Shown here in pieces: positions 1 through 64,000 of a stretch of 64,000 bases of DNA. The notes under the pieces are model-generated. The model worked only from the letters and a program-made list of their open reading frames with translations. It ran no database searches and had not been told where the DNA came from. A program made the position numbers and the translations under genes. Every line of letters starts with the position of its first letter. The stretch's first letter is position 1. The stretch is from Anaerolineae bacterium (GTDB lineage: Bacteria > Chloroflexota > Anaerolineae > Aggregatilineales > Phototrophicaceae). The stretch covers positions 62,001-126,000 of the forward strand of contig JALOOG010000001.1 of assembly GCA_025454525.1 (NCBI GenBank), given 5' to 3'.

Positions 1-1235
1 TCAACACGGCGTTGATCACGATTTTTGGACTCGCCTCACCCCCGTTTCAGATCGAACGCTCCTTAACGTTGATCTTGATCGCACATGTATTTTACAACTA
101 CGCGATCGCTTTACGCTTAATCAGTGGATTTTGGGCTAACCAAAGCCCACACCTTGAAGATGCAGCCCAGGTGTTAGGCGCACATGGATGGCGCTTATGG
201 TGGGAGATCCGACTGCCTTTATTGTGGCCGGCGATCGCATCAGCGGCCGCATTGGTATTTATCTTCACCTTTACCAGCTTCGGGGTGATCGTGATATTGG
301 GTGGTTTACGTTATGCTACTTTAGAAGTTGAGATCTTCAATCAAGCCCGCAATCTTTTCAACTTACCGATGGCCGCAGCGCTTTCCCTCGTTCAGATCGG
401 GAGCATGTTCGCCTTGATGCTTGTGTACACCCGCTTACAAAAACGCACGCCGATCGATCTCTTTCGATCGGCTCAACTCACCCGATCGCCCAAAACTTGG
501 ACGGAACGCACCATGATCGCCTTGACGATCGGTTTGATCGGCATTTTGGTGTTCAGTCCGCTGATCGCCTTGGTGATCCGATCATTACAAGGTGGGTTTA
601 GCGCCTATCTCCGATTGAATCAGAATCCACGCGGATCAGTCTTATTCGTCACACCCTTAGAGGCGATCGGCAACTCCCTGATGTTCGCGGTGATCACCAC
701 GATCCTAGCGGTGATCTTAGGTCTACTCACCGCTTATTTGATCCAACGGCGTGGGATATTGGATGCGCTGTTTATGTTGCCGTTAGCGACAAGCGCGGTA
801 ACGTTAGGCTTTGGCTACTTGTTGACCATGCCGGGTGAGATCTGGGTGATTCCGGTGGTGCATACGTTAGTCGCTTTGCCTTTGGTCATCCGGAGCATCT
901 TGCCTGCGCTTCGCAACCTCCCGCCGCATTTATCTGAGGCCGCGCAAGTTTTAGGGGCGACTCCGTGGCAAGTATGGCGTGCGGTGGATCTGCCCTTGCT
1001 TCGACGGGGCTTGATCGTCGGTGCGACGTTTGCGTTTACCGTCAGTATGGGGGAATTTGGAGCATCGTTGTTTTTAGCCCGCCCTGACACCCCGACGATC
1101 CCGATCGTGATCTTTCGGTTGTTGGGGCAACCGGGCGCGACCAATTATGGGCAAGCTTTAGCGATGAGTGTGATCTTGATGATCATTTGTGCGATCAGCT
1201 TTTGGATAATTGAACACACCAGCGGAGATTTTTGA
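1..1235 (+). CDS. ABC transporter permease (Fe3+/thiamine type), 5' truncated
   Basis: This is the inner-membrane permease of a binding-protein-dependent importer, probably for ferric iron or thiamine. The reading frame is open to the window edge, so the true N-terminus lies outside. About 410 residues are visible against 500-560 usual for the two-domain FbpB/ThiP type. Two copies of the cytoplasmic EAA loop can be seen, one beginning DAAQVLGAHGW and one EAAQVLGATPW, each after a group of hydrophobic segments. This marks a fused double permease. The stop overlaps the start region of the ATPase gene, so the two are translationally coupled. The substrate cannot be decided; a DtxR-type metal regulator 2.4 kb downstream slightly favours iron. 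Confidence 0.85.
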   Translation, partial: NTALITIFGLASPPFQIERSLTLILIAHVFYNYAIALRLISGFWANQSPHLEDAAQVLGAHGWRLWWEIRLPLLWPAIASAAALVFIFTFTSFGVIVILGGLRYATLEVEIFNQARNLFNLPMAAALSLVQIGSMFALMLVYTRLQKRTPIDLFRSAQLTRSPKTWTERTMIALTIGLIGILVFSPLIALVIRSLQGGFSAYLRLNQNPRGSVLFVTPLEAIGNSLMFAVITTILAVILGLLTAYLIQRRGILDALFMLPLATSAVTLGFGYLLTMPGEIWVIPVVHTLVALPLVIRSILPALRNLPPHLSEAAQVLGATPWQVWRAVDLPLLRRGLIVGATFAFTVSMGEFGASLFLARPDTPTIPIVIFRLLGQPGATNYGQALAMSVILMIICAISFWIIEHTSGDF

Positions 1236-1237
1236 GC

Positions 1238-2233
1238 ATGTTACAGCTGAACGGGATCAACCGATCATTTGACGATCAACCGATCTTACAGAGTTTAGAT
1301 CTTACGGTCAACGATGGGGAGATCGTCTGTTTATTAGGGGCAAGCGGGAGCGGTAAAACCACCCTGTTACGGGTGATCGCGGGTCTAGAAACGCTTGATA
1401 GCGGCGATCTCTCGTTAGACGGCGTTTCGATTCGCGATCTTCCGGTGTATCGGCGTGATTTTGGCCTGATGTTTCAAGATTTTGCGCTCTTTCCACATTT
1501 AAACGTGGCGCAAAATGTGCTTTTTGGCCTGAAAATGCGAGGGACTTCACACACCTTACAAACGCAACGCCTCACTGAAGTGTTAGCATTGGTCGGATTA
1601 TCTGGCTTTGAGCGCCGAAGTGTCACCGAGTTATCCGGCGGTGAGCGTCAACGAGTCGCATTAGCTCGGAGTCTCGCACCTCGTCCCCGGTTACTCTTGT
1701 TAGATGAGCCAATGGGATCACTAGACGCGGCCTTACGAGAACGCCTAATGATCGAAGTCCGTGACATCATCAAAGCGGCCGGCATTACGGCGATCGCTGT
1801 GACTCATGATCAACAGGAGGCCTTTACGATTGCCGATCGTATCGGCGTGATCCACCATGGGCAAATTGAGCAGATTGACACCCCGTCTGCCTTGTATCAA
1901 CGGCCCAAAACAACCTATATCGCGCAATTTCTAGGCTTACACAACTTGATCCCCGTGTTAGAAGCACAAGACGGGATCGCCACAACGCCGATCGGCTCAT
2001 TTGTGATCGAACGCCCCGCGCAAGCACTTCTTTTACATCCCGATTCGGTCAAGATGAATCCTACGGACGGGATCACGGTGATCGTGCGCCGTTGTTGGTT
2101 TCGCGGCGATCATTATCAGCTACAAGTCGAACATCAGAGCGGGATCACCCTGATGTTTCGACAACCCGTGCCACTCCCATTAGGGGATGCGGTTCGTATC
2201 ACATTTGATCGTGTGATCCCCTTAGAGGCTTAA
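1238..2233 (+). CDS. ABC transporter ATP-binding protein (FbpC/ThiQ/PotA type)
   Basis: This ATPase energises the permease encoded just before it. From the ATG at 1238 the protein has 331 residues. It carries Walker A GASGSGKTT (34-42), Q-loop Q80, signature LSGGERQR (132-139), Walker B LLLLDE (152-157) and switch His190. About 110 C-terminal residues resemble a TOBE regulatory region. A TTG at 1232 is also in frame, but GGAGA at 1224-1228 is spaced correctly for the ATG (9 nt) and too close to the TTG. The 3' end overlaps the converging lipoprotein gene by 4 nt. No binding protein is in the visible part of the operon; it may lie upstream of the window. Confidence 0.9.
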   Translation: MLQLNGINRSFDDQPILQSLDLTVNDGEIVCLLGASGSGKTTLLRVIAGLETLDSGDLSLDGVSIRDLPVYRRDFGLMFQDFALFPHLNVAQNVLFGLKMRGTSHTLQTQRLTEVLALVGLSGFERRSVTELSGGERQRVALARSLAPRPRLLLLDEPMGSLDAALRERLMIEVRDIIKAAGITAIAVTHDQQEAFTIADRIGVIHHGQIEQIDTPSALYQRPKTTYIAQFLGLHNLIPVLEAQDGIATTPIGSFVIERPAQALLLHPDSVKMNPTDGITVIVRRCWFRGDHYQLQVEHQSGITLMFRQPVPLPLGDAVRITFDRVIPLEA

Positions 2234-2739
2234 GACGACTCGACCACAAGTTGGATCGCTAAATCTTGCGCTTGATCGATCGCGATCCAAAACGGTTCTA
2301 CCAATTGATACGGGCAGTTTCCTTCCACGATCAACCGTAATCGGATCATGACCTCAAGGGTATCGCGCCGATTTTCGATCACTTCATGGCGCGCATCACA
2401 TCCGATCGCCCGACTCCACACTCCGGCGATCACGCGACCATCGGGAAAAGTTTCCGCTGATCGGGTGACTGGACGACGACACAATCGACTGTTATCCGCG
2501 AGATCGTAAAAGGTCTCCAATTCAACCCGATTCCGAAAGATAAACACGCGCCCCGCTGCATCAAAGGCGGACTCGAAACAGATCCCACTCATCAGCGCCT
2601 CCGCGCTTATCCACCCTAACGGGGTCGGATCGGGTGTCACCACAAGGATCAGTGTGGGGGTTAGGGGCGGTGCTTCCTCGGTTAAAGTACAGGACGTGAT
2701 GAGAAAAATCAGCGCAATACCGATCGATAATTTGTACAT
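2230..2739 (-). CDS. Putative lipoprotein of unknown function
   Basis: This is an unrecognised secreted protein of 169 residues. The N-terminus is a typical lipoprotein signal: positive start, hydrophobic stretch and lipobox LITSC, followed by a Thr/Pro-rich spacer of the kind common in Chloroflexota lipoproteins. The ATG at 2739 was preferred over an in-frame TTG 30 nt upstream because it starts right at the signal peptide. Three cysteines occur in the mature part. It converges on the ABC ATPase gene, overlapping it by 4 nt, so it is not part of that operon. A role at the cell surface is all that can be inferred. Confidence 0.7.
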   Translation of the reverse strand: MYKLSIGIALIFLITSCTLTEEAPPLTPTLILVVTPDPTPLGWISAEALMSGICFESAFDAAGRVFIFRNRVELETFYDLADNSRLCRRPVTRSAETFPDGRVIAGVWSRAIGCDARHEVIENRRDTLEVMIRLRLIVEGNCPYQLVEPFWIAIDQAQDLAIQLVVESS

Positions 2740-2795
2740 AAGCAAGACTCTGTTATGATAGGTATTCAAATGTTGGCATCGTAGCGTCCAACCGT

Positions 2796-2803
2796 GCTAT
2801 GAT
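2796..2803 (+). promoter_or_regulatory. Extended -10 promoter for the metallophosphoesterase gene
   Basis: TGC followed by TATGAT forms an extended -10 element 30 nt before the start codon. A TTGGCA lies upstream at 2773-2778 with a long 19-nt spacer, so the extended -10 probably carries most of the recognition. Confidence 0.45.
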
Positions 2804-2832
2804 ACTCTAAGAGTCAGTTAGGTAAGAGGCCT

Positions 2833-3564
2833 ATGCGAGTTCTCATTATTTCAGACATTCACGCAAATTACACAGCATTCGAGACCGTCCTTAAGGACGC
2901 AAAAGGCGAGTGGGATTACGTATGGTGCTTAGGCGACGTGGTGGGGTATGGCCCCGATCCGAATGAATGTGTACAGAAACTACAAGAATTGCCGCATTTA
3001 TGTTTAGCGGGCAATCATGATTGGGCGGCCTTGGATCGCCTTGATATTCGCACCTTTAATCCCGATGCCCGTCGGGCCGTGGATTGGACACGCGAGACGC
3101 TCACCCCAGACAACACCCGCTGGTTAGAGGCCTTGCCTACCACCTTTGTGATCGGTGAGTACACCTTGGTTCATGCCAGCCCTCGCGAACCGATCTGGGA
3201 ATATATCCTTGAACCCTTGGTCGCCGCGCTCAATTTTCCGCATTTTGAAACCCCGTATTGTTTAGTCGGTCACACCCATCAACCCGTGATCTACGAATTG
3301 TATGGCGATCATGGCGAAACTGAAGCGGTGAAACCCCAATATCGTCAAAAACGCACCCTCAACGGCCGTCGGCAGATCATTAACCCCGGCAGTGTCGGTC
3401 AACCTCGCGATGCCGATCCACGGGCTGCTTATGCGATGTTAGATTTTGATAAAAATATCTGGGAGCATCGTCGTGTCGAATATGACATTACCGCTGTTCA
3501 ACGCCGAATGCGTCAATACGACATGCCTGAACGGTTGATCGCACGCCTTGAGCATGGTTGGTAA
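2833..3564 (+). CDS. Calcineurin-like metallophosphoesterase (YfcE/MJ0936-like)
   Basis: This is a cytoplasmic dinuclear-metal phosphoesterase of 243 residues. All the family motifs are present in order: SDIHAN at the N-terminus, GDVVGYGPDP, GNHDW, an isolated metal-ligand His around residue 110-120, and GHTHQP near residue 145. The MJ0936/YfcE group includes phosphodiesterases acting on 2',3'-cAMP-like or model substrates; the natural substrate here is unknown. The gene stands alone, with its own promoter and a hairpin terminator directly behind it. Confidence 0.85.
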   Translation: MRVLIISDIHANYTAFETVLKDAKGEWDYVWCLGDVVGYGPDPNECVQKLQELPHLCLAGNHDWAALDRLDIRTFNPDARRAVDWTRETLTPDNTRWLEALPTTFVIGEYTLVHASPREPIWEYILEPLVAALNFPHFETPYCLVGHTHQPVIYELYGDHGETEAVKPQYRQKRTLNGRRQIINPGSVGQPRDADPRAAYAMLDFDKNIWEHRRVEYDITAVQRRMRQYDMPERLIARLEHGW

Positions 3565-3601
3565 CAGTTCGCGGTTGATGCTTGCCTCTTATCTGCCACT
3601 G

Positions 3602-3632
3602 ATAACCCTGCATGGCGCGCAGGGTTATTTGA
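3602..3632 (+). terminator. Rho-independent terminator after the phosphoesterase gene
   Basis: A perfect 10-bp stem (3602-3611 with 3619-3628) and a 7-nt loop are followed by a short T-rich stretch. It lies between the phosphoesterase gene and the DtxR-type regulator gene. Confidence 0.7.
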
Positions 3633-3647
3633 TTTAGGATAACCATT

Positions 3648-4325
3648 ATGGACACGAATGAACTTAGCGCAAAGATGCGTGATTACTTGGTCGAAATTTA
3701 TCGCTTAAGCGAACGCACTCAAAATCCGTATGTCAGCACTTCCCTTTTAGCAGATTTGCTGAATGTCACACCGCCCGCCGTGAATCGTATGGTTGCCCGC
3801 CTCAAAGAGGTCGATTTGTTGCAACATGAACCGTATCAGGGGATTCGACTCACTGAAAACGGTAAGCGTGAGGCCCTGATACATTTGCGACGGCATCGCA
3901 TTGTCGAGGCCTTTTTAGTCCAGGTGATGCGGTTTCAATGGCATGAAGTGTTTGAAGAAGCGCAACAATTGTCCGCAACCTTAAGCGATAGTTTGATGCA
4001 ACGGATGTGGGACATGGCCGGACAACCTCACTTTTGCCCACACGGAGAACCGATCCCAAGCAGTGACGGCACGATCAGCGCCTTAGCCGATCGGTTGATG
4101 ACCGAGGTGAACGCCGGGGAGACGGTGCGAATCACACGGGTACTGACACGGGACGCGGATCGATTGATGTATTTGAGCGCCTTGGGGTTAATGCCGGGGA
4201 CGACGATTCAAATCCTTCATCTTGCGCCGTTTAATGGGCCGTTACAGCTCAAAATGAAGGATGAATATCGGATTATCGGACATAACCTAGCCGAATTGAT
4301 CCGCGTGATTAAGGACGATTCCTAA
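3648..4325 (+). CDS. DtxR/MntR-family metal-dependent transcriptional regulator
   Basis: This predicted Fe(II)- or Mn(II)-responsive repressor has 225 residues. An N-terminal winged helix (about 1-75) has the typical PPAVNRMVARL recognition helix. A dimerisation/metal domain follows, with ligands in HRIVEAFL, WHEVFEEAQ and HFCPHGEPIP. The C-terminal 70 residues form a FeoA/SH3-like domain (LMPGTTIQILH). This is the full IdeR-type architecture rather than the short MntR form. It probably controls metal uptake, possibly including the ABC transporter at the window start, but no operator was recognised. The 3' end overlaps the converging tsaD by 17 nt. Confidence 0.88.
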   Translation: MDTNELSAKMRDYLVEIYRLSERTQNPYVSTSLLADLLNVTPPAVNRMVARLKEVDLLQHEPYQGIRLTENGKREALIHLRRHRIVEAFLVQVMRFQWHEVFEEAQQLSATLSDSLMQRMWDMAGQPHFCPHGEPIPSSDGTISALADRLMTEVNAGETVRITRVLTRDADRLMYLSALGLMPGTTIQILHLAPFNGPLQLKMKDEYRIIGHNLAELIRVIKDDS

Positions 4326-5382
4326 CGTTGTAAGTGTTGTTCGACAAAGCCCACATCGGCAAAACTTCCATATCAAGGTCATCCCGTAGACCGGATAGAT
4401 AACGGAAATGACCTGCTGAAGCGATCATTGCGGCATTATCGGTGCAAAGGTTCAGAGGGGGATAGCGCACCGGAAGATCCGTTTCTTTTCGCATTTGTGC
4501 GCGTAAGCGTTGGTTAGCACTGACTCCACCCGCCATAAACACCTCATGCGCGCCATAGTGTTTTGCGGCCCGGGCCGTTTTTTCGACAAGCGTATCCACC
4601 AACGCCTCTTGAAAACTTGCGGCCACATCGTTGATCGAAATATCTGACCGCAAGATCAATCCTTTTTCGGGTGCAGATTTTTTCCGCGCTTCTGATGAGG
4701 CCGGCACCGTCACCTCTCGCATGACCGCCGTTTTCAGTCCCGAAAAGCTAAAATCGAAACTTTGATCGCGTTTTGTGCGTGGAAACGGAAATGCACCCGG
4801 ATTACCCATTTGTGCTGCCCGTTCGATATTCGGCCCGCCAGGGAACGGGAGATTGAGCATCCTTCCGACTTTATCAAAGGCCTCACCGGCTGCATCGTCT
4901 AAGGTTGCGCCGAGTCGCTCATACTGCCCATGTCCGCGCATCAACAACAATTCGGTATGCCCACCAGAGACGATCAACACCAACACCGGAAAATTGACCT
5001 CACGAAACGGTTGGGTTAACCATAGCGAATAGACATGCCCTTCAAGGTGATTGATCCCCAACAGCGGTTTACGGGCGGCTAAGGCGAGGCCTTTTGCGTA
5101 ATTGATCCCGATTAACAGCGATCCCACTAGGCCCGGCCCACGAGTGACAGCGATCGCATCGATCTGATCTAAGGTGACTCCGGCATCTTCTAACGCTTGA
5201 TCCACCACTGCGCCGATCGCTTCAATGTGAGCGCGTGAGGCCAATTCAGGGAACACACCCCCATACTTTGCATGAAGGTCAATTTGAGAGGCGATTACGT
5301 TTGAAGCGGTGGTTTTGCCGTCAATCACCACAGCAGCAGCCGTTTCATCGCAGGAAGTTTCAATTCCAAGGATATAGGTCAT
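4309..5382 (-). CDS. tsaD: tRNA N6-adenosine threonylcarbamoyltransferase TsaD
   Basis: TsaD transfers the threonylcarbamoyl group from TC-AMP to A37 of ANN-decoding tRNAs, together with TsaB and TsaE (neither is in this window). The 357-residue protein starts with the canonical ILGIETSCDETAAAV. It has the iron-binding HLEGH motif, SGGHTEL, and the C-terminal FMAGGVSANQRLR and CTDNAAMIA ATP-site motifs. Start ATG 5382 was chosen because it places the conserved N-terminus at residue 1; a longer in-frame extension has no homology to the family. A lysine-rich insertion near residue 225 (EARKKSAPEKG) is longer than usual. It overlaps the end of the regulator gene. Confidence 0.97.
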   Translation of the reverse strand: MTYILGIETSCDETAAAVVIDGKTTASNVIASQIDLHAKYGGVFPELASRAHIEAIGAVVDQALEDAGVTLDQIDAIAVTRGPGLVGSLLIGINYAKGLALAARKPLLGINHLEGHVYSLWLTQPFREVNFPVLVLIVSGGHTELLLMRGHGQYERLGATLDDAAGEAFDKVGRMLNLPFPGGPNIERAAQMGNPGAFPFPRTKRDQSFDFSFSGLKTAVMREVTVPASSEARKKSAPEKGLILRSDISINDVAASFQEALVDTLVEKTARAAKHYGAHEVFMAGGVSANQRLRAQMRKETDLPVRYPPLNLCTDNAAMIASAGHFRYLSGLRDDLDMEVLPMWALSNNTYNVRNRP

Positions 5383-5521
5383 GATTGCTTGACTCAACTC
5401 TTTAAGATGACAATGATTCGAGTATAGCCGATCATCGGGTAAAATGGGCAATGAAATTGACAGTAAACCGAACGTATGTTTTACTGTATACAACGCGGAT
5501 GAATGTCGAAAGGAAACGCTG

Positions 5522-5818
5522 ATGTGGAGACAAGGTGATGTTTTGATCGCACAAGCTCAACTAATCCCAACCGATGCTAAGCCCCTACCCGTACCGATCC
5601 TAGCACGCGGTGAGATCACCGGCCATAGTCATCGGATCGCCGAACCGAATGCGGCGCAGTGTTGGGAGTTGAACGGTCAACTTTACTTAAAAGTGATCGC
5701 CGAAAGCGCGACCGTGATCCATGATGAACACCAACCGATCACTTTACCACAAGGGATCTATCGGGTCTGGTTACAACGGGAATATTCGCCGGAAGAGATT
5801 CGTCGTATTGTGGACTAA
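5522..5818 (+). CDS. Small conserved protein paired with the DUF6745-like LRR protein
   Basis: This is a 98-residue cytoplasmic protein without signal peptide or membrane segment. It opens MWRQGDVLIAQ and contains GEITGHSHRI, a block of beta-strand-like sequence, and a C-terminal LPQGIYRVWLQREYSPEE. I recognise this pattern as a small conserved protein often encoded next to LRR/DUF6745 proteins in Actinobacteria and Cyanobacteria; no function is known to me. Start ATG 5522 follows AAAGGAAA at a good distance; an ATG-less upstream extension was rejected. Only 6 nt separate it from the next gene, so the two form an operon. The two His residues in GHSH could bind metal, but this is speculation. 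Confidence 0.75.
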   Translation: MWRQGDVLIAQAQLIPTDAKPLPVPILARGEITGHSHRIAEPNAAQCWELNGQLYLKVIAESATVIHDEHQPITLPQGIYRVWLQREYSPEEIRRIVD

Positions 5819-5824
5819 GGCAAC

Positions 5825-6961
5825 ATGGCCAAAACGCAAAACAAACACCAGATGATTGATGAATATCTTGCCAGTGGCACACCGATTCCGGTAGAAATTG
5901 CACGGGAGGCGATTCTAAATGGCCAAGCCCGCCCCGGAATGCAGATCCAAGGGGTGTTGACCAACATCGATAACACAGCGGTTAAGGGTCGATTATTGCC
6001 TTTAGCGACCTTACCAGAGGATCTCACCGTAGACGGGTTGATCTTGCGTGATTACCCACAATTGACGGCACTCCCCAAGGGGCTTAAGGTCAAGTATCAA
6101 TTGGATGTCCAGAATTGCACCCAATTAACCGAATTACCTGACGGCCTCAATTGTTATGAGTTGAATGCGAGTCAAACCGCAATTGAGCGCTTGCCGGATG
6201 ACCTGCGCGTGCAGAATCGCTTGGATTTAACGGACTGTGAGCGTTTATGGCATTTACCAGAGGGCTTAAAAGTCGGGACGTTGATCTTACGCAATTGTAC
6301 CGGATTAGAGGCCCTACCCGAAGGCCTTGAGGTCAACTTCTTAGACATCAGTGGGTGTATCAACTTGACCAAATTTCCTAAAACCGGATCGATTCGGGTG
6401 CGGTTAAATATGCAGGGATGCTTCCGGATCAAGGCCTTGCCCGATTGGTTGACACAAGTGGCCCAACTCAATGTGAGCGGGTGTGCGATGTTAACTGCCT
6501 TGCCTACGCATCTACATGTTACCTCGCGTTTAGATCTCGCACATACCCAGATCACGACGTTACCTGAAGGAGCGCGCAAGGCCGCGTTATATTGGCGTGG
6601 TGTGCCGGTGGATGATCGCATCGTATTTCAACCAGAGACGATCCGCGGTGATGAAGTCCTGAATGAGCGCAACGCCGAACGCCGACGGGTGCTATTGGAT
6701 CGTATGGGTTATGAAGCCTTTGTGCGTGAAGTTGAAGCACAACTTATCGATAGTGATACCGATCCCGGAGGGCAACGCCAATTGTTGCGCGTCGATATGG
6801 AAGGCGATGAAGAGTTAATGTGTCTTTCTGTGATCTGCCCGTCCACGGCCCGGCAATATGTGATCCGTGTACCTCCACACATGCAGACGTGTCATCAAGC
6901 GGCCGCATGGATCGCGGGTTTTGATGATCCTAGTGAGTATCGTCCCCTAATTGAGACCTAA
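5825..6961 (+). CDS. Leucine-rich-repeat protein with DUF6745-like C-terminal domain
   Basis: This is a 378-residue soluble protein of unknown function. Residues about 58-255 consist of roughly ten short repeats of the LPxGL type, spaced about 20 residues, many with a Cys (NCTQL, DCERL, NCTGL, SGCINL, SGCAML). Residues 270-378 form a conserved tail with DRMGYEAFVRE, DTDPGGQRQLLRV, GDEELMCLSV and HQAAAWIAGF, which I match to the DUF6745 family. LRR arrays usually bind protein partners. It is cotranscribed with the 98-residue protein upstream. Its last 32 nt overlap the end of the converging radical SAM gene. Composition is like its neighbours, giving no sign of recent transfer. Confidence 0.8.
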   Translation: MAKTQNKHQMIDEYLASGTPIPVEIAREAILNGQARPGMQIQGVLTNIDNTAVKGRLLPLATLPEDLTVDGLILRDYPQLTALPKGLKVKYQLDVQNCTQLTELPDGLNCYELNASQTAIERLPDDLRVQNRLDLTDCERLWHLPEGLKVGTLILRNCTGLEALPEGLEVNFLDISGCINLTKFPKTGSIRVRLNMQGCFRIKALPDWLTQVAQLNVSGCAMLTALPTHLHVTSRLDLAHTQITTLPEGARKAALYWRGVPVDDRIVFQPETIRGDEVLNERNAERRRVLLDRMGYEAFVREVEAQLIDSDTDPGGQRQLLRVDMEGDEELMCLSVICPSTARQYVIRVPPHMQTCHQAAAWIAGFDDPSEYRPLIET

Positions 6962-7817
6962 GCCAAAGTGGTTCAGATGGGATTCGCTCTAGAATCCCAT
7001 TCCCGAATACTGCTGATAAACCAAGGTCATCTAGGTGAACATACCCGATATGACAACCACACGTCTGATGAGTGCAAAGGCGAGGCTGTAAGACCTGCTC
7101 AAAATCGGGATCATACAGATTGCCGATCGGCGTTTTGATAAAGTGGCAGCGTCGAATCACGCCATCCTCATTCACCGAGATCACCGACTCGCCCGTGCGA
7201 CAAGCTTTCTCTAAACTGGGATGCCGCTGATTGTTGATCGGGAACAGTGGATCGATCGCTTGAAAACGTGCGAGATGTCCCGAGTCATAATACCGATCAA
7301 CGCGCTTATAAGCGTTGATCCATAGATAAATGTGATCTGGTAGTTCTTGCCGTAATCGCTCAATTTCATCGGCATGTTCGGTTAAACCGACGACTCCGAC
7401 ACTAAAGCGCACCTTACGCCGATCCAATTCTAGGCATTTTGCGACAAACTTGGCGCGTGTGGTTTCGGACGGGTGATAGGTTGTCCAGAGCGCTAACTTG
7501 GATTTATCACAGTCGTCTACCCATGCCAAGCGAGATGATAAATTGGTCTGAATCGTCGCACGATCAACGTGTGGCATGTTGCTCAAGCGGATTAATGCCT
7601 GTTGATAGCGTTGACGGATCAAGGCCTCACCCCATGGCGTAAAAAACACCGAGATCTGATCGTTGACTCGGCCGGCAACCCAATCGATAAAGCGGGTTAA
7701 GGCGCGTGCATCGCGTTCGTGTTCGGCGCGAGTTTCGTGATGTTTTGCAAATGGGCAATATTCACAACCATAATTGCAACTTGAGAGCGATCCGCGATAT
7801 AAGATAGCCAATTTCAT
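6930..7817 (-). CDS. STM4011-family radical SAM protein
   Basis: This 295-residue radical S-adenosylmethionine enzyme is the last gene of the five-gene operon. The 4Fe-4S cluster motif is C14-x3-C18-x2-C21. The central region forms the rest of the barrel. The C-terminal part has further cysteines (KACRTGES, RRCHFIKT, LCTHQTCGCH), suggesting an auxiliary iron-sulfur site of the SPASM/twitch kind, as in peptide-modifying radical SAM enzymes. ATG 7817 overlaps the stop of the preceding gene in an ATGA junction. The 3' end overlaps the LRR/DUF6745 gene tail-to-tail by 32 nt. The family is named after a Salmonella locus tag and has no established reaction. Confidence 0.85.
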   Translation of the reverse strand: MKLAILYRGSLSSCNYGCEYCPFAKHHETRAEHERDARALTRFIDWVAGRVNDQISVFFTPWGEALIRQRYQQALIRLSNMPHVDRATIQTNLSSRLAWVDDCDKSKLALWTTYHPSETTRAKFVAKCLELDRRKVRFSVGVVGLTEHADEIERLRQELPDHIYLWINAYKRVDRYYDSGHLARFQAIDPLFPINNQRHPSLEKACRTGESVISVNEDGVIRRCHFIKTPIGNLYDPDFEQVLQPRLCTHQTCGCHIGYVHLDDLGLSAVFGNGILERIPSEPLWLRSQLGDDTH

Positions 7818-9133
7818 CGGGCCACATACTCCTCTATCAGGCGATGAGTCGCATCGGAATACAACCACACGCCGATCGTATCAGAAAGTTCTAACCCTTG
7901 TGAAGTCAAGCGAAGCGTCGTGTCATCATGAGTGGCTAAACCCAACGTAAACAGTTGATCCAATTGAGGAAAATCACTAAAAACCGATGTCGTGAACCAT
8001 GCTTGATAAGCGTTGAGTGCGAGTCCCTCCGCTTGTAATAACGACTTGATCAGGTAACGTCTACGTTGTTCTTCATCGTTCAGGGTACATCCATGATAGG
8101 CATATCTGAAACTCTCCGTCGGACGATCGACAAAATCGTTTAAAATGGCACGCACTCCCGTATAACCTACCGCGTATTCAGTGGAATAATGCAAGTTGCG
8201 CGTATACGAACGCGCTCCACACCCTAAGCCGACCATGCCGTCTTCTTGGCAACAATAGATCGGTGCGTCTTGGGTGGGTGCATGAGGTGCGCGAAACATT
8301 CGCATCGACACTTGGGTATAACCGGCCGCAAGCAATTGATCCCGCCCGGCCCGATAACAGGCCAATCGGTGATCATCCCATGATCGCCCCATGCGATCGA
8401 GTCCGGTCAATGGGCGTTTATACAGCGGATAGAGGTAAAGTTCTTCAGGGGCAAAGTCTAACGCCCTCTGGAGCGATTCTGACCAAGTAGCTAGTGTTTG
8501 ACCGGGTAGCCCGTAGATCAAGTCAATATTGAGCGTTGGAATCCGCGACTCGCGGATCTGATGAAGCGCCTTGATCACCTCATCCGTGCGTTGTGCGCGC
8601 CCGACTCCCTGAACTTCACTTTCGATAAAACTCTGTACGCCGATGCTGATCCGTGTCGTGCCACGTTCATATAACAATTGCAGTTTTTCCAATTGTGCGG
8701 TTTGGGGTGAGGTTTCCACCGAGATCGGTCTCCCTTGCAGATCGACTCCATAGAGCGTTTCAACGAGGTCAAACAAGCGTGCTAGATCATGAGTCGCGAG
8801 ATAAGTCGGTGTGCCACCCCCGATCGCCATGCGTGCATAGCGCGCCGGCCCGATCGCTTGGGCGACCTGTTCGGCTTGCCGAGTGAGCGCGTCCATGTAA
8901 CGCCTCTCAAGGCTTTGATCGGCGTTCACTGTGGTAAACAGGTTACAAAACCCGCAACGCATCTCGCAAAATGGGATATGCAGGTAGAGAAACAATCCGG
9001 TTTTCGCCTCATCATGCCATACCGCGCTTAACGGCATGATCGGAGTGAATGGACGATAAGCGGTCTTATGGGGATACGAATAGGAATAGGCCCGATAAGG
9101 GGTCTCCTGTAACCAAGTTTGTAGCGGGATCAT
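7814..9133 (-). CDS. STM4012-family radical SAM protein (HemN/HemW-like)
   Basis: This 439-residue radical SAM protein resembles oxygen-independent coproporphyrinogen oxidase. The cluster motif is C56-x3-C60-x2-C63 in HIPFCEMRCGFC. It is followed by GGGTPTYL, the RISIGVQSF strand and a HemW-like C-terminal domain. HemN-family enzymes bind two SAM molecules or act as haem chaperones, but the STM4012 family travels with STM4011-STM4015 genes rather than haem genes and its substrate is unknown. It is joined to both neighbours by 4-nt ATGA overlaps, so stoichiometric coupled translation is likely. Misannotation as HemN is a real risk. Confidence 0.87.
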   Translation of the reverse strand: MIPLQTWLQETPYRAYSYSYPHKTAYRPFTPIMPLSAVWHDEAKTGLFLYLHIPFCEMRCGFCNLFTTVNADQSLERRYMDALTRQAEQVAQAIGPARYARMAIGGGTPTYLATHDLARLFDLVETLYGVDLQGRPISVETSPQTAQLEKLQLLYERGTTRISIGVQSFIESEVQGVGRAQRTDEVIKALHQIRESRIPTLNIDLIYGLPGQTLATWSESLQRALDFAPEELYLYPLYKRPLTGLDRMGRSWDDHRLACYRAGRDQLLAAGYTQVSMRMFRAPHAPTQDAPIYCCQEDGMVGLGCGARSYTRNLHYSTEYAVGYTGVRAILNDFVDRPTESFRYAYHGCTLNDEEQRRRYLIKSLLQAEGLALNAYQAWFTTSVFSDFPQLDQLFTLGLATHDDTTLRLTSQGLELSDTIGVWLYSDATHRLIEEYVAR

Positions 9134-9927
9134 ACTCGACGCTCCGCTAACGTCATTTCAGCATACGGCACCGTCCACACAATCGGATGTGCGAGGCGAT
9201 GTCCGCTATATCCGTCTTCACCGTAAGTTGTGCCGTGATCCGAGGTGAGAATGGCGAACAACGGCCCGCGCCGTTGCAGGGTCTCGAATAACGGGGGTAA
9301 ATGCCGATCCACATACGACAAGGCGGCTAATTGTGTATCGGGGGTGTCTACGGTCGCATCTGGCACAAACATACAATTGGGTTGATGCAACGCCGAAATG
9401 TTGATAAACAAAAACACCCGTTGTTGACGCGGGATCGCGTTTAAGCGATCGATCGCTAAGGCGACTTGATGCGCTGTCGAATGCGGATCAGTCACTCCCA
9501 TTGACGGATGCCAATGGCTTTCCGCGAATAGACTCGGCAAGACATTTCCCAACGGGCTTTGTTTGTTGAAGAAGCCGACTCCTCCGATACAGATCGTATG
9601 ATAGCCCGCTTCGGCAAAGCCGCTCACAATATCGGGCGTATCAAACACTAAGGTTTGATCGGTGGTGGTGCCGCTTCCGGGAAAACGGGCCGCAAATCGG
9701 CGCGGATGCGATCCGGGGGTGATCGGAGTCGGCAAAAATCCCGCAAAAAATGCTTGATGCGCTGCATAGGTAAAACTTCCCGGTGTATGACGCATTTCCC
9801 ATTGTCCACCGGGTAACAGTTCCGCTAAAAACGGCGTTTTTCGCTCTTGTATTCCACGTTGTGCCACATCGTAGCGCAAGGTGTCTAAAGTGATCAATAA
9901 AAAATCATGAATGCCTAGGAGCATCAT
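9130..9927 (-). CDS. STM4013-family hydrolase (alkaline phosphatase/sulfatase superfamily)
   Basis: This 265-residue protein has the alkaline-phosphatase-superfamily layout. D15 lies in LITLDTLRYD, a nucleophile position in PGSFTYAAHQAFFAG (Thr53, or Ser51), and metal ligands in the tail (D230-H231, H243, H247). The Cys/Ser-x-Pro-x-Arg signature of formylglycine sulfatases is absent, so it is more likely a phospho-hydrolase or phospho-transferase using Thr/Ser than a sulfatase. No signal peptide is seen, unlike most sulfatases, so it should act in the cytoplasm on the product of its operon partners. It overlaps the upstream gene by 23 nt and the downstream gene by 4 nt. No clear ribosome-binding site precedes it, consistent with coupling. 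Confidence 0.83.
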   Translation of the reverse strand: MMLLGIHDFLLITLDTLRYDVAQRGIQERKTPFLAELLPGGQWEMRHTPGSFTYAAHQAFFAGFLPTPITPGSHPRRFAARFPGSGTTTDQTLVFDTPDIVSGFAEAGYHTICIGGVGFFNKQSPLGNVLPSLFAESHWHPSMGVTDPHSTAHQVALAIDRLNAIPRQQRVFLFINISALHQPNCMFVPDATVDTPDTQLAALSYVDRHLPPLFETLQRRGPLFAILTSDHGTTYGEDGYSGHRLAHPIVWTVPYAEMTLAERRV

Positions 9928-10960
9928 CTAAAACCGCCAAAATTTCCTCTGTATAGGTATCGTGACCTTTGTATAATACACCCGGTAACAGATCCCCAAA
10001 AGCGTTGACTTCTAACACATAATGCCGTCGAAAATCAGAGGTGATCAACAGATCAATGCCCGCATATAGGCTATTAGGGAATGCGGTCATCACCCGTTCA
10101 CTGGTCTCCACAATCGCGTCCCATTGACCCGGACGTAAGCGCGCCTTGACCGTATCGAGATCGCCGCGTTGATTTAACAAGTGTAAATTTGTGATCGGGG
10201 TGTGGCTTTGACGTACCACCCCTTGACACACCCGCCCCTTGATCATCACCAAGCGCAAATCAAACACCTGATTGTTGATCGCCGCTTTGGGAATCCATTC
10301 TTCAGCATGAGTTGGATACATACACACTTCATCGATCAATAACGCGATCTCTAGGTGTGTCGTCAGGGTGCGAAGCTTACGCGAATTATACAGCCTGCTG
10401 AATCCGTTTTCGATCGTGGTGATCGCTTGGTGTTGATGCCCTAGGGTTCGATATGCGATCATGCCAGAAGCATTTGATCCGTGTGTGAGTTTGATAAATA
10501 CACGATTGATCCTCGCATCGCGCATCTTACTGATCAAGTCCTCATAACCGCTGATCGGCCCTAAGGATCGCGGTTGTGGAATACCGATGCTTTCTAGACG
10601 AGTCCGACATTGCCATTTATCGAACATGATCAGGATGTCCTCCGGCGGGTTCATCCACCGTGTGATCGGCGAACGCAAGGCTTCGATCCGACGCATCACC
10701 ATATCAAGGCCACAATACCAACGATACGGGTTAAAGAGCTGCCCTTTCGGAAGATCAACGTTCATCCCCAAGAGGTAACGTTGAGCGTTAGGGTCTTTCC
10801 CCGGTGATTCGATCCGTAAAAATGGGGTGATCGGAAGTGCCGTAAGGTCAGCAATCGTCGGATAGGGGATCACTTCGGCCGCGGGTAAGTGAAGGGAATG
10901 GAGAGCCGCTTGAAACAACTCCACGCGCCGATCACCGGGACTCCCAATCACCGTAAACAC
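9905..10960 (-). CDS. STM4014-family protein, ATP-grasp fold
   Basis: This 351-residue protein is predicted to be an ATP-grasp ligase. The N-terminal third is poorly conserved. A middle region holds nucleotide-binding features (VFIKLTHGSNASGM), and YVLEVNAFGD near the end supplies the Glu/Asn magnesium ligands (about E317 and N319). ATP-grasp enzymes join a carboxylate to an amine or thiol through an acyl-phosphate, so in this operon it could ligate an amino acid or small molecule to a peptide or protein. Two nt separate it from the upstream LRR gene and it overlaps the downstream hydrolase gene by 23 nt. Confidence 0.8.
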   Translation of the reverse strand: MFTVIGSPGDRRVELFQAALHSLHLPAAEVIPYPTIADLTALPITPFLRIESPGKDPNAQRYLLGMNVDLPKGQLFNPYRWYCGLDMVMRRIEALRSPITRWMNPPEDILIMFDKWQCRTRLESIGIPQPRSLGPISGYEDLISKMRDARINRVFIKLTHGSNASGMIAYRTLGHQHQAITTIENGFSRLYNSRKLRTLTTHLEIALLIDEVCMYPTHAEEWIPKAAINNQVFDLRLVMIKGRVCQGVVRQSHTPITNLHLLNQRGDLDTVKARLRPGQWDAIVETSERVMTAFPNSLYAGIDLLITSDFRRHYVLEVNAFGDLLPGVLYKGHDTYTEEILAVLDDAPRHS

Positions 10961-10962
10961 CG

Positions 10963-11892
10963 TTATTCTCCGTTCAGGACATAGCGCTGGTTGTCGTATG
11001 TGTCCGGTTGTCGTTGATTAAAAATGACCACTTCAATCGGCAATTGTCCTAGTTTTTCTACGATGGCATCGCTACAAAAGTGATGCTCTAGGCGCAAGGT
11101 TTTTAATTTGAGGGTCTTGGGGCTGTTGATAAGTGCTTCTGCTCCCTCATCCCCAAACGTTCCGAACGAAAAATCTAAGCTGCTGATCTGATCTAAAAGG
11201 GTTGAATTGACAATCTGTTGGGCGATCTCATCAGCGATCTCACTGTCGCATAAGCCAAGGGCGCTAAGTTTTGGAAAGCGATCTAGGCTTTGGATAAAAC
11301 GTGCGACATCATCGATCGTCCCGTTCCATCCGTAACCACTTGTGCCTAACCACAATTCAAGCGACTCAAGGTTAGGCAAGTCTGACCGTGCGAGGTCTTG
11401 TAAGATCCGAATATCTAAGCCGCCCGTTTGCACCGTCAAGCTTTTTAATGCCGCATGTTGGATCACGTTAAAGATCAATCCCTCACCGCCACGCACTCCA
11501 AGATGTTCTAATTGCGGGTATGCCTCAAACAACGGCGCGATGTCGCTCTGTATGATCCACGAAAGCTCATTTTCTTCATAGGTGATGTCCCCTAAAAAGA
11601 TCGCTTTTAGGTGAGGTAAACGGGCATTTACCAACGCTTCTACGATTGGAGAAGAGTCGCGTTGATCAAAATCGCTGGCCCAATGTCCGATGACGATCCC
11701 GGTAATTTGAGCCACGTTGGGATGTGCGAGAAATCGGGCGAAATGATAACCCCAATCGCTTTCACTATCCCATCCGATCGCAATCCGGTAGAAAACATCA
11801 AGATTTAGCGGGTCTTGTGGGTCAAATTCATCGGGAGACCAATCAACGACCGATTTTCCCGCAAATGAACGGAGATGCTCACTAATCGCCAT
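10963..11892 (-). CDS. STM4015-family leucine-rich-repeat protein
   Basis: This is the first gene of the five-gene operon, encoding 309 residues. After an N-terminal region (FAGKSVVDW and a run of acidic residues) it has irregular leucine-rich repeats such as LPHLKAIFLGDI, YPQLEHLGVRGG, LPNLESLELWLG and FPKLSALGLCDS. These repeats are of the ribonuclease-inhibitor-like length, unlike the short LPxGL repeats of the other LRR protein in this locus. No signal peptide is present. As a non-enzymatic partner it may be the substrate, scaffold or specificity subunit for the enzymes behind it. AGGAG lies just upstream of the ATG. Confidence 0.83.
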   Translation of the reverse strand: MAISEHLRSFAGKSVVDWSPDEFDPQDPLNLDVFYRIAIGWDSESDWGYHFARFLAHPNVAQITGIVIGHWASDFDQRDSSPIVEALVNARLPHLKAIFLGDITYEENELSWIIQSDIAPLFEAYPQLEHLGVRGGEGLIFNVIQHAALKSLTVQTGGLDIRILQDLARSDLPNLESLELWLGTSGYGWNGTIDDVARFIQSLDRFPKLSALGLCDSEIADEIAQQIVNSTLLDQISSLDFSFGTFGDEGAEALINSPKTLKLKTLRLEHHFCSDAIVEKLGQLPIEVVIFNQRQPDTYDNQRYVLNGE

Positions 11893-12194
11893 ATTCGCTC
11901 CTATGGGTTGAATGTCTGGTGATCTACTAGGGCAATCGCTCTAAAGTGAAAGACCCTATCGATCGATCTAAAAAGTGTCTTGTGGTCTTGAGGGGCGGCA
12001 AGTGCGGCAGCAGAAAGAAAAAATTTTTTCGGCGGCGGCATTATAATCTTGTCTGTAAGTGTTTGCGTTAGCGCACCTAAAAAACGCCTTTTTATCCCTC
12101 TCATCAGAGACCTCCAAAACCGAGCTAAGCTTTGTTGGATCAATGATAGCACAAATGAGCGAAAAAGCCGTAACATTTGTCCACTTTTTTCGAC
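11893..12194 (-). promoter_or_regulatory. Leader and putative promoter of the STM4015-4011 operon
   Basis: This 300-nt gap carries on the minus strand a perfect TATAAT (12040-12045, reverse complement) with no good -35 hexamer at 16-18 nt. It would give a leader of about 140 nt before the LRR gene. AGGAG stands just before that start codon. A 46-codon frame ending about 10 nt before the LRR gene has no recognised homology and its ATG lies inside the -10 element, so I do not call it a gene. No rho-independent terminator for the GNAT gene upstream was seen. Confidence 0.4.
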
Positions 12195-12674
12195 CTAAGA
12201 CGGTATATATTCCATTAAGGTATAGATCCCGTTGGTTTGCACAGGCTTGAACCCTAAACTTAAATACAAGCGATAGGCCGGATTAAAATCCTCAACGTGC
12301 AACGTTACCTTAATTCCATCACGATTCCCTTCATCGATCAACGCTTGGGTGAGCGCACGTCCAATACCACGATTACGGTATTCGGGTGAAAGGGTGATCT
12401 CCATCAGACGGATCTCATTAGGGCTACGATGCACATAGATCCGCCCGATCGGGTGATCTTCTAAGAGGATCACGTTAAAATCGGGATTGGGGTAACGAGA
12501 GCGGTCATGATAAAACACATGCTGCGCTTGAAATTGTTGTTGGACAAACATCGCTTTCTGCTCATCCGTCCATGGCACCATCGCAAGTTCGGCTTCGCGA
12601 GTGGTGGCGTAAAGCCCACGCAAAAATTCAAAATCGGCTTCGTTAATGGGACGAAAGGTGATTCCGGGATACAT
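12195..12674 (-). CDS. GNAT-family N-acetyltransferase
   Basis: This 159-residue acetyltransferase carries the acetyl-CoA-binding motif A as RNRGIGRALTQAL (about 97-109), preceded by the LMEITLSPEY strand and followed by NPAYRLYLSLGF near the end, which is the usual GNAT pattern. The substrate, amine or N-terminus, cannot be predicted. It is transcribed away from nadE and lies upstream of the STM4015 operon on the same strand, but separated by 300 nt, so a link to that system is uncertain. Confidence 0.85.
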   Translation of the reverse strand: MYPGITFRPINEADFEFLRGLYATTREAELAMVPWTDEQKAMFVQQQFQAQHVFYHDRSRYPNPDFNVILLEDHPIGRIYVHRSPNEIRLMEITLSPEYRNRGIGRALTQALIDEGNRDGIKVTLHVEDFNPAYRLYLSLGFKPVQTNGIYTLMEYIPS

Positions 12675-12741
12675 AAGGCACTCAACGTTAGATCAAGACG
12701 AATAATCCGATCATTATAACACGCGCTCTTGGCAAATTCGC

Positions 12742-12747
12742 TATAAT
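12742..12747 (+). promoter_or_regulatory. -10 element of nadE
   Basis: A perfect TATAAT lies about 30 nt before the nadE start codon, with GGAGG at 12761-12765 as ribosome-binding site. No convincing -35 hexamer lies at 16-18 nt. Confidence 0.45.
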
Positions 12748-12775
12748 GGGGCTTTTATGTGGAGGCAAACTACAG

Positions 12776-13615
12776 ATGACGACCCAACTCCTCAATCGCT
12801 TAGACATCAACACCACCTTGGCGCAGCGCATGATCGTCGGTTTTATCCGCGATCAGATCGATAAGGCTGGCGCAAAAGGCGCAGTTTTAGGGCTTTCCGG
12901 TGGGATCGATTCCGCGTTAGCGGCTTATTTATCCGTGGCGGCTTTGGGTGCAGAAAATGTGTTAGCGGTGCGAATGCCCTATAAAAGCTCATCCGCCGCC
13001 AGCTTGACCGATGCCGAAACTGTGATCGAAGACCTAGGTATTCCATCCATCACGGTACCGATTACCGAAATGGTGGATCCGTTGATCGGGCAGTTTCCCG
13101 ATATGAGCAATGTCCGCAAAGGGAACATCATGGCGCGGATGCGGATGATCGTTTTGTATGATCAATCGGCGGCTCAAGGGTTATTGCCCATGGGAACCAG
13201 TAACAAGACCGAATTTTTATTAGGGTATTCCACGATCTACGGCGATAGTGGGGTTGCCTTACAACCGATCGCCGATCTCTATAAGTATCAAGTCCGGCAA
13301 TTGTCCCGTGCGATCGGTGTACCGACCGCGATCCTTGATAAAGCGCCCTCCGCCGATCTTTGGGAAGGTCAAACCGATGAAGGCGAATTAGGTTTCACCT
13401 ATAACGAGGTCGATCAAGTCCTCTATTTGTTGGTGGACTCACGTTACACAGTAGAAGATGTGATCGCGGAAGGATTTAACCCCGCTTTTGTCGAGTCGGT
13501 ATGGCGTAAGGTAAAGGCGAATCACTTTAAGCGCACCATGCCCAACATCGCTAAATTGAGCAATCGCAGCATCGGTCACGACTTTTTGTACTTGCGCGAT
13601 TGGACAGGGCGTTAA
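12776..13615 (+). CDS. nadE: Ammonia-dependent NAD+ synthetase NadE
   Basis: NadE adenylates nicotinic acid adenine dinucleotide and amidates it to NAD+. The 279-residue protein is of the short ammonia-dependent type without a glutaminase domain. The PP-loop is LGLSGGIDSALAAY (about 39-52). MGTSNKTEFLLGY and KAPSADLWEGQTDE are the other family hallmarks. ATG 12776 is preferred because GGAGG stands 10 nt upstream; an in-frame ATG at 12746 sits inside the -10 element. The stop codon overlaps that of the converging RecQ gene by 3 nt. Confidence 0.96.
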   Translation: MTTQLLNRLDINTTLAQRMIVGFIRDQIDKAGAKGAVLGLSGGIDSALAAYLSVAALGAENVLAVRMPYKSSSAASLTDAETVIEDLGIPSITVPITEMVDPLIGQFPDMSNVRKGNIMARMRMIVLYDQSAAQGLLPMGTSNKTEFLLGYSTIYGDSGVALQPIADLYKYQVRQLSRAIGVPTAILDKAPSADLWEGQTDEGELGFTYNEVDQVLYLLVDSRYTVEDVIAEGFNPAFVESVWRKVKANHFKRTMPNIAKLSNRSIGHDFLYLRDWTGR

Positions 13616-15678
13616 TGGACTAATCCCAACGCGAAGGGATAGACCGGCCCGCTCCCATGTAACTGTAACATCTGGCCGATGACAGTGAATGTCCATTTTG
13701 AGGAGACCAGATCATCCACCAGTAACACGGGTGATTTAAGCGGCATGACTCGCATCTTAAATCGCCCGCGTAAATTTTTAAATTGATGATAGCTGCTCTC
13801 CATTTCCGATTGTTCCGGATGTTGGCTAAGATGTTCGATCGTCTCAAGGAAAGTTAGCCCCAATTTTTGCGCGAGGCGCTGTGCCAGATCCGGCACTAAA
13901 TGGGGACGGCGTAACGATGGCACACAGGTGATCCATAGCGGAGGGGTGTCTAAGGTCGTCCAATAGTCTCGGAGTTTTTGGGCGGCGGCGTTGACTAACC
14001 CTTCCGAAAAAAGTTGATGATTGACGCGGCAAAATTGAATATGTTCTCCCCATCCCGCATGACGATAATAACAGAGCGCGACTCCGGTTTCGTTTTTCTG
14101 TTCGATCACGGTGGTTTCCAACTCATCAAAACCCGATGGAAAGCGTTTACGCGGCTCAAACGTGAGTTGACCCCCTTTTAAGAATTGTTGCGCCCGCATG
14201 ATGTGTTCAGGATTCGGGATAAATTTACTCTGACTGCCGAGACAATTTTTGCATTTGCCACAGGTATGAGGCGGAGTCGGATCATCTAAGGCCTCTGCTA
14301 AATAGCGCATCAAACAATCAGCGTGATGGACATACGCTTTCATCTGGTTTAACTCGGCGATGCGTTTTTCGGTGACTTGTTCCCAGCGCTCGTAATCGGG
14401 TTGGCGGTTGGCGTTGATCAACTCATAATGCGAGTCATTGCGAACCACGATCCCTTCTACTTCTAAATGGGTCAAAATTTTTTCTAAATTGCCGTGTCTG
14501 ATGTTCACCGCACGCCGCAATTGAGATTGATTGGCCGATTTTAGTTGAGTGAGTACCGCTAAAACTTGTTCAACTTGGGCCGGTTTCGGAAAGGCGCTCT
14601 TGATAAAGTATTCTTGAATTTGTTGATCGCCTTCTCCGTGCATCAGGATGATATGGGCTTCATCAATGCCACGGCCGGCGCGCCCGATCTGTTGATAATA
14701 ATTGATGATGCTTCCGGGCAATTGGTAATGGATCACAAAGCTTAGATCGGGTTTATCGAAGCCCATGCCCAACGCCACACTAGAGACCAAGGCCCTGATC
14801 TCGTTGCGTAACAATTGTTGCTCTAATTCGGGACGATCTTCGTCGGAAGTTTCCTCTACCGCCGCGAAATAAGCTTTGACCTTAAAGCCTTCACGCTGTA
14901 ACCAATCGGTGACTTGTTCACAATCGCGGGTGGTGGTGCAATAGATAATCCCGCTGCCTTTCAATCGGTGAAGCAGGTGGGAGAGTAGGGTTAGGCGTTC
15001 GTCTTGATCGCGTGCTTCTGGGTAGACATATAGCCGCAAACTTTCGCGGGTCAATGGGCCGCGTAAAATTTCCATTGTGCCAAGGATCTCGCTCACATCA
15101 TCGACCACTCGATTACTAGCAGTGGCCGTTGTGCCAAGTACGGGTGTATTTGCCGGAAGTTGATCTAAAAGTCCCATAATGCGACGGTAATTTGGGCGAA
15201 AATCATGCCCCCAATCGGAGATACAGTGTGCCTCATCAATCACCATCAATCCGACGTGCTGGCGTAATTTTTCCCAGACTTTATGTTGAAACCGTTCATT
15301 GGCAAGCCGTTCTGGTGAGATCAACAGGAGATCAAGCTTGCCCGATAACAAGTGATCTTCGATCTCATCGTGATCATAGGCATTGGTGCTATTAAGGCTT
15401 GTTGCCTGTAATCCCCAGCGAGTCGCGGCCTCAATTTGATTTCGCATCAATGAAAGCAGCGGGCTAATCAGGAGGGTGATTCCTTGTCCTTGTTTTCGTA
15501 GGAGCAGCGTTGCTAAGAAATACACCAGACTTTTACCCCAGCCAGTACGTTGCACCACCAGCACCCGTTTCCGATGATTGACTAACGCATCGATCGCCTC
15601 CCATTGCCCATCACGAAAAATGGCTTTAGGGCCTAAAACTTGGTGTAGGCGTTTTTCGGCCTCACGTTTTGTATACAT
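13612..15678 (-). CDS. RecQ-family DNA helicase with C-terminal phosphoribosyltransferase-like domain
   Basis: This is an ATP-dependent 3'-5' DNA helicase of 688 residues. Motif I is TGWGKS (45-50), motif II DEAH (148-151) with the RecQ-specific aromatic loop after it (CISDWGHDFRPNY), motif V GMGFDKPD, and motif VI QQIGRAGR. A zinc site with four Cys (DCLMRY, HTCGKCKNC) follows. No HRDC domain is present. The last 40 residues hold SPVLLVDDLVSSKWT, the PRPP-binding signature of phosphoribosyltransferases (ComF-like), so the tail is a fused PRTase-like domain. This fusion occurs in some actinobacterial and Chloroflexota RecQ proteins; what it binds is not known. It is convergent with nadE. Confidence 0.9.
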   Translation of the reverse strand: MYTKREAEKRLHQVLGPKAIFRDGQWEAIDALVNHRKRVLVVQRTGWGKSLVYFLATLLLRKQGQGITLLISPLLSLMRNQIEAATRWGLQATSLNSTNAYDHDEIEDHLLSGKLDLLLISPERLANERFQHKVWEKLRQHVGLMVIDEAHCISDWGHDFRPNYRRIMGLLDQLPANTPVLGTTATASNRVVDDVSEILGTMEILRGPLTRESLRLYVYPEARDQDERLTLLSHLLHRLKGSGIIYCTTTRDCEQVTDWLQREGFKVKAYFAAVEETSDEDRPELEQQLLRNEIRALVSSVALGMGFDKPDLSFVIHYQLPGSIINYYQQIGRAGRGIDEAHIILMHGEGDQQIQEYFIKSAFPKPAQVEQVLAVLTQLKSANQSQLRRAVNIRHGNLEKILTHLEVEGIVVRNDSHYELINANRQPDYERWEQVTEKRIAELNQMKAYVHHADCLMRYLAEALDDPTPPHTCGKCKNCLGSQSKFIPNPEHIMRAQQFLKGGQLTFEPRKRFPSGFDELETTVIEQKNETGVALCYYRHAGWGEHIQFCRVNHQLFSEGLVNAAAQKLRDYWTTLDTPPLWITCVPSLRRPHLVPDLAQRLAQKLGLTFLETIEHLSQHPEQSEMESSYHQFKNLRGRFKMRVMPLKSPVLLVDDLVSSKWTFTVIGQMLQLHGSGPVYPFALGLVH

Positions 15679-15831
15679 CTACCTTCACCTTTGGCTGTTA
15701 AGTCTTTAATTGATGGTATCGCATTAATAACCAGATGGGGAGTCGGGATCTTAGGTTGAGGCTACGCTTGTCGTTTGCTTTAATTCAGGTTTAAATAAGC
15801 GCATATTCGGTTTAACACAAGGGAGAGTACC

Positions 15832-16584
15832 ATGCCATTTGCAACCTTAAGCACGGGGGCCACACTTTATTACGATGATTCAGGCACTGGGACTCCAATT
15901 CTCTTGATACATGGGTTATTAGGGACGGCACAACTTCATTTTCCTAAACTCACCGAATGGTTAAGCGTAAATTATCGTGTGATTGGCCCGACTTTGCGCG
16001 GTTACGGACAATCCACGCCAAAACCTCGCGATTTTCCGGTTGATTTTTATCATCGTGATGCTGATGATATTTTGGCTTTCATGGACGCGCTGAATCTACC
16101 CAAGGCCCACATTATGGGCTATTCCGACGGGGGTGAGATCGCGATTATTGCCGCTGGTAAACAACCGGATCGCTTTAAATCAGTGGTCTCTTGGGGGGCG
16201 GTCGGGTATTTTGGGCCGGCGATGCGCCCAGTTGCTCAACGTATGTATCCGGGTGATTGGATCACGGATGAAGAAGTCGCTTTACATGGCATCGATAGCC
16301 GTGAGCGCTTTGTGTTGGGCTGGATTCATGCGGTCAAGACGATGATCGATGCTGGGGGGGATGTGAGCTTGAGTCTCGCAAAAAATATCACTTGTCCGTT
16401 GCTATTGTTGTTAGGTGAGGAGGACACACTCAACCCCGAAGAATATGGGCGGAATTTGGTCAATCAAACCGCCAAAGGACGTTTAGTGATGTTCCCAGGT
16501 GGTCATGCGGTACATGACATCGTGTGGGATCAATTTAAACAGGTGGTCGGTGAATTTTTAGAGGATATCACCGATTCTGAATAG
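15832..16584 (+). CDS. Alpha/beta hydrolase
   Basis: This 250-residue serine hydrolase has the alpha/beta fold. The oxyanion segment is HGLLGT, the nucleophile elbow GYSDGG, the acid in GEEDTLNP, and the catalytic His in FPGGHAVHD. GYSDGG and the overall pattern resemble valacyclovir-hydrolase (BPHL)-like esterases. GGGAG precedes the start by 8 nt. The natural substrate is unknown and neighbours give no clue. Confidence 0.85.
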   Translation: MPFATLSTGATLYYDDSGTGTPILLIHGLLGTAQLHFPKLTEWLSVNYRVIGPTLRGYGQSTPKPRDFPVDFYHRDADDILAFMDALNLPKAHIMGYSDGGEIAIIAAGKQPDRFKSVVSWGAVGYFGPAMRPVAQRMYPGDWITDEEVALHGIDSRERFVLGWIHAVKTMIDAGGDVSLSLAKNITCPLLLLLGEEDTLNPEEYGRNLVNQTAKGRLVMFPGGHAVHDIVWDQFKQVVGEFLEDITDSE

Positions 16585-16604
16585 TGTAAATTTTTGCATA
16601 CAAC

Positions 16605-16636
16605 AAAATAAGGATTACGAAGCTTAACGTAATCCT
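16605..16636 (-). terminator. Terminator of the single-domain response regulator
   Basis: A perfect 9-bp stem (16611-16619 with 16628-16636) and an 8-nt loop are followed on the minus strand by a T-rich stretch. It lies 30 nt after the receiver gene. Confidence 0.6.
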
Positions 16637-16666
16637 AAACCAAATGTTTTGATGATGAAACGCCTC

Positions 16667-17047
16667 TTATGCGCGGGCGAGGTTGTAATCCAAGAATTGT
16701 TGCACAACCATCAACAACTCATTGCGCGCTACGGGTTTTGCGATGTAACCATCGCATCCGGCAGCTAAAAACCGTTCGCGATCACCGTGCATACTGTTCG
16801 CGGTCAGCGCAACAACGGGGGTATAACTCAAATGGGGTATGGCCTTGATCCGTAAGGTGGCTTCAATGCCATCAATATCGGGTAAGTTAATGTCCATGAG
16901 GATCAGATCAGGTTGTTGTTGGGAGGCAATGGCAACACCATCATGACCGTTGACGGCCTCTAACATTTGATAACCGGCTGAAACGAGAATTTTACGAACA
17001 AGGCGGAGGTTTAACGGATTGTCTTCGATATAGAGAATGGTTTTCAT
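16667..17047 (-). CDS. Single-domain response regulator (CheY/DivK-like)
   Basis: This 126-residue protein consists only of a phosphoacceptor receiver domain. The acidic pocket is E8/D9, the phosphorylation site D52 (LILMDINLPDIDG), the switch Thr in ALTAN, and the conserved Lys K104 in YIAKPV. The IEDNPLN start and ALTAN segment resemble DivK and hybrid-kinase receivers. No histidine kinase is adjacent, so its partner must be encoded elsewhere. Confidence 0.9.
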   Translation of the reverse strand: MKTILYIEDNPLNLRLVRKILVSAGYQMLEAVNGHDGVAIASQQQPDLILMDINLPDIDGIEATLRIKAIPHLSYTPVVALTANSMHGDRERFLAAGCDGYIAKPVARNELLMVVQQFLDYNLARA

Positions 17048-17140
17048 AAGTAAAACCCCTACTTGGGCTAAGCATATACGTATAATGGATGATGAGTCTC
17101 ATTTTACCGGAAAACCAATCCACAAGTGTTAAGGTTTTGG

Positions 17141-17169
17141 GAGTCTACAGATGCTATTTCTGTAGACTC
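17141..17169. repeat. 10-bp perfect inverted repeat
   Basis: The arms at 17141-17150 and 17160-17169 are perfectly complementary, with a 9-nt loop. It stands between the SH3/PA14 gene end and the receiver gene start on the minus strand. There is no T-run on either side, so it could be a weak terminator, an mRNA-stabilising hairpin or an operator. Confidence 0.5.
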
Positions 17170-17187
17170 ATACAATTCATTCATTGC

Positions 17188-18237
17188 TTAATGAACGGGT
17201 ACGGCATCGATCAAACCGCCACTAATCCCGATAAATGGCGCGTAGATCCAACCGATTTTGTTGTCATAACGCACCTGTAACCAGAAATTGCGCCCTCCTT
17301 GTAGCGTGCGTCCGACGATCGTCACTTCTGCACCCCATGGGATCTTGCCGATCAAGTTACTACGTTCACTAGGACGACGGCGGAAATTCATAATCGCACG
17401 GGTGACACCACGCACGCCAATATCCGGTGCGTTGTCGATATTATCAAAGTTGGTTCCGTTAAATGGAACCGCCTCAATATTTCCGGTTACTTGGAAATAG
17501 CGACCTGATACCCAACCTGTGCGATCGCCCGCGGTGATCCGATACCACACGAACAAACCTTCATCGTTATTGCGTGCCGAAATCGGATAGCTTGTATTCG
17601 GCACTGCCACACCGATCAGCGATGCACCTAAATAGGGGCCGGTGCGAATGGCAAGACCGCGAACCCTAATGACCGCACCTGTCGCAGGTGGAGGGGTGGT
17701 CGCGGTGGGGCTTGTACCACCTGAAGAAGGGACCAACCATTGAACTTGAATCTTCGCTGCACCCACAAACTCTGCATACTCTACCACGATAATAGTGGCC
17801 ACCCCGGCGGTGATAGGAACCGAAGCTGCATAAGTACGTTCGTTATCATCGGGAACTTGGACAAATTGATCGATGTAGGTGACATTGTTAACTTTCAACC
17901 GAATTGCATCATTAGCCTTCAGAGTGAAAGTATAATTGCCAGTGACGCTAAATGTTTGGGTGGTGGTGAAGATCGCCGAGAAATTATCTGCGGGAACATT
18001 TGGAATTGTCGCCCCATTTTGACATTGTTCGGTGCCATTTTGAGTTGGCGGTCCGTTCTGCCAATTAAAACAAATCCCGCCTGGAAATGAGACATTTTGT
18101 GCGAGAGGTGTGCCTTGTCCGGGGATTGTGCCAGCATAAAATGTCCCTGTCCACCCGGTACCAAGAACTTGCGCTTCAGTTGGAGAGGTTGTCCAAATGA
18201 GGCTAAGCGAGATAAACGATCTGACTGAACACCGCAT
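17188..18237 (-). CDS. Secreted PA14-like and SH3-domain protein
   Basis: This 349-residue exported protein begins with a short signal-like segment (FISLSLIWT, possible cleavage after TEAQ). Residues about 25-165 resemble a PA14-type carbohydrate-binding beta-barrel: GWTGTFYAG start, FTLKANDAIRLKVNN middle, and VVEYAEFVGAAKIQVQW end. A Thr/Pro linker (SGGTSPTATTPPP) follows. Two bacterial SH3-like repeats come next (RGLAIRTGPYLGASLIG with GDRTGWVSGRYF, and NFRRRPSERSNLIG with NKIGWIYAPFI). Such proteins bind cell wall or extracellular glycan; no enzymatic domain is visible. Confidence 0.8.
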   Translation of the reverse strand: MRCSVRSFISLSLIWTTSPTEAQVLGTGWTGTFYAGTIPGQGTPLAQNVSFPGGICFNWQNGPPTQNGTEQCQNGATIPNVPADNFSAIFTTTQTFSVTGNYTFTLKANDAIRLKVNNVTYIDQFVQVPDDNERTYAASVPITAGVATIIVVEYAEFVGAAKIQVQWLVPSSGGTSPTATTPPPATGAVIRVRGLAIRTGPYLGASLIGVAVPNTSYPISARNNDEGLFVWYRITAGDRTGWVSGRYFQVTGNIEAVPFNGTNFDNIDNAPDIGVRGVTRAIMNFRRRPSERSNLIGKIPWGAEVTIVGRTLQGGRNFWLQVRYDNKIGWIYAPFIGISGGLIDAVPVH

Positions 18238-18355
18238 TTGACAATTACTCTACCTGATTTTTATGAAAAGTTGCTGTGGAATTGCAACTCTTGTCACGAT
18301 TTCAGCGTATAGTAATTGTAAATGTTACGCAAATTCTATCACAGGAGAGGGCGAT

Positions 18356-18736
18356 ATGGCTCAAAATCATGATGAAAACAAAACCGTAGAGGGGCAAGTG
18401 GTCGGCACAACGCGCACCATTAGCGAAGAGTTGGAAATGGCCGGCAGCCAAGTTTTTGAGCGTGTGCAAGAGATGATCCGTCAAGGCAATGTGCGTCGGG
18501 TGGTGATCCGTTCATCCGATGGTAAAACTTTGATTGATACCACGCTGACGATCGGCGCATTAGCGGGCGGTGCGCTTGCCTTAATCGCCGGTCCCTTAGT
18601 GACCGCGATGGCCGCTATTGGTGTGGCTGTGGTAGGACGCGTTCGCGTCGAAATTGTGCGTGAAGTCACCGATGCTGAATTTGAAGTCGGCGACACAAAA
18701 GCGCGGGTTGAAATTCAACAAGACGAAGGTCAATAA
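18356..18736 (+). CDS. DUF4342-domain membrane-associated protein
   Basis: This 126-residue protein ends in a DUF4342 unit: a helix ERVQEMIRQGNVRRVVI, a short beta segment, two adjoining hydrophobic stretches (IGALAGGALALIAGPLV and MAAIGVAVVG), and RVRVEIVRE. The N-terminal 45 residues are polar. ATG 18356 follows AGGAGAGG and is preferred over an upstream in-frame start. The family is widespread and uncharacterised. It may insert in or lie on the membrane. A strong terminator follows. Confidence 0.82.
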   Translation: MAQNHDENKTVEGQVVGTTRTISEELEMAGSQVFERVQEMIRQGNVRRVVIRSSDGKTLIDTTLTIGALAGGALALIAGPLVTAMAAIGVAVVGRVRVEIVREVTDAEFEVGDTKARVEIQQDEGQ

Positions 18737-18761
18737 ACCCGGACGTTTCAAAAAGTTCATC

Positions 18762-18784
18762 AAGGCGCAGCAATGCGCCTTTTT
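18762..18784 (+). terminator. Terminator of the DUF4342 gene
   Basis: An 8-bp G+C-rich stem (18762-18769 with 18774-18781), a GCAA tetraloop and a run of T form a classic rho-independent terminator. Confidence 0.85.
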
Positions 18785-18883
18785 AATTAGATGTTACTTC
18801 ACATTCCTGATTTTATATTTGCCGATTCGCTAAAAAATCTCTACACTGGTAGAAAAGTCTTAGAAACGATCAAGGCGGAGTCT

Positions 18884-20416
18884 ATGCTGGCGATTGTGCG
18901 TGCGTGCGCGGTAGTAGGATTAGAAGGCCGCATTATTGAAGTGCAAGTTGATTTTAACCCTCGTGCCGCTCTGCCAACGTTTAGCATCGTCGGTCTCCCT
19001 GACTCCGCGGTGCGTGAAAGTCGTGAGCGGGTGCGCGCCGCTATTAAAAACAGTGGATTGCAATTCCCCAATAAATCGTATGTTGTTAATCTCTCTCCAG
19101 CGGATCTTCCGAAATATGGGCCGGTCTATGATCTCGCAATCGCTGTCGGTGTGTTAGCCGTCACCGATCAGATCCCCCTGAATAAAATTGAGAATGCGCT
19201 GTTTTTAGGTGAATTATCGTTAGATGGTTCAATTCGCCATGTGCAAGGCGTGATGTCGATGGTCGAAACCGCGCAAAATGCCAATATGGAGGCGGTCTAT
19301 GTCCCTGTGGAGGATGCGCCGCAAGCCGCATGGTGTGATCGGATCGCCGTGATCCCCACGCCGACGTTAGGGCAATTGGTGGAACATCTCTACAACCTTA
19401 AACCACTATCACCTTACACCTTATCGATCGAACAATTAGAGCAAACGGTCGAATTTCCGGATGGATGGGTGGATTTTAGTGACATCAAGGGACAAGAACA
19501 CACCAAACGCGCTTTAGAGATCGCCGCGGCCGGCAATCATAACTTGATCATGTCTGGCCCACCCGGAGCAGGCAAAAGTTTATTAGCACATGCCATTGTC
19601 GGGATTTTGCCTCGCTTAACTCATGCAGAGATGTTAGAAGTTTCGCGGATCTATTCCGTTGCCGATCTAATGCCGCCGGATCAAGCGGTCAAGCGCTTAC
19701 GTCCATTTCGCGCACCTCATCACACCACCTCACAAGCGGGCTTAGTCGGTGGCGGCACACAACCTAAGCCGGGTGAAGTCACCTTAGCGCATCGCGGTGT
19801 TTTGTTTTTAGATGAGATCAACGAGTTCGGCACCAAAGTTTTAGAGGTCATGCGCCAGCCGATCGAAGACAAAGTAGTGACTATCAGCCGCGCTAAGGGA
19901 TCGTTGACCTTTCCGGCGAATTTTCTGCTCATCGGCGCACATAATCCTTGTCCGTGTGGGTATTATGGGGATTCTTTGCATCCTTGTGATTGTACCCCCT
20001 CGGCGATCGCCCGTTATCAGAGCAAGCTCTCCGGCCCTATCTTGGATCGGATTGATCTTCATGTTGATGTGCCACGAGTCGATTACGACAAGTTGATGAG
20101 CAGTATCAAAGCGGAGTCCTCGGAAGTGGTTCGCGATCGTGTAGAAAGAGCGCGGGCGATCCAGACCGAACGCTTTAAAGGCATCAATGGACTCTTTGCC
20201 AATTCTGACATGACGGTGAGTGATCTAGAGCTGTTTTGTCCCTTGAACGACGATGCCAAACAAATTTTGATGCTTTCGGCGAAGCGGATGCAATTAAGCG
20301 CTCGCGCCTATCATCGGGTGTTAAAATTGAGCCGCACCATCGCCGATCTTGATGCGTGCGCCCAGATCCAAGTACAGCATGTTGCCGAAGCGGTGCAGTA
20401 TCGCCCACGTCGGTGA
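18884..20416 (+). CDS. YifB/ComM family Mg-chelatase-like AAA+ ATPase
   Basis: This 510-residue protein has an N-terminal Lon-protease-like fold (GLEGRIIEVQVDFNP, FSIVGLPDSAVRESRERV), then an AAA+ Mg-chelatase domain. Walker A is SGPPGAGKSLLA and Walker B VLFLDEINEF. HTTSQAGLVGGG and NPCPCGYYGD (Cys-rich) precede the C-terminal helical domain. ComM is a branch-migration helicase in natural transformation; the function outside proteobacteria is less certain. ATG 18884, preceded by AAGGCGGAG, aligns with the family N-terminus; a 31-residue upstream extension was discarded. Confidence 0.93.
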   Translation: MLAIVRACAVVGLEGRIIEVQVDFNPRAALPTFSIVGLPDSAVRESRERVRAAIKNSGLQFPNKSYVVNLSPADLPKYGPVYDLAIAVGVLAVTDQIPLNKIENALFLGELSLDGSIRHVQGVMSMVETAQNANMEAVYVPVEDAPQAAWCDRIAVIPTPTLGQLVEHLYNLKPLSPYTLSIEQLEQTVEFPDGWVDFSDIKGQEHTKRALEIAAAGNHNLIMSGPPGAGKSLLAHAIVGILPRLTHAEMLEVSRIYSVADLMPPDQAVKRLRPFRAPHHTTSQAGLVGGGTQPKPGEVTLAHRGVLFLDEINEFGTKVLEVMRQPIEDKVVTISRAKGSLTFPANFLLIGAHNPCPCGYYGDSLHPCDCTPSAIARYQSKLSGPILDRIDLHVDVPRVDYDKLMSSIKAESSEVVRDRVERARAIQTERFKGINGLFANSDMTVSDLELFCPLNDDAKQILMLSAKRMQLSARAYHRVLKLSRTIADLDACAQIQVQHVAEAVQYRPRR

Positions 20417-20626
20417 AAACTAACCCTTTTTTACCCGCCGCAATCTGGTTATACTATTTCGGCAAAATGGGTAAAACCACAATGGAATTTTACCTCTTGC
20501 GGTTAGTGCAATGTCTACCGGGTGTTTTTCTGTTGATCCACCTCGGTAAATTTGCCGTAGACATCGTTCCTATACTGTGATACGATTGAAATTCTGTTAC
20601 AAGCATTTTAGTGGGGACAAGCTCTC
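20417..20626 (+). promoter_or_regulatory. Leader region before rpmJ
   Basis: This 210-nt gap precedes the rpmJ-rpsM-rpsK-rpoA-rplQ group and probably holds its promoter. Two TATACT hexamers (20450-20455 and 20571-20576) are candidate -10 elements, but neither has a TTGACA-like box at proper spacing. No terminator for the ATPase gene upstream was seen. Confidence 0.35.
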
Positions 20627-20740
20627 ATGAAGGTATCCACTTCGATTAAGCGTCGCTGCCCAAAGTGTCGCATTATTAAACGTGCGGGACGAGTAATGGT
20701 GATCTGCTCGAATCCCAAACACAAACAGCGGCAGGGTTAA
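20627..20740 (+). CDS. rpmJ: Ribosomal protein bL36
   Basis: This 37-residue protein of the large subunit is easily missed because of its size. It reads [14 protein letters not shown] and ends NPKHKQRQG. The four zinc ligands (C11, C14, C27, H32) are present, so it is the zinc-binding C+ form. It lies 12 nt before rpsM, as in the classic alpha operon, but infA and map, which normally precede it, are absent here. Confidence 0.95.
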
Positions 20741-20752
20741 GGAGTTCAGAAC

Positions 20753-21136
20753 ATGCGCGTTGAAGGTGTTGACCTGCCTCGCAATAAACGGGTAGAGATT
20801 GCACTAACTTATCTCTATGGAATTGGTCGTCCGACCAGCAAGAAGATTTTGGAATCAGCGGGTATTAGCCCTGATGTTCGAGTTCAAAATTTAACCGAAG
20901 CGCAACAACAAACCTTGCGCGAAGAAATCGGTAAATTGATGATCGAAGGGGATCTGCGCCGCCAAGTGTTGCAAAATATTAAACGCTTACAGGAAATCGG
21001 CTCTTACCGCGGGCTTCGCCATCGCCGTAACCTTCCTGTACGTGGACAGCGAACTCGGACTAATGCGCGTACTCGTCGTGGGGTTAAGAAAACCGTGCCG
21101 GGTCGTGGCCGTCGTCGTGGCGCAACCAAGAAATAA
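20753..21136 (+). CDS. rpsM: Ribosomal protein uS13
   Basis: This is a small-subunit head protein of 127 residues that contacts tRNA and the central intersubunit bridge. The N-terminus [13 protein letters not shown] aligns with the family, two residues shorter than usual. [19 protein letters not shown] and the basic Lys/Arg-rich tail are diagnostic. It follows rpmJ by 12 nt. A very stable hairpin lies between it and rpsK. Confidence 0.97.
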
Positions 21137-21177
21137 ATCCCTCTGGTTTCGTATCGACTACAATTTAAACTCTTTTC

Positions 21178-21202
21178 ATGCGCCCTGCTGGACAGGGCGC
21201 AT
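21178..21202 (+). other. Strong hairpin between rpsM and rpsK
   Basis: A perfect 10-bp G+C-rich stem (21178-21187 with 21193-21202) has a 5-nt loop. No T-run follows, so it is not a standard terminator. It could be a partial attenuator, RNA-processing site or autoregulatory protein-binding element. Confidence 0.55.
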
Positions 21203-21231
21203 CTTAGCGTCATCACTAGTTTGGAGGTTGC

Positions 21232-21630
21232 ATGGCACGAGGGAAGAAAAGTAACCGCAAGGTTACTAAAAAAATCGTAAAGAATATTCCTTACGGGCAG
21301 GCGCACATTTACGCGACATTCAACAACACTATCGTTTCTATGACCGATCAATCGGGGAACGTGGTGGCTTGGTCTAGCGCTGGTACGACCGGTTTTAAGG
21401 GAAGCCGTAAAAGCACGCCATACGCTGCTCGTATGGCCGCCCAAACCGCTTCTGAATCCGCGCAAGGCCACGGGATGAAAGAAGTCGACGTTTTTGTGAA
21501 AGGCCCGGGTCCGGGACGGGAAGCGGCGATCCGCGCCATTCAAGGTAGCGGTTTAAAAGTCCGTTCGATTACTGATGTCACGCCCGTTCCGCATAATGGC
21601 GTTCGCCCGCCCAAGAAACGCCGCGTTTAA
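21232..21630 (+). CDS. rpsK: Ribosomal protein uS11
   Basis: This 132-residue small-subunit platform protein carries the hallmarks [44 protein letters not shown] and the C-terminal [25 protein letters not shown] gives a good ribosome-binding site. The rpsD gene that normally follows it in the alpha operon is missing; rpoA comes next. Confidence 0.98.
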
Positions 21631-21669
21631 GCGAGAACAAGTTCGGCACTTCGCCGGGAGGAAACTCTT

Positions 21670-22668
21670 TTGGTCACAAGCAACATGGTTTTGCCGCACA
21701 ATGTTCAAAGCGAAGCTGCAACGCGCAATTATGGGCGTTTTGTCGTTAGCCCCTTAGAAAGTGGCTATGGTTTAACTTTGGGTAATGCGTTGCGTCGGGT
21801 GCTGCTGTCATCTTTGCCGGGCGCGTCGGTCACCAGCATTCGCGTTTCGGATGTGCATCATGAATTTTCGGCCATCCCCGATGTCCGTGAAGACATGACT
21901 CAATTGATCTTGCAAGTCAAACAACTTCGCTTGATCCTGCATCATGATGTTGAATCCGCACGTTTACGCCTTGATCATCATGGCGAAGGCACGGTAACAG
22001 CCGCCGATATTCGTTGTCCACCCGAAGTCCAGATCGTGAATCCCGATCTGTATCTCTTTACGGTCGATTCACCCAATGCTCACTTGGAGATGGAACTTGA
22101 AGTCCGCTCCGGCCGCGGCTATAGCCCCGCAGAAGAACGCGGACGCTTGCCGATTGGTGAACTGCCCGTAGACGCGATTTTTAGCCCCGTCCGCCGTGTT
22201 CACTTTGAAGTTGAGCGGGCGCGTGTGGGTCAACGCACCAACTATGACAAACTGATCCTTGAGATCTGGACAGACGGCACGATCCGTCCACAAGATGCAC
22301 TCGCCCAAGCGGGGGAGATCTTGATCCGTCATTTGCGAGTCGTCAGCGGCATCACCACCGCAGCGATCGAAGGTGACATCGTAGATTATCCACCCAGCCG
22401 CGGCGAACCCGTGATCACGCCGAACAGTGGCAAACGTCCCGATCTGTATATGAAGCTGATCGAGGAATTGGATCTCAGTGTGCGCGTGTTTAATTCGTTG
22501 AAACGCACGGGGATCACCACGATCGGAGATGTGTTAGATATGCTGGATCGCGGGCCTGATGCCATGTTAGCGATCCGCAATTTCGGTGAAAAATCACTGG
22601 ATGAATTGGTCGAGAAACTGCGCGAGAAAGGTTATCTCCCGCAGGAAAACGAAGAAGAATCGGAGTAG
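21670..22668 (+). CDS. rpoA: RNA polymerase alpha subunit
   Basis: This is the alpha subunit, 332 residues, which dimerises to nucleate core polymerase and contacts UP elements and activators. The N-terminal domain has GLTLGNALRRVLLSSLPG and the C-terminal domain SLKRTGITTIGDVLDM with NFGEKSLDEL. The start is probably TTG at 21670: GGGAGG at 21656-21661 is 8 nt before it, whereas the next ATG (21685) is 23 nt away. A TTG start may limit expression relative to ribosomal proteins. Confidence 0.97.
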   Translation: MVTSNMVLPHNVQSEAATRNYGRFVVSPLESGYGLTLGNALRRVLLSSLPGASVTSIRVSDVHHEFSAIPDVREDMTQLILQVKQLRLILHHDVESARLRLDHHGEGTVTAADIRCPPEVQIVNPDLYLFTVDSPNAHLEMELEVRSGRGYSPAEERGRLPIGELPVDAIFSPVRRVHFEVERARVGQRTNYDKLILEIWTDGTIRPQDALAQAGEILIRHLRVVSGITTAAIEGDIVDYPPSRGEPVITPNSGKRPDLYMKLIEELDLSVRVFNSLKRTGITTIGDVLDMLDRGPDAMLAIRNFGEKSLDELVEKLREKGYLPQENEEESE

Positions 22669-22673
22669 ATGCG

Positions 22674-23093
22674 ATGAGACATCGCGTAAAAGGCAAAAAA
22701 CTTAGTCGTGACACAGATCACCGCAAAGCTTTGCGGATGAACCTAACGATGCAATTGCTGACCAACGAACGGATCGAAACCACTTTAGCCAAGGCTCAAT
22801 TTGTGCGTGGCAACGTGGAGCGTGTGATCACCGTGGCGAAGCGCGGTTTGGCCAAGGCGAAAGAAACCAGCAATCCCCAAGCGGCCATCCATGCCCGCCG
22901 GATCGCGGCCAGTCGCTTAAACAACGATCGCGATGTGGTGAAAAAGTTGTTTGATGAACTCGCGCCGCGTTATGAAGCCCGTCCCGGGGGATATACCCGC
23001 ATCTACAAGCTGGGGCCCCGCAAAGGTGACAACGCGGAAATGGTGTTGCTTGAACTGGTAGACCGTTCCACAGGGGAAGCGGCGAATAGCTAA
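22674..23093 (+). CDS. rplQ: Ribosomal protein bL17
   Basis: This 139-residue large-subunit protein is located near the exit tunnel. It begins MRHRVKGKKLSRDTDHRKAL, the invariant family start, and ends with GPRKGDNAEMVLLELVD. It lies 5 nt after rpoA and 2 nt before truA, so the three are cotranscribed. Confidence 0.97.
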   Translation: MRHRVKGKKLSRDTDHRKALRMNLTMQLLTNERIETTLAKAQFVRGNVERVITVAKRGLAKAKETSNPQAAIHARRIAASRLNNDRDVVKKLFDELAPRYEARPGGYTRIYKLGPRKGDNAEMVLLELVDRSTGEAANS

Positions 23094-23095
23094 CC

Positions 23096-23848
23096 GTGAC
23101 ACGGTATCGGGCCACGGTCGCCTATGACGGGCGGGCGTATCAGGGATTTCAGCGGCAAGCGTCGGGGATTCCGACTATCCAAGCGGCTTTAGAACACGCT
23201 ATTGAGCAGATCACCCGACAAACCGCTTCGGTTACGGGAGCGGGGCGCACGGATACGGGGGTTCATGCGACCGGACAAGTGATCGCTTTTGAGGTCGATT
23301 GGAAACATCCTACCTCAACATTGCTTAAAGCGATCAACGCTGTATTGCCAGAGGACATCGCGCTGTTAGACTTAGACGAAACCGAGGCATTTCATCCGCG
23401 TTTTGACGCAATCAGCCGCACTTACGCCTATACGATCTTACAGGCGGCACAACGGCAACCACTGTTACGCTATCAAACGTGGTACATTCCTTATCGCCTT
23501 GATCTGGCTTCTATGCAGGCGGCGGCCGATCACTTCGTCGGTGAACACGATTTCGCCACTTTTGGTCAACCGCCGCAAGGGATCAACACCGTGCGTTCTG
23601 TTTATCATTCGCACTGGTCGCTTGTCCCACAAGGTTACGGAGATCTGTGGATCTATCGGATCGAAGCGAACGGGTTTTTGTACCACATGGTGCGCCGGAT
23701 GGTGGGGATGTTGGTCGAGGTGGGGCGCGGTTCGCTGACATTGGCAGCGTTTATCGAAAATTTTGAAAGTCGAGATCTATCGCGTGCCAAGTTACTCGCA
23801 CCCCCTCAAGGACTTGTCCTTGAAAAGGTGCGTTATTCGATGGAATAA
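23096..23848 (+). CDS. truA: tRNA pseudouridine(38-40) synthase TruA
   Basis: TruA isomerises uridines 38-40 in the anticodon arm of many tRNAs. The 250-residue protein has the catalytic motif GAGRTDTGVHA with D53, the segment FHPRFDAISRTYAY, and VRRMVGMLVEVGRG near the end. The start is GTG at 23096, two nt after the rplQ stop, which indicates coupled translation. The rplQ-truA-rplM-rpsI order is common in several Gram-positive and Chloroflexota genomes. Confidence 0.95.
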   Translation: MTRYRATVAYDGRAYQGFQRQASGIPTIQAALEHAIEQITRQTASVTGAGRTDTGVHATGQVIAFEVDWKHPTSTLLKAINAVLPEDIALLDLDETEAFHPRFDAISRTYAYTILQAAQRQPLLRYQTWYIPYRLDLASMQAAADHFVGEHDFATFGQPPQGINTVRSVYHSHWSLVPQGYGDLWIYRIEANGFLYHMVRRMVGMLVEVGRGSLTLAAFIENFESRDLSRAKLLAPPQGLVLEKVRYSME

Positions 23849-23959
23849 TAGCGATTATTCTAACCGAACAAGTGTAGGGGCTAAAACACGTCCCTTCCTT
23901 ACAGCAAGGTAATCCATTACACAGGTGAGCGATTGATCTCACCGGAGGAATTTTTGAAC

Positions 23960-24394
23960 ATGACTAACAAGACTTTCGTGACCAAACCCGCTGATATTCA
24001 ACATCAGTGGTGGATTGTGGACGCGGAAGGGCAAACTTTGGGGCGTTTAGCCTCCAAAATTGCGCCAATTCTGCGTGGTAAACATAAACCGATCTACTCA
24101 CCTCACTTAGACACCGGCGATTATATTGTGGTGATCAACGTGGACAAGATCAAGGTGACGGGCAATCGCTTAGATGAAAAATCGTACTATCATCACTCTG
24201 GGTATCCGGGTGGGATCAAGTCGATCACCTTGCGTAACCAATTAGAACGCTTCCCCGAACGCGCCCTTGAGTCCGCCGTGCGTGGGATGTTGCCGGATGG
24301 CCCCTTGGGGCGGCACATGCTGATGAAACTGAAAGCTTATGCTGGTAGTGAACATCCGCATGGCGCGCAAAATCCGCAAAAATTAGAGATCTAA
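23960..24394 (+). CDS. rplM: Ribosomal protein uL13
   Basis: This 144-residue large-subunit assembly protein carries the hallmarks [40 protein letters not shown] and the C-terminal [16 protein letters not shown] 23960 has GGAGG 11 nt upstream; an in-frame ATG at 23933 would add residues not found in the family. The 110-nt gap before it contains only short weak inverted repeats. Confidence 0.97.
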
Positions 24395-24408
24395 GGGAGA
24401 GGGAATCC

Positions 24409-24804
24409 ATGTCTGCTCAATACTATGAAGGCATCGGCCGCCGTAAATCGGCCACCGCACGGGTTCGCCTGTTCCCCGGCGGCACGGGTAATCTGGTGAT
24501 CAACGACAAAGACGGACGCGAATATCTGCCCCGTGAAGGCGATGTCGAAATCCTGTTAGAGCCGTTGGTCAAAATCGGTCAAATGAACAACTATGACATC
24601 AGCGTGCATGTCAACGGCGGTGGGATCAGCGGTCAACGTGATGCGATCCGTTTAGGCGTAGCGCGTGCCTTATTGAAGATCGATCCAGAAGTCCGTCCTT
24701 CTTTGCGTGAAGGTGATTTCTTGACTCGTGATGCGCGTATCAAAGAACGGAAGAAACCCGGTCTCAAACGCGCCCGTAAGGCCCCAACTTACACCAAACG
24801 CTAA
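24409..24804 (+). CDS. rpsI: Ribosomal protein uS9
   Basis: This 131-residue small-subunit protein has a C-terminal tail that reaches the P-site tRNA. GIGRRKSATARVRLFPG opens the protein, HVNGGGISGQ and AIRLGVARAL lie in the middle, and the end LKRARKAPTYTKR is the conserved P-site tail. It is cotranscribed with rplM, 14 nt upstream, and is followed by a strong terminator. Confidence 0.98.
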   Translation: MSAQYYEGIGRRKSATARVRLFPGGTGNLVINDKDGREYLPREGDVEILLEPLVKIGQMNNYDISVHVNGGGISGQRDAIRLGVARALLKIDPEVRPSLREGDFLTRDARIKERKKPGLKRARKAPTYTKR

Positions 24805-24831
24805 GCCAATTGGCGATGCCATGCTTTGTTT

Positions 24832-24863
24832 AAGGCAAGATTATCGGTTAATCTTGCCTTTGT
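24832..24863 (+). terminator. Terminator of the rplM-rpsI unit
   Basis: A perfect 12-bp stem (24832-24843 with 24849-24860) closes a 5-nt loop and is followed by TTTGTTG. It closes the alpha-operon segment before the GNAT gene. Confidence 0.8.
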
Positions 24864-24884
24864 TGATTCAGGAGATTGCCGCCG

Positions 24885-25439
24885 ATGAGCGACCTACTAA
24901 AAAACCTACCTTCATTGACTTCTGAACGTTTGTTGTTACGCCAACTTACGCTTGAGGATGCGGCGGATATGTTTGAATATGCCCAAGATCCAGAGATCGC
25001 CCGCTTAGGCTTGTGGCCGGGGCCGATCAAGACCTTAGCGGAAAGCGAGGCAGATCTCCGCGATGTGTTGCGCGATTATCAGACGGGACGTTATGCGGCT
25101 TGGGCCATTGTGCATGACCTTAAGATGATTGGCCGCATTGGGTTTCATTATTTTGCATTTGATTCCCGTGCGGAAGTGGGTTACGCCTTAAATCGCGATT
25201 ATTGGGGACAAGGTTATGCTTCAGAGGCATTACAGGCCGTTTTAGCCTTCAGTTTTAACGTGTTAGATCTCAACCGAATGCAAGCGATCGTCTTGCCAGA
25301 AAACAGCGCATCGATTCGCGTCCTCGAAAAAGTCGGGATGACCCGTGAAGGATTGCTTCGAGAGTATGTCAAAGTGGGAGAGACATTTCTAGATGTTTAT
25401 CAGTATGCTATGCTTAAACGTGAATGGTTGAGCGTCTAG
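24885..25439 (+). CDS. GNAT N-acetyltransferase, RimJ/RimL type
   Basis: This 184-residue acetyltransferase of the RimJ/RimL group begins SLTSERLLLRQLTLEDA, has GYALNRDYWGQGYASEAL as acetyl-CoA motif, and ends NSASIRVLEKVGM. Ribosomal-protein N-terminal acetylation is possible, and it directly follows ribosomal genes, but this subfamily is functionally mixed. ATG 24885 has GGAGA 9 nt upstream. The gene starts a four-gene run with the M28 peptidase, mazG and the lipocalin-like gene. Confidence 0.88.
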   Translation: MSDLLKNLPSLTSERLLLRQLTLEDAADMFEYAQDPEIARLGLWPGPIKTLAESEADLRDVLRDYQTGRYAAWAIVHDLKMIGRIGFHYFAFDSRAEVGYALNRDYWGQGYASEALQAVLAFSFNVLDLNRMQAIVLPENSASIRVLEKVGMTREGLLREYVKVGETFLDVYQYAMLKREWLSV

Positions 25440-25449
25440 AGAGAAGGCT

Positions 25450-26586
25450 ATGGCATTAGAACACATTCATAACCTCACACAGGTGATCGGTGCGCGGCCG
25501 GCGGGAACACGTCCCGAATTGTTAGCACGACGTTATGTGCGTCATGCGCTTAGTGATCTAGGGATCACGGAGCGGATCGATGAACAGCATTTTGATACTC
25601 CGAATACACAAGGTTATGCTTTGGCCGCGCCGTTATTGTTGGGCCTCCTAGGGCGTTTCATGGGGTTTCGGCTTGGGCAGAGTGCGGCCTTACTCGCTGG
25701 CAGTTATGGGCTTTATCGTGCGTTAGGGTTTCGCCGCGATTGGATCGGTTTTCCGAACGAGGGTGAAAGCGGCAATTTGATTGTGAAATTTCCCGCCGCA
25801 CAATCCCCCAAAGAGCGCGTGATCCTCACCGCTCACCTAGACAGCAGCAAACACCGTTTTATGTCCGCCGCTCCCGAAAGCCATGATCTGATGCGCGTGG
25901 CGTTAACTGCTTCCGTTGGTTTAATGGCCGTGGCAGGTATCGCGCAATTATTCGGGATGAAATGGTTGAGTCGCCTTGCCTCAATTGGATCCCTTGCAGC
26001 TGTGCCATTCGTTGCCTTAGATGAAGTGGGCGCATTTGTGGACGGTGCCAATGATAACGCCAGTGGCATTGCATGTTTATTGACGATCGCGGCCCAACTC
26101 AAAGCGCAACCCTTGGCAAACACGGAAGTTTGGTTGGCTTTCACCGGAGCAGGAGAAGTCGGTGGTCGCGGGATACAAGCGCTGCTTGATGAGTATCGCG
26201 TTGAATTAGCCCAAGCGTGGATCATGGATGTGGATAGTGTAGGGGCGGGTGAGATCAGTTATGTGACACATCACATCGGCTTATCGCATCTGACCGATTA
26301 TGAACCTCATCCCGATAGCCTACGCTTAGCGATTGAAACTGCCCGCGCACATCCGTCCCTAGGGGTTCAAGGTTTACCCGCTAAGGGCGTTTCACAGGTC
26401 GCCCATGCTCATCATCGCGGCTTTCGCACGCTTCAAATTAGCGGATTAGGTGAAAACGGTTTTCCCATGAATGCACATCAATACAATGACTTTGCCTCCC
26501 AGATCCGTGAAGAAACATTGACACAAGCGACTCAATTTATCACCGCTTTACTCCATACCCTTGATCAACGGGGAGCGATCCGATGA
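25450..26586 (+). CDS. M28-family metallopeptidase-like protein with hydrophobic insertions
   Basis: This 378-residue protein has the M28 aminopeptidase zinc-site pattern: first ligand in LTAHLDSS, bridging Asp in DGANDNASG, the region GAGEVGGRG where the family has a catalytic Glu pair, DVDSVG, and HAHHRG at the end. Only one Glu is seen where many members have two. Two hydrophobic stretches (residues about 60-95 and 145-200) sit before and between the metal motifs, suggesting membrane anchoring. The substrate is unknown. The start lies 10 nt after the GNAT stop and it overlaps mazG by 4 nt. Confidence 0.8.
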   Translation: MALEHIHNLTQVIGARPAGTRPELLARRYVRHALSDLGITERIDEQHFDTPNTQGYALAAPLLLGLLGRFMGFRLGQSAALLAGSYGLYRALGFRRDWIGFPNEGESGNLIVKFPAAQSPKERVILTAHLDSSKHRFMSAAPESHDLMRVALTASVGLMAVAGIAQLFGMKWLSRLASIGSLAAVPFVALDEVGAFVDGANDNASGIACLLTIAAQLKAQPLANTEVWLAFTGAGEVGGRGIQALLDEYRVELAQAWIMDVDSVGAGEISYVTHHIGLSHLTDYEPHPDSLRLAIETARAHPSLGVQGLPAKGVSQVAHAHHRGFRTLQISGLGENGFPMNAHQYNDFASQIREETLTQATQFITALLHTLDQRGAIR

Positions 26587-28037
26587 CGATCACCATTGTA
26601 GGGCTTGGCGCGGGCGATGTTCATGATCTCACGCGCCGCGCATGGAAGGCGCTTGAAACCTCACCTAAGGTCTATTTACGCACCCGTCAACATCCTTGTG
26701 TGCCGGATTTACCCAACAGCGCCGCGTATGTCAGTTTTGACGCGATCTATGAGCGTTTTGTCAAGTTTGAGGAGGTGTATCAAGCGATCGTCGATCAGAT
26801 CTTAACCGACGCGCAACACACCGATCTGGTGTACGCGGTGCCGGGCGATCCGTTTGTCGGTGAAGCGACCACCCGTCGCATTATGGAAGGCGCGCAATCG
26901 TTAGGAATTTCGGTAGAGATCGTGCATGGCATCAGCTTTATTGAGCCGATGTTACGCTATGCAGGCATTGACGCGATTGATCACCTACAAATTTTGGACG
27001 CGATCACGGTGGGCATGATGCACCACCCGCCGATTAATCCCGATGCACCCGCCTTGATCGCGCAAGTCTACAACCGTCAGATCGCCTCTGAACTCAAATT
27101 GACGTTGATGAACCAATATCCTGATGAGTTCCCACTGAAATTGATTCATCGGGCCGGCACAGGCGCGGTGAATGTGGAATCGCTCAAACTGCATGAGATC
27201 GATCACAGTGAGCAGATCGGCCATTTGACCTCGTTATACTTGCCTGCGTTAGGCGGTATGTCGAGCTTTGAGCAGTTCCAAGAGGTAATCGCACATTTAC
27301 GCGCCCCAGAGGGGTGTCCATGGGATCGCGCTCAAACCCACGAGTCATTACGCCCCTTCCTGATCGAAGAAGTGTATGAGGTACTCGAAGCGATCGATTC
27401 CGGGGACATGGCGGCCTTAGCAGAGGAATTTGGGGATCTGTTGCTTCAGATCGTCTTACATACTCAGATCGCGATCGAACACGGCGAATTTTACATGACC
27501 GATATTCTTAGCCATATCAGCCGCAAAATGATCCGCCGACATCCGCATGTTTGGGGGACGACCGAAGTCAATGGCAACGCCGCCCAAGTGTTGGCTAACT
27601 GGGAAGCGATCAAACGCGCCGAAAAACAAGAACAGGGTCAACCCCGCGAGTCGATCTTAGACGGCGCGCCGAAAGGACTGCCCGCGATGATGTTGGCTTA
27701 TCGTTATCAAGCGAAAGCCGCAAAAGTCGGTTTCGACTGGGATCATATTGAGGATGTGTTTGCCAAAGTGCAAGAAGAATTGGAAGAAGTACGAGCCGCT
27801 CAAACCCCTGAACAACGTTTTGAGGAGATCGGCGATCTGTTATTTGCGTTGATCAATTGGATTCGCTTTCTCCAAGTGGACGATCCCGAAAGTGCGCTCC
27901 GAGAGGCCAACCTCAAATTTTATCGGCGTTTCCGTCACATTGAACAGCGTGTCAGCGAACAAGGTAAAGATTGGAAAGCCTACACCTTAACTGAACTCGA
28001 TCACTTTTGGAATGAAGCGAAGGCGTTAGGGTTGTGA
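26583..28037 (+). CDS. Bifunctional tetrapyrrole-methylase-like/MazG pyrophosphohydrolase (YabN type)
   Basis: This 484-residue fusion has an N-terminal SAM-dependent methylase fold (IVGLGAGDVHDLT, VPGDPFVGE) and a C-terminal MazG nucleoside-triphosphate pyrophosphohydrolase (residues about 225-484). The latter has CPWDRAQTHESLRPFLIEEVYEVLEA and EEFGDLLLQIVLH, which supply the magnesium-binding Glu/Asp residues. A second MazG-like helical unit with EEIGDLLFALINW follows. MazG cleans the nucleotide pool of non-canonical NTPs. The role of the methylase half is unproven. It is coupled to both neighbours through 4-nt overlaps. Confidence 0.93.
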   Translation: MTITIVGLGAGDVHDLTRRAWKALETSPKVYLRTRQHPCVPDLPNSAAYVSFDAIYERFVKFEEVYQAIVDQILTDAQHTDLVYAVPGDPFVGEATTRRIMEGAQSLGISVEIVHGISFIEPMLRYAGIDAIDHLQILDAITVGMMHHPPINPDAPALIAQVYNRQIASELKLTLMNQYPDEFPLKLIHRAGTGAVNVESLKLHEIDHSEQIGHLTSLYLPALGGMSSFEQFQEVIAHLRAPEGCPWDRAQTHESLRPFLIEEVYEVLEAIDSGDMAALAEEFGDLLLQIVLHTQIAIEHGEFYMTDILSHISRKMIRRHPHVWGTTEVNGNAAQVLANWEAIKRAEKQEQGQPRESILDGAPKGLPAMMLAYRYQAKAAKVGFDWDHIEDVFAKVQEELEEVRAAQTPEQRFEEIGDLLFALINWIRFLQVDDPESALREANLKFYRRFRHIEQRVSEQGKDWKAYTLTELDHFWNEAKALGL

Positions 28038-28465
28038 GTATCAGCGCTTTTATCGGCACATGGCGCTTGATCCGTCAAGAATTACGCGCACCTGACGGCA
28101 TGATCACCTATCCCCGTGGCGAATATGCGATCGGTCAATTGATCTACACCGCCGATCATCACATGGCGGTACAATTGATCCGCGTGCAGGATCTACGGGC
28201 GGAATTTTGTGATCTGTTGACCGAACAGACCGCGCTAGAAGGCACATTAAGCTATTATGGCCGCTATCAAGTGGATGAGACGCGCCAGATCGTGATCCAC
28301 CAACTAGACGGCTGTTCGTTTCTCGCATGGCGCGGACAAACGCTCACCCGCGCTTATCAATTTTCGGATCATGATGGCCATGAGTATCTCATCTTAAGCG
28401 CGCAACATCCCGTAGACGGTGATCCGCGTCTACGGGTGTTAATATGGCAACGTATCGGACGTTAA
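28034..28465 (+). CDS. Lipocalin-like domain protein
   Basis: This 143-residue protein of the lipocalin-like (Lipocalin_5) type begins FIGTWRLIRQE and has GQLIYTADHHMAVQLIR and YYGRYQVDETRQIVIHQLDG, the pattern of a small beta-barrel. No signal peptide is seen. The start is GTG at 28034, overlapping the mazG stop, so it is translated by coupling. It ends overlapping the converging hydrolase by 4 nt. Function unknown. Confidence 0.8.
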   Translation: MSISAFIGTWRLIRQELRAPDGMITYPRGEYAIGQLIYTADHHMAVQLIRVQDLRAEFCDLLTEQTALEGTLSYYGRYQVDETRQIVIHQLDGCSFLAWRGQTLTRAYQFSDHDGHEYLILSAQHPVDGDPRLRVLIWQRIGR

Positions 28466-29334
28466 AGCTGTGTCTTAAGCCACGCGGTCAGCACTTGATT
28501 GTATTCCGCGCTACTTTCCGACATCGGCACATGGCCGGTATTTTTCAGCATATGTAACACGCTGCCTTTAATCTGCTGGTGGATTAAGCGTGATTGTTCC
28601 GGAGGCACGATCGGATCATGATCACCCACGATGATCAACGTGGGCATGGTGATCGCGGTGAGCGATTCGGTGATGTCAATGTGTGGCATTTGTTGGAAGT
28701 AGGCCAGCATCGAGTCTAGGTGAAGTTGTTGCGACATTGGATAGATCGCGTCTAAAGTCGGTTCTAAGGCTGGATCTCTATACAGCGCTTGGGTGTTATA
28801 AGCGTAACTCCGCAAGGCGGCGCGGTAGATCGAACGGGATGAAGTCGTCAACTTCATGCCTAAACGAAACAAGCCTTGACCGATCGGCCCCATACGGGCC
28901 AAGCGCTGAAATAGCCCTAACGCCCCGATCCAACGGCCATGAGCAAACCCCGAAATACTGACGACGGCCTTCACCCGTTGCGGATAGCGCGTCGCGATCA
29001 TAAGTGCCGCAAAACCTCCGGTCGAATGTCCGATCACGATCGCCGGTTGATCCCCGATCAATTGTTTTAACGCCTCCTCACACAGATCCGCGATCAACGG
29101 GGCGGTTAATTCTGAAGCAGTGAACCGATTGGGAAAGGCGGCCGGATAATGACCCGGCAAGCTTAGCGCATACCACCGTAACCCCTTGATCAGCTCATTT
29201 TGTCCATGTACCCAAAAGGCCGGACTAGAGGTGATCCCATGAATAAACACCAGCGGGATATTGCTTTCGGACGGATTAAAGCTCAAAGCGGCTAGTTTAT
29301 GCTCCGCGACGTTCAAGATCTGCATTGCGTCCAT
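28462..29334 (-). CDS. Alpha/beta hydrolase
   Basis: This 290-residue serine hydrolase has HGITSSPAF at the oxyanion loop, the nucleophile elbow GHSTGG, the acid in VGDHDPIVPPEQ, and the catalytic His in NTGHVPMSE. AAGGGG precedes ATG 29334. The start lies inside the 3' end of the histidine kinase gene on the same strand (38-nt overlap), so it ends an operon with the SGNH hydrolase and the two-component system. Substrate unknown. Confidence 0.85.
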   Translation of the reverse strand: MDAMQILNVAEHKLAALSFNPSESNIPLVFIHGITSSPAFWVHGQNELIKGLRWYALSLPGHYPAAFPNRFTASELTAPLIADLCEEALKQLIGDQPAIVIGHSTGGFAALMIATRYPQRVKAVVSISGFAHGRWIGALGLFQRLARMGPIGQGLFRLGMKLTTSSRSIYRAALRSYAYNTQALYRDPALEPTLDAIYPMSQQLHLDSMLAYFQQMPHIDITESLTAITMPTLIIVGDHDPIVPPEQSRLIHQQIKGSVLHMLKNTGHVPMSESSAEYNQVLTAWLKTQL

Positions 29335-30805
29335 GCTGCCCCTTTTCGTGATCGATGTATTTTGCCAGTGGCAACCACACACTAAAAGTAGATCCCAGAT
29401 TTTCACCGGGGCTAGTCACCGTGATCCGCCCCCCGTGTGCTTGGATGATCTCTTTGACGATCGCCAGCCCTAAACCCGTGCCACGTTTCGGGCCGCGCGA
29501 TTTATCGACCTGATAAAACCGCTCAAAAATTCGCGAGATCTCGTCGGGTGGAATCCCGATTCCGGTATCGCGCACCCGAAATTGTACCCCCCCGTCGGCC
29601 CGTTGTGCTTCAATGAACACCTTCCCATTGATCGGGGTGTAATTAATCGCGTTGCTAATCAGATTCGTCAACACTTGCGCGAGTCGATCCCCGTCTCCCT
29701 GAATCGGCGGCAAGGGATCTAACTGCAAACTCATCTTGATCCCTTTTTTGGCTGCGACCACCTGTAACCGTTGGGTGATCGCTTCCACGATCTGCCCTAG
29801 ATCGATCTGGGCAATCTGCATCTCAATCCCGCCGGCCTGTAACCGTGCCAGATCGGTGAGATCCGCCACCATTCGACCTAATCGCCCCGCTTCATCATAG
29901 ATGATGTTAGCAGCATGGGCCGGATCTTTCACTGTGCCGTCCATAATCGCTTGCGAATAGCCTTGGATCGAGGTCAATGGGGTTTTGAGGTCATGCGAGA
30001 CATTTGCCATAAAATCCCGTTGGGCCTGTTGTGTGCTTTGGACTTCATGGCTCATCTGATTGAAGGTTTCGGCAACCGAACGCACTTCTAGCGGGCCGGT
30101 GACTTCAATCACTTGCTGATAATCCCCTTGCGCGATCTTTTGAGCCGCACTAGCCACACGACGAAGCGGCCGAGCAATCGTGCCACTGATCAACGCGGCA
30201 AGGACAAACGCCGTCAATAAGCCGATCACCGCCGATTGTAACAACGGGCCGCCCAACGAATTTCCGAATTGAGCCAAGGCGGTTCGTAAGGATCGTTGTG
30301 AGCGGGTATCCGCCAATAACAAGGCTTGATCGCTACGCGGTGTTTCGATCCCCACGAATAACCATTCTTGGCCACTCGCATCCCAAAACGACCCGACGAT
30401 CACCGAGACGGGATTCGTAAACCGTGAGACCAGACGGCTGTTATTGATGCTATAGCTGTTATCAAAACGTAAATCCACGCTATGTTGTGGGGTCAGTGGC
30501 GCGGAGGCGGTGTCAAAGCGCAAGGTGCGATCGCGCAAGTTCAATAACAAAACCCGCACCTCGTGATCCTCGGCGAATGTTTGTAGATAGGCGTGATTTT
30601 GAGCCATACGCATCGGACGCGGTGAAAAGATCCTTTGAATTTGATCGACATTCAGGTTTTGCGCCGTGCGAAACAGCACCTCATAATTCGGGGGTTCTGG
30701 TTGTCGACTTAAAAACACGATCAAACTGATGCAGATCACCCCTAATGAAACCACCAACATAAACAGATAAGACGCGAACAAGCGCGTTCGCAACGAGTCA
30801 CGCAT
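29297..30805 (-). CDS. Sensor histidine kinase (HAMP, HisKA, HATPase)
   Basis: This membrane sensor kinase of 502 residues has TM1 (about 10-33), an extracytoplasmic sensor of about 155 residues, TM2 (about 189-209), HAMP (211-262), a HisKA domain with phosphorylated H271 in NVSHDLKTPLTS, and a HATPase domain with N-box NLISNAINY, G1 VRDTGIGIP and G2 GTGLGLAIV. The start lies 11 nt after the response regulator stop. The signal is unknown; the operon partners are an SGNH hydrolase and an alpha/beta hydrolase. Confidence 0.95.
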   Translation of the reverse strand: MRDSLRTRLFASYLFMLVVSLGVICISLIVFLSRQPEPPNYEVLFRTAQNLNVDQIQRIFSPRPMRMAQNHAYLQTFAEDHEVRVLLLNLRDRTLRFDTASAPLTPQHSVDLRFDNSYSINNSRLVSRFTNPVSVIVGSFWDASGQEWLFVGIETPRSDQALLLADTRSQRSLRTALAQFGNSLGGPLLQSAVIGLLTAFVLAALISGTIARPLRRVASAAQKIAQGDYQQVIEVTGPLEVRSVAETFNQMSHEVQSTQQAQRDFMANVSHDLKTPLTSIQGYSQAIMDGTVKDPAHAANIIYDEAGRLGRMVADLTDLARLQAGGIEMQIAQIDLGQIVEAITQRLQVVAAKKGIKMSLQLDPLPPIQGDGDRLAQVLTNLISNAINYTPINGKVFIEAQRADGGVQFRVRDTGIGIPPDEISRIFERFYQVDKSRGPKRGTGLGLAIVKEIIQAHGGRITVTSPGENLGSTFSVWLPLAKYIDHEKGQHGRNADLERRGA

Positions 30806-30816
30806 CGATTCGACTC

Positions 30817-31497
30817 CTAAGCTTCTAATTTATAACCAACTCCCCATACCGTATCAATCGAAAGTGTCATCTTTTCTAGTTTATGCCGGAGATGTGCGAT
30901 ATGTACGTCTACGGTGCGCGTCTCTCCCGCAAAATCATATCCCCAGACGATCTCTAGCAACTTTTCGCGGCTAAATACCCGCCCCGGATTTTTGACCAAT
31001 AACAACAACAGGTCAAACTCTTTCATGCGTAGGTCAACCGATACATCGTCCACCAACACGGCACGACGATCCGGGTCGATCATCAAATTCGCCAATTGGA
31101 TCGCGTTGGTTGAAGTTTCAGCGGCGGACTTGCGATCGGATCGGCGTAAGATCGCCTTGACCCGCGCCACCAATTCACGCGGGTTAAACGGTTTGGTGAG
31201 GTAGTCATCTGCACCCAGTTCCAGCCCGACGATCTTATCAATGTCATCATTGCGCGCTGTCAACATAATGATCGGAATATCAGAGGTAGCACGCACTCGC
31301 TTGCAGATCTCTAATCCGTCCATGCCCGGCAGCATCAGATCCAAGACCACCAATTGCGGCCTTTCGCGCATGATCCGTTGATAGGCGATCGCGCCGTCGG
31401 TTTCACTGGTGATCTGAAACCCTTCTTTTTCGAGGTACATTTGGGCCAATTCGATGATGCGTTGTTCATCATCAACGATAAAAATCGTGTCAATCAT
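30817..31497 (-). CDS. OmpR/PhoB-type response regulator
   Basis: This 226-residue response regulator has a receiver domain (phosphoacceptor D53, acidic D9/D10/E11, K102) and a C-terminal winged helix ending AHLRHKLEKM and VWGVGYKL, the OmpR/PhoB signature. It is the cognate partner of the kinase encoded 11 nt downstream. The ATG overlaps the stop of the SGNH gene by an ATGA junction, so regulator synthesis depends on translation of that gene. Confidence 0.96.
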   Translation of the reverse strand: MIDTIFIVDDEQRIIELAQMYLEKEGFQITSETDGAIAYQRIMRERPQLVVLDLMLPGMDGLEICKRVRATSDIPIIMLTARNDDIDKIVGLELGADDYLTKPFNPRELVARVKAILRRSDRKSAAETSTNAIQLANLMIDPDRRAVLVDDVSVDLRMKEFDLLLLLVKNPGRVFSREKLLEIVWGYDFAGETRTVDVHIAHLRHKLEKMTLSIDTVWGVGYKLEA

Positions 31498-32684
31498 GGT
31501 GTGTCCTGTTCGATTGCGGCCTGAACAATTTGAGCCAAGTAACGGTTTCCCACCGGATTTAGGTGCATATCATCACTGTAATACAGGGACTCTCCGGCCC
31601 GCGCCCGCTCTTGGAAGGCCGTCAACGGGTCGATACACGCTAATTGTAACGCATCACACAGCGTTAACATGCTTAAGCGTGCGCTCCGTTGTTTGTCCAA
31701 GGCTTCCTTGCCCATTAGCGGTTCAGTCAGGAAATCATAGACTTCTTCGCGGGTGGGGATGATCACCACGATCAAACGGCCGTCCCAGGTTTCGATCAAC
31801 GCTTGTGCAGCCTGAAACGCCTCTTGTGAACGCTCGAAACCGAATTGATTTGCCGGCCGTGACATATCTAGCGCTTGTCGTTCGTATAGTTTTCCAAAAT
31901 GCAGCACCTCACCGTTCCCATAGGTTACGGTGTAATTCGGGATAAACGGAATTTGATCAGGGGTGATCACTTGCCAGCGTCCGGTGATCAACACTTCACC
32001 CACTGCATACAGCGCGGAATGGCGGCGTAGCGTATCAACCCATGGATTAGCTGAAGGGGGTGTAATCGGCGTGTCTAACGCATCGGTGATCGGTTCTATG
32101 TCACCACGCCATGCTAAGAGACCGTAATCATCATTAAAATCGTTTCCGAAAAATTGCCAGATCACCAATGGCGGGGTTAAGGGCGCACCAAAATCCTGTA
32201 AGATCCGCCCGTGGCTGATCGTTCCGGTCACCGGTTGGCTTAGGTTGGCGATGCCGAGTCCGGTATCACGGGCGAGTAGATTGACCCAACAATCCTCTAA
32301 TTCCGTGAAACAAAAGCCGAATGAGTCTCCGACCACCACGGCATCCACCGTATAATCGATCGGAGGGGTGCGAAACCCGATGCCTTCATCTGGTGGGAGT
32401 CCATCATCCCACAGCTTATAGGTGGATAAACGAAAATTCACGCTAGGCGTGCCATATTGCAAGACGTTTTGAATATTGGGCCGTAAGCTGTAGTAGTGAT
32501 CGCGATTTTCACGCCATGCGGGAGTCCAATTTTCGGCGTAGGGTTGCCCTGTGGTGACATAGCGTGCAGCTACCCCAACTTGACCGGGCAACGATCCGCT
32601 ACTCACTCGTAGCACAATCTCTAAGAGTAAGACAGTCCCCACCACCCAGAACAGGCCGATCCAGAGCCATTTTAAACGCGCCAT
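31494..32684 (-). CDS. Membrane-anchored SGNH/GDSL hydrolase
   Basis: This 396-residue protein has one N-terminal transmembrane anchor (about 5-25) and an extracytoplasmic SGNH hydrolase domain. Block I is VVVGDSFGF with nucleophile S121, block III FFGNDFND, and block V SDDMHLNPVGN with D371/H374 as catalytic pair. The order and size resemble AlgJ/AlgX-like or acyl-esterase proteins that acylate or deacylate extracellular glycans. It heads an operon with a two-component system, which may sense the surface it modifies. It could be an O-acetyltransferase rather than an esterase. Confidence 0.83.
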   Translation of the reverse strand: MARLKWLWIGLFWVVGTVLLLEIVLRVSSGSLPGQVGVAARYVTTGQPYAENWTPAWRENRDHYYSLRPNIQNVLQYGTPSVNFRLSTYKLWDDGLPPDEGIGFRTPPIDYTVDAVVVGDSFGFCFTELEDCWVNLLARDTGLGIANLSQPVTGTISHGRILQDFGAPLTPPLVIWQFFGNDFNDDYGLLAWRGDIEPITDALDTPITPPSANPWVDTLRRHSALYAVGEVLITGRWQVITPDQIPFIPNYTVTYGNGEVLHFGKLYERQALDMSRPANQFGFERSQEAFQAAQALIETWDGRLIVVIIPTREEVYDFLTEPLMGKEALDKQRSARLSMLTLCDALQLACIDPLTAFQERARAGESLYYSDDMHLNPVGNRYLAQIVQAAIEQDTP

Positions 32685-32953
32685 CGTGATCTCTTTCTCA
32701 TGTCAGTAAGCGAAGCGTTCAGCTTAAGATTGTAAAATGAGATCGCGATCTCTCCATAGGGGCGACTTGGGGTAATAAACGCCTTCTTCACTTTTTATTG
32801 TTATGGGGAAACGACATCAAGACAGAGCGCCACAGTATTGATGAGTATTTTTAGGAAAGTCCTCATCAATGGAGAAGGGCTAGGGATGTGGTTTATCGAC
32901 TCACAACGGCTCTTTTTCTGTTTTTCCTCTATGGTTCAAAGCTTTTAAAGAAG
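32685..32953. other. Intergenic stretch with a decayed dispersed repeat
   Basis: This 269-nt gap holds no gene. About 32868-32953 shares several short blocks, in the same order, with the gap at 57640-57905: GGGCTAGGG, then ACAAC.GCTCTTT, then GGTTCAAAGCTT.TAA. It is best read as a degenerate copy of an intergenic repeat. Confidence 0.5.
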
Positions 32954-35164
32954 CTATGACGGCGGCACGCCTTCCACCCCAAAGAAGTAATATTCCAAGA
33001 TGCTACGGGTGATCGGTGCGGCCACCGCCGATCCTTCACCTGCATTTTCCACCATCACCGTAATCGCGATCTCCGGATTTTCACGCGGCGCATAGGCGGT
33101 AAACCAAGCGTGCGGCGGTAATCCCGTTGCGAGATCTTGCGCCGTGCCGGTTTTACCACACACACCGATCCGTTGAAGTTCTGAATCAGTAAACACAAAT
33201 TCCGCCGTTCCCCAAGGTTGTGTCGTCACATCGCACATCCCATCACGGATTACGGTGATCACCGCCGGATCAATGCCGATTTGCCCGTTCACCTGCGGCG
33301 AAAAGAGATAATTGTATTGGTCAAACAGGCCCGTTTGTAAGATCAATTGTGGCGCGATTAAATCTCCACCATTGGCCATCGCCGCGGTAAGCCGCGTCAT
33401 CTGCATCGGCGTGATCTCCACTTCCCCTTGACCAATCGCCATGGCGGCCGCATCCGCAAATGTCCAGATCCCTTGTTTTTGCCGCATCAGATCGGGATCA
33501 CCGATATACCCTGGGTCTTCTGGGATAAACAAGTTGATTCCCGTCACCGATCCGAATCCCATTTGCCGTAGATAATTTGGGAACAGGAACGGATCGCGCA
33601 AGTTCATCTGATAGCCGGCCTCATAATAGTATGGGTTACAACTCTGTGTCACCGCGCCTTGTAGCGTCAGTGTACCATGACCGGACGGCAACCAATCAAA
33701 ACGAGTGATCCCATCGCGTGTCCATGATCCGCCGCAACTAAAGCGCAAATCGGGTGACATAATCTCGCTATCTGCCACAGCCGCCGAGGTGGCGATCTTC
33801 ATCACCGACCCGCTAGGATAGCGCCCTTGTGTGACACGATTCAATTGTGGTAAACGTGGATCGGTTTGCACCTGTTCAAGAATTTGATCAGCGGCTTCGC
33901 GTCCGATCGCTGGAAACACCGTAAAAGCGTTAATGTCATACGTCGGCCAGCTCACCAGTGCGAGAATCTCTCCGGTCTGCACATTCATCACCACCGCCGA
34001 TGCTCCCTTAGAGGTGGTCGCCCATCCTTCGCGATTATCCGCATACACTTGAGCGAAAGTATTCAGGATCATCTGTTGTAATCCACCATCGATCGTAAGC
34101 CAAACCCCTTCGGCCACTTGAGGCGAATTTTGCGCGATCGTGCGTAACACTGTGCCGCTAGGAGTCACCAGACTTAAGCGTGCGCCGGGTTGACCGCGCA
34201 AGGTCTCATCCCAACTCCGTTCAATGCCCGTCCTCCCTAAGATCGAGTCTTGTTGAAAACCTGCTGCCAATGCCGCCTCTAGATCCGGCCCATCTAAGTA
34301 ACCGACTGTCCCGATCACATGCGGTAACAGGCTACCATTGCGATAACGGCGCGTTTTGCGACTATCGTTGATCGAAAATCGGATATTGCAATCGGTTTCG
34401 AGTCGTGTCTGCCATGTGGTGAATGCCCCGGCTTCGATCGTCCCGACTTCAATTCGCCAATCGGCATTGCCTACAGTTAACCGGGCGCGGATCACCTCTG
34501 GTGCAAGAGTCGGCATGGCATCGATCAAGGTATTGGTGCAGGTCTCCAGATCGGGGATCTCTTGTCGAATAACGTTGACTCCGATGATCGTATTTTCCAT
34601 ATCAGCCAACACGATCCCATTGCGATCATAGATATTGCCGCGGTTAACGGTGGTCGTCTCTAAACGTAATTGACCGCCGCTCCCCATTTCCCGAAACAAA
34701 TCGCCTTGTGACCAAGCCACGCGCCAATCATTTACTGTGTCATCAAACACGAGGCGCATTTCACGATTCGCATCGGTAAAACGCCCTAATAAACGTGTAT
34801 CAAAAGTGACATCATAATTGAACACGACCACGCGATTATTCGCATCGCGCCCTGATCCGTTCGCACGATAGTCAATGCCTTGTAAGGTCATTTCCGTGTG
34901 AATACTTTGATAAAGCGCCTGAAAATTATCAAGAGGAGTCGCTTCTCGACTGGCAAAACTTAACAGGGCGTGCATCGGCTCAAACTGACTTAAGCGCCAC
35001 GCCTCTAAAAATTGATAAGCCACACGATGAGCATTATCGAGACTCATCTCTGGGGGAAGTTCAGTATTTACCAAAGTGGGTAAAGGTTGGATTGCGGTTT
35101 CGGTCGGTGGGGTACAACCCATCAGCAAGAGCGCAAGCACAATTACGGCAATCTTCAAGCGCAA
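32954..35164 (-). CDS. Class B penicillin-binding protein, lipoprotein form with NTF2-like N-terminal domain
   Basis: This peptidoglycan transpeptidase of 736 residues has, instead of a transmembrane anchor, a lipoprotein signal with lipobox LLMGC (C17). Residues about 45-150 form an NTF2-like domain as in MecA/PBP2a. A PBP dimerisation region (NRGNIYDRNGIVLAD) follows, then the transpeptidase domain with nucleophile motif SVMK (about 453-456), SCN (about 511) and KTGTA (about 671). All three catalytic motifs are intact. It acts outside the membrane in cell-wall cross-linking, which supports a peptidoglycan-containing organism. Intrinsic low beta-lactam affinity, as in MecA, is possible but cannot be read from sequence. 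Confidence 0.93.
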   Translation of the reverse strand: MRLKIAVIVLALLLMGCTPPTETAIQPLPTLVNTELPPEMSLDNAHRVAYQFLEAWRLSQFEPMHALLSFASREATPLDNFQALYQSIHTEMTLQGIDYRANGSGRDANNRVVVFNYDVTFDTRLLGRFTDANREMRLVFDDTVNDWRVAWSQGDLFREMGSGGQLRLETTTVNRGNIYDRNGIVLADMENTIIGVNVIRQEIPDLETCTNTLIDAMPTLAPEVIRARLTVGNADWRIEVGTIEAGAFTTWQTRLETDCNIRFSINDSRKTRRYRNGSLLPHVIGTVGYLDGPDLEAALAAGFQQDSILGRTGIERSWDETLRGQPGARLSLVTPSGTVLRTIAQNSPQVAEGVWLTIDGGLQQMILNTFAQVYADNREGWATTSKGASAVVMNVQTGEILALVSWPTYDINAFTVFPAIGREAADQILEQVQTDPRLPQLNRVTQGRYPSGSVMKIATSAAVADSEIMSPDLRFSCGGSWTRDGITRFDWLPSGHGTLTLQGAVTQSCNPYYYEAGYQMNLRDPFLFPNYLRQMGFGSVTGINLFIPEDPGYIGDPDLMRQKQGIWTFADAAAMAIGQGEVEITPMQMTRLTAAMANGGDLIAPQLILQTGLFDQYNYLFSPQVNGQIGIDPAVITVIRDGMCDVTTQPWGTAEFVFTDSELQRIGVCGKTGTAQDLATGLPPHAWFTAYAPRENPEIAITVMVENAGEGSAVAAPITRSILEYYFFGVEGVPPS

Positions 35165-35218
35165 TTTCTCCAGATGATCTCAAATCAATCCAGAGTATAG
35201 CGTAGCGACACGAAAACG

Positions 35219-35668
35219 CTAATCGGCGATCAGATCCGTGCGCTGTGATCCGTGAATCGGGCGGAGTAGTACACTCGCTTCACCTCGTGCTTCACCAGAG
35301 GCCGCGATCAACGCTAATGAGCCAGGGTGTCGGGTATGTTCACCGGGAATGGTGAACTCGGCCATCCCATTCATAAAAGCAGCCCGATACACATGCGGCC
35401 CATGTTTACCAATCAGCACCAGTCCCACCATGACCCCGTCCGCCGCTTCAACCGGCCCCACGCGCACGATCACCGATTGACCGGCTGTGATCGTTTCCGG
35501 TGCGATGATCGGCAAATCCCCGATCAACGATGTGACTTCACCGTTCCACCAAGGTTGCATGAAAAACAAGCCCACGCAGGTGAATATCCCTACAAGTAAA
35601 AATAATCTTAATCTTGATTGTAATATCCAGCATTGATCAATATAAGTTGAAACGTTGTTTAACCACAC
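35219..35668 (-). CDS. Membrane-anchored protein of unknown function
   Basis: This 149-residue unrecognised protein has a single transmembrane helix (about 20-37) and an extracytoplasmic tail predicted to be a beta-sandwich (ETITAGQSVIVRVGPV, GMAEFTIPGEHTRHPGSLALIAASG), similar to Ig-like carrier domains. The start is GTG at 35668; no ATG lies between it and the membrane segment. It precedes the PBP gene by 54 nt on the same strand and may be cotranscribed with it, suggesting an envelope role. Confidence 0.6.
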   Translation of the reverse strand: MWLNNVSTYIDQCWILQSRLRLFLLVGIFTCVGLFFMQPWWNGEVTSLIGDLPIIAPETITAGQSVIVRVGPVEAADGVMVGLVLIGKHGPHVYRAAFMNGMAEFTIPGEHTRHPGSLALIAASGEARGEASVLLRPIHGSQRTDLIAD

Positions 35669-35895
35669 CCCAATTTGCCTTCCCCCCAGAAACCGATTAG
35701 TTTCTCATCAGGCTTTAATCTGATTGTATCACAAACCCGGCCAAAACGTAAAGCATTCTTTGAAACGGATCAAAATTCATACACCGTGCCATCATCCGCT
35801 ATTTTCATTTTTGAGGGGATCGATAGGGGTTAAAAAGTTTGTAAGCGCAGCGTCTTCATTTTTTCCAATTACCTGATGACAGTGGAATTTTGCCT

Positions 35896-35924
35896 TGACA
35901 GCGAAAAAGCGGACTGCTAAGATG
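35896..35924 (+). promoter_or_regulatory. Promoter of the str (rpsL-rpsG-fusA-tuf) operon
   Basis: A perfect TTGACA (35896-35901), a 17-nt spacer and TAAGAT (35919-35924) form a strong sigma-70-type promoter. It would start transcription near 35931, giving a leader of about 185 nt before rpsL. Confidence 0.65.
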
Positions 35925-35930
35925 ATACCT

Positions 35931-36117
35931 CACAAGGGCGGTACACAACCTCTACGGAGGCAATGGCTTCGTACCGGAATTGAACGATGTAGCGAAAGCG
36001 TACTGTTACGACGGTATGGCCCGCTGCGGTGGTCGGCAATTGATAGGCGTTCTTACGTGAAGTACGCCTTTTTGCGTGTTTAAGACCAGAAATTATAGAT
36101 GGACATTGGAGTAATTT
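35931..36117 (+). promoter_or_regulatory. Structured leader of the str operon
   Basis: The 5' leader contains several inverted repeats: GGTAC/GTACC arms enclosing a CCTC-TACG-GAGG hairpin (35939-35975), a GC-GAAA-GC hairpin (about 35990-36003), and at 36045-36073 a terminator-like hairpin followed by five T. The last lies about 45 nt before the rpsL start. This arrangement suggests attenuation or autoregulation by a ribosomal protein (S7 in other bacteria); the mechanism here is inference. The gap upstream, 35669-35895, shows nothing else recognisable. Confidence 0.5.
36045..36073 (+). terminator. Terminator-like attenuator hairpin before rpsL
   Basis: A 6-bp outer stem (36045-36050 with 36064-36069) is extended by an inner CTT/AAG pairing across a T-T mismatch and followed by TTTTT. 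It lies inside the rpsL transcript leader, so it would have to be read through or prevented from forming for the operon to be expressed. Confidence 0.55.
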
Positions 36118-36582
36118 ATGCCAACTATTAACCAACTGGTGCGTAAAAGTCGCCGGATGAAAAAATCCAAGACCAAAGCGCCAGCCTTACAGTACACGCT
36201 CAATGCTTATTCGCAGAAGCGTACTCGTCGTCGTAAGGGCGCTCCGCAAAAACGCGGGGTATGTACCGTCGTGAAGACGATGACCCCCAAGAAGCCCAAT
36301 TCGGCTTTACGGAAGGTCGCTCGCGTTCGCTTATCGAATGGGATTGAAGTGACCGCTTATATCCCCGGCGAAGGTCACTCGCTCCAAGAACACAGTGTGG
36401 TTTTGGTGCGCGGCGGGCGTGTGAAGGATCTGCCCGGGGTTCGTTATCACATCGTGCGCGGGACTTTGGACACCGACGGCGTGAAAAAGCGCGCCCAAGG
36501 CCGCAGCAAGTACGGCGCGAAACGTCCTAAACCCGGTCAAGCAGCACCTGCCGGCAAGGGCGCTCCGGCCAAAAAGAAATAA
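36118..36582 (+). CDS. rpsL: Ribosomal protein uS12
   Basis: This decoding-centre protein of the small subunit has 154 residues. It carries [34 protein letters not shown] and [13 protein letters not shown], with the lysines altered in streptomycin-resistance mutants in their wild-type state. The C-terminal tail (about 25 residues rich in Lys, Ala, Pro) is longer than in most bacteria. It is the first gene of the str operon, after the structured leader. Confidence 0.98.
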
Positions 36583-36595
36583 GAGAGGTTAGCAG

Positions 36596-37063
36596 ATGTC
36601 GAGAAGAAACAGTCCGCCCAAGCGGGTTGTCCCTGCGGACAACAAGTACAACAACGTTCATATCACCATGTTCATCAATCGCATGATGTATGGCGGTAAA
36701 AAGAGCGTTGCTCAACGGATCATGTACGATGCCTTAGAATTGGTGGAAGAACGCGCCAAACGCAGCCCGATCGAAATCTTCGAGTTAGCGTTACGCAACG
36801 TCACCCCCTCGGTAGAGGTGAAGCCCCGCCGTGTCGGTGGGTCAACCTACCAAGTTCCGGTTGATGTCCCCACCGAACGCGGGGTATCGTTGGCGATGCG
36901 TTGGATTTTGCAATTCTCCCGTACCCGTTCCGGGCGTGGGATGTCGCAAAAATTAGCCGCCGAGTTGATGGACGCGGCCAATAACCAAGGCAACTCCGTC
37001 AAGAAAAAAGAAGAAACCCATCGTATGGCTGAAGCTAACCGCGCCTTCGCGCACTTCCGCTAA
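36596..37063 (+). CDS. rpsG: Ribosomal protein uS7
   Basis: This 155-residue primary 16S-binding protein organises the small-subunit head. It opens [20 protein letters not shown]. Other hallmarks are [14 protein letters not shown]-type residues ([16 protein letters not shown]) and [19 protein letters not shown] at the end. It follows rpsL by 13 nt. In E. coli S7 represses its own operon, making it the first candidate ligand for the leader. Confidence 0.98.
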
Positions 37064-37123
37064 CCCGCCTGTTAGGGATCTCCCTGACGTTTTAAAAGAA
37101 GCCAAGTGAACTCATAAAAAGAC

Positions 37124-39223
37124 ATGGCAAAAAACGCAACTGGTAAACTCGATCTAAACAAGGTTCGTAACATCGGAATCATCGCCCATATCGATGCGGG
37201 CAAAACCACCACCACCGAGCGTGTACTCTACTATACCGGAATGGTGCATCGTATCGGTGAAGTGCATGAAGGGGCCGCTACTACCGACTACATGGAGCAA
37301 GAGCGCGAACGTGGTATCACGATCACCTCTGCTGCTGTTACCGCTGCTTGGAAGGATTATCAGATCAACTTGATCGATACTCCCGGACACGTCGATTTCA
37401 CCGCCGAAGTTCAACGTAGCTTGCGCGTGTTGGATGGTGGCGTGGTCGTCTTTGACGGCGTGGCAGGGGTTGAACCCCAGTCCGAAACCGTCTGGCGGCA
37501 AGCCGATCAATACAAAGTCCCACGGATCTGTTTTGTAAACAAGATGGATCGCGTCGGTGCTGATTTTGATCGCTGTGTGCGGATGATCGTTGAGCGCGTC
37601 AACGGGAATCCCGTCCCGATTCAGATGCCGTATGGACAAGGCGATGATTTCAAAGGGATTATTGATCTGTTCACGATGGAATTGGTCACTTTCTCTGGTG
37701 ACAATGGTAACATCATTGAACGTCATCCCATTCCAGAAAGCCATCGCGAAAGCGCGGAAACCCTCCGCACCGAGATGATCGAAAAGATCGTCGAAAGTGA
37801 TGAGTTCCTGACGGAAAAATACCTGATGGAAGAAGCGATCAACAACGATGAATTGATGGCCGCCCTCCGCGTCGCAACGATCACGGGCAAAATTCAACCC
37901 GTGTTATGTGGCTCTGCGCTGAAAAACAAAGGCGTTCAGTTGATGCTAGATCGCGTGTTGGATCTGCTTCCTTCACCGTTGGATATTGCCGCGGTCAAGG
38001 GCAAGCACCCCAAAACCGAAGAAGATCTCGAACGTCGTGCGGACGATGATGAACCCTTGGCCGGTTTGGTCTTTAAGATCATCACCGATCCCTATGTCGG
38101 TCGTCTGGCCTTCATCCGCGTCTATTCCGGCGTGTTACGGACGGGGACTACGCTGCAAAACAGCACCAAAGGCTCACGCGAACGGATTGGCCGGATCGTC
38201 CGGATGTTCGCTGATCGCCGCGAGGATATTGAAGAAGTCCATGCAGGCGACATCGCCGCTATCTTGGGTCTGAAAGAAACATTCACTGGGGATACGTTGT
38301 GCGCGCCGGATAACCCGATCACTTTGGAGAGCATCAAGTTCCCCGATCCGGTGATCGAAGTGGCGATTGAACCGAACAGCAAGGCCGATCAAGATAAGAT
38401 GGGCGTTGCCTTACGTCGCTTAGCGGAAGAAGATCCTACCTTTAAAGTTGAGGTAGACGAATCACAAACCAAACTCCGCGGTATGGGTGAACTCCACCTT
38501 GAAGTCTTGGTGGATCGCCTGATGCGTGAGTTCGGGGTACAAGCGACCGTCGGTCGTCCGCGGGTTGCTTATCGTGAAACGATCACCCGTCCGGCCCGCA
38601 TTGATACGATCTTCAAACGTCAATCCGGCGGTTCGGGTCAATATGCCCGTGTGGTGGTGGAGTTTGAACCCTTGCCCGAAGAAGAACAAGCCTTGTCAAA
38701 AGATGGCCTCTTCTTTGTAGACAACACCAAGGGCGGTTCTGTGCCGCGTGAGTTCATCCGTCCCACCGAAAACGGGATGCGTGAGGCTGTGCAAGGTGGC
38801 GTACTCGCAGGCTATCCGGTGGTGGGCATCAAGGCCACCTTGGTAGACGGCGCTTATCATGATGTCGATTCAAGCGAAATGGCCTTCAAAATTGCGGGTT
38901 CAATGTGCTTGAAGGAAGGCGTTCAAAAAGGCGCGCCTGTGATCTTAGAACCATCGATGAAAGTCGAAGTGGTGGTTCCTGATGAGTTTACCGGGTCTGT
39001 GGTTGGCGATCTGTCATCACGGCGCGGCATCATCTCCGGCATGGAACCACGCGGAGTTGGGACGACTACGGTACGGGCTACTGTACCGTTGGGTGAGATG
39101 TTCGGTTACGCGACCAACATCCGTAACATGACCCAAGGCCGCGGGAGTTTCACGATGGAATTTGAAAAGTATACTATCGCGCCCCAATCGATTGCCGAAC
39201 AAGTGATCAAAGGCGGGCGTTAG
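37124..39223 (+). CDS. fusA: Elongation factor G
   Basis: This is the translocation GTPase, 699 residues. G1 is [15 protein letters not shown]2 lies in RERGITI, G3 is DTPGHVDF and G4 is NKMDRVGAD. Domains II to V follow, with the domain IV loop near [12 protein letters not shown] and a typical end ([15 protein letters not shown]). It stands in the standard str-operon position between rpsG and tuf. Only one copy of EF-G is seen here. Confidence 0.98.
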
Positions 39224-39336
39224 TAGAGCAAGCTGTGTGGGGTGCGCCAACGCGCATCCCTCGCCAAGCACAGCAAGTTTGAGCGAACACCTCAAGTCAA
39301 ATTATCAGTCAATATAAGGATAGAGGAAACCATACA

Positions 39337-40530
39337 ATGGCGAAGTTTGAACGTAATAAGCCCCATGTGAACATTGGGACGATTGGCCATGTTGACCACG
39401 GCAAGACCACCTTGACCGCGGCCATCACCCAAACGTTGGCGTTGCGTGGCGCGGCGGAAAAGATGAAATACGAAGACATCGACAACGCGCCCGAAGAAAA
39501 AGCGCGTGGTATCACCATCAACATCCGTCACGTTGAATACGAAACCGATTCCCGTCACTACGCTCACGTAGACTGCCCGGGACACCGTGACTATATTAAA
39601 AACATGATCACCGGTGCGGCCCAAATGGATGGCGCGATCCTCGTCGTGAGCGCCCCCGATGGCCCCATGCCCCAGACTCGCGAACACGTTTTGTTGGCGC
39701 GTCAGGTCGAAGTTCCCGCGATGGTCGTCTTCCTCAACAAAGTCGATCAAATGGATGACCCGGAATTGCTCGAATTGGTGGAATTGGAAATCCATGAACT
39801 GCTCACCACCTACGGCTTCTCCGACAAAACCCCGATCATTCGTGGTTCAGCTCTGGCCGTGACCGAATCGTCCAGCAGCGACATCAGCGCGCCGGAATTC
39901 CAACCGATCATCCAATTGATGGATGCGGTTGATCAATGGGTTCCCACCCCGCAACGTGACACCGACAAACCGTTCTTGATGTCGGTGGAAGATGTGTTCA
40001 CCATTCAAGGTCGTGGTACCGTGGTGACTGGCCGCGTTGATCGTGGTCAATTGCTCAAGGGCCAAGAAATTGAGATCATCGGTCTGCGTGAAGAAAAGAT
40101 CAAGACGATCGTCACCGGGATCGAAATGTTCCACAAGGAACTCGATCAAGCTCAAGCGGGTGACAATGCGGGGATCCTCTTGCGCGGTACGAAACGCGAA
40201 GAAGTGGAACGCGGGATGGTGTTGGCCAAACCCGGCTCAATCACCCCGTATCGCCGCTTCATGAGCGAAGTCTACGTGTTGCGTAAGGACGAAGGCGGCC
40301 GTCATAAGGCGTTCTTCTCTGGTTATCGTCCCCAGTTCTACATCCGTACTCTTGACGTAACGGGTACGATCACGTTGCCCACCGGCGTGGAAATGGTGAT
40401 GCCCGGCGACAATGTGAACCTCGAAGTAGAACTGATCACCCCAGTGGCGCTCGAAAAAGGCTCGAAATTCGCGATCCGTGAAGGCGGTCTCACCGTCGGC
40501 GCGGGCGTGATCACCGAAGTGTTGGGCTAA
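39337..40530 (+). CDS. tuf: Elongation factor Tu
   Basis: EF-Tu delivers aminoacyl-tRNA as a GTPase, 397 residues. G1 is [11 protein letters not shown]3 is [10 protein letters not shown] and G4 is NKVDQMDD. The Mg-coordinating Thr60 in RGITI is present, but the next switch I residues read INIRHVEY where most bacteria have INTxHVEY. Domains II and III are complete. The 113-nt gap from fusA contains a GGGGTGCG/CGCATCCC hairpin (about 39238-39260). GGATAGAGGAAAC gives the ribosome-binding site. Two strong hairpins follow the gene. Confidence 0.98.
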
Positions 40531-40564
40531 ACATCGGGTTCAACAACACACATCCGGATTGAGG

Positions 40565-40587
40565 CTGGGAGGCGTATCGCCTCCCAG
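40565..40587 (+). terminator. First hairpin after tuf
   Basis: A perfect 10-bp G+C-rich stem (40565-40574 with 40578-40587) has a 3-nt loop. It has no T-run, but the position between tuf and rpsJ fits a partial terminator or an mRNA 3'-end stabiliser. Confidence 0.55.
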
Positions 40588-40600
40588 TATCATCTCTGTC

Positions 40601-40632
40601 GCAAGGGCGCAGCGTGCTGCGCCTTTGCTTAC
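40601..40632 (+). terminator. Second hairpin after tuf
   Basis: A 12-13-bp stem (40601-40613 with 40616-40628, one G-U pair) has a tiny loop and weakly T-rich sequence after it. Together with the first hairpin it separates the str and S10 operons. Confidence 0.55.
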
Positions 40633-40697
40633 GATAAGTGTGGACTTTCGGTAGCAATCGGAATACTCAGGCGACCGCCTGATCGTAGAGGAACATT

Positions 40698-41009
40698 ATG
40701 GCTGTTAAAAACAAAATACGAATCCGGCTGAAAGCGTATGATCATCGCGTGCTTGATCAATCAGCCAAACGGATTGTCGAAACCGCGGAACGTGCTGGAG
40801 CGCGGGTGGTGGGGCCAGTGCCGCTCCCTACTCAGATCGAACGCTTTACCGTGCGTCGCTCACCGTTCATCGACAAAGACTCGCAAGAACACTTTGAAAT
40901 CCGCACACACAAACGTTTGATCGATGTGTTGGATCCCGACAGCAAGACTATTGAAAACCTGATGAAGTTAAATCTTCCCGCAGGTGTAGACATCGAAATT
41001 AAGATTTAG
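40698..41009 (+). CDS. rpsJ: Ribosomal protein uS10
   Basis: This small-subunit protein, also an antitermination partner (NusE), has 103 residues. It carries [35 protein letters not shown] and [15 protein letters not shown], all diagnostic. It begins the S10 operon about 70 nt after the second tuf hairpin. A 150-nt gap with small hairpins, one at 41014-41028, separates it from rplC. Confidence 0.98.
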
Positions 41010-41161
41010 CGTGGCGAGCGATGCTCGCAAGCAAGCGGGACTTCAGAAGTCACCGCCGCTGCGGGCGTACTGTGTACGCATAGAACAGGTTGGGGGCGGG
41101 GGCCAATGAACATCCCCGGCGCATTCAAAGTCGCAGCACCCCACTGGGAGGCATTAAGGTA

Positions 41162-41824
41162 ATGAAGGGCTTAATCGGTAAAAAAATCGGCATGACCCAA
41201 GTGTTTGATGACAAAGGCAACGCGATCCCTGTCACTGTCATTCAGGCAGGCCCATGCTATGTCACCCAAATCCGCCAACAAGAGCGCGATGGGTATATCG
41301 CAGTTCAACTCGGTTACGGGGAAACCAAGCCGACCCGCTTAACGCAAGGGCAGCTTGGTCACCTCCGCCGCAACAATTTGCGCGCCTTGAAATACTTGCG
41401 CGAATTCCGGATTCGGAATGGTTCGGTGGAAGTCAGCGAGGGACAAGAAATCAAGGTCGATGTGTTTAACAAAGGCGAACACGTCGATGTCGTCGGAACG
41501 AGTAAAGGACGTGGCTTCACGGGGCCCATCAAACGTTACGGCTTCCGCCGTCAACCCAAAACCCATGGCCAATCTGACCGTGAACGCGCACCGGGTTCGG
41601 TGGGTCAACGTTCGTTCCCCGGTAAAACACTCAAGGGACAACGCATGGCGGGACGCTCCGGTAACGATCGCGTCACGATCCAAAACCTTGAAGTGATGGT
41701 GGTAGACGTGGAACGCAACTTGATCGCTGTTAAAGGCTCAATTCCCGGATCCAGAAACGGGATCGTGATCATCAAGCCTTCCGTCACCAGCATCCGTCGT
41801 AATCACGGTGGGAAAAGGAAGTAA
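41162..41824 (+). CDS. rplC: Ribosomal protein uL3
   Basis: This 220-residue protein contacts the peptidyl-transferase centre. It begins MKGLIGKKIGMTQVFDD and has KGRGFTGPIKRYGF, RAPGSVGQRSFPGKTLKG and MAGRSGNDRVT, the conserved central loop. ATG 41162 with GGGAGG 10 nt upstream was chosen over an in-frame ATG 72 nt upstream, which would add a non-conserved extension. Confidence 0.98.
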   Translation: MKGLIGKKIGMTQVFDDKGNAIPVTVIQAGPCYVTQIRQQERDGYIAVQLGYGETKPTRLTQGQLGHLRRNNLRALKYLREFRIRNGSVEVSEGQEIKVDVFNKGEHVDVVGTSKGRGFTGPIKRYGFRRQPKTHGQSDRERAPGSVGQRSFPGKTLKGQRMAGRSGNDRVTIQNLEVMVVDVERNLIAVKGSIPGSRNGIVIIKPSVTSIRRNHGGKRK

Positions 41825-41830
41825 GCTACC

Positions 41831-42460
41831 ATGCAAGTACCAGTATTGGACATCAACGGCAAGCAGATCAAGACCATTGAACTTCCTGCCGATATTTTTG
41901 AAGCAAAAATTAACGTCGGTTTGATGCACCAAGCCTATGTTCGTCAAATGGCGAACGCTCGCTTGGGTCTGCATAGCACCAAAACCCGCGCCGAAAACAA
42001 CCGGACGAAAGCCAAATGGTATCGTCAAAAGGGGACGGGGCGCGCACGTCACGGGTCGAAATCAGCGCCGATCTTTGTCGGCGGGGGTATCGCTCATGGC
42101 CCTAAACCGCGCAAATACACCAAAGAATTGCCGCGCCAAATGCGCCGGGCTGCCATCCGCAGCGTTTTAAGCGCCTTATTACGCGATCAGCAGTTGGTGG
42201 TGGTTGATCAATTTAGTGTGAGTTCTCCCAAAACCAAAGAGATGCAACAAACCTTGTATAACTTGGTTGGCGAACACTCTGCTTTAGTCGTGCTGGCAAA
42301 CAAAAACGAAAACGCCGAACGGGGCATCAGCAATCTGCCCAATGCGCGTTATTTGCGGGTCAACTATTTAAACATGCGTGACCTCCTGCAATATGACAAG
42401 GTGATCTTGCCACTCGATGCCATTGAAGTGATCCAAAACCTGTGGGGCAAGGAGCGTTAA
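41831..42460 (+). CDS. rplD: Ribosomal protein uL4
   Basis: This 209-residue protein lines the exit tunnel through its loop. RQKGTGRARHGSKSAPIFVGGG is the conserved loop, followed by KPRKYTKELPRQMRRAAIRS. In E. coli L4 regulates the S10 operon. It lies 6 nt after rplC, with AAAGGAAG as ribosome-binding site, and 2 nt before rplW. Confidence 0.97.
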   Translation: MQVPVLDINGKQIKTIELPADIFEAKINVGLMHQAYVRQMANARLGLHSTKTRAENNRTKAKWYRQKGTGRARHGSKSAPIFVGGGIAHGPKPRKYTKELPRQMRRAAIRSVLSALLRDQQLVVVDQFSVSSPKTKEMQQTLYNLVGEHSALVVLANKNENAERGISNLPNARYLRVNYLNMRDLLQYDKVILPLDAIEVIQNLWGKER

Positions 42461-42462
42461 TC

Positions 42463-42759
42463 ATGCCAGAACTTCACATGTACGAAGTCATCCGTCGTCC
42501 GGTGATCACCGAAAAATCGAATCGGTTATCGTCGGAATTAAATCAATACGTCTTTGAGGTCGCACTCAACGCCAATAAGATCCAAATTCGTGAAGCGGTT
42601 GAAGTCCTATTTGATGTGGAAGTGATCAAAGTCAACACGATGATCATGCCCGCCAAACGTGGCACTCGTGGACGCAAGTCCTACATCCGCTCACAAGCGT
42701 GGAAAAAAGCGATTGTGACCCTCAAAGAAGGTCAACAAATCAAGCTGTTTGACGTGTAA
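42463..42759 (+). CDS. rplW: Ribosomal protein uL23
   Basis: This 98-residue protein at the tunnel exit docks trigger factor and SRP. It begins MPELHMYEVIRRPVITEKS and has YVFEVALNANKIQIREAVE and the Lys-rich loop PAKRGTRGRKS. ATG 42463 lies 2 nt after the rplD stop; an earlier in-frame ATG overlapping rplD was not used. Confidence 0.97.
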   Translation: MPELHMYEVIRRPVITEKSNRLSSELNQYVFEVALNANKIQIREAVEVLFDVEVIKVNTMIMPAKRGTRGRKSYIRSQAWKKAIVTLKEGQQIKLFDV

Positions 42760-42774
42760 GGTTAGGTTAAGATC

Positions 42775-43608
42775 ATGCCGGTGAAAGTTTATAAACCTAC
42801 TTCTGCGGGCCGCCGCGGGATGACAGGACACTCGTTTGAGGAAATCACCAAGTCAAAACCAGAGCGTTCCCTGACCGAAGCGATCCGCAAACGGGGCGGC
42901 CGTAATAATCAAGGGAAAGTCACGGTTCGCCATCGGGGTGGCGGTCACAAACGGCGTTATCGTGTGATCGACTTCCGTCGCAATAAATTTGATTGCAAAG
43001 CCCGCGTGACCGCGATCGAATACGATCCTAATCGCTCTGCCCGCATCGCCTTACTTCAATATGAAGACGGCGAAAAGCGTTACATCATCGCTCCGTTGGG
43101 CGTGAAGGTGGGCGATCTGATCGGTAACGGCACGATGGCCACATTGCGTCCGGGCAATGCCTTAGAAATTCGGGATATTCCGGTCGGTACGGAAATTCAC
43201 AATATCGAATTGCTGCCCGGCAAAGGGGGGCAATTGGTTCGCTCGGCGGGGGTCTCCGCGCAATTGTTGGCGAAAGAAGGCAGTTACGCCCAAGTCCGTT
43301 TGCCTAGCGGCGAAGTCCGTATGATCCATGAGCGTTGTATGGCCACGATCGGACAGGTCGGTAACGTGGAACATGGCAACGTGAAACTGGGTAAAGCGGG
43401 GCGTTCCCGTTGGATGGGCTGGAGACCGACGGTACGTGGTACGGCCCAAGATCCTCGCAGCCATCCTCATGGCGGTGGTGAGGGGCGCTCTGGGATCGGG
43501 ATGCCGGGGCCAAAAACCCCGTGGGGTAAACCCGCGTTGGGCAAAAAGACCCGCACCAACCGACGGACTGCGCGCTTCATTATTCGTCGTCGTGGCAAGG
43601 GTAGATAG
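42775..43608 (+). CDS. rplB: Ribosomal protein uL2
   Basis: This 277-residue protein is essential for subunit association and peptidyl transfer. It begins [18 protein letters not shown] and has [17 protein letters not shown] and [18 protein letters not shown]-type residues, here [18 protein letters not shown], keeping the conserved His. [12 protein letters not shown] marks the tail. Asn-Pro-Val of the usual motif is replaced by Gln-Asp-Pro-Arg. Confidence 0.98.
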
Positions 43609-43619
43609 AGGATAGTCTC

Positions 43620-43895
43620 ATGGGTCGTTCACTAAAAAAGGGTCCATTTGTTGACCCCAAACTGTTGAAAAAGGTCGAAAAGCTCAATGCGGATAACAAG
43701 AAAATCGTCATCCGCACTTGGAGTCGCGCCAGCACGGTGTTCCCCCAAATGGTGGGACACACCATCGCGGTTCACGACGGTCGCCGTCATGTCCCGATTT
43801 ACGTCACCGAAAACATGGTGGGACACAAACTAGGGGAATTTGCGCCCACGCGCACTTACCGCGGCCACCTTGTTGAGAAAAAGAAGAAGAAATAG
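43620..43895 (+). CDS. rpsS: Ribosomal protein uS19
   Basis: This 91-residue small-subunit head protein carries [20 protein letters not shown], the [22 protein letters not shown] block and the end [20 protein letters not shown], which are diagnostic. It is 11 nt after rplB and 9 nt before rplV. Confidence 0.98.
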
Positions 43896-43904
43896 GGGAA
43901 GCTC

Positions 43905-44243
43905 ATGGAAGTCCTTGCTAAAACCAAATACTTGTCCATCTCCCCTCAAAAACTGCGTCTGGTGTGTGATCAGGTTCGGGGGTTAGGGGCGGAACAAGCC
44001 AAAGTCGTTCTCCAATTTATGCCTCAAAAAGGCGCATACTTTGTGAAGAAAACCTTGGAATCGGCTATCGCGAATGCGACCAATAACCACGATCTCAACC
44101 CTGACGGGCTGTATGTAGCGCAAATTTTCGCCGATGAAGGCGCACGTTTGAAGCGCTACAAAGCAGGTGCGCGCGGCCGCTATAAACCGCGGGTCAAACG
44201 CACCTCACACCTGACCATTATCTTGGCAGAACGAGAGGGTTAA
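43905..44243 (+). CDS. rplV: Ribosomal protein uL22
   Basis: This 112-residue protein has a hairpin that reaches into the exit tunnel. YLSISPQKLRLVCDQVRGL opens it, and the tunnel hairpin is DEGARLKRYKAGARGRYKPRVKRTSHLT with a rather short tip. It is followed one nt later by rpsC. Confidence 0.97.
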   Translation: MEVLAKTKYLSISPQKLRLVCDQVRGLGAEQAKVVLQFMPQKGAYFVKKTLESAIANATNNHDLNPDGLYVAQIFADEGARLKRYKAGARGRYKPRVKRTSHLTIILAEREG

Positions 44244-44244
44244 T

Positions 44245-44931
44245 ATGGGACGGAAAGTCAACCCGATTGGGTTTCGTTTAAAGATCAATCGTGATTGGGA
44301 TGCGCGTTGGTATGCTGAAGGTGAACGCTTTGTCGAACTCCTCAAAGAAGACCGCCACATCCGCAAGTACATCAAAAAAGAATTAGGACGTGCGGGCGTT
44401 TCTCGCATCGAGATCGAACGTTATCCTAATCAAGTCGTGGTCTACGTTCACACCGCCCGCCCCGGTATCATCATCGGACGCAAGGGTGAGGCCGTCAAGA
44501 AGGTTAAACAAGACCTGCAAAAATTGACGGGTAAAACGGTGAAGGTAGAAGTCACCGAAATCCAAAAACCTGATTTAGATGCGACCTTAGTTGCCGAAAA
44601 CATCGGTGGACAATTGGAACGCCGGATCGGTCACAGCCGCGCCATGAAACGCGCCATTAGCCAAGCGATGCGCTTGGGCGCTCAAGGCATCCGGATCGAA
44701 GTCAGTGGCCGTTTAGCTGGCGCGGATATGGCCCGCCGTGAGCTGATCACCGAAGGCCGCGTGCCGCGCAATACCTTACGCGCCAATATTGATTATGGCT
44801 TCGCCGAAGCCTTGACCACTTATGGCCGGATCGGAATCAAGGTGTGGATCTACAAAGGCGACATTTTGCGCCAAGAAGAAAAACCCCAACGTTCTGGTGA
44901 AGTCACCACCGATGCTTACGTCAACCCCTAG
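44245..44931 (+). CDS. rpsC: Ribosomal protein uS3
   Basis: This 228-residue protein lies at the mRNA entry site and has helicase activity with S4 and S5. It begins MGRKVNPIGFRLKINRDWDARW. The KH motif is ARPGIIIGRKGEAVKK, and GRLAGADMARRE, GRVPRNTLRANIDYG and GIKVWIYKGD lie in the C-terminal domain. Confidence 0.98.
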   Translation: MGRKVNPIGFRLKINRDWDARWYAEGERFVELLKEDRHIRKYIKKELGRAGVSRIEIERYPNQVVVYVHTARPGIIIGRKGEAVKKVKQDLQKLTGKTVKVEVTEIQKPDLDATLVAENIGGQLERRIGHSRAMKRAISQAMRLGAQGIRIEVSGRLAGADMARRELITEGRVPRNTLRANIDYGFAEALTTYGRIGIKVWIYKGDILRQEEKPQRSGEVTTDAYVNP

Positions 44932-44973
44932 GTTGGCGTAAGTATCACCCTCACCAGAGAAGGAGACACAACT

Positions 44974-45408
44974 ATGTTAATGCCAAAACGTGTGAAATAT
45001 CGTAAACAAATGCGCGGACGGATGACCGGCCGCGCCAGCCGCGGAGCGGTGGTGCAATTCGGCGAATATGGATTGCAAGCCACAGAACCCATCTGGCTCA
45101 CCGGACGGCAAATTGAAGCCGCCCGCCGTGCTATGGTCCGTTACATCAAACGCCGTGGGAAGATCTGGATTCGCGTTTTCCCAGACAAACCCGTCACCAA
45201 AAAAGCCGCTGAAACCCGTATGGGGAGCGGTAAAGGCGCGGTCGAATTTTGGGTAGCGGTGATCCGCCCCGGTCGCGTGTTATTTGAAATGGGGGGCGTT
45301 CCCGAAGAAGATGCACGCGCCGCTTTGCGCTTAGCGTCTTTCAAACTGCCCTGCAAAACCAAGATCATCAAACGTATCGATCCGATTTCAGGGGTGGAGA
45401 TCAGCTAA
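44974..45408 (+). CDS. rplP: Ribosomal protein uL16
   Basis: This 144-residue protein contacts A-site tRNA. It begins [17 protein letters not shown] and has [22 protein letters not shown] and [30 protein letters not shown] stands 8 nt before ATG 44974; the second ATG (44980) is the more usual family start but is less well spaced. Confidence 0.98.
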
Positions 45409-45409
45409 C

Positions 45410-45640
45410 ATGGCCGATAAATTGACCTTAGAGCAGATCCGCGCCCTGACCCTAGAGGAACTGCAAACCGAGATCGAAGACAACCGTTACGAAAGCTATA
45501 TGTTACGGTTAAATAAAGTGTCGGGCGAGTTAAAAAATACCAATCTGCTCCGCGCTAACAAGCGGTACTTGGCTCGCCTTAAGACCGTGCAGAGCGAACG
45601 CTTGCGCGGTACGCAACAACCGAAGAATGAAGGTAAGTAG
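45410..45640 (+). CDS. rpmC: Ribosomal protein uL29
   Basis: This 76-residue protein near the tunnel exit has LTLEQIRALTLEELQTEIED and NLLRANKRYLARLKTV, the two-helix pattern of L29. It starts one nt after the rplP stop and is somewhat longer than the usual 62-70 residues through its C-terminal tail. Confidence 0.95.
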   Translation: MADKLTLEQIRALTLEELQTEIEDNRYESYMLRLNKVSGELKNTNLLRANKRYLARLKTVQSERLRGTQQPKNEGK

Positions 45641-45642
45641 CC

Positions 45643-45939
45643 ATGGTCAACAACCGTAAGCGGCTCATTGGTCGCGTAGTCAGTGACAAAATGCAGAAAA
45701 CCGTGGTCGTTCAGATCGAACGCCGCAATCTGCATCCGGTATACAAAAAAGTGATCATCTCCACCAAGCGCGTGATGGCCCATGATGAAAGTGATGCGGT
45801 CAAGGTCGGCTCTGTGGTGCGGATCGTGGAAAGTCGCCCGCTTAGCCGTAACAAACGGTGGGTGGTCGAAGCCGTCTTAGAAACCCCCGATGGCGTGGTC
45901 TTAAATCCCGCCACCGGCTCATCAGAAACGGAGGCGTAA
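45643..45939 (+). CDS. rpsQ: Ribosomal protein uS17
   Basis: This 98-residue 16S rRNA-binding protein has [29 protein letters not shown], and [17 protein letters not shown] as family hallmarks. It lies 2 nt after rpmC and one nt before rplN. Confidence 0.97.
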
Positions 45940-45940
45940 C

Positions 45941-46312
45941 ATGATTCAAACTGAGTCACGCCTCGTAGTGGCTGATAACACAGGCGCTCAAGAATTGTTG
46001 GTGATCCGCGTTCTGGGCGGTTCAAAACGTCGATATGGCTATGTTGGGGATATTGTGGTGGCGGCCGTGAAGTCTGCGACCACCGGAGGCAGCGTCAAAA
46101 AAAGCGATGTCGTGCGTGCGGTGATCGTGCGGACGGCCAAAGAATATCGCCGTAATGACGGATCGTATATCAAGTTTGATGACAATGCCGCTGTAATCCT
46201 TGATGATAGTCTGCAAAATCCAAAGGGGACGCGCGTTTTTGGACCAGTAGCGCGTGAATTGCGCGATAAGGGTTTTACCAAGATCGTCTCGCTTGCCCCT
46301 GAGACACTTTAA
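45941..46312 (+). CDS. rplN: Ribosomal protein uL14
   Basis: This 123-residue protein forms an intersubunit bridge. It begins [27 protein letters not shown] and has [15 protein letters not shown] and [26 protein letters not shown], all diagnostic. It is followed 19 nt later by rplX. Confidence 0.98.
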
Positions 46313-46331
46313 GGGGAATAGGTTACCTCAC

Positions 46332-46688
46332 ATGAAGCGCATTAAAAAAGGCGATACCGTTAAGGTGATCGCTGGCAAAGATAAAGGTGAAGAAGGCGAA
46401 GTGCTACAGGTACTTCCCAAAGAAAATCGGGTGATCGTAAACGGTGTCAATTTGATGAAACGTCACCGTAAGGCACGTCAAGTCGGTCGTCAACAACTTC
46501 CGGCCCAAATTGTCGAGTTTGACGCACCGATGGACTTATCCAACGTCATGTTGATCTGCCCATCGTGCAAACAACCCACCCGTATCGGCTTCCGTTTTGT
46601 CCAATCCTCTAAAGGCGGACAAGAAGCAACAGTAAAAGTACGGTATTGCAAAAAATGCGATGCCAATATCGATAAACCGGAGCAATAG
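46332..46688 (+). CDS. rplX: Ribosomal protein uL24 with zinc-ribbon cysteines
   Basis: This 118-residue assembly initiator of the large subunit has KKGDTVKVIAGKDKGEEGEV as the KOW motif and VNLMKRHRK after it. The C-terminal half carries two CxxC pairs (ICPSCKQPTR and RYCKKCDANID), so this is the zinc-binding form. ATG 46332 is the conserved start; a longer reading frame overlapping rplN was not used. Confidence 0.97.
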   Translation: MKRIKKGDTVKVIAGKDKGEEGEVLQVLPKENRVIVNGVNLMKRHRKARQVGRQQLPAQIVEFDAPMDLSNVMLICPSCKQPTRIGFRFVQSSKGGQEATVKVRYCKKCDANIDKPEQ

Positions 46689-46694
46689 ATCAAC

Positions 46695-47249
46695 ATGGCC
46701 ACTAAAGAACTACCTGTGATGCTGGCGCGCTACCGGGAAGAGATCGTACCTGCTTTGATGAACGAATTTAAATATGAAAGCATCATGCAAGTACCACGTA
46801 TCGAAAAAATTGTCGTGAATATCGGCATGGGCGAGGCCTTGGATGATCCCAAGACCCTCGACCGCGCTGTCGAAGACCTTCGCATGATCACCGGACAACA
46901 ACCGGTGACCACCCGTGCGAAAAAGAGCATTGCTACCTTCAAACTCCGTGAGGGCCGCGCCATCGGCGTGAAAGTAACCCTCCGCGGTGAAAAAATGTGG
47001 GCTATGCTGGATCGTCTGGTCAATATCGCTTTGCCGCGTATTCGTGACTTCCGGGGTGTGCCGCCTAAATTAGACGGGCGCGGTAACTACACCGTCGGGT
47101 TACGTGAGCAATTGGTCTTTCCAGAAATCCAGTTTGACAAAATCGATAAGGTTCGTGGCATGGAAATCACCATCGTCACGACCGCAACTAACGATGAAGA
47201 AGGTCGCCGACTCCTCAAGCTGCTCGGTATGCCCTTCCGTGAAAAATAG
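46695..47249 (+). CDS. rplE: Ribosomal protein uL5
   Basis: This 184-residue protein binds 5S rRNA and contacts P-site t[44 protein letters not shown] and [21 protein letters not shown] are diagnostic. It ends [24 protein letters not shown]. It lies 6 nt after rplX. Confidence 0.98.
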
Positions 47250-47261
47250 GACAAAATCGCG

Positions 47262-47444
47262 ATGGCAAAAAAATCGATGATTGAACGTGAAAAGAAACGT
47301 AAGTACAAAGTCCAAGTCCGCAACCGTTGTAACCGTTGCGGACGGCCTCGCGGTTACTACCGTCGCTTTGGCTTATGCCGGATTTGTCTACGTGAAATGG
47401 CCCTCAAGGGTGAAATCCCCGGGCTGGTAAAGTCAAGCTGGTAG
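47262..47444 (+). CDS. rpsN: Ribosomal protein uS14, zinc-binding type
   Basis: This 60-residue short form of S14 (type Z) has [20 protein letters not shown] and [21 protein letters not shown]. The four cysteines of the two CxxC pairs are intact. It stands between rplE and rpsH as usual. The N-terminus [17 protein letters not shown] is normal. Confidence 0.97.
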
Positions 47445-47456
47445 GAGAAGCCCGTA

Positions 47457-47861
47457 ATGATCAATGACCCGATCGCCGATATGCTCACACGCATTCGTAA
47501 TGCGTTGATGGCCGGCAAAGCAGAAGTTGAAATTCCGAGATCTAAGATCAAGGCGGAAATTGCCCGCATTCTCAAAGAAGAGGGCTTTGTCGAAGATTAT
47601 ACGGTCGGTGATCAACAACCGATCCCGTTAATCACCATCAAGTTAAAATACTACGGGACACGCCGCCAACGCCGCCCTGTGATCACCAACTTGGCTCGCA
47701 TCAGCAAGCCCGGACGGCGCGTCTACCGGGGTCGCATGGAACTTCCCCGCGTCCTCAGCGGAACTGGGATCGCGATCCTCACCACCCCCAAAGGGGTGAT
47801 GACCGCCACCCAAGCCCGCCGCGAACGTGTTGGTGGCGAAGTCCTGTGTTACGTCTGGTAA
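47457..47861 (+). CDS. rpsH: Ribosomal protein uS8
   Basis: This 134-residue 16S central-domain organiser is the translational repressor of the spc operon in E. coli. It begins [19 protein letters not shown] and ends with [21 protein letters not shown] and GGEVLCYVW. It lies 12 nt after rpsN. Confidence 0.98.
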
Positions 47862-47873
47862 GAGGAGTACGTT

Positions 47874-48428
47874 ATGTCCCGTATTGGTAGAAAACCGATC
47901 ACGATCCCGGCTAAGGTCGAGATCACGATCGAAAATCAGACCGTCACGGTCAAGGGGCCCAAAGGCCAATTGAGCCGCGAAATTCACCCGCGGATGACTG
48001 TCACCCGCGATGAAACCGGCCAAATTGTTGTCACCCGCCCCAGCGATGAGCGCCAAGACAAAGCCTTACATGGCCTCACCCGCGCCTTGATCGCGAACAT
48101 GGTGAAGGGCGTTTCTGATGGGTTTCGTAAAACCCTTTTGATCGAGGGAGTCGGTTATACCGCCGACTTACGCGGTAAGAATCTAGAATTTAAGCTGGGT
48201 TATTCTCATCCCATCGTCGTCGAACCCCCCCAAGACATTAGCTTTGATGTCCCGAAGGATCGTAAAGGCGTGGTCTATGTGGATGGCATTGACCGTCAAG
48301 TAGTGGGGCAGGTGGCTGCCAACATCCGCGAATTGCGTCCACCGGAACCTTACAAGGGCAAAGGGATTCGCTATGAAGGCGAAGTGATTCGTCGTAAAGC
48401 GGGTAAGTCCGGTAAGGGTAAAAAATAA
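47874..48428 (+). CDS. rplF: Ribosomal protein uL6
   Basis: This 184-residue protein near the factor-binding site begins MSRIGRKPITIPAKVEITIE. It has LHGLTRALIANMVKGVSDGF, the GVGYTADLRGKNLEFKLGYSH repeat pair and the end GKGIRYEGEVIRRKAGKSG. It lies 12 nt after rpsH. Confidence 0.98.
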   Translation: MSRIGRKPITIPAKVEITIENQTVTVKGPKGQLSREIHPRMTVTRDETGQIVVTRPSDERQDKALHGLTRALIANMVKGVSDGFRKTLLIEGVGYTADLRGKNLEFKLGYSHPIVVEPPQDISFDVPKDRKGVVYVDGIDRQVVGQVAANIRELRPPEPYKGKGIRYEGEVIRRKAGKSGKGKK

Positions 48429-48440
48429 CAGGGTAACGAC

Positions 48441-48815
48441 ATGGGTGAATTAAAGAGCAAAGAAAAAGTAGAAGCACGGGCGCGTCGTCACAAACGCATC
48501 CGTTCTCATTTAGCGGGAACTCCTGACCGTCCCCGCTTAAACGTGTTTCGCAGCTTAGCTAACATCTATGTGCAGGTGATCGACGATGCCAAGGGAGTCA
48601 CCTTGGTATCCGCCTCCACGTTAGATAAAGACGTAGTGCCGCAAATTCAAGGCAAAAACAAAACCGATGCGGCCCGAATCGTGGGCAAAGTGGCGGCCGA
48701 ACGTGCCAAAAGCGCGGGTATTACCAAAGTTGTGTTTGATCGCGGCGGTTACAGATATCATGGCCGGATTGCGGCCGTGGCTGAAGGCGCACGCGAAGCG
48801 GGCTTAGAATTCTAA
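48441..48815 (+). CDS. rplR: Ribosomal protein uL18
   Basis: This 124-residue 5S rRNA-binding protein has [56 protein letters not shown] and EAGLEF at the C-terminus, which are diagnostic. It lies 12 nt after rplF and 9 nt before rpsE. Confidence 0.98.
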
Positions 48816-48824
48816 GAGGTCAAG

Positions 48825-49421
48825 ATGGCTGATAAACGTGAACGTGAAGAAAAGCGTGAAAAGCGCGAATCGCGCCGGGAACGCGACGAAGAACGCGAAG
48901 AGCTTGATGAACGTGTGGTTGACATCAAGCGCGTTGCCAAAGTGATCAAAGGGGGTCGCCGCTTCGCTTTCCGCACGGTAGTGATCGTCGGTGATAACAA
49001 AGGCCGGATTGGCATTGGCATCGGTAAATCGCGCGGCGTGCCGGATAGCATCCGCAAAGGCACAGAACGTGCGCGCCGCCGCATGAAAAAGGTTTCGCTC
49101 TCTGGTAGCACCATTCCTTATGAAGTGACCGGTACCTATGGCGGATCAAAAGTCCTCTTACGTCCGGCCTCACCCGGGACGGGTGTGATCGCGGGCGGGG
49201 GTGTTCGCGCCGTATTAGAAGCGGTGGGCGTGCGTGATATTTTGACCAAGAGTCAAGGCAGCCCTAACCTGCTCAACGTGGCCATGGCCACACTCAACGC
49301 GCTTGAACAACTCCGTAGCGCCGAAGAGCTGGCCGCCATGCGTGGCAAAAGCGTAGACGAAATGCGCCCGTTCTGGGAACGTGTCGCGCAATATAAGGGT
49401 GTGAAACCCGAGGAGCTGTAA
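48825..49421 (+). CDS. rpsE: Ribosomal protein uS5 with charged N-terminal extension
   Basis: This 198-residue protein takes part in decoding accuracy and mRNA unwinding. The core begins near residue 30 ([19 protein letters not shown]) and has [18 protein letters not shown] and [24 protein letters not shown]. The first 28 residues are almost entirely Glu, Arg, Lys and Asp in alternating charge, a longer and more repetitive extension than usual. This could be a single highly charged helix. Confidence 0.97.
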
Positions 49422-49423
49422 TC

Positions 49424-49627
49424 ATGGCGACGGAAAAATACCTAAAGATCACCTTGGTTCGCAGCCCGATTGGGTATCAAAAATATCAGGGGGTGACGGC
49501 CCGCACCTTGGGGTTACGTAAACTCCACGCCACCGTCGTCCTCAAAGACAACCCGGCAATTCGTGGCATGATCAGACAGATTAGCCACTTGCTAGAGGTC
49601 GAAGAAGTCGATAGTCAAGATGCGTAG
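49424..49627 (+). CDS. rpmD: Ribosomal protein uL30
   Basis: This 67-residue large-subunit protein has [40 protein letters not shown] and the [13 protein letters not shown] end of L30. It starts 2 nt after rpsE. A hairpin directly follows its stop. Confidence 0.96.
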
Positions 49628-49649
49628 GGGCTGGTGTTAACCGCCCCTA
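49625..49649 (+). other. Hairpin between rpmD and rplO
   Basis: The arms at 49625-49631 and 49643-49649 pair perfectly and are extended by an inner GGT/ACC pair of arms. No T-run follows. An 89-nt gap with AAGGAAGGAGG separates it from rplO. It is probably an intra-operon mRNA structure. Confidence 0.5.
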
Positions 49650-49716
49650 TTCACACGCAAACAACAGGAAAAGGAAGGAGGACGGCGCTGTACTTATCAG
49701 CGCTGATCAAACTGCT

Positions 49717-50247
49717 ATGAAATTACACGATCTGAAACCCGATCCGGGTTCTAAGAAGAAAAAATCCCGTGTTGGGCGTGGTATCTCTGCCGGGCAAGGT
49801 AAAACAGCCGGGCGCGGTATCAAAGGCACGGGATCGCGTCAAGGGGGTGGCAAAGGCCCTTACTTTGAAGGCGGTCAATTGCCCTTTGTTCGTCGGTTGC
49901 CGTTTAAACGCGGTTTTACCAACATTTTCCGCATTGAACATCAAGAGGTCAACTTAGACTTTCTTGAGCAAAACTTTGAGGCCGGCGCGGAGATCACACC
50001 AGCAGCCTTAAAAGCAGTCGGGATCATCCGTAGCGCCAGCGCACCTGTGGTTATCTTAGGCCGTGGCGATCTTACCAAAAAATTCACCATTCACGCACAT
50101 CGCGTGAGCAAAAGCGCTGCCGAAAAAATCGCCGCTGTGGGTGGAACGGTTCACAAACTTGAGATCGCGGTGACAGGCGCTCGCGCCACTGTGAAAAAGC
50201 TCCGTAAATCAGAGCTGGAAAAGCTCTCAGGGCAGGGTCAATCATAA
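49717..50247 (+). CDS. rplO: Ribosomal protein uL15
   Basis: This 176-residue protein is a late-assembly component of the large subunit. It begins MKLHDLKPDPGSKKKKSRVGRGI and has the glycine-rich GTGSRQGGGKGPYFEGGQLPF loop and FKRGFTN. The C-terminal tail is about 25 residues longer than in E. coli. It lies in the spc operon directly before secY. Confidence 0.97.
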   Translation: MKLHDLKPDPGSKKKKSRVGRGISAGQGKTAGRGIKGTGSRQGGGKGPYFEGGQLPFVRRLPFKRGFTNIFRIEHQEVNLDFLEQNFEAGAEITPAALKAVGIIRSASAPVVILGRGDLTKKFTIHAHRVSKSAAEKIAAVGGTVHKLEIAVTGARATVKKLRKSELEKLSGQGQS

Positions 50248-50287
50248 CGGGGTTGCGGGGTTGCCTTCAACCCCGTCCTCGTTATAA
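50245..50287 (+). other. Hairpin between rplO and secY
   Basis: An inner 8-bp stem (50256-50263 with 50268-50275) lies within outer ATAACG/CGTTAT arms. It has no T-run, so it probably modulates relative expression of rplO and secY rather than terminating fully. Confidence 0.5.
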
Positions 50288-50305
50288 GACGATAGAGGAT
50301 TTCTT

Positions 50306-51658
50306 ATGATTGGTGCTTTACGTAATGCGTTTCGCTTACCAGACATCCGTAATAAACTGCTGATCACCGGGTTCATCCTGTTGATCTATCAATTTGCCGC
50401 TCATGTGCCTGTGGTGGGTGTCAGCCGCGAGGCCTTGGCTCAACTGCTCAATCCCGCTACCCCCGGTGCAAACTTTATCCAGATTTTGAACTTGTTATCG
50501 GGTGGGGCGGTCGCTAACTTCAGCGTTTTGGCCAACGGGGTGTATCCTTACATCACCGCATCGATTATCTTCCAATTGTTAGTGCCTGTGATCCCCCGTT
50601 TGCAAGAGATCCAACGTGAACCGGGTGGACAAGAACGTATCCAACGTTGGACGTACATCGCTACTGTGCCGATGGCCTTATTCCAATCGATCGCCCAAAT
50701 CCAATTGTTTAACGGCTTGCTCTTACAAACAGGCGGCGGGGAGATCATCCCCGGCTTTGGTGCGAATTTAGGCTTAACCCTATCTGTGATGATCAGTATG
50801 ACCGCCGGCACGATGTTCGCCTTGTGGTTGGGTGAATTGATCACGGAGCAGGGGATCGGTAACGGGATCTCGCTGATCATCTTCTCTGGCATTATGGCGC
50901 GCACACCGTTTAATGTGGCCAGTATGATCAACAATGCCCCCGATCCGGGGAAACTGGTTTGGGATCTGTCTGTCTTTTTGATCATCTTGATCGCGGGTGT
51001 TTTTGTGATCATCTACATCCAAGAGGGAGTCAGGCGCATTCCGGTGCAGTATGGCAAACGCGTGCGCGGTCGCAAGCAATATGGCGGATCGAGTACCCAT
51101 ATCCCGATGCGAATCAACCCAGTCGGGATGATCCCGTTGATCTTCTCGCAAGCGATCATCGCCTTACCTGCGGTGTTTGCCAGCTTGGTTCCGATCGCCG
51201 CGCAAGGGGATTTTAGCCGCTCGATTCAACAGACCTTTGGCAATCAACAAGGCTTCTTGTATTGGGCCAGCTTCTTCTTGTTGACCTTTGCCTTTACCTT
51301 CTTCTATTCCGATGTGATGATCCAAAATCAAAACCTTGCCGATAACTTACAACGGCAGGGCGGTTTCATCCCCGGCATTCGCCCCGGCAAGCGCACCGAA
51401 GAATACATCGCCCGCGTTTCGCGCCGGATCACTTTAGTCGGTGCAACCTTCTTGGGTATCATCGCGATTTTGCCGGGCATCGTAGACTTTGTGAACAGCG
51501 TCTTTTTCCGTGAGGCTTATGTGGCTGGCACGACCAGTAACGCCGCTTTGGTGCTTTCTGGCGCGGGTTTGATCATCGTGGTCGGTGTCGTGATTGACAC
51601 GCTCCGCCAATTAGAGGCCCAATTGGTCATGCGGAACTATGAAGGCTTTATGCGCTAA
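50306..51658 (+). CDS. secY: Protein translocase subunit SecY
   Basis: SecY is the channel-forming subunit of the Sec translocon, 450 residues with ten membrane segments. RNAFRLPDIRNKLLITGFIL opens it. PYITASIIFQLL, EQGIGNGISLIIFSGI, RRIPVQYGKRVRGRK and the C-terminal RLEAQLVMRNYEGFMR-like end (here RQLEAQLVMRNYEGFM) are diagnostic. AGAGGA is the ribosome-binding site. Confidence 0.98.
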   Translation: MIGALRNAFRLPDIRNKLLITGFILLIYQFAAHVPVVGVSREALAQLLNPATPGANFIQILNLLSGGAVANFSVLANGVYPYITASIIFQLLVPVIPRLQEIQREPGGQERIQRWTYIATVPMALFQSIAQIQLFNGLLLQTGGGEIIPGFGANLGLTLSVMISMTAGTMFALWLGELITEQGIGNGISLIIFSGIMARTPFNVASMINNAPDPGKLVWDLSVFLIILIAGVFVIIYIQEGVRRIPVQYGKRVRGRKQYGGSSTHIPMRINPVGMIPLIFSQAIIALPAVFASLVPIAAQGDFSRSIQQTFGNQQGFLYWASFFLLTFAFTFFYSDVMIQNQNLADNLQRQGGFIPGIRPGKRTEEYIARVSRRITLVGATFLGIIAILPGIVDFVNSVFFREAYVAGTTSNAALVLSGAGLIIVVGVVIDTLRQLEAQLVMRNYEGFMR

Positions 51659-51692
51659 CGTTCAGGCTGACGCGCTAACGCTTGCATAAAAA

Positions 51693-51721
51693 TTCACAAT
51701 TGCATCGAAATATGTTATGCT
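51693..51721 (+). promoter_or_regulatory. Promoter of adk-map
   Basis: TTCACA (51693-51698), a 17-nt spacer and TATGCT (51716-51721) form a promoter in the secY-adk gap. The predicted start near 51728 falls inside the inverted repeat that follows. Confidence 0.45.
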
Positions 51722-51753
51722 ACTTAGGGGTGACGATCTTGTCACCCCTAAGT
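51722..51753. repeat. 13-bp perfect inverted repeat upstream of adk
   Basis: The arms at 51722-51734 and 51741-51753 are perfectly complementary, with a 6-nt loop. It overlaps the predicted transcription start and has no T-run after it. It may be an operator, or a hairpin at the mRNA 5' end, and could also act on read-through from secY. Confidence 0.6.
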
Positions 51754-51782
51754 CGTTACTTACTAAAAAAGGAGTTTTATAC

Positions 51783-52487
51783 ATGACCCTTTATCTAATT
51801 ATGATGGGTGTACAGGGATCGGGCAAAGGCACACAGGCCGGCATCATCCGCGATGCTTATAACCTCGTCCACATCTCTACAGGTGATTTATTCCGCGCCC
51901 TTAAACACCGTGAAGATGAATTTGCCAAAAAAATCCAAGCGATCATGGCCTCCGGCCAATTGGTTTCGGACGAGGACACCAACGAACTTTTACGCCAACA
52001 TCTCGAAAGCATCGATCTCAAAAATGGCGTGATCTTGGATGGTTATCCGCGCACCACCGCGCAAGCCGAATGGTTAGAAACCTATCTTCAGAGCAAAGGC
52101 CAAAAACTCACCGCCGTGATTGCGCTTGAGCTTGATCCCTATATCGCCTTTAAGCGCTCATTCGGCCGCCTCATACATCCCCAAGACTCAACCAAAGCTT
52201 GGAATATCTACTACAATACCGATGGACTGGAATACGAGTGGGTGAAATCTGATGGAAACTTATTCCCACCGCGTTTGAGTGGCAAGACCAGTGAAACCGG
52301 TGAGGCCTTAACTCGCCGCCCCGATGATGCCAGTGCTGACGCGGTGTTAAAGCGTATCGATACTTATCTAGCGACCACCGCGCCATTAGTGGCCTACTAC
52401 CAGAGCAAAGGCATTCTCACCACCATTAATGCTGATCGCCCGATTGAGGCGGTCACGGCCGAGATGAAGTCAGTGATCGATGGATAA
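51783..52487 (+). CDS. adk: Adenylate kinase with unusual LID domain
   Basis: This enzyme interconverts ATP, AMP and ADP. The 234-residue protein has the P-loop GVQGSGKGTQ, HISTGDLFR, the AMP motif DGYPRTTAQAEWL, and RRPDD. The LID (about 122-180) reads GRLIHPQDSTKAWNIYYN and lacks the four zinc Cys; it is also longer than usual and has a 20-residue inserted loop. ATG 51783 has AAAAAAGGAG 8 nt upstream. It overlaps map by 8 nt. Confidence 0.93.
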   Translation: MTLYLIMMGVQGSGKGTQAGIIRDAYNLVHISTGDLFRALKHREDEFAKKIQAIMASGQLVSDEDTNELLRQHLESIDLKNGVILDGYPRTTAQAEWLETYLQSKGQKLTAVIALELDPYIAFKRSFGRLIHPQDSTKAWNIYYNTDGLEYEWVKSDGNLFPPRLSGKTSETGEALTRRPDDASADAVLKRIDTYLATTAPLVAYYQSKGILTTINADRPIEAVTAEMKSVIDG

Positions 52488-53283
52488 ACCGATCAAACCC
52501 CCACGCTCCGCGCCCCAACTGAAAACACCTGATGAGATCGCGCTCATGCGTGAGGCCGGTCGCATCGTCGCCCGCGCTCATCAAGCGATGCGTGAAGCGT
52601 TGCGCCCCGGAATCACAACCGCGCAACTAGATCGCATTGCAGAGTCCGTAATCCGCGATCATGGTGCGATTCCGGTCTTTAAGGGTTATCCCAAGCCCAA
52701 GTCACCGAATTACCCAGCATCGATTAATGCCAGCATCAATGATGAAATTGTGCATGGTATCCCTAGCGATAAACGCAGCTTACGTGAAGGGGACATCATC
52801 AGCTTAGATACCGCCTGTTCTTATCAAGGCTTTGTGGGGGATTCGGCGTGGTCTTATGCGATAGGGGAGGTATCAACGCACGTTCAACGTTTGTTAGCGG
52901 TCGGTGAACAGGCTTTGATGCGTGCGATTGAAGCATCCGTGATCCCGAACGAGGTTCGCGATATTGCCCGCGCCATTCAAACCTTCGTCGAGGGGCAAGG
53001 GTACAGCGTCATTCGGGATTACACCGGCCACGGAGTCGGACGCAAGATGCACGAAGAACCCGAAATCCCCAATTGGTGGTCAGATCGCAAGATGGGCAGC
53101 AGCCTAAAGTTAGCCGTTGGCATGACCTTTGCGATTGAGCCGATGGTGGTTGCCGGACGACCGGACACCCGTGAATTAGCGGATCAGTGGACGGTGGTCA
53201 CAAAAGATCGCTCCTTAGCGGTGCATTTTGAGCATACTATCGCGATCACCGACGGCGCACCCCAAATCCTCACCTTGTTATAA
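52480..53283 (+). CDS. map: Methionine aminopeptidase, type I
   Basis: This enzyme removes the initiator methionine from nascent proteins and has 267 residues. Metal ligands are in SLDTACSYQGFVGDSAW (two Asp), GHGVGRKMHEEP (His), AIEPMV (Glu) and FEHTIAIT (Glu). INDEIVHGIP is the conserved substrate-pocket strand. The start overlaps adk by 8 nt. infA, which normally follows, is missing. Confidence 0.96.
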   Translation: MDKPIKPPRSAPQLKTPDEIALMREAGRIVARAHQAMREALRPGITTAQLDRIAESVIRDHGAIPVFKGYPKPKSPNYPASINASINDEIVHGIPSDKRSLREGDIISLDTACSYQGFVGDSAWSYAIGEVSTHVQRLLAVGEQALMRAIEASVIPNEVRDIARAIQTFVEGQGYSVIRDYTGHGVGRKMHEEPEIPNWWSDRKMGSSLKLAVGMTFAIEPMVVAGRPDTRELADQWTVVTKDRSLAVHFEHTIAITDGAPQILTLL

Positions 53284-53284
53284 A

Positions 53285-53317
53285 ATGAGGGCGGCCAAGT
53301 TGATGCGCCGCCCTCAT
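53285..53317. terminator. Bidirectional hairpin between map and treS
   Basis: A perfect 11-bp stem (53285-53295 with 53307-53317) and an 11-nt loop lie between two converging genes. Neither side has a strong T-run. Confidence 0.55.
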
Positions 53318-53322
53318 GCTGA

Positions 53323-54921
53323 TTAACGTGGCAACAACCAACGATATCCATATGCAGGCAAGGCGATCGTTTCTCGCACAATTTCACCCGTCTTGAGCAG
53401 ATCCTCATACCCCGGTTCAAATTCGGGTAATGCAAATGTGATCGGACGGGCGGATAGGTTATGCAGTGCCAAAAATGCACCGTTTTCATCTTTTCGCCAG
53501 AAGCATAACGTCTCTTTGGGCAAATCATGCAGCCATTCCAAGCGACCCAAGCCTAATACCGCCGTATTTTTGCGCGTCAACACCATGTGACGGATCGTTT
53601 GTAATAGCGATTCCGCGTCCTCGCGCTGTGATTCGACGTTCACTTGGGTATAACCGAACACCGGATCATTGATCACGGGCGAATAGAGCGCATCCGGACG
53701 CGCCGTAGAAAACCCGCCATTTTCCGCATTTGACCATTGCATCGGTGTACGAACCCCGTTGCGATCCGGCAAGCTGATGTTATCGCCCATGCCGATCTCA
53801 TCCCCATAATACAACACGGGCGCGCCGGGCAAGGTGAACAACAGCGAATGCAACAATTCGATCTTGCGCCGATCATTTTCGACTAGCGGTGCCAACCGCC
53901 GCCGAATCCCTAAATTCAGACGTTGACGCGACTCCGGCGCGTAATAGTCCCACATAAACTTACGATCCTCTGGAGAGACCATTTCTAGCGTTAACTCATC
54001 ATGATTGCGTAAGAAGGTTGCCCATTGTGTACCTTCTGGGATCGGCGGAGTCTCAGTCATGATCCGTACCACGCTTTCACGGTCTTCGCGTGCGATCGCC
54101 ATATACAGACGCGGCATTACCGGAAAATGAAAACAGAGATGAAATTCCTCCGCCCCCGGTTCACCAAAATAGGGCAGGAGGTCTTGGGGCCACTGATTCG
54201 CTTCTGCCAATAGCACCCGTCCCGGATAATGTTGATCGACAAACCGCCGCAATTCTTGTAAATATTGATGTGTTTCGGGCAGATTTTCACAATTTGTCCC
54301 TTCACGTTCAAACAGGTAAGGGATCGCATCAATCCGAAAGCCGTCAATGCCTAGATCCAACCAAAAACGGATCGTATTGAGCATTTCTTCTCGCACCGCC
54401 GGATTATCGTAATTCAGATCCGGTTGACTGCTATAAAAGCGATGCCAATAGTATTCCCCGCTGCCCTCATCATAGGCCCAATTGGAGGTCTCGGTATCTA
54501 AGAAGATGATCCGGGTATCACGGTAGCGATTTTGTGTATCGCTCCATACGTAAAAATCGCGCATCGGCGAGTCTTTGCTACGACGCGCTTCTTTAAACCA
54601 TGGGTGTTGATCAGAGGTGTGATTCATCACCAGATCGATGATCACTTTCATGCCGCGCCGATGAATCTCCTCGACCGCCATCTTAAAGTCCTCTAATTGA
54701 CCGAAGGCCGGATGCACCCCGTAGTAACTGGACACATCATAACCGTCATCTTTTAGGGGTGACGGGTAAAACGGAGTCAACCAGATACAATCCACTCCTA
54801 ACCATTGCAGATGCTCCAATTTTTGGCGCATTCCGGCAAAATCTCCGTGACCGTCCCCATCTCCATCGGCAAAGGCGCGCGGATATAACTCATAGAAAAT
54901 TGCGTTTGTATGCCAACTCAT
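53323..54921 (-). CDS. treS: Trehalose synthase (GH13, maltose alpha-D-glucosyltransferase)
   Basis: This enzyme reversibly converts maltose to trehalose. The 532-residue protein has a GH13 barrel with nucleophile D198 (GFRIDAIPYLFE), acid/base E240 (LLAEANQWP) and stabiliser D308 (FLRNHDEL). GTNCENLPETHQYL and RNHDELTLEMV are characteristic of TreS rather than of alpha-amylases. The C-terminal beta domain is present; no maltokinase domain is fused. Trehalose may serve as osmolyte or link to glycogen metabolism. Alternative: another GH13 isomerase. Confidence 0.9.
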   Translation of the reverse strand: MSWHTNAIFYELYPRAFADGDGDGHGDFAGMRQKLEHLQWLGVDCIWLTPFYPSPLKDDGYDVSSYYGVHPAFGQLEDFKMAVEEIHRRGMKVIIDLVMNHTSDQHPWFKEARRSKDSPMRDFYVWSDTQNRYRDTRIIFLDTETSNWAYDEGSGEYYWHRFYSSQPDLNYDNPAVREEMLNTIRFWLDLGIDGFRIDAIPYLFEREGTNCENLPETHQYLQELRRFVDQHYPGRVLLAEANQWPQDLLPYFGEPGAEEFHLCFHFPVMPRLYMAIAREDRESVVRIMTETPPIPEGTQWATFLRNHDELTLEMVSPEDRKFMWDYYAPESRQRLNLGIRRRLAPLVENDRRKIELLHSLLFTLPGAPVLYYGDEIGMGDNISLPDRNGVRTPMQWSNAENGGFSTARPDALYSPVINDPVFGYTQVNVESQREDAESLLQTIRHMVLTRKNTAVLGLGRLEWLHDLPKETLCFWRKDENGAFLALHNLSARPITFALPEFEPGYEDLLKTGEIVRETIALPAYGYRWLLPR

Positions 54922-54956
54922 GATTTTTTCTTGTCCTAACTTGTGTCAACCAAACA

Positions 54957-55985
54957 TTAAAATTTATGGATTCGCCGTACCCGATCCAATAATGGCATGA
55001 TGTCCGGCTCAATCCCTTGACGCAAACCCAATGGATCATCAACTTCATCGTCTTTCAGCAGGGCATGAGCCACATTTCGCATCCCATACCCAACCGCGTT
55101 CAGATCATAACCGCCTTCCAACGCAAAGATGATCTTACCACCACACAGTTGATCGGCCATTTTGACCAGCTCATAACTAAGCTGTGCATAGCCAGTTAAG
55201 CTTAAACGCATCATCGCTAACGGATCTGTCCAGTGAGCATCAAACCCCGCCGACACGATGATCAATTCCGGTTGAAAGCGTTGCGCCGCCGGCCACAGCA
55301 CATCCTCATAGATGGCCAAATAACTCACATCGCCATGGCCTTGCGCTAAGGGGATATTGAGTGTATATCCCGCGCCTTTGCCGGTTCCAGTTTCATTCAA
55401 CCCCCCGGTACCGGGATAAAACGGAAATTGATGTGTGGATACAAACAACACGCTAGGGTCATCATAAAACATATCTTGTGTGCCATTGCCATGATGCACA
55501 TCAAAATCCACGATCATCACCCGTTGCAGACCATAGTGTTGTTGAGCGTAACGCGCCCCGATCGGCACATTGCCCAACAGACAAAAGCCCATTCCACGCT
55601 CTGGTAGGGCATGATGCCCCGGCGGACGCACAGCCACCAACGCATTAACCGCCCGCCCACTCATAATCGCATCAACCGCCGTCACCACACCGCCCGCCGA
55701 TAACCGTGCGATCTCTGGTGATACAGGTAGGGCATAGGTATCTGGGTCAAATTGTACGATATGCTCTTGCGTGGGAATCCATTTCAGCATATTGAGATAG
55801 TCTTCGGTATGCACCAGTCGGATCATCTCATCCGTCACTGGTTGGGCTTCGATCAAGTGGAGTTGTGAGATCAGGCCGCCCGCCTCTAATTTTTGCCAGA
55901 TCGAACGTAACCGACCCGCGTGTTCCGGGTGACCTTGGATATTGTGTTCGACACAGCGAGAATGGGTAATATAGGCAGTAGTCAT
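54957..55985 (-). CDS. Histone-deacetylase-family protein (class II / AcuC-like deacetylase)
   Basis: This zinc-dependent amidohydrolase of 342 residues has the catalytic His pair in RPPGHHAL, zinc ligands in DFDVHHGNGTQD (Asp, His) and SAGFDAHWTDPL (Asp), and FALEGGYDL near the end. Substrates in bacteria include acetylpolyamines and acetyl-lysine proteins (acetyl-CoA synthetase for AcuC); which applies here is open. ATG 55985 was preferred over an upstream TTG. It lies 35 nt before treS on the same strand and may share its transcript. Confidence 0.9.
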   Translation of the reverse strand: MTTAYITHSRCVEHNIQGHPEHAGRLRSIWQKLEAGGLISQLHLIEAQPVTDEMIRLVHTEDYLNMLKWIPTQEHIVQFDPDTYALPVSPEIARLSAGGVVTAVDAIMSGRAVNALVAVRPPGHHALPERGMGFCLLGNVPIGARYAQQHYGLQRVMIVDFDVHHGNGTQDMFYDDPSVLFVSTHQFPFYPGTGGLNETGTGKGAGYTLNIPLAQGHGDVSYLAIYEDVLWPAAQRFQPELIIVSAGFDAHWTDPLAMMRLSLTGYAQLSYELVKMADQLCGGKIIFALEGGYDLNAVGYGMRNVAHALLKDDEVDDPLGLRQGIEPDIMPLLDRVRRIHKF

Positions 55986-56279
55986 TGAACAAATCTCTTC
56001 AGTAGATATAGACAAAATTCGACTCTAGCACGGATCGCCTCTATTTTACAAAATAGAGATCAAAGTGATAATGTGTGCTAGGTTTTGGGAATGTTCGATG
56101 CGTCACATTTGTTACGATTTTTTTGCTCACTTCTGCTACGATCACGAAGGGAGCATCCATTGATCGCCCATTGCCCTTGTAGTATCACGTTTGTTTCTTG
56201 AGAGTTATAATTGTTGTCTGTGATTAAACCCAATACCCGGTCTGGTCTGGGAATAGTTTCTTGAGAAGGGTTTGTGGTT
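55986..56279 (+). promoter_or_regulatory. Divergent control region with direct repeats and a -10 element
   Basis: The 294-nt gap between the deacetylase and AAA genes contains TATAAT (56206-56211) towards the AAA gene. An 11-nt direct repeat GTTTCTTGAGA occurs at 56193-56203 and 56256-56266. The copies are 63 nt apart, about six helical turns. They could be operator half-sites. No transcription factor gene is adjacent. Confidence 0.4.
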
Positions 56280-57584
56280 ATGCAGTATGAGCGACTCGTA
56301 GAATGGGCGCGTGGTGTTTGGGAGCAGCGCCATCCAAACCGTAAACATATCACGATCTGGGCATCCGCCGAGTGTAGCAATATGGTTGCCCAAAAAGCCG
56401 TTAAAGTCGGACGACGCTTACGTGGCAAATCGATCTACGAAGGCATGGAGAAACTAGAATGTCCCGTGATCGTGCCGATCAGTGATTATGGCTCACGCGG
56501 AAAGCACATGGTGTTAACGGCCACTTCCGGCGCGTATGCTTTTAAATTTTCCATGGACGGTGAAGATCCGTTTGAGGTGATCTACGCCAGTTCCTATTTT
56601 GATGACGATGTACAGGATCTCACCGCTGTAGCCTTAGTTCCTGTGGGCAAATTAGACACTTGGGCCGCTTTTGAGTTTGCTTGTGCGCGGGCGGTGCGTC
56701 CCCGGATTCGGCGGCGACGTGATGTTTACATCATCGGTGGCACGGATGCGTTTTTTGACCCCACCGTCACTTGGGACGATGTGATCTTGCCGGCCGAACT
56801 CAAACAGCAACTTATGGATGATGTCGAGGCCTTTTTCAACAAGGGCGTTGAGATCTACCGTCAACTTAAACTTGCACCTTTCCGCAAATTGTTGTTAGCA
56901 GGGGTGCCGGGGACGGGCAAGACGATGTTGTGTGCTGCCATGGCCAAGCACGCCATTGAACAGAAGCGCATCGTGGTCTATGTATCGGGATCAGATCGGG
57001 ACGGGGCGACTTTTGAAAAAATTCAACGGGCGTTTCAAGCAGTCGCAGCTGCCCGTTATCCGACCTTGTTGATCGTTGAAGAACTAGACGCATATTTGCG
57101 GGGGGATGATAAGGCCCGCATCTTAAACGTGTTAGATGGTGTGGAATCACCCAATAATCCGCAAGGATCTTTATTGTTGGCGACCACCAACTACCCAGAA
57201 GCGATCGATGAGCGTATTTCACGGCGACCCGGACGTTTAGATCGCATTTTTGTGATCCCGACCATCCAAGATGAAGATCAAGCGGAAAAGATGCTCCGCC
57301 ACTATCTAGGCACACATTGGAAAGACGAACATCTAGAAGTTTTACCCAAATTATTGGATCAACCCGGTGCTTTTGTGCGTGAAGTGGCTTTACAAGCGCG
57401 CATGTTGGCCGCCCATGAACATCTCACCGAGATCAGCAGCGAAATGTTACAGCGTTCGGTGGAAAGTTTAACCTATCAGATGCGTGCTGATAAAGACTTT
57501 TTGATGCAACGCCGCCCAATGGGATTAGGGGGTGCAAATCGTGCCAATCGCAATTACGGATCGCCCTTTATCCGTAAATCCTAA
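56280..57584 (+). CDS. AAA ATPase of unknown function
   Basis: This 434-residue protein has an N-terminal region of about 155 residues that I do not recognise, including an Arg-rich stretch (RAVRPRIRRRRD). One AAA domain follows: Walker A GVPGTGKTM (about 200-208), Walker B LLIVEELDAYL where the usual Asp-Glu is Glu-Glu, sensor I LLATTNYP, and arginine finger region ERISRRPGRLDR. It resembles single-ring AAA proteins such as CDC48/Bcs1/FtsH-like remodellers but has no protease domain or membrane segment. ATG 56280 is better spaced from GAGAAGGG than GTG 56274. A terminator follows. Confidence 0.85.
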   Translation: MQYERLVEWARGVWEQRHPNRKHITIWASAECSNMVAQKAVKVGRRLRGKSIYEGMEKLECPVIVPISDYGSRGKHMVLTATSGAYAFKFSMDGEDPFEVIYASSYFDDDVQDLTAVALVPVGKLDTWAAFEFACARAVRPRIRRRRDVYIIGGTDAFFDPTVTWDDVILPAELKQQLMDDVEAFFNKGVEIYRQLKLAPFRKLLLAGVPGTGKTMLCAAMAKHAIEQKRIVVYVSGSDRDGATFEKIQRAFQAVAAARYPTLLIVEELDAYLRGDDKARILNVLDGVESPNNPQGSLLLATTNYPEAIDERISRRPGRLDRIFVIPTIQDEDQAEKMLRHYLGTHWKDEHLEVLPKLLDQPGAFVREVALQARMLAAHEHLTEISSEMLQRSVESLTYQMRADKDFLMQRRPMGLGGANRANRNYGSPFIRKS

Positions 57585-57603
57585 GCGCCAAGATCTAGAT
57601 AAC

Positions 57604-57637
57604 ATGGAGCGATTACGCCCGCTCCATCTTCTTTTTT
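57604..57637 (+). terminator. Terminator of the AAA gene
   Basis: A perfect 8-bp stem (57604-57611 with 57620-57627), an 8-nt loop and CTTCTTTTTT after it lie 20 nt past the stop codon. Confidence 0.85.
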
Positions 57638-57639
57638 CT

Positions 57640-57905
57640 CAGTAACCTCAAAAAAAGTCCCCCACTCATGGAGACTAATTAGCTCATCTTACGCGGACCA
57701 ATCCCCCATGTATGGGTGAGGGCTAGGGTGGGGTTGTCACCAAAGCTCATAAAAGGTCAAAAATCGATTTTAACGGTCTACAACAGCTCTTTCTCTCCGC
57801 CCTTGCTCTGTGTTCTCTGTGGTTTAAAGCGTTTAAGGAAAACTTTCCTGAGATTAATTCGGCGTTCTCTGTGGTTCAAAGCTTCTAACGGAAACTTTCT
57901 TGAGG
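57640..57905. repeat. Decayed intergenic repeat with two 41-nt direct copies
   Basis: This part of the 406-nt gap before aspS has no gene. Two 41-nt units (57812-57852 and 57864-57904) are identical at 35 of 41 positions by my count; both start GTTCTCTGTGGTT and end TTGAG or CTGAG. Upstream a G-rich block with GGGCTAGGG matches the gap at 32820-32953. These are probably remnants of a dispersed repeat family. The remaining 86 nt to aspS show only a weak GGTGA ribosome-binding site. Confidence 0.6.
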
Positions 57906-57990
57906 TTATTTCTGTGCGCCATTTATTTCTGCCTTGTAATCTGTTATGCTTTCAGGTTTATTATCGATGTCCAGTTGGATACGGGTGAAT

Positions 57991-59829
57991 ATGTACAAAA
58001 CACACAATTGCGGAGCATTACGCGAAGGGGATCAAGGACAATCGGTAACATTGGCCGGATGGGTCAATCGCCGTCGGGATCAGGGTGGGCTGATTTTTAT
58101 CGATCTACGCGATCGGTGGGGGATTGTTCAAGTAGTGGTGAATCAGGAACAAGCGTCCCAAGCGCATCATACGGCCAGCACCGCCCGTAACGAATACGTG
58201 TTACAGGTGAAAGGGCAGGTGCGTGTCCGTCCAGAGGGAACGCATAATCCTGAATTAGCAACCGGTACGATCGAAGTGATCGCCGATGACATCACGATCT
58301 TAAACACGTCTAAAACCCCTCCGTTTTACATCAACACCGATGATGAAGCGATTGATGAATCGCGTCGAATGCAATACCGTTACTTAGATTTACGCCGTCC
58401 TGCCATGCAATATAACATCATCTTGCGTCATCGCATTGTGAAATACATCCGCGATTACTTGGACGGGCAAGGTTTTGTTGAGATCGAAACGCCGATCTTA
58501 TTTAAAACCACCCCAGAAGGCGCACGCGATTTTCTGGTTCCAAGCCGTCTCCAACCCGGCAAATTTTACGCCTTGCCCCAAAGCCCCCAACAACTCAAAC
58601 AGCTTTTGATGGTTGCGGGTTATGAGCGTTATTTCCAGATCGCCCGTTGTTTTCGTGATGAAGATCTGCGGGGAGATCGTCAACCTGAATTTACCCAGTT
58701 GGACATGGAGATGAGCTTTGTTCAACGTGAGGATGTGATGCAATTGAACGAGGGTCTAGTGTTGTCGTTGGTACAGACGATCGTGCCGCATAAGCGCCTT
58801 TTGGCCGCACCCTTACCCCGTTTAACTTATCAAGAAGTCATGGAGAAATACGGTTCAGACAAGCCAGATCTCCGTTACGATCTCGCTGCCGTGGATGTCA
58901 GTGCCATCGCGGCCAAGAGCGCCTTCCCGATCTTTCAGGCCAACACGGCCGAGGGTAAACCCGTCAAGGTCTTACGTGCGCCCGGTTTATTACGCAGTAA
59001 AGAGGATCAAGATAAGGCGATCAGCGGGGAAGCACTCAAACGTTTGATGAAAGAACTTGAGGATCTTGCCAAGACAGCCGGGGCAAAGGGCCTCGCATGG
59101 ATGGCCTTACCCTTGAATGAGGCCGAAGAAGTCAAAGGCCCGATCGGCAAATACTTCACGGTGGAACAGAAAGCGCAACTATTCGATCAAGTAGACGCGC
59201 AACCGGGTGATATTTTGCTATTTATGTCCGACAAGCGTGAGACCGTCTACAAGTGTGTGGATCTCTTACGGACGAATCTTGCTGAACGTCTAAATTTAGC
59301 AGATCCCGATCTATTAGCCTTTGCATGGGTGATTGACTTCCCGATGTTCTATTGGGATGAAGAAAATCAACGTTGGGATCCTTCACAACATATGTTTACC
59401 TCTCCTTTACCAGAGGACATCCCGTTATTGGATACCGATCCGGGGCAATCGCGCGGTTCACAATACGACTTGATCTGTAATGGTTATGAGATCGGCGGGG
59501 GAAGCATCCGTATCCATAACCGCGAATTGCAAGAGAAGATTTTCCCGTTGATTGGTCAAACTATGGAACATGCCCGCGATCAATTTGGTCACATGCTAGA
59601 GGCATTTGAATATGGTGTTCCACCGCATGGCGGAATGGCATGGGGGGTGGATCGTTTATCGATGATCTTTGCGGGTGCGCCGAATATCCGTGAGGTGATC
59701 GCTTTTCCCAAGACGCAACAGGGCGCAGATGCCATGGCCCATGCGCCGTCTTATGCAGAGCAGAAACAATTGGATGAATTATACATTCAAGTGACCATTG
59801 AGCCGGAAGAAGCGGAGCAGGCCGAATAG
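57991..59829 (+). CDS. aspS: Aspartyl-tRNA synthetase
   Basis: This class II synthetase charges tRNA-Asp. It has 612-613 residues of bacterial type. The N-terminal OB fold is VTLAGWVNRRRDQGGLIFIDLRDRWG. Motif 2 is FRDEDLRGDRQPEFTQLDME, a GAD insertion domain occupies the middle (about 290-425), and motif 3 lies in GGMAWGVDRLSMIF. ATG 57991 begins at the conserved MYKTHNCG. Whether it also charges tRNA-Asn cannot be decided from this window, since no gatCAB genes are present. Confidence 0.97.
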   Translation: MYKTHNCGALREGDQGQSVTLAGWVNRRRDQGGLIFIDLRDRWGIVQVVVNQEQASQAHHTASTARNEYVLQVKGQVRVRPEGTHNPELATGTIEVIADDITILNTSKTPPFYINTDDEAIDESRRMQYRYLDLRRPAMQYNIILRHRIVKYIRDYLDGQGFVEIETPILFKTTPEGARDFLVPSRLQPGKFYALPQSPQQLKQLLMVAGYERYFQIARCFRDEDLRGDRQPEFTQLDMEMSFVQREDVMQLNEGLVLSLVQTIVPHKRLLAAPLPRLTYQEVMEKYGSDKPDLRYDLAAVDVSAIAAKSAFPIFQANTAEGKPVKVLRAPGLLRSKEDQDKAISGEALKRLMKELEDLAKTAGAKGLAWMALPLNEAEEVKGPIGKYFTVEQKAQLFDQVDAQPGDILLFMSDKRETVYKCVDLLRTNLAERLNLADPDLLAFAWVIDFPMFYWDEENQRWDPSQHMFTSPLPEDIPLLDTDPGQSRGSQYDLICNGYEIGGGSIRIHNRELQEKIFPLIGQTMEHARDQFGHMLEAFEYGVPPHGGMAWGVDRLSMIFAGAPNIREVIAFPKTQQGADAMAHAPSYAEQKQLDELYIQVTIEPEEAEQAE

Positions 59830-59859
59830 GGGATCATCGGTTGTTAAACAAAGATCACC

Positions 59860-59888
59860 TTTACACCTTGCCTATCATTTGATATAAC
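59860..59888 (+). promoter_or_regulatory. Promoter of the non-coding RNA unit
   Basis: TTTACA (59860-59865), an exact 17-nt spacer and TATAAC (59883-59888) form a sigma-70-type promoter. The predicted start is about 59895, just at the base of the predicted RNA stem. Confidence 0.65.
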
Positions 59889-59894
59889 AGACGT

Positions 59895-60113
59895 AACCTG
59901 CTGTGTGCGTGATGACATGAAGCGTTTTGTGCCAACACCCTTATGAAGGGAGCTGACTTCTTATCAAGAAGGTGATAGGCTTGCGAAGCTAAGACCCAAT
60001 GATGAGCAGAGTTCCCACCTGCGAAAGCAGGTTCAAAACAGATTGACACACGGCATGGCAGGGTTTAAAACGTCATCTAACAGCACATCGACTCAACACG
60101 ATGTGCTGTTTTT
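59895..60113 (+). ncRNA. Stand-alone structured RNA, possibly 6S-like
   Basis: No protein frame fits here, yet the segment has a promoter at the front and a terminator at the back. The ends pair: ACCTGC at 59896-59901 with GCAGG at 60058-60062, and GTTTTGTGCC (59924-59933) with GGTTCAAAAC (60030-60039) with one mismatch. This gives a long rod with an internal bubble. Inside are small hairpins: CCCTT/AAGGG, CTTCTT/AAGAAG, GCTT/AAGC and a CCTGC-GAAA-GCAGG tetraloop hairpin. The body is about 170 nt. A closed rod with a bubble and this length suggest 6S RNA, but the multibranched middle is not typical. tRNA, tmRNA, RNase P and SRP signatures were not found. Confidence 0.6.
60079..60113 (+). terminator. 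Terminator of the non-coding RNA unit
   Basis: A perfect 12-bp stem (60079-60090 with 60099-60110), an 8-nt loop and TTTTT form a strong rho-independent terminator. It ends just before the stop codon of the converging LCP gene and may serve it weakly too. Confidence 0.9.
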
Positions 60114-60114
60114 A

Positions 60115-61401
60115 TTACTGATTATAATCTTCTCCGAAAACTTCTTGCATCAGCGTTGCGATGCGTGTTCGGTTGGGGATCAACACTTGCGCGCCTTGCG
60201 AGGTGGTGAAAGGCGAAGCATAAGTGTAATCCAGCACCCCGGTACTAATGCTATCGGACGGCACATCTTTGATATACAGGCCCAATTGGATCAATTCTTC
60301 CAGATTTAACCCTGTGTAGATGTTAGACCGGAACGAATTCCACAGTAGGGGGGCTTGTGTGAGCATTTGTGGCAGAATATCGGGTTGCGAGAGCTTTTGA
60401 CGCAGCGCGTACAACACCATTTGCTGACGTTCCGCCCGTCGAAAATCGTTATCTCCGTGTCGGGTGCGGGCAAATTTAAGCGCGTTGACTCCGTTGAGGG
60501 TGTGCTGACCCGCACGCAAGTAAAACGGGTCATAGCCATAATTCATGCTGGGATAACTCGGATCGCTGATATTGTAATCAATTTCGATATCGATTCCCCC
60601 GATTGCATCCACGATTCCGATAAACGCTTGGAAGTCCACGATGATGTAGTTATGGATGTAGATTCCAAAGTTATATTGAACGGTTTCCATCGCAAGGCGT
60701 GGGCCGAGTCCTTCTTCACGGATCTCACCTAACACCATCGGCTCATTGATCCGACGTAACCCACTATACCCCGGCACTTCCACATAGAGATCGCGTGGGA
60801 TACTCATCAGGCCGACGCGATTGGTTTTGGGGTCAATGCTGATCAACATGATCGTATCAGTCCGAAACTGGAGTCCGGTCTCACCGGGCCGTCGATCCAG
60901 CCCTAACAATAAGATTGTCAAACGAGACTCACCATCCCACGGACGTAACTCTACAGTGGTGCCATCGCTAAAAATCAGCGTATCGCCCACGTCACCCCCG
61001 ATCCCATCTCCCCCCAACTCAACAGCGGTAGGAAGGGCAGAAAATGCGACTTGCGCGGTCGGTAGGGTATCGGGCATATTCCGTGCCACACGCAACGCGA
61101 CAAACATCGCAAGACTTAGCATGATCACCACCCCGAGCAGGGCGACCGCGATGATCACCCAAGCCCATTCTCCGCCCGCAGCGCCATTCGTGCGCCGTTT
61201 ACGGGCGCGTTCGCGTGCGGCTGATTCGCGTGAAAGGGGAGGTGGGGGCGGGGCCGTCGGTACGGCACTCACCCGATAAACGGTCTCCGCGGCCTGTAGC
61301 TTATTGGCGTTCGGGAGCGTCTCTGGCGCAGCGTCCACAGGGGCTTCTGGGACTTTAGGTGATTTAACGGTGAAGTCATTAGGTGACTCGTTATAGGTCA
61401 T
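60115..61401 (-). CDS. LytR-CpsA-Psr (LCP) family cell-envelope ligase
   Basis: This enzyme of the LCP family transfers polyprenyl-phosphate-linked glycopolymers to peptidoglycan or another surface acceptor. The 428-residue protein has a cytoplasmic Pro-rich N-terminus (PTAPPPPPLS), a basic stretch, one transmembrane helix (about 79-105) and an extracytoplasmic LCP domain with LLLGLDRRPGE, RTDTIMLIS, MSIPRDLYVEV and FARTRHGDNDFRRAERQQ, supplying the conserved Arg and Asp residues. It points to a cell wall with attached polymers, in line with the PBP in this window. Confidence 0.93.
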   Translation of the reverse strand: MTYNESPNDFTVKSPKVPEAPVDAAPETLPNANKLQAAETVYRVSAVPTAPPPPPLSRESAARERARKRRTNGAAGGEWAWVIIAVALLGVVIMLSLAMFVALRVARNMPDTLPTAQVAFSALPTAVELGGDGIGGDVGDTLIFSDGTTVELRPWDGESRLTILLLGLDRRPGETGLQFRTDTIMLISIDPKTNRVGLMSIPRDLYVEVPGYSGLRRINEPMVLGEIREEGLGPRLAMETVQYNFGIYIHNYIIVDFQAFIGIVDAIGGIDIEIDYNISDPSYPSMNYGYDPFYLRAGQHTLNGVNALKFARTRHGDNDFRRAERQQMVLYALRQKLSQPDILPQMLTQAPLLWNSFRSNIYTGLNLEELIQLGLYIKDVPSDSISTGVLDYTYASPFTTSQGAQVLIPNRTRIATLMQEVFGEDYNQ

Positions 61402-61496
61402 ATTGGTGAACGGCTTTACTTATTGGACTGATATAGCGTAAAATTAGCTCAAATGTATTACAGCGAATGCACGTTTTTAGTATAGGGGATTTTTAA

Positions 61497-62309
61497 ATGA
61501 TGCGTCAATGGCGCTTGATCTACGATTCACCTGCAAGCGGCGCACACAATATGGCCAAAGATGATGCGATCTTAGAGGCAGTCATCGCCGGAGAAAGCCT
61601 GCCGACCCTGCGGTTTTACGCCTGGTCACCCCCGTGTTTATCCTTAGGATATGCTCAAGCATCAGAGGATGCCGATCAAGCGCGAATTGAGTCGTTCGGT
61701 TGGGAGGTCGTGCGTCGTCCCACCGGGGGCAAGGCGATCTTACACACCGATGAACTTACTTATAGCGTCGCAATGCCCTTAGATCATCCTTTGGCGACAG
61801 GGGATATTGTTGAAAGTTATCGGCGCATCAGCCAAGCATTAGTCACCGCGTTACAATTCTTAGGCGTTGATCCCCATTCAGAAAAAATGACCCATAGCGA
61901 TAAACAAACCGGGGCGGTGTGCTTTGAAACCCCGTCGCATTATGAGATCACCGTCAACGGACGTAAATTGATCGGAAGCGCACAAGTTCGGCGCAAAAAT
62001 GGTGTATTGCAACACGGTTCGCTCCCCTTATCGGGTGATTTAGGACGGATCTGTGATGCATTGGCGTACCCTGATGCGATCACACGGGAGCAAGCTAAAC
62101 ACAAAGTGTATCAACGTGCGATCACCTTAGAAGAAGCGTTAGGGCGTGTGATCGATTGGCAGATCGTAGCAGATGCGATCGTAGAAGGGTTTCGTAGTGC
62201 GTTTGATTATGCGTTTGTGGTCGATAGCTTAAGCTTAAGCGAACAACGCTACGCACAAGACTTGATCGAAGGGCGATACAACAGTTTGGAGCGAATCAAA
62301 GGAGGTTGA
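61497..62309 (+). CDS. LipM-like octanoyltransferase / lipoate-protein ligase family
   Basis: This 270-residue protein of the biotin/lipoate ligase fold has RRPTGGKAILHTDELTYSV, a segment GAVCFETPSHYEI and RKLIGSAQVRRKNGVLQHGS. The Cys in VCFETPS lies where LipM octanoyltransferases carry their active-site cysteine, so octanoyl transfer from acyl carrier protein is more likely than ATP-dependent lipoate ligation. The Lys of RKLIGSAQ is the family lysine. It is separated by one nt from the recombinase-fold gene. LipA is not in this window. Confidence 0.85.
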   Translation: MMRQWRLIYDSPASGAHNMAKDDAILEAVIAGESLPTLRFYAWSPPCLSLGYAQASEDADQARIESFGWEVVRRPTGGKAILHTDELTYSVAMPLDHPLATGDIVESYRRISQALVTALQFLGVDPHSEKMTHSDKQTGAVCFETPSHYEITVNGRKLIGSAQVRRKNGVLQHGSLPLSGDLGRICDALAYPDAITREQAKHKVYQRAITLEEALGRVIDWQIVADAIVEGFRSAFDYAFVVDSLSLSEQRYAQDLIEGRYNSLERIKGG

Positions 62310-62310
62310 G

Positions 62311-63237
62311 ATGTCTGATGTGCGACAACTCCCGTTATTTCCGACAATGCCGGGACGAGCCGAAGATATATTTAAGGGAACGCCGCTCAAACACACGATC
62401 CCGTTGTTTCAAGCGCATCTCGCTAAGGCCGGAAAATCCACACACACGATCAAGGCCTTCACCGGAGATCTCTACTTACTGTTAGAGTATCTAGGGGATA
62501 GCTTGACGGTAGGGCAGTATAGCATTGATGATCTCAATCGTTTTCTCCATTGGTTAGAACATGGGCGGGATGTCCCCTGTAGTCGAAAATCATACGCCCG
62601 GCGTGTGACAACGCTCAAAGTCTATTTTAAGTGGTTACATCAACTCAATGCGATCCCGCATGACCCAGCGAAAGCGATCTTACAACGCTCCGGACCCGCA
62701 CCCTTATCAGATGCTTTATCACCGGAACAAATCCAAGACGCGATCGCCTTTGCCCGCACGATGAAAACCCGTAAAGGGGAGATCGATACCCGCCCTGAAT
62801 TGTTATTTGAGTTACTCTTGGATACAGGGATCAAAAAAGGCGAAACCATTAATCTGACTCCGATGCATATCGATCGATTAAACCCCTTGCGCCCCTCGTT
62901 AAATGTGCGTTACCAAGTGCGAAATGTGTATAAAGAGCGAAACATTGCGCTTGATCCGAAGTGGTTAGTCTTATTCGATCGGTATATGGCGCAATATCAG
63001 CCCAAGATCACGATTTTCAACTGCACCTCGCGCAATCTAGAGTATATCTTAACCGACATTGGCAAAGGGGCGGATATTCCGTTCAAACTCTCGTTTGAGG
63101 TCATGCGGTGGACGTGTGCGGTACGCGATTTTCGACAAGGAATCACGGAAGACTTGATTCGGCAAAAGTTGGGATTAAGCGAGATCAGTTGGCATGAGAC
63201 CGGAGGAAAAATCCGACGGCTTGCCGAAAAACAGTGA
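62311..63237 (+). CDS. Tyrosine-recombinase-fold protein lacking catalytic residues
   Basis: This 308-residue protein has the SAM-like DNA-binding N-terminal domain of tyrosine recombinases (TIKAFTGDLYLLLEYL, RRVTTLKVYFKWL) and a catalytic-type C-terminal domain (LLDTGIKKGETINLT, YKERNIAL). Key residues are missing: the first Arg is K175, the HxxR His is Glu263 with R266 kept, the third His position is L289, and no Tyr follows in the C-terminal segment. It is therefore unlikely to cut DNA and may be a DNA-binding or structural relic. GGAGG precedes its start within the end of the lipM-like gene, so the two are cotranscribed. Confidence 0.82.
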   Translation: MSDVRQLPLFPTMPGRAEDIFKGTPLKHTIPLFQAHLAKAGKSTHTIKAFTGDLYLLLEYLGDSLTVGQYSIDDLNRFLHWLEHGRDVPCSRKSYARRVTTLKVYFKWLHQLNAIPHDPAKAILQRSGPAPLSDALSPEQIQDAIAFARTMKTRKGEIDTRPELLFELLLDTGIKKGETINLTPMHIDRLNPLRPSLNVRYQVRNVYKERNIALDPKWLVLFDRYMAQYQPKITIFNCTSRNLEYILTDIGKGADIPFKLSFEVMRWTCAVRDFRQGITEDLIRQKLGLSEISWHETGGKIRRLAEKQ

Positions 63238-63297
63238 GACTGCTAAAATCGCGCCGCATAGGGCAAGTGAACCGAAACGAAAGCCTCAACAGACCGC

Positions 63298-63513
63298 ATG
63301 TTACGCGATGATTTTACCTTTAGCAAACGACACCTCGGACTCGCAATGGTGGTGATCGGCATTCTTGGCATCGCTGGACTTTTAGCGATCGATCTGTTAT
63401 CACCGGGGCGCGAGGGTGGAATAGGCCCCGCCCAACGTTTAGCGTTAAGTCTAATGGGTTTAACGGTCTTGGTTGGATTATCACTGCTTCCGTTAGGTGA
63501 TCAACCGGTATGA
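63298..63513 (+). CDS. Small membrane protein of unknown function
   Basis: This 71-residue protein has two predicted transmembrane helices (about 12-33 and 48-66) separated by a Gly/Pro-rich loop. No family was recognised. Its stop overlaps the start of the next membrane protein in an ATGA junction, so it is probably an accessory of that protein. Confidence 0.6.
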   Translation: MLRDDFTFSKRHLGLAMVVIGILGIAGLLAIDLLSPGREGGIGPAQRLALSLMGLTVLVGLSLLPLGDQPV

Positions 63514-64000
63514 TCCCGATCAATCGCGCCTTTTTAACCGTCAATCGTGTGCTTTTAGCATTGGCTTTAGGGTTAATGCTGTTTCATTTTTCAGTCTATT
63601 TGGTGTATGCAGCCAATCTGATTCAATTTCCCTTTGATTATGATCAAGGTGAAGGGTTTGAGTTAGTCGATACCATTATGTTTAGTCGGGGACAATTCCC
63701 GTATCAAAATGTCGAAATCTTCCCATTTTATTCCAGCAATTATCCCCCGCTGTATCACATCATCCCCGTGCCGTTTGTGTGGCTATTTGGGCCGGGCTAT
63801 TGGTATGGGCGTTTATTGAGCTTTTTATCTACCTTAGTGACTGCCAGCGCGATCGCTTATGCTGTCTATTCGTTTGATCAACGGCGTGGGATAGGGCGTG
63901 GGCATGGGTGGATCGCCGTGCTATCTGGGTTGGCGTTTTTGGCCTCAAATTTTATCTATCACATCGGGCCCTTGTTTCGACAACATATCTCAATGGTGAT
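63510..64000 (+). CDS. GT-C-like membrane glycosyltransferase, 3' truncated by the window
   Basis: The open frame from ATG 63510 runs to the window end (163 codons). It has hydrophobic helices at about 15-35, 88-108, 110-130 and 142-160. The loop between the first two carries DYDQGEGFELVDTIM and NYPPLYHII; the acidic DxxE-type residues and YPPL motif are typical of GT-C glycosyltransferases such as ArnT/PMT-like proteins using polyprenyl-phosphate sugars. This would fit the envelope theme of the LCP and PBP genes. The specificity cannot be judged from a partial protein. Confidence 0.65.
   Translation, partial: MIPINRAFLTVNRVLLALALGLMLFHFSVYLVYAANLIQFPFDYDQGEGFELVDTIMFSRGQFPYQNVEIFPFYSSNYPPLYHIIPVPFVWLFGPGYWYGRLLSFLSTLVTASAIAYAVYSFDQRRGIGRGHGWIAVLSGLAFLASNFIYHIGPLFRQHISMV

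Follow-up and report, generated by a model that had tools for sequence, protein, structure and literature searches.

On balance, sequence comparison leads us to favour, with modest confidence, the view that the STM4011–STM4015 operon encodes a protein-tail modification (carrier) system with STM4015-type LRR proteins as its substrates. The enzyme set always travels with LRR proteins that have the same short C-terminal tail, which suggests this tail as the place where the enzymes attach or build something. The tail is a precise residue-level target: it would point to the probable substrate, to where that substrate is modified and to the ligase involved, and it makes an orphan radical SAM pathway testable. 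If it does bear a new prosthetic group common to many LRR proteins, this would amount to a novel type of post-translational modification. The initial annotation knew of no described function for these families, and this holds: the five are catalogued in NCBIfam as named families without function, and the open literature searched yielded no paper on STM4011–STM4015 function, on DUF6745 or on an LRR/radical-SAM RiPP. Relative to the NCBIfam descriptions seen, the tail, its dependence on the operon and the DUF6745 partner are new.

All seven genes expected from the initial annotation are present in the window (the whole 64,000-nucleotide stretch of DNA analysed), and each is intact. STM4015, STM4014, STM4013, STM4012 and STM4011 lie in this order on the minus strand, tail-to-tail with a two-gene unit on the plus strand:

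5522–5818, plus strand: 98-residue protein, first gene of the pair (44-row alignment; AlphaFold2 model)
5825–6961, plus strand: second gene of the pair, encoding an LRR protein that ends in a DUF6745 domain (PF20530, 5e-21, above cut-off)
6485–6958, plus strand: DUF6745 domain, residues 221–378 of the 5825–6961 gene product (PF20530)
6930–7817, minus strand: STM4011 radical SAM enzyme (NCBIfam, 2e-122 on the 6930–7868 ORF; CxxxCxxC; start re-set)
7814–9133, minus strand: STM4012 radical SAM enzyme, HemN/HutW-related (NCBIfam, 1e-181)
9130–9927, minus strand: STM4013 alkaline-phosphatase-superfamily enzyme (NCBIfam, 1e-120; Thr53 and conserved metal ligands)
9905–10960, minus strand: STM4014 ATP-grasp protein, relative of the RimK/LysX/MptN glutamate ligases (NCBIfam, 1e-107)
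10963–11892, minus strand: STM4015 LRR protein, proposed carrier or substrate (NCBIfam, 3e-86)
10966–10986, minus strand: STM4015 C-terminal heptapeptide R-Y-V-L-N-G-E, proposed modification or attachment site (sequence; family consensus)

Each of the five NCBIfam matches exceeds the curated cut-off of its own family, and DUF6745 (PF20530) scores 75.3 bits in the Pfam search against a gathering cut-off of 27. The two units had been described as facing each other; they are opposed, more exactly convergent, with the 3' ends of the DUF6745 and STM4011 genes sharing 32 bases (6930–6961). Comparable tail-to-tail overlaps occur at Deinococcus, planctomycete and Chloroflexota loci. The start of STM4011 is most probably the ATG at 7817 rather than the GTG at 7868: in the ORF read from the GTG, residue 21 is the first to fall within the family match. 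From the ATG at 7817 the gene overlaps STM4012 by 4 bases. A search for RNA elements found none, and promoter and terminator scans gave nothing above chance.

STM4015 family members end in R-[YF]-V-A-V-[GS]-E, anchored at the stop codon and preceded by an acidic (D/E-rich) linker. Arg occupies position −7 in 89 of 101 sequences, Tyr or Phe position −6 in 94 and Glu position −1 in 97, with Phe in place of Tyr in about one-fifth of tails. The tail is specific: among 16,345 ORFs at the loci it is confined to STM4015 genes, apart from one 3' fragment left by a broken copy of such a gene. At the best 30 loci, 41 of 41 proteins have it.

The tail also depends on the operon. STM4011 is over the cut-off in 61 of 145 genomes of the myxobacterial class; among the LRR matches listed, 114 reach the tail (the profile covers the tail positions and so leans towards tail-bearing matches in marginal cases; sequences were read as a check), and these are located in exactly the 61 STM4011 genomes, an agreement among related genomes and hence not 61 independent events. 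LRR homologues are found in 8 operon-negative genomes of this class, and none of the seven that were read, from five genomes, has the tail. Two of these seven end in apparently decayed tails, GRTVAVVD and EGRIVASLDES. Some LRR paralogues in operon-positive genomes also lack the tail, and therefore not every LRR relative is a substrate. Among 198 Actinomycetes genomes, STM4011 and STM4015 both occur in the same 19, each with one STM4011 and one to five STM4015 genes; some of the latter are far from the operon yet Glu-terminal. Some genomes have many scattered tail-bearing proteins against one enzyme set. In one of them (G822) there are about 15, with WGR, TIGR02996-like and other N-termini. The putative carriers are 300–700 residues long with varied N-terminal domains. 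Modification of the LRR proteins themselves, an option raised in the initial annotation, is thus the best-supported idea for STM4015, because its C-terminal tail is operon-dependent; the DUF6745 LRR protein of the window has no STM4015-type tail and so gives no such sign of being a substrate.

All 58 loci that have both STM4014 and STM4015 show the two side by side on one strand, even where STM4013–STM4011 lie apart. The earlier assignment of STM4014 to the ATP-grasp proteins is supported by the NCBIfam family match, by PDB profile hits and by remote matches to ligase families (rimK_fam in 16 of 26 members, MptN in 12 and LysX, TIGR02144, in 10). Its best PDB profile hits are Thermus LysX (4e-5), a remote homology with weak single-domain E-values. 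Judged from these matches, STM4014 remotely resembles the RimK/LysX/MptN ligases, enzymes that couple an amine to a terminal glutamate. RimK is an ATP-grasp enzyme that ligates glutamate at the C-terminus of ribosomal protein S6. It shares with STM4014 the clade and, as proposed for STM4014, a C-terminal Glu acceptor, but it acts on S6 and is not known to have radical SAM partners.

Another close comparison is with the LysW/LysX amino-group carrier protein pathway of lysine/arginine biosynthesis. LysX there links its substrate, by the amino group, to the gamma-carboxyl of the Glu that terminates LysW, a protein ending in EDWGE (PMC10433800). STM4014 has a GSxAS-like motif at the place of the LysX motif GSWGR, which reads the LysW tail. 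Both systems have an ATP-grasp protein, STM4014 being a probable remote relative of LysX, encoded beside a partner protein whose conserved C-terminal Glu (97 of 101 in STM4015) sits in an acidic context, and both have further enzymes in the operon. LysW is, however, a small Zn-ribbon protein, whereas STM4015 is an LRR protein with no Zn ribbon and the tail RYVAVGE; LysZ, LysY, LysJ and LysK are absent, the partners being radical SAM and alkaline-phosphatase-superfamily enzymes; and, unlike LysW/LysX, the STM4011–STM4015 system has many carriers per genome.

SPASM-type radical SAM enzymes act mainly on peptides and proteins. Like the SPASM RiPP maturases PqqE, MftC and SkfB, STM4011 combines a CxxxCxxC core with C-terminal auxiliary-cluster cysteines, in a SPASM/twitch-like arrangement (C223-x12-G236-x4-C241, then C265, C270 and C272, each at least 95% conserved), although it has five auxiliary cysteines in place of the usual seven. 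SkfB is its only PDB profile hit (E 0.001). The maturases have peptide substrates, and for STM4011 the likely substrate is the peptide tail. In contrast to the SPASM RiPP systems, no short precursor peptide, protease or transporter was found at STM4011–STM4015 loci: clustering of neighbouring ORFs of at least 70 residues gave no recurrent family of precursor peptide, protease or exporter. The PEARL pathways to 3-thiaglutamate and the ammosamides, in which a group is added at the C-terminus of a genetically encoded scaffold and then remodelled, resemble the scheme proposed here but differ in using aminoacyl-tRNA, short scaffold peptides and a cleavage that frees a small product (PMC9016710, PMC11117183). 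In STM4013, D15, T53, D230, H231 and H243 are at least 95% conserved, placing metal ligands and nucleophile; T53 lines up with the region that holds the nucleophile in nucleotide pyrophosphatases. Anaerobic sulfatase maturation, with STM4011 acting on STM4013, was rejected, as the nucleophile position is Thr and not Cys or Ser. An anti-phage defence system had no support in PADLOC, which gave only a partial radical SAM match, from STM4012.

We infer a covalent modification of the tail with Glu as the ligation site and the enzymes acting in the following order. In STM4015 the LRR domain would form the body, followed by the flexible acidic linker and the C-terminal heptapeptide as working end. 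STM4014 most likely activates the C-terminal Glu carboxylate for coupling to an amine (an amino acid or a comparable compound), in the manner of LysX acting on LysW. STM4011 and STM4012 would then alter what has been attached, or residues of the tail nearby; STM4013, with its Thr nucleophile, may remove or transfer a phospho group or release the product. More tentatively, LRR proteins with exchangeable N-terminal modules and a universal C-terminal Glu tail may form sets that all bear one cofactor-like group, built by one LysX-like ligase together with the two radical SAM enzymes and a phosphodiesterase-like enzyme; this would be a new class of protein-carrier chemistry. If so, many bacterial LRR proteins would have one common prosthetic group.

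The tail might instead be a RiPP-like core peptide, cross-linked or rearranged by both radical SAM enzymes and cut off as a small molecule, with the LRR portion as leader; PQQ and mycofactocin are the comparison cases. The peptide-acting habit of SPASM-type enzymes, the SkfB match, the several tail-bearing proteins for each enzyme set and the conserved Tyr/Phe and Glu would all suit such a pathway. We nevertheless regard it as rather improbable, since the neighbourhoods share no recurrent protease or transporter dedicated to it, a scattered carrier of this size and domain variety would make an unusual disposable leader, and Phe takes the place of the Tyr in some tails.

The tail could also serve for binding and not be where the reaction takes place. 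Were it a docking or regulatory handle only, the chemistry would fall on another substrate, such as a cofactor, a nucleotide or the DUF6745 pair. Strong conservation and operon dependence fit any direct contact, and STM4013 resembles phosphodiester- or sulfate-acting enzymes, but a terminal Glu at the stop codon with a RimK/LysX-type ligase adjoining at every one of the 58 loci points to the carboxyl end itself and leaves this alternative doubtful. Very unlikely, in our estimation, is a scheme of RimK-like tagging, in which STM4014 places one or several amino acids on the tail to give the LRR protein set a regulatory mark, with the radical SAM and phospho enzymes making or removing the mark; among the remote matches of STM4014 rimK_fam comes up most often, and tail-bearing proteins are many per genome, but tagging alone would not need the two radical SAM enzymes and phospho-hydrolase present in nearly every operon. 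Modification of the tail by the whole enzyme set remains our preferred reading.

The STM4011–STM4015 cassette ranges over Salmonella, cyanobacteria, myxobacteria, planctomycetes, Chloroflexota and Streptomyces. The DUF6745 pair adjoins it in 23 of 80 loci, across many phyla and in at least five gene orders, so the association noted in the initial annotation is borne out. The pair is not an obligate part, since about half of the operons lack it and distant pairs occur without the operon in phages and some genomes. In the Actinomycetes sample, all nine strong DUF6745 genes lie within about 7 kb of STM4011, and all eight Chloroflexota genomes with STM4011 also have DUF6745, including unlinked cases. 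Among 199 genomes of the same class as the source, STM4014 is over the cut-off in only two and DUF6745 is found only in the source genome; given this rarity, the linkage is far from chance. Hitch-hiking of functionally unlinked genes on plasmids and islands would agree with the patchy, mobile distribution of both units and with the occurrence of each without the other, but linkage in so many phyla and gene orders, together with the actinomycete and Chloroflexota patterns, makes it quite unlikely. Together the seven genes make up a genuine module that recombines, and the pair is a real but optional companion. Other operon neighbours showed no widely shared family in the clustering, with a HAD hydrolase recurring in a few loci.

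The 98-residue protein has no match in Pfam or NCBIfam. It aligns with 43 homologues, with His35, His37, His67, His70 and the C-terminal Asp invariant in the 44-row alignment, and AlphaFold2 predicts it to be all-beta (mean pLDDT 85). The C-terminal 134 residues of the DUF6745 domain were modelled with a mean pLDDT of 92. Neither of these confident models has a PDB fold match at E ≤ 0.001, and a fold-based function for the pair was dropped. Some lineages may use the pair as an optional accessory. The phage neighbourhoods of the pair, judged by eye, look like early/replication or integrase regions and give no clear functional hint. An STM4015-type tail common to the pair proteins was rejected, as DUF6745 proteins end in ET or QT and the 98-residue protein in D; these ends are kept in the phage versions too.

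The window's host genome (5.2 Mb) carries the five-gene operon opposite the two-gene LRR-DUF6745 unit, as the initial annotation described, and all five STM genes score above their curated NCBIfam cut-offs. The operon is arranged head to tail, and the plus-strand pair is convergent with STM4011, their 3' ends sharing 32 bases:

11892 to 6930, minus strand: STM4015-STM4014-STM4013-STM4012-STM4011
5522-5818, plus strand: gene for the 98-residue protein
5825-6961, plus strand: LRR-DUF6745 gene

In a scan of genome contigs, the closest named relative of the operon was a Chloroflexota MAG. By eye, a candidate TsaD gene (tRNA threonylcarbamoyladenosine synthesis) lies divergent from the pair at 4309-5493, minus strand. 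The five families are already named in NCBIfam, and a search of the open literature found no described function for them. Judged against that literature, four points appear new: the tail at the STM4015 C-terminus, the dependence of this tail on the operon, the LysX-like logic of the ligase and the partnership with DUF6745.

Where their ends were read, STM4015 homologues finish directly at the stop codon with the heptapeptide R-[YF]-V-A-V-[GS]-E, preceded by a variable, Asp/Glu-rich linker; the window protein ends QRYVLNGE. Counting back from the last residue (-1), 101 distinct tails have Arg at -7 in 89, Tyr or Phe at -6 in 94 and Glu at -1 in 97. The tail is present in 41/41 STM4015-type proteins of the 30 best loci and, among 16,345 ORFs of the loci, is confined to STM4015 genes, the sole extra match lying in the 3' part of a disrupted STM4015 gene. 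Distant STM4015-like proteins of Gemmata and Singulisphaera, with N-termini that look WGR-like or TIGR02996-like, end in GDYE, GDIE or GDWE, the Glu still terminal. These planctomycete ends, which resemble the LysW tail EDWGE, are found in three genes of two loci:

L085, 10854-12362
L106, 9398-10621
L106, 10657-12072

The tail follows the operon across genomes. STM4011 and STM4015 exceed cut-off in the identical set of 19 among 198 actinomycetes. Each of these carries a single STM4011 and between one and five STM4015 genes, some of which map to a different contig or roughly 100 kb off and keep the terminal Glu where read. Of 145 genomes from the class to which an Archangium MAG belongs, 61 have STM4011 over cut-off, and among the matches listed for an LRR-plus-tail profile, 114 reach the last tail position and come from exactly these 61 (a hand count including weaker matches only in part). 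In genome G822 a lone STM4011 accompanies about 15 LRR proteins that bear the tail, encoded on separate contigs and varied in their N-terminal parts. Eight operon-negative genomes of the 145 have LRR homologues, and the tail is absent from 7/7 read in five of them. Two close homologues there end GRTVAVVD and EGRIVASLDES (L312 and L313), as though the tail's Tyr and Glu had eroded once the operon was gone. Related genomes are over-represented in this comparison, and the events are thus not independent. Even so, such a clean split between tail-positive and tail-negative proteins would be difficult to account for without contact between the tail and the products of the operon.

STM4014 is the candidate for acting on this terminus. 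Enzymes of the RimK, MptN, LysX and CofF kinds link the carboxyl of a terminal glutamate to an amino group. Remote model matches of 26 STM4014 members were to RimK (16), MptN (12), LysX (10) and CofF (2), and the best solved-structure profile match is Thermus LysX. For LysX the acceptor of the amino group is LysW, at its C-terminal Glu; the LysW tail, EDWGE, is read by the LysX motif GSWGR (PMC10433800). STM4014 has GSxAS at the corresponding place, in keeping with a tail other than that of LysW. STM4014 and STM4015 are adjacent and co-directional in 58/58 loci with both, even where STM4013-4012-4011 lie apart or oppositely oriented; the operon thus reads as a putative ligase-carrier pair (STM4014/STM4015) joined by a three-enzyme unit (STM4013-4011).

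Over about 70 homologues per enzyme, K115, K157, E220, D303, E317 and N319 of STM4014 are conserved, as are D15, T53, D230, H231 and H243 of STM4013 and CxxxCxxC in STM4011 and STM4012. STM4011 additionally conserves C-x12-G-x4-C, by its sequence a SPASM-type motif, and three further Cys; its sole PDB profile match is the RiPP maturase SkfB. Sulfatases and nucleotide pyrophosphatases align with STM4013, whose nucleophile position is occupied by Thr. From the ligase likeness of STM4014, the STM4011 motif and SkfB match and the STM4013 alignment, we infer each chemical step of a route in which STM4014 would ligate an amine onto the terminal Glu of STM4015, STM4011/4012 would remodel the product and STM4013 would perform a phospho step.

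The proposal that all seven genes form one system holds in part: linkage recurs, but operon and pair also occur alone. The pair is present in 23/80 best STM4011 genome loci (Chloroflexota, Planctomycetota, Verrucomicrobiota, Actinomycetota and others), and gene order varies widely: the pair follows STM4011 tail to tail, precedes STM4015 in divergent orientation, separates STM4011 from STM4014 or STM4015 from STM4013, or lies upstream and co-directional. This reshuffled order within a kept neighbourhood argues for a functional link. Both occur together on plasmids of three Deinococcus species, Methylobacterium, Nonomuraea and two Streptomyces. In the 198 actinomycetes, 9/9 DUF6745 genes scoring below 1e-90 are no more than about 7 kb from STM4011, unlike the weaker, phage-like ones, and 10 of the 19 STM4011-bearing genomes are without linked DUF6745. 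Across 301 genomes of the window's phylum, DUF6745 is found in 8/8 STM4011-bearing genomes, unlinked in six, all of one genus. Both are rare in the host's class (199 Anaerolineae genomes: STM4014 over cut-off in two, DUF6745 in one). Plasmid copies of the operon in Salmonella, Paenibacillus and Bacteroides have no pair beside them; the pair occurs without the operon on one D. ficus and one Skermanella plasmid and in phages, Microcystis phages among them. The link is one-sided. A HAD-family hydrolase gene recurs beside or within some STM4011-15 clusters (L067, 11351-12178; L132, 7154-7873; related genes in L084, L126 and L131).

An all-beta fold is predicted for the 98-residue protein, in which four His are invariant and the conserved C-terminus has Asp as its last residue. 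The C-terminal part of DUF6745 gave a confident structure model, which had no PDB match at E <= 0.001. DUF6745 proteins differ at the N-terminal end: those of Deinococcus, Chloroflexota, planctomycetes and Verrucomicrobium have an LRR part and those of Streptomyces a non-LRR part, while in phages this region is a long tandem repeat of 12-base units. It is no more than a guess that in some lineages the pair works alongside the operon as a metal-binding accessory. Phage-type genes with repeats are:

L042, 5284-6642
L045, 5313-6578
L047, 5327-6670
L049, 5320-6663
L038, 5306-6721
L076, 3613-4899

They hold 15-41 head-to-tail units, near-identical except for one or two codons, one of which is almost always GGG, TGG, CGG/AGG or GAG (Gly, Trp, Arg or Glu); the unit sequence varies by phage, the variable codon set being much alike. 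In Microcystis phages, such as MaMV-DC (L075, 4974-6508), the 98-residue/DUF6745 pair neighbours DNA polymerase, exonuclease, dUTPase and uracil-DNA glycosylase genes.
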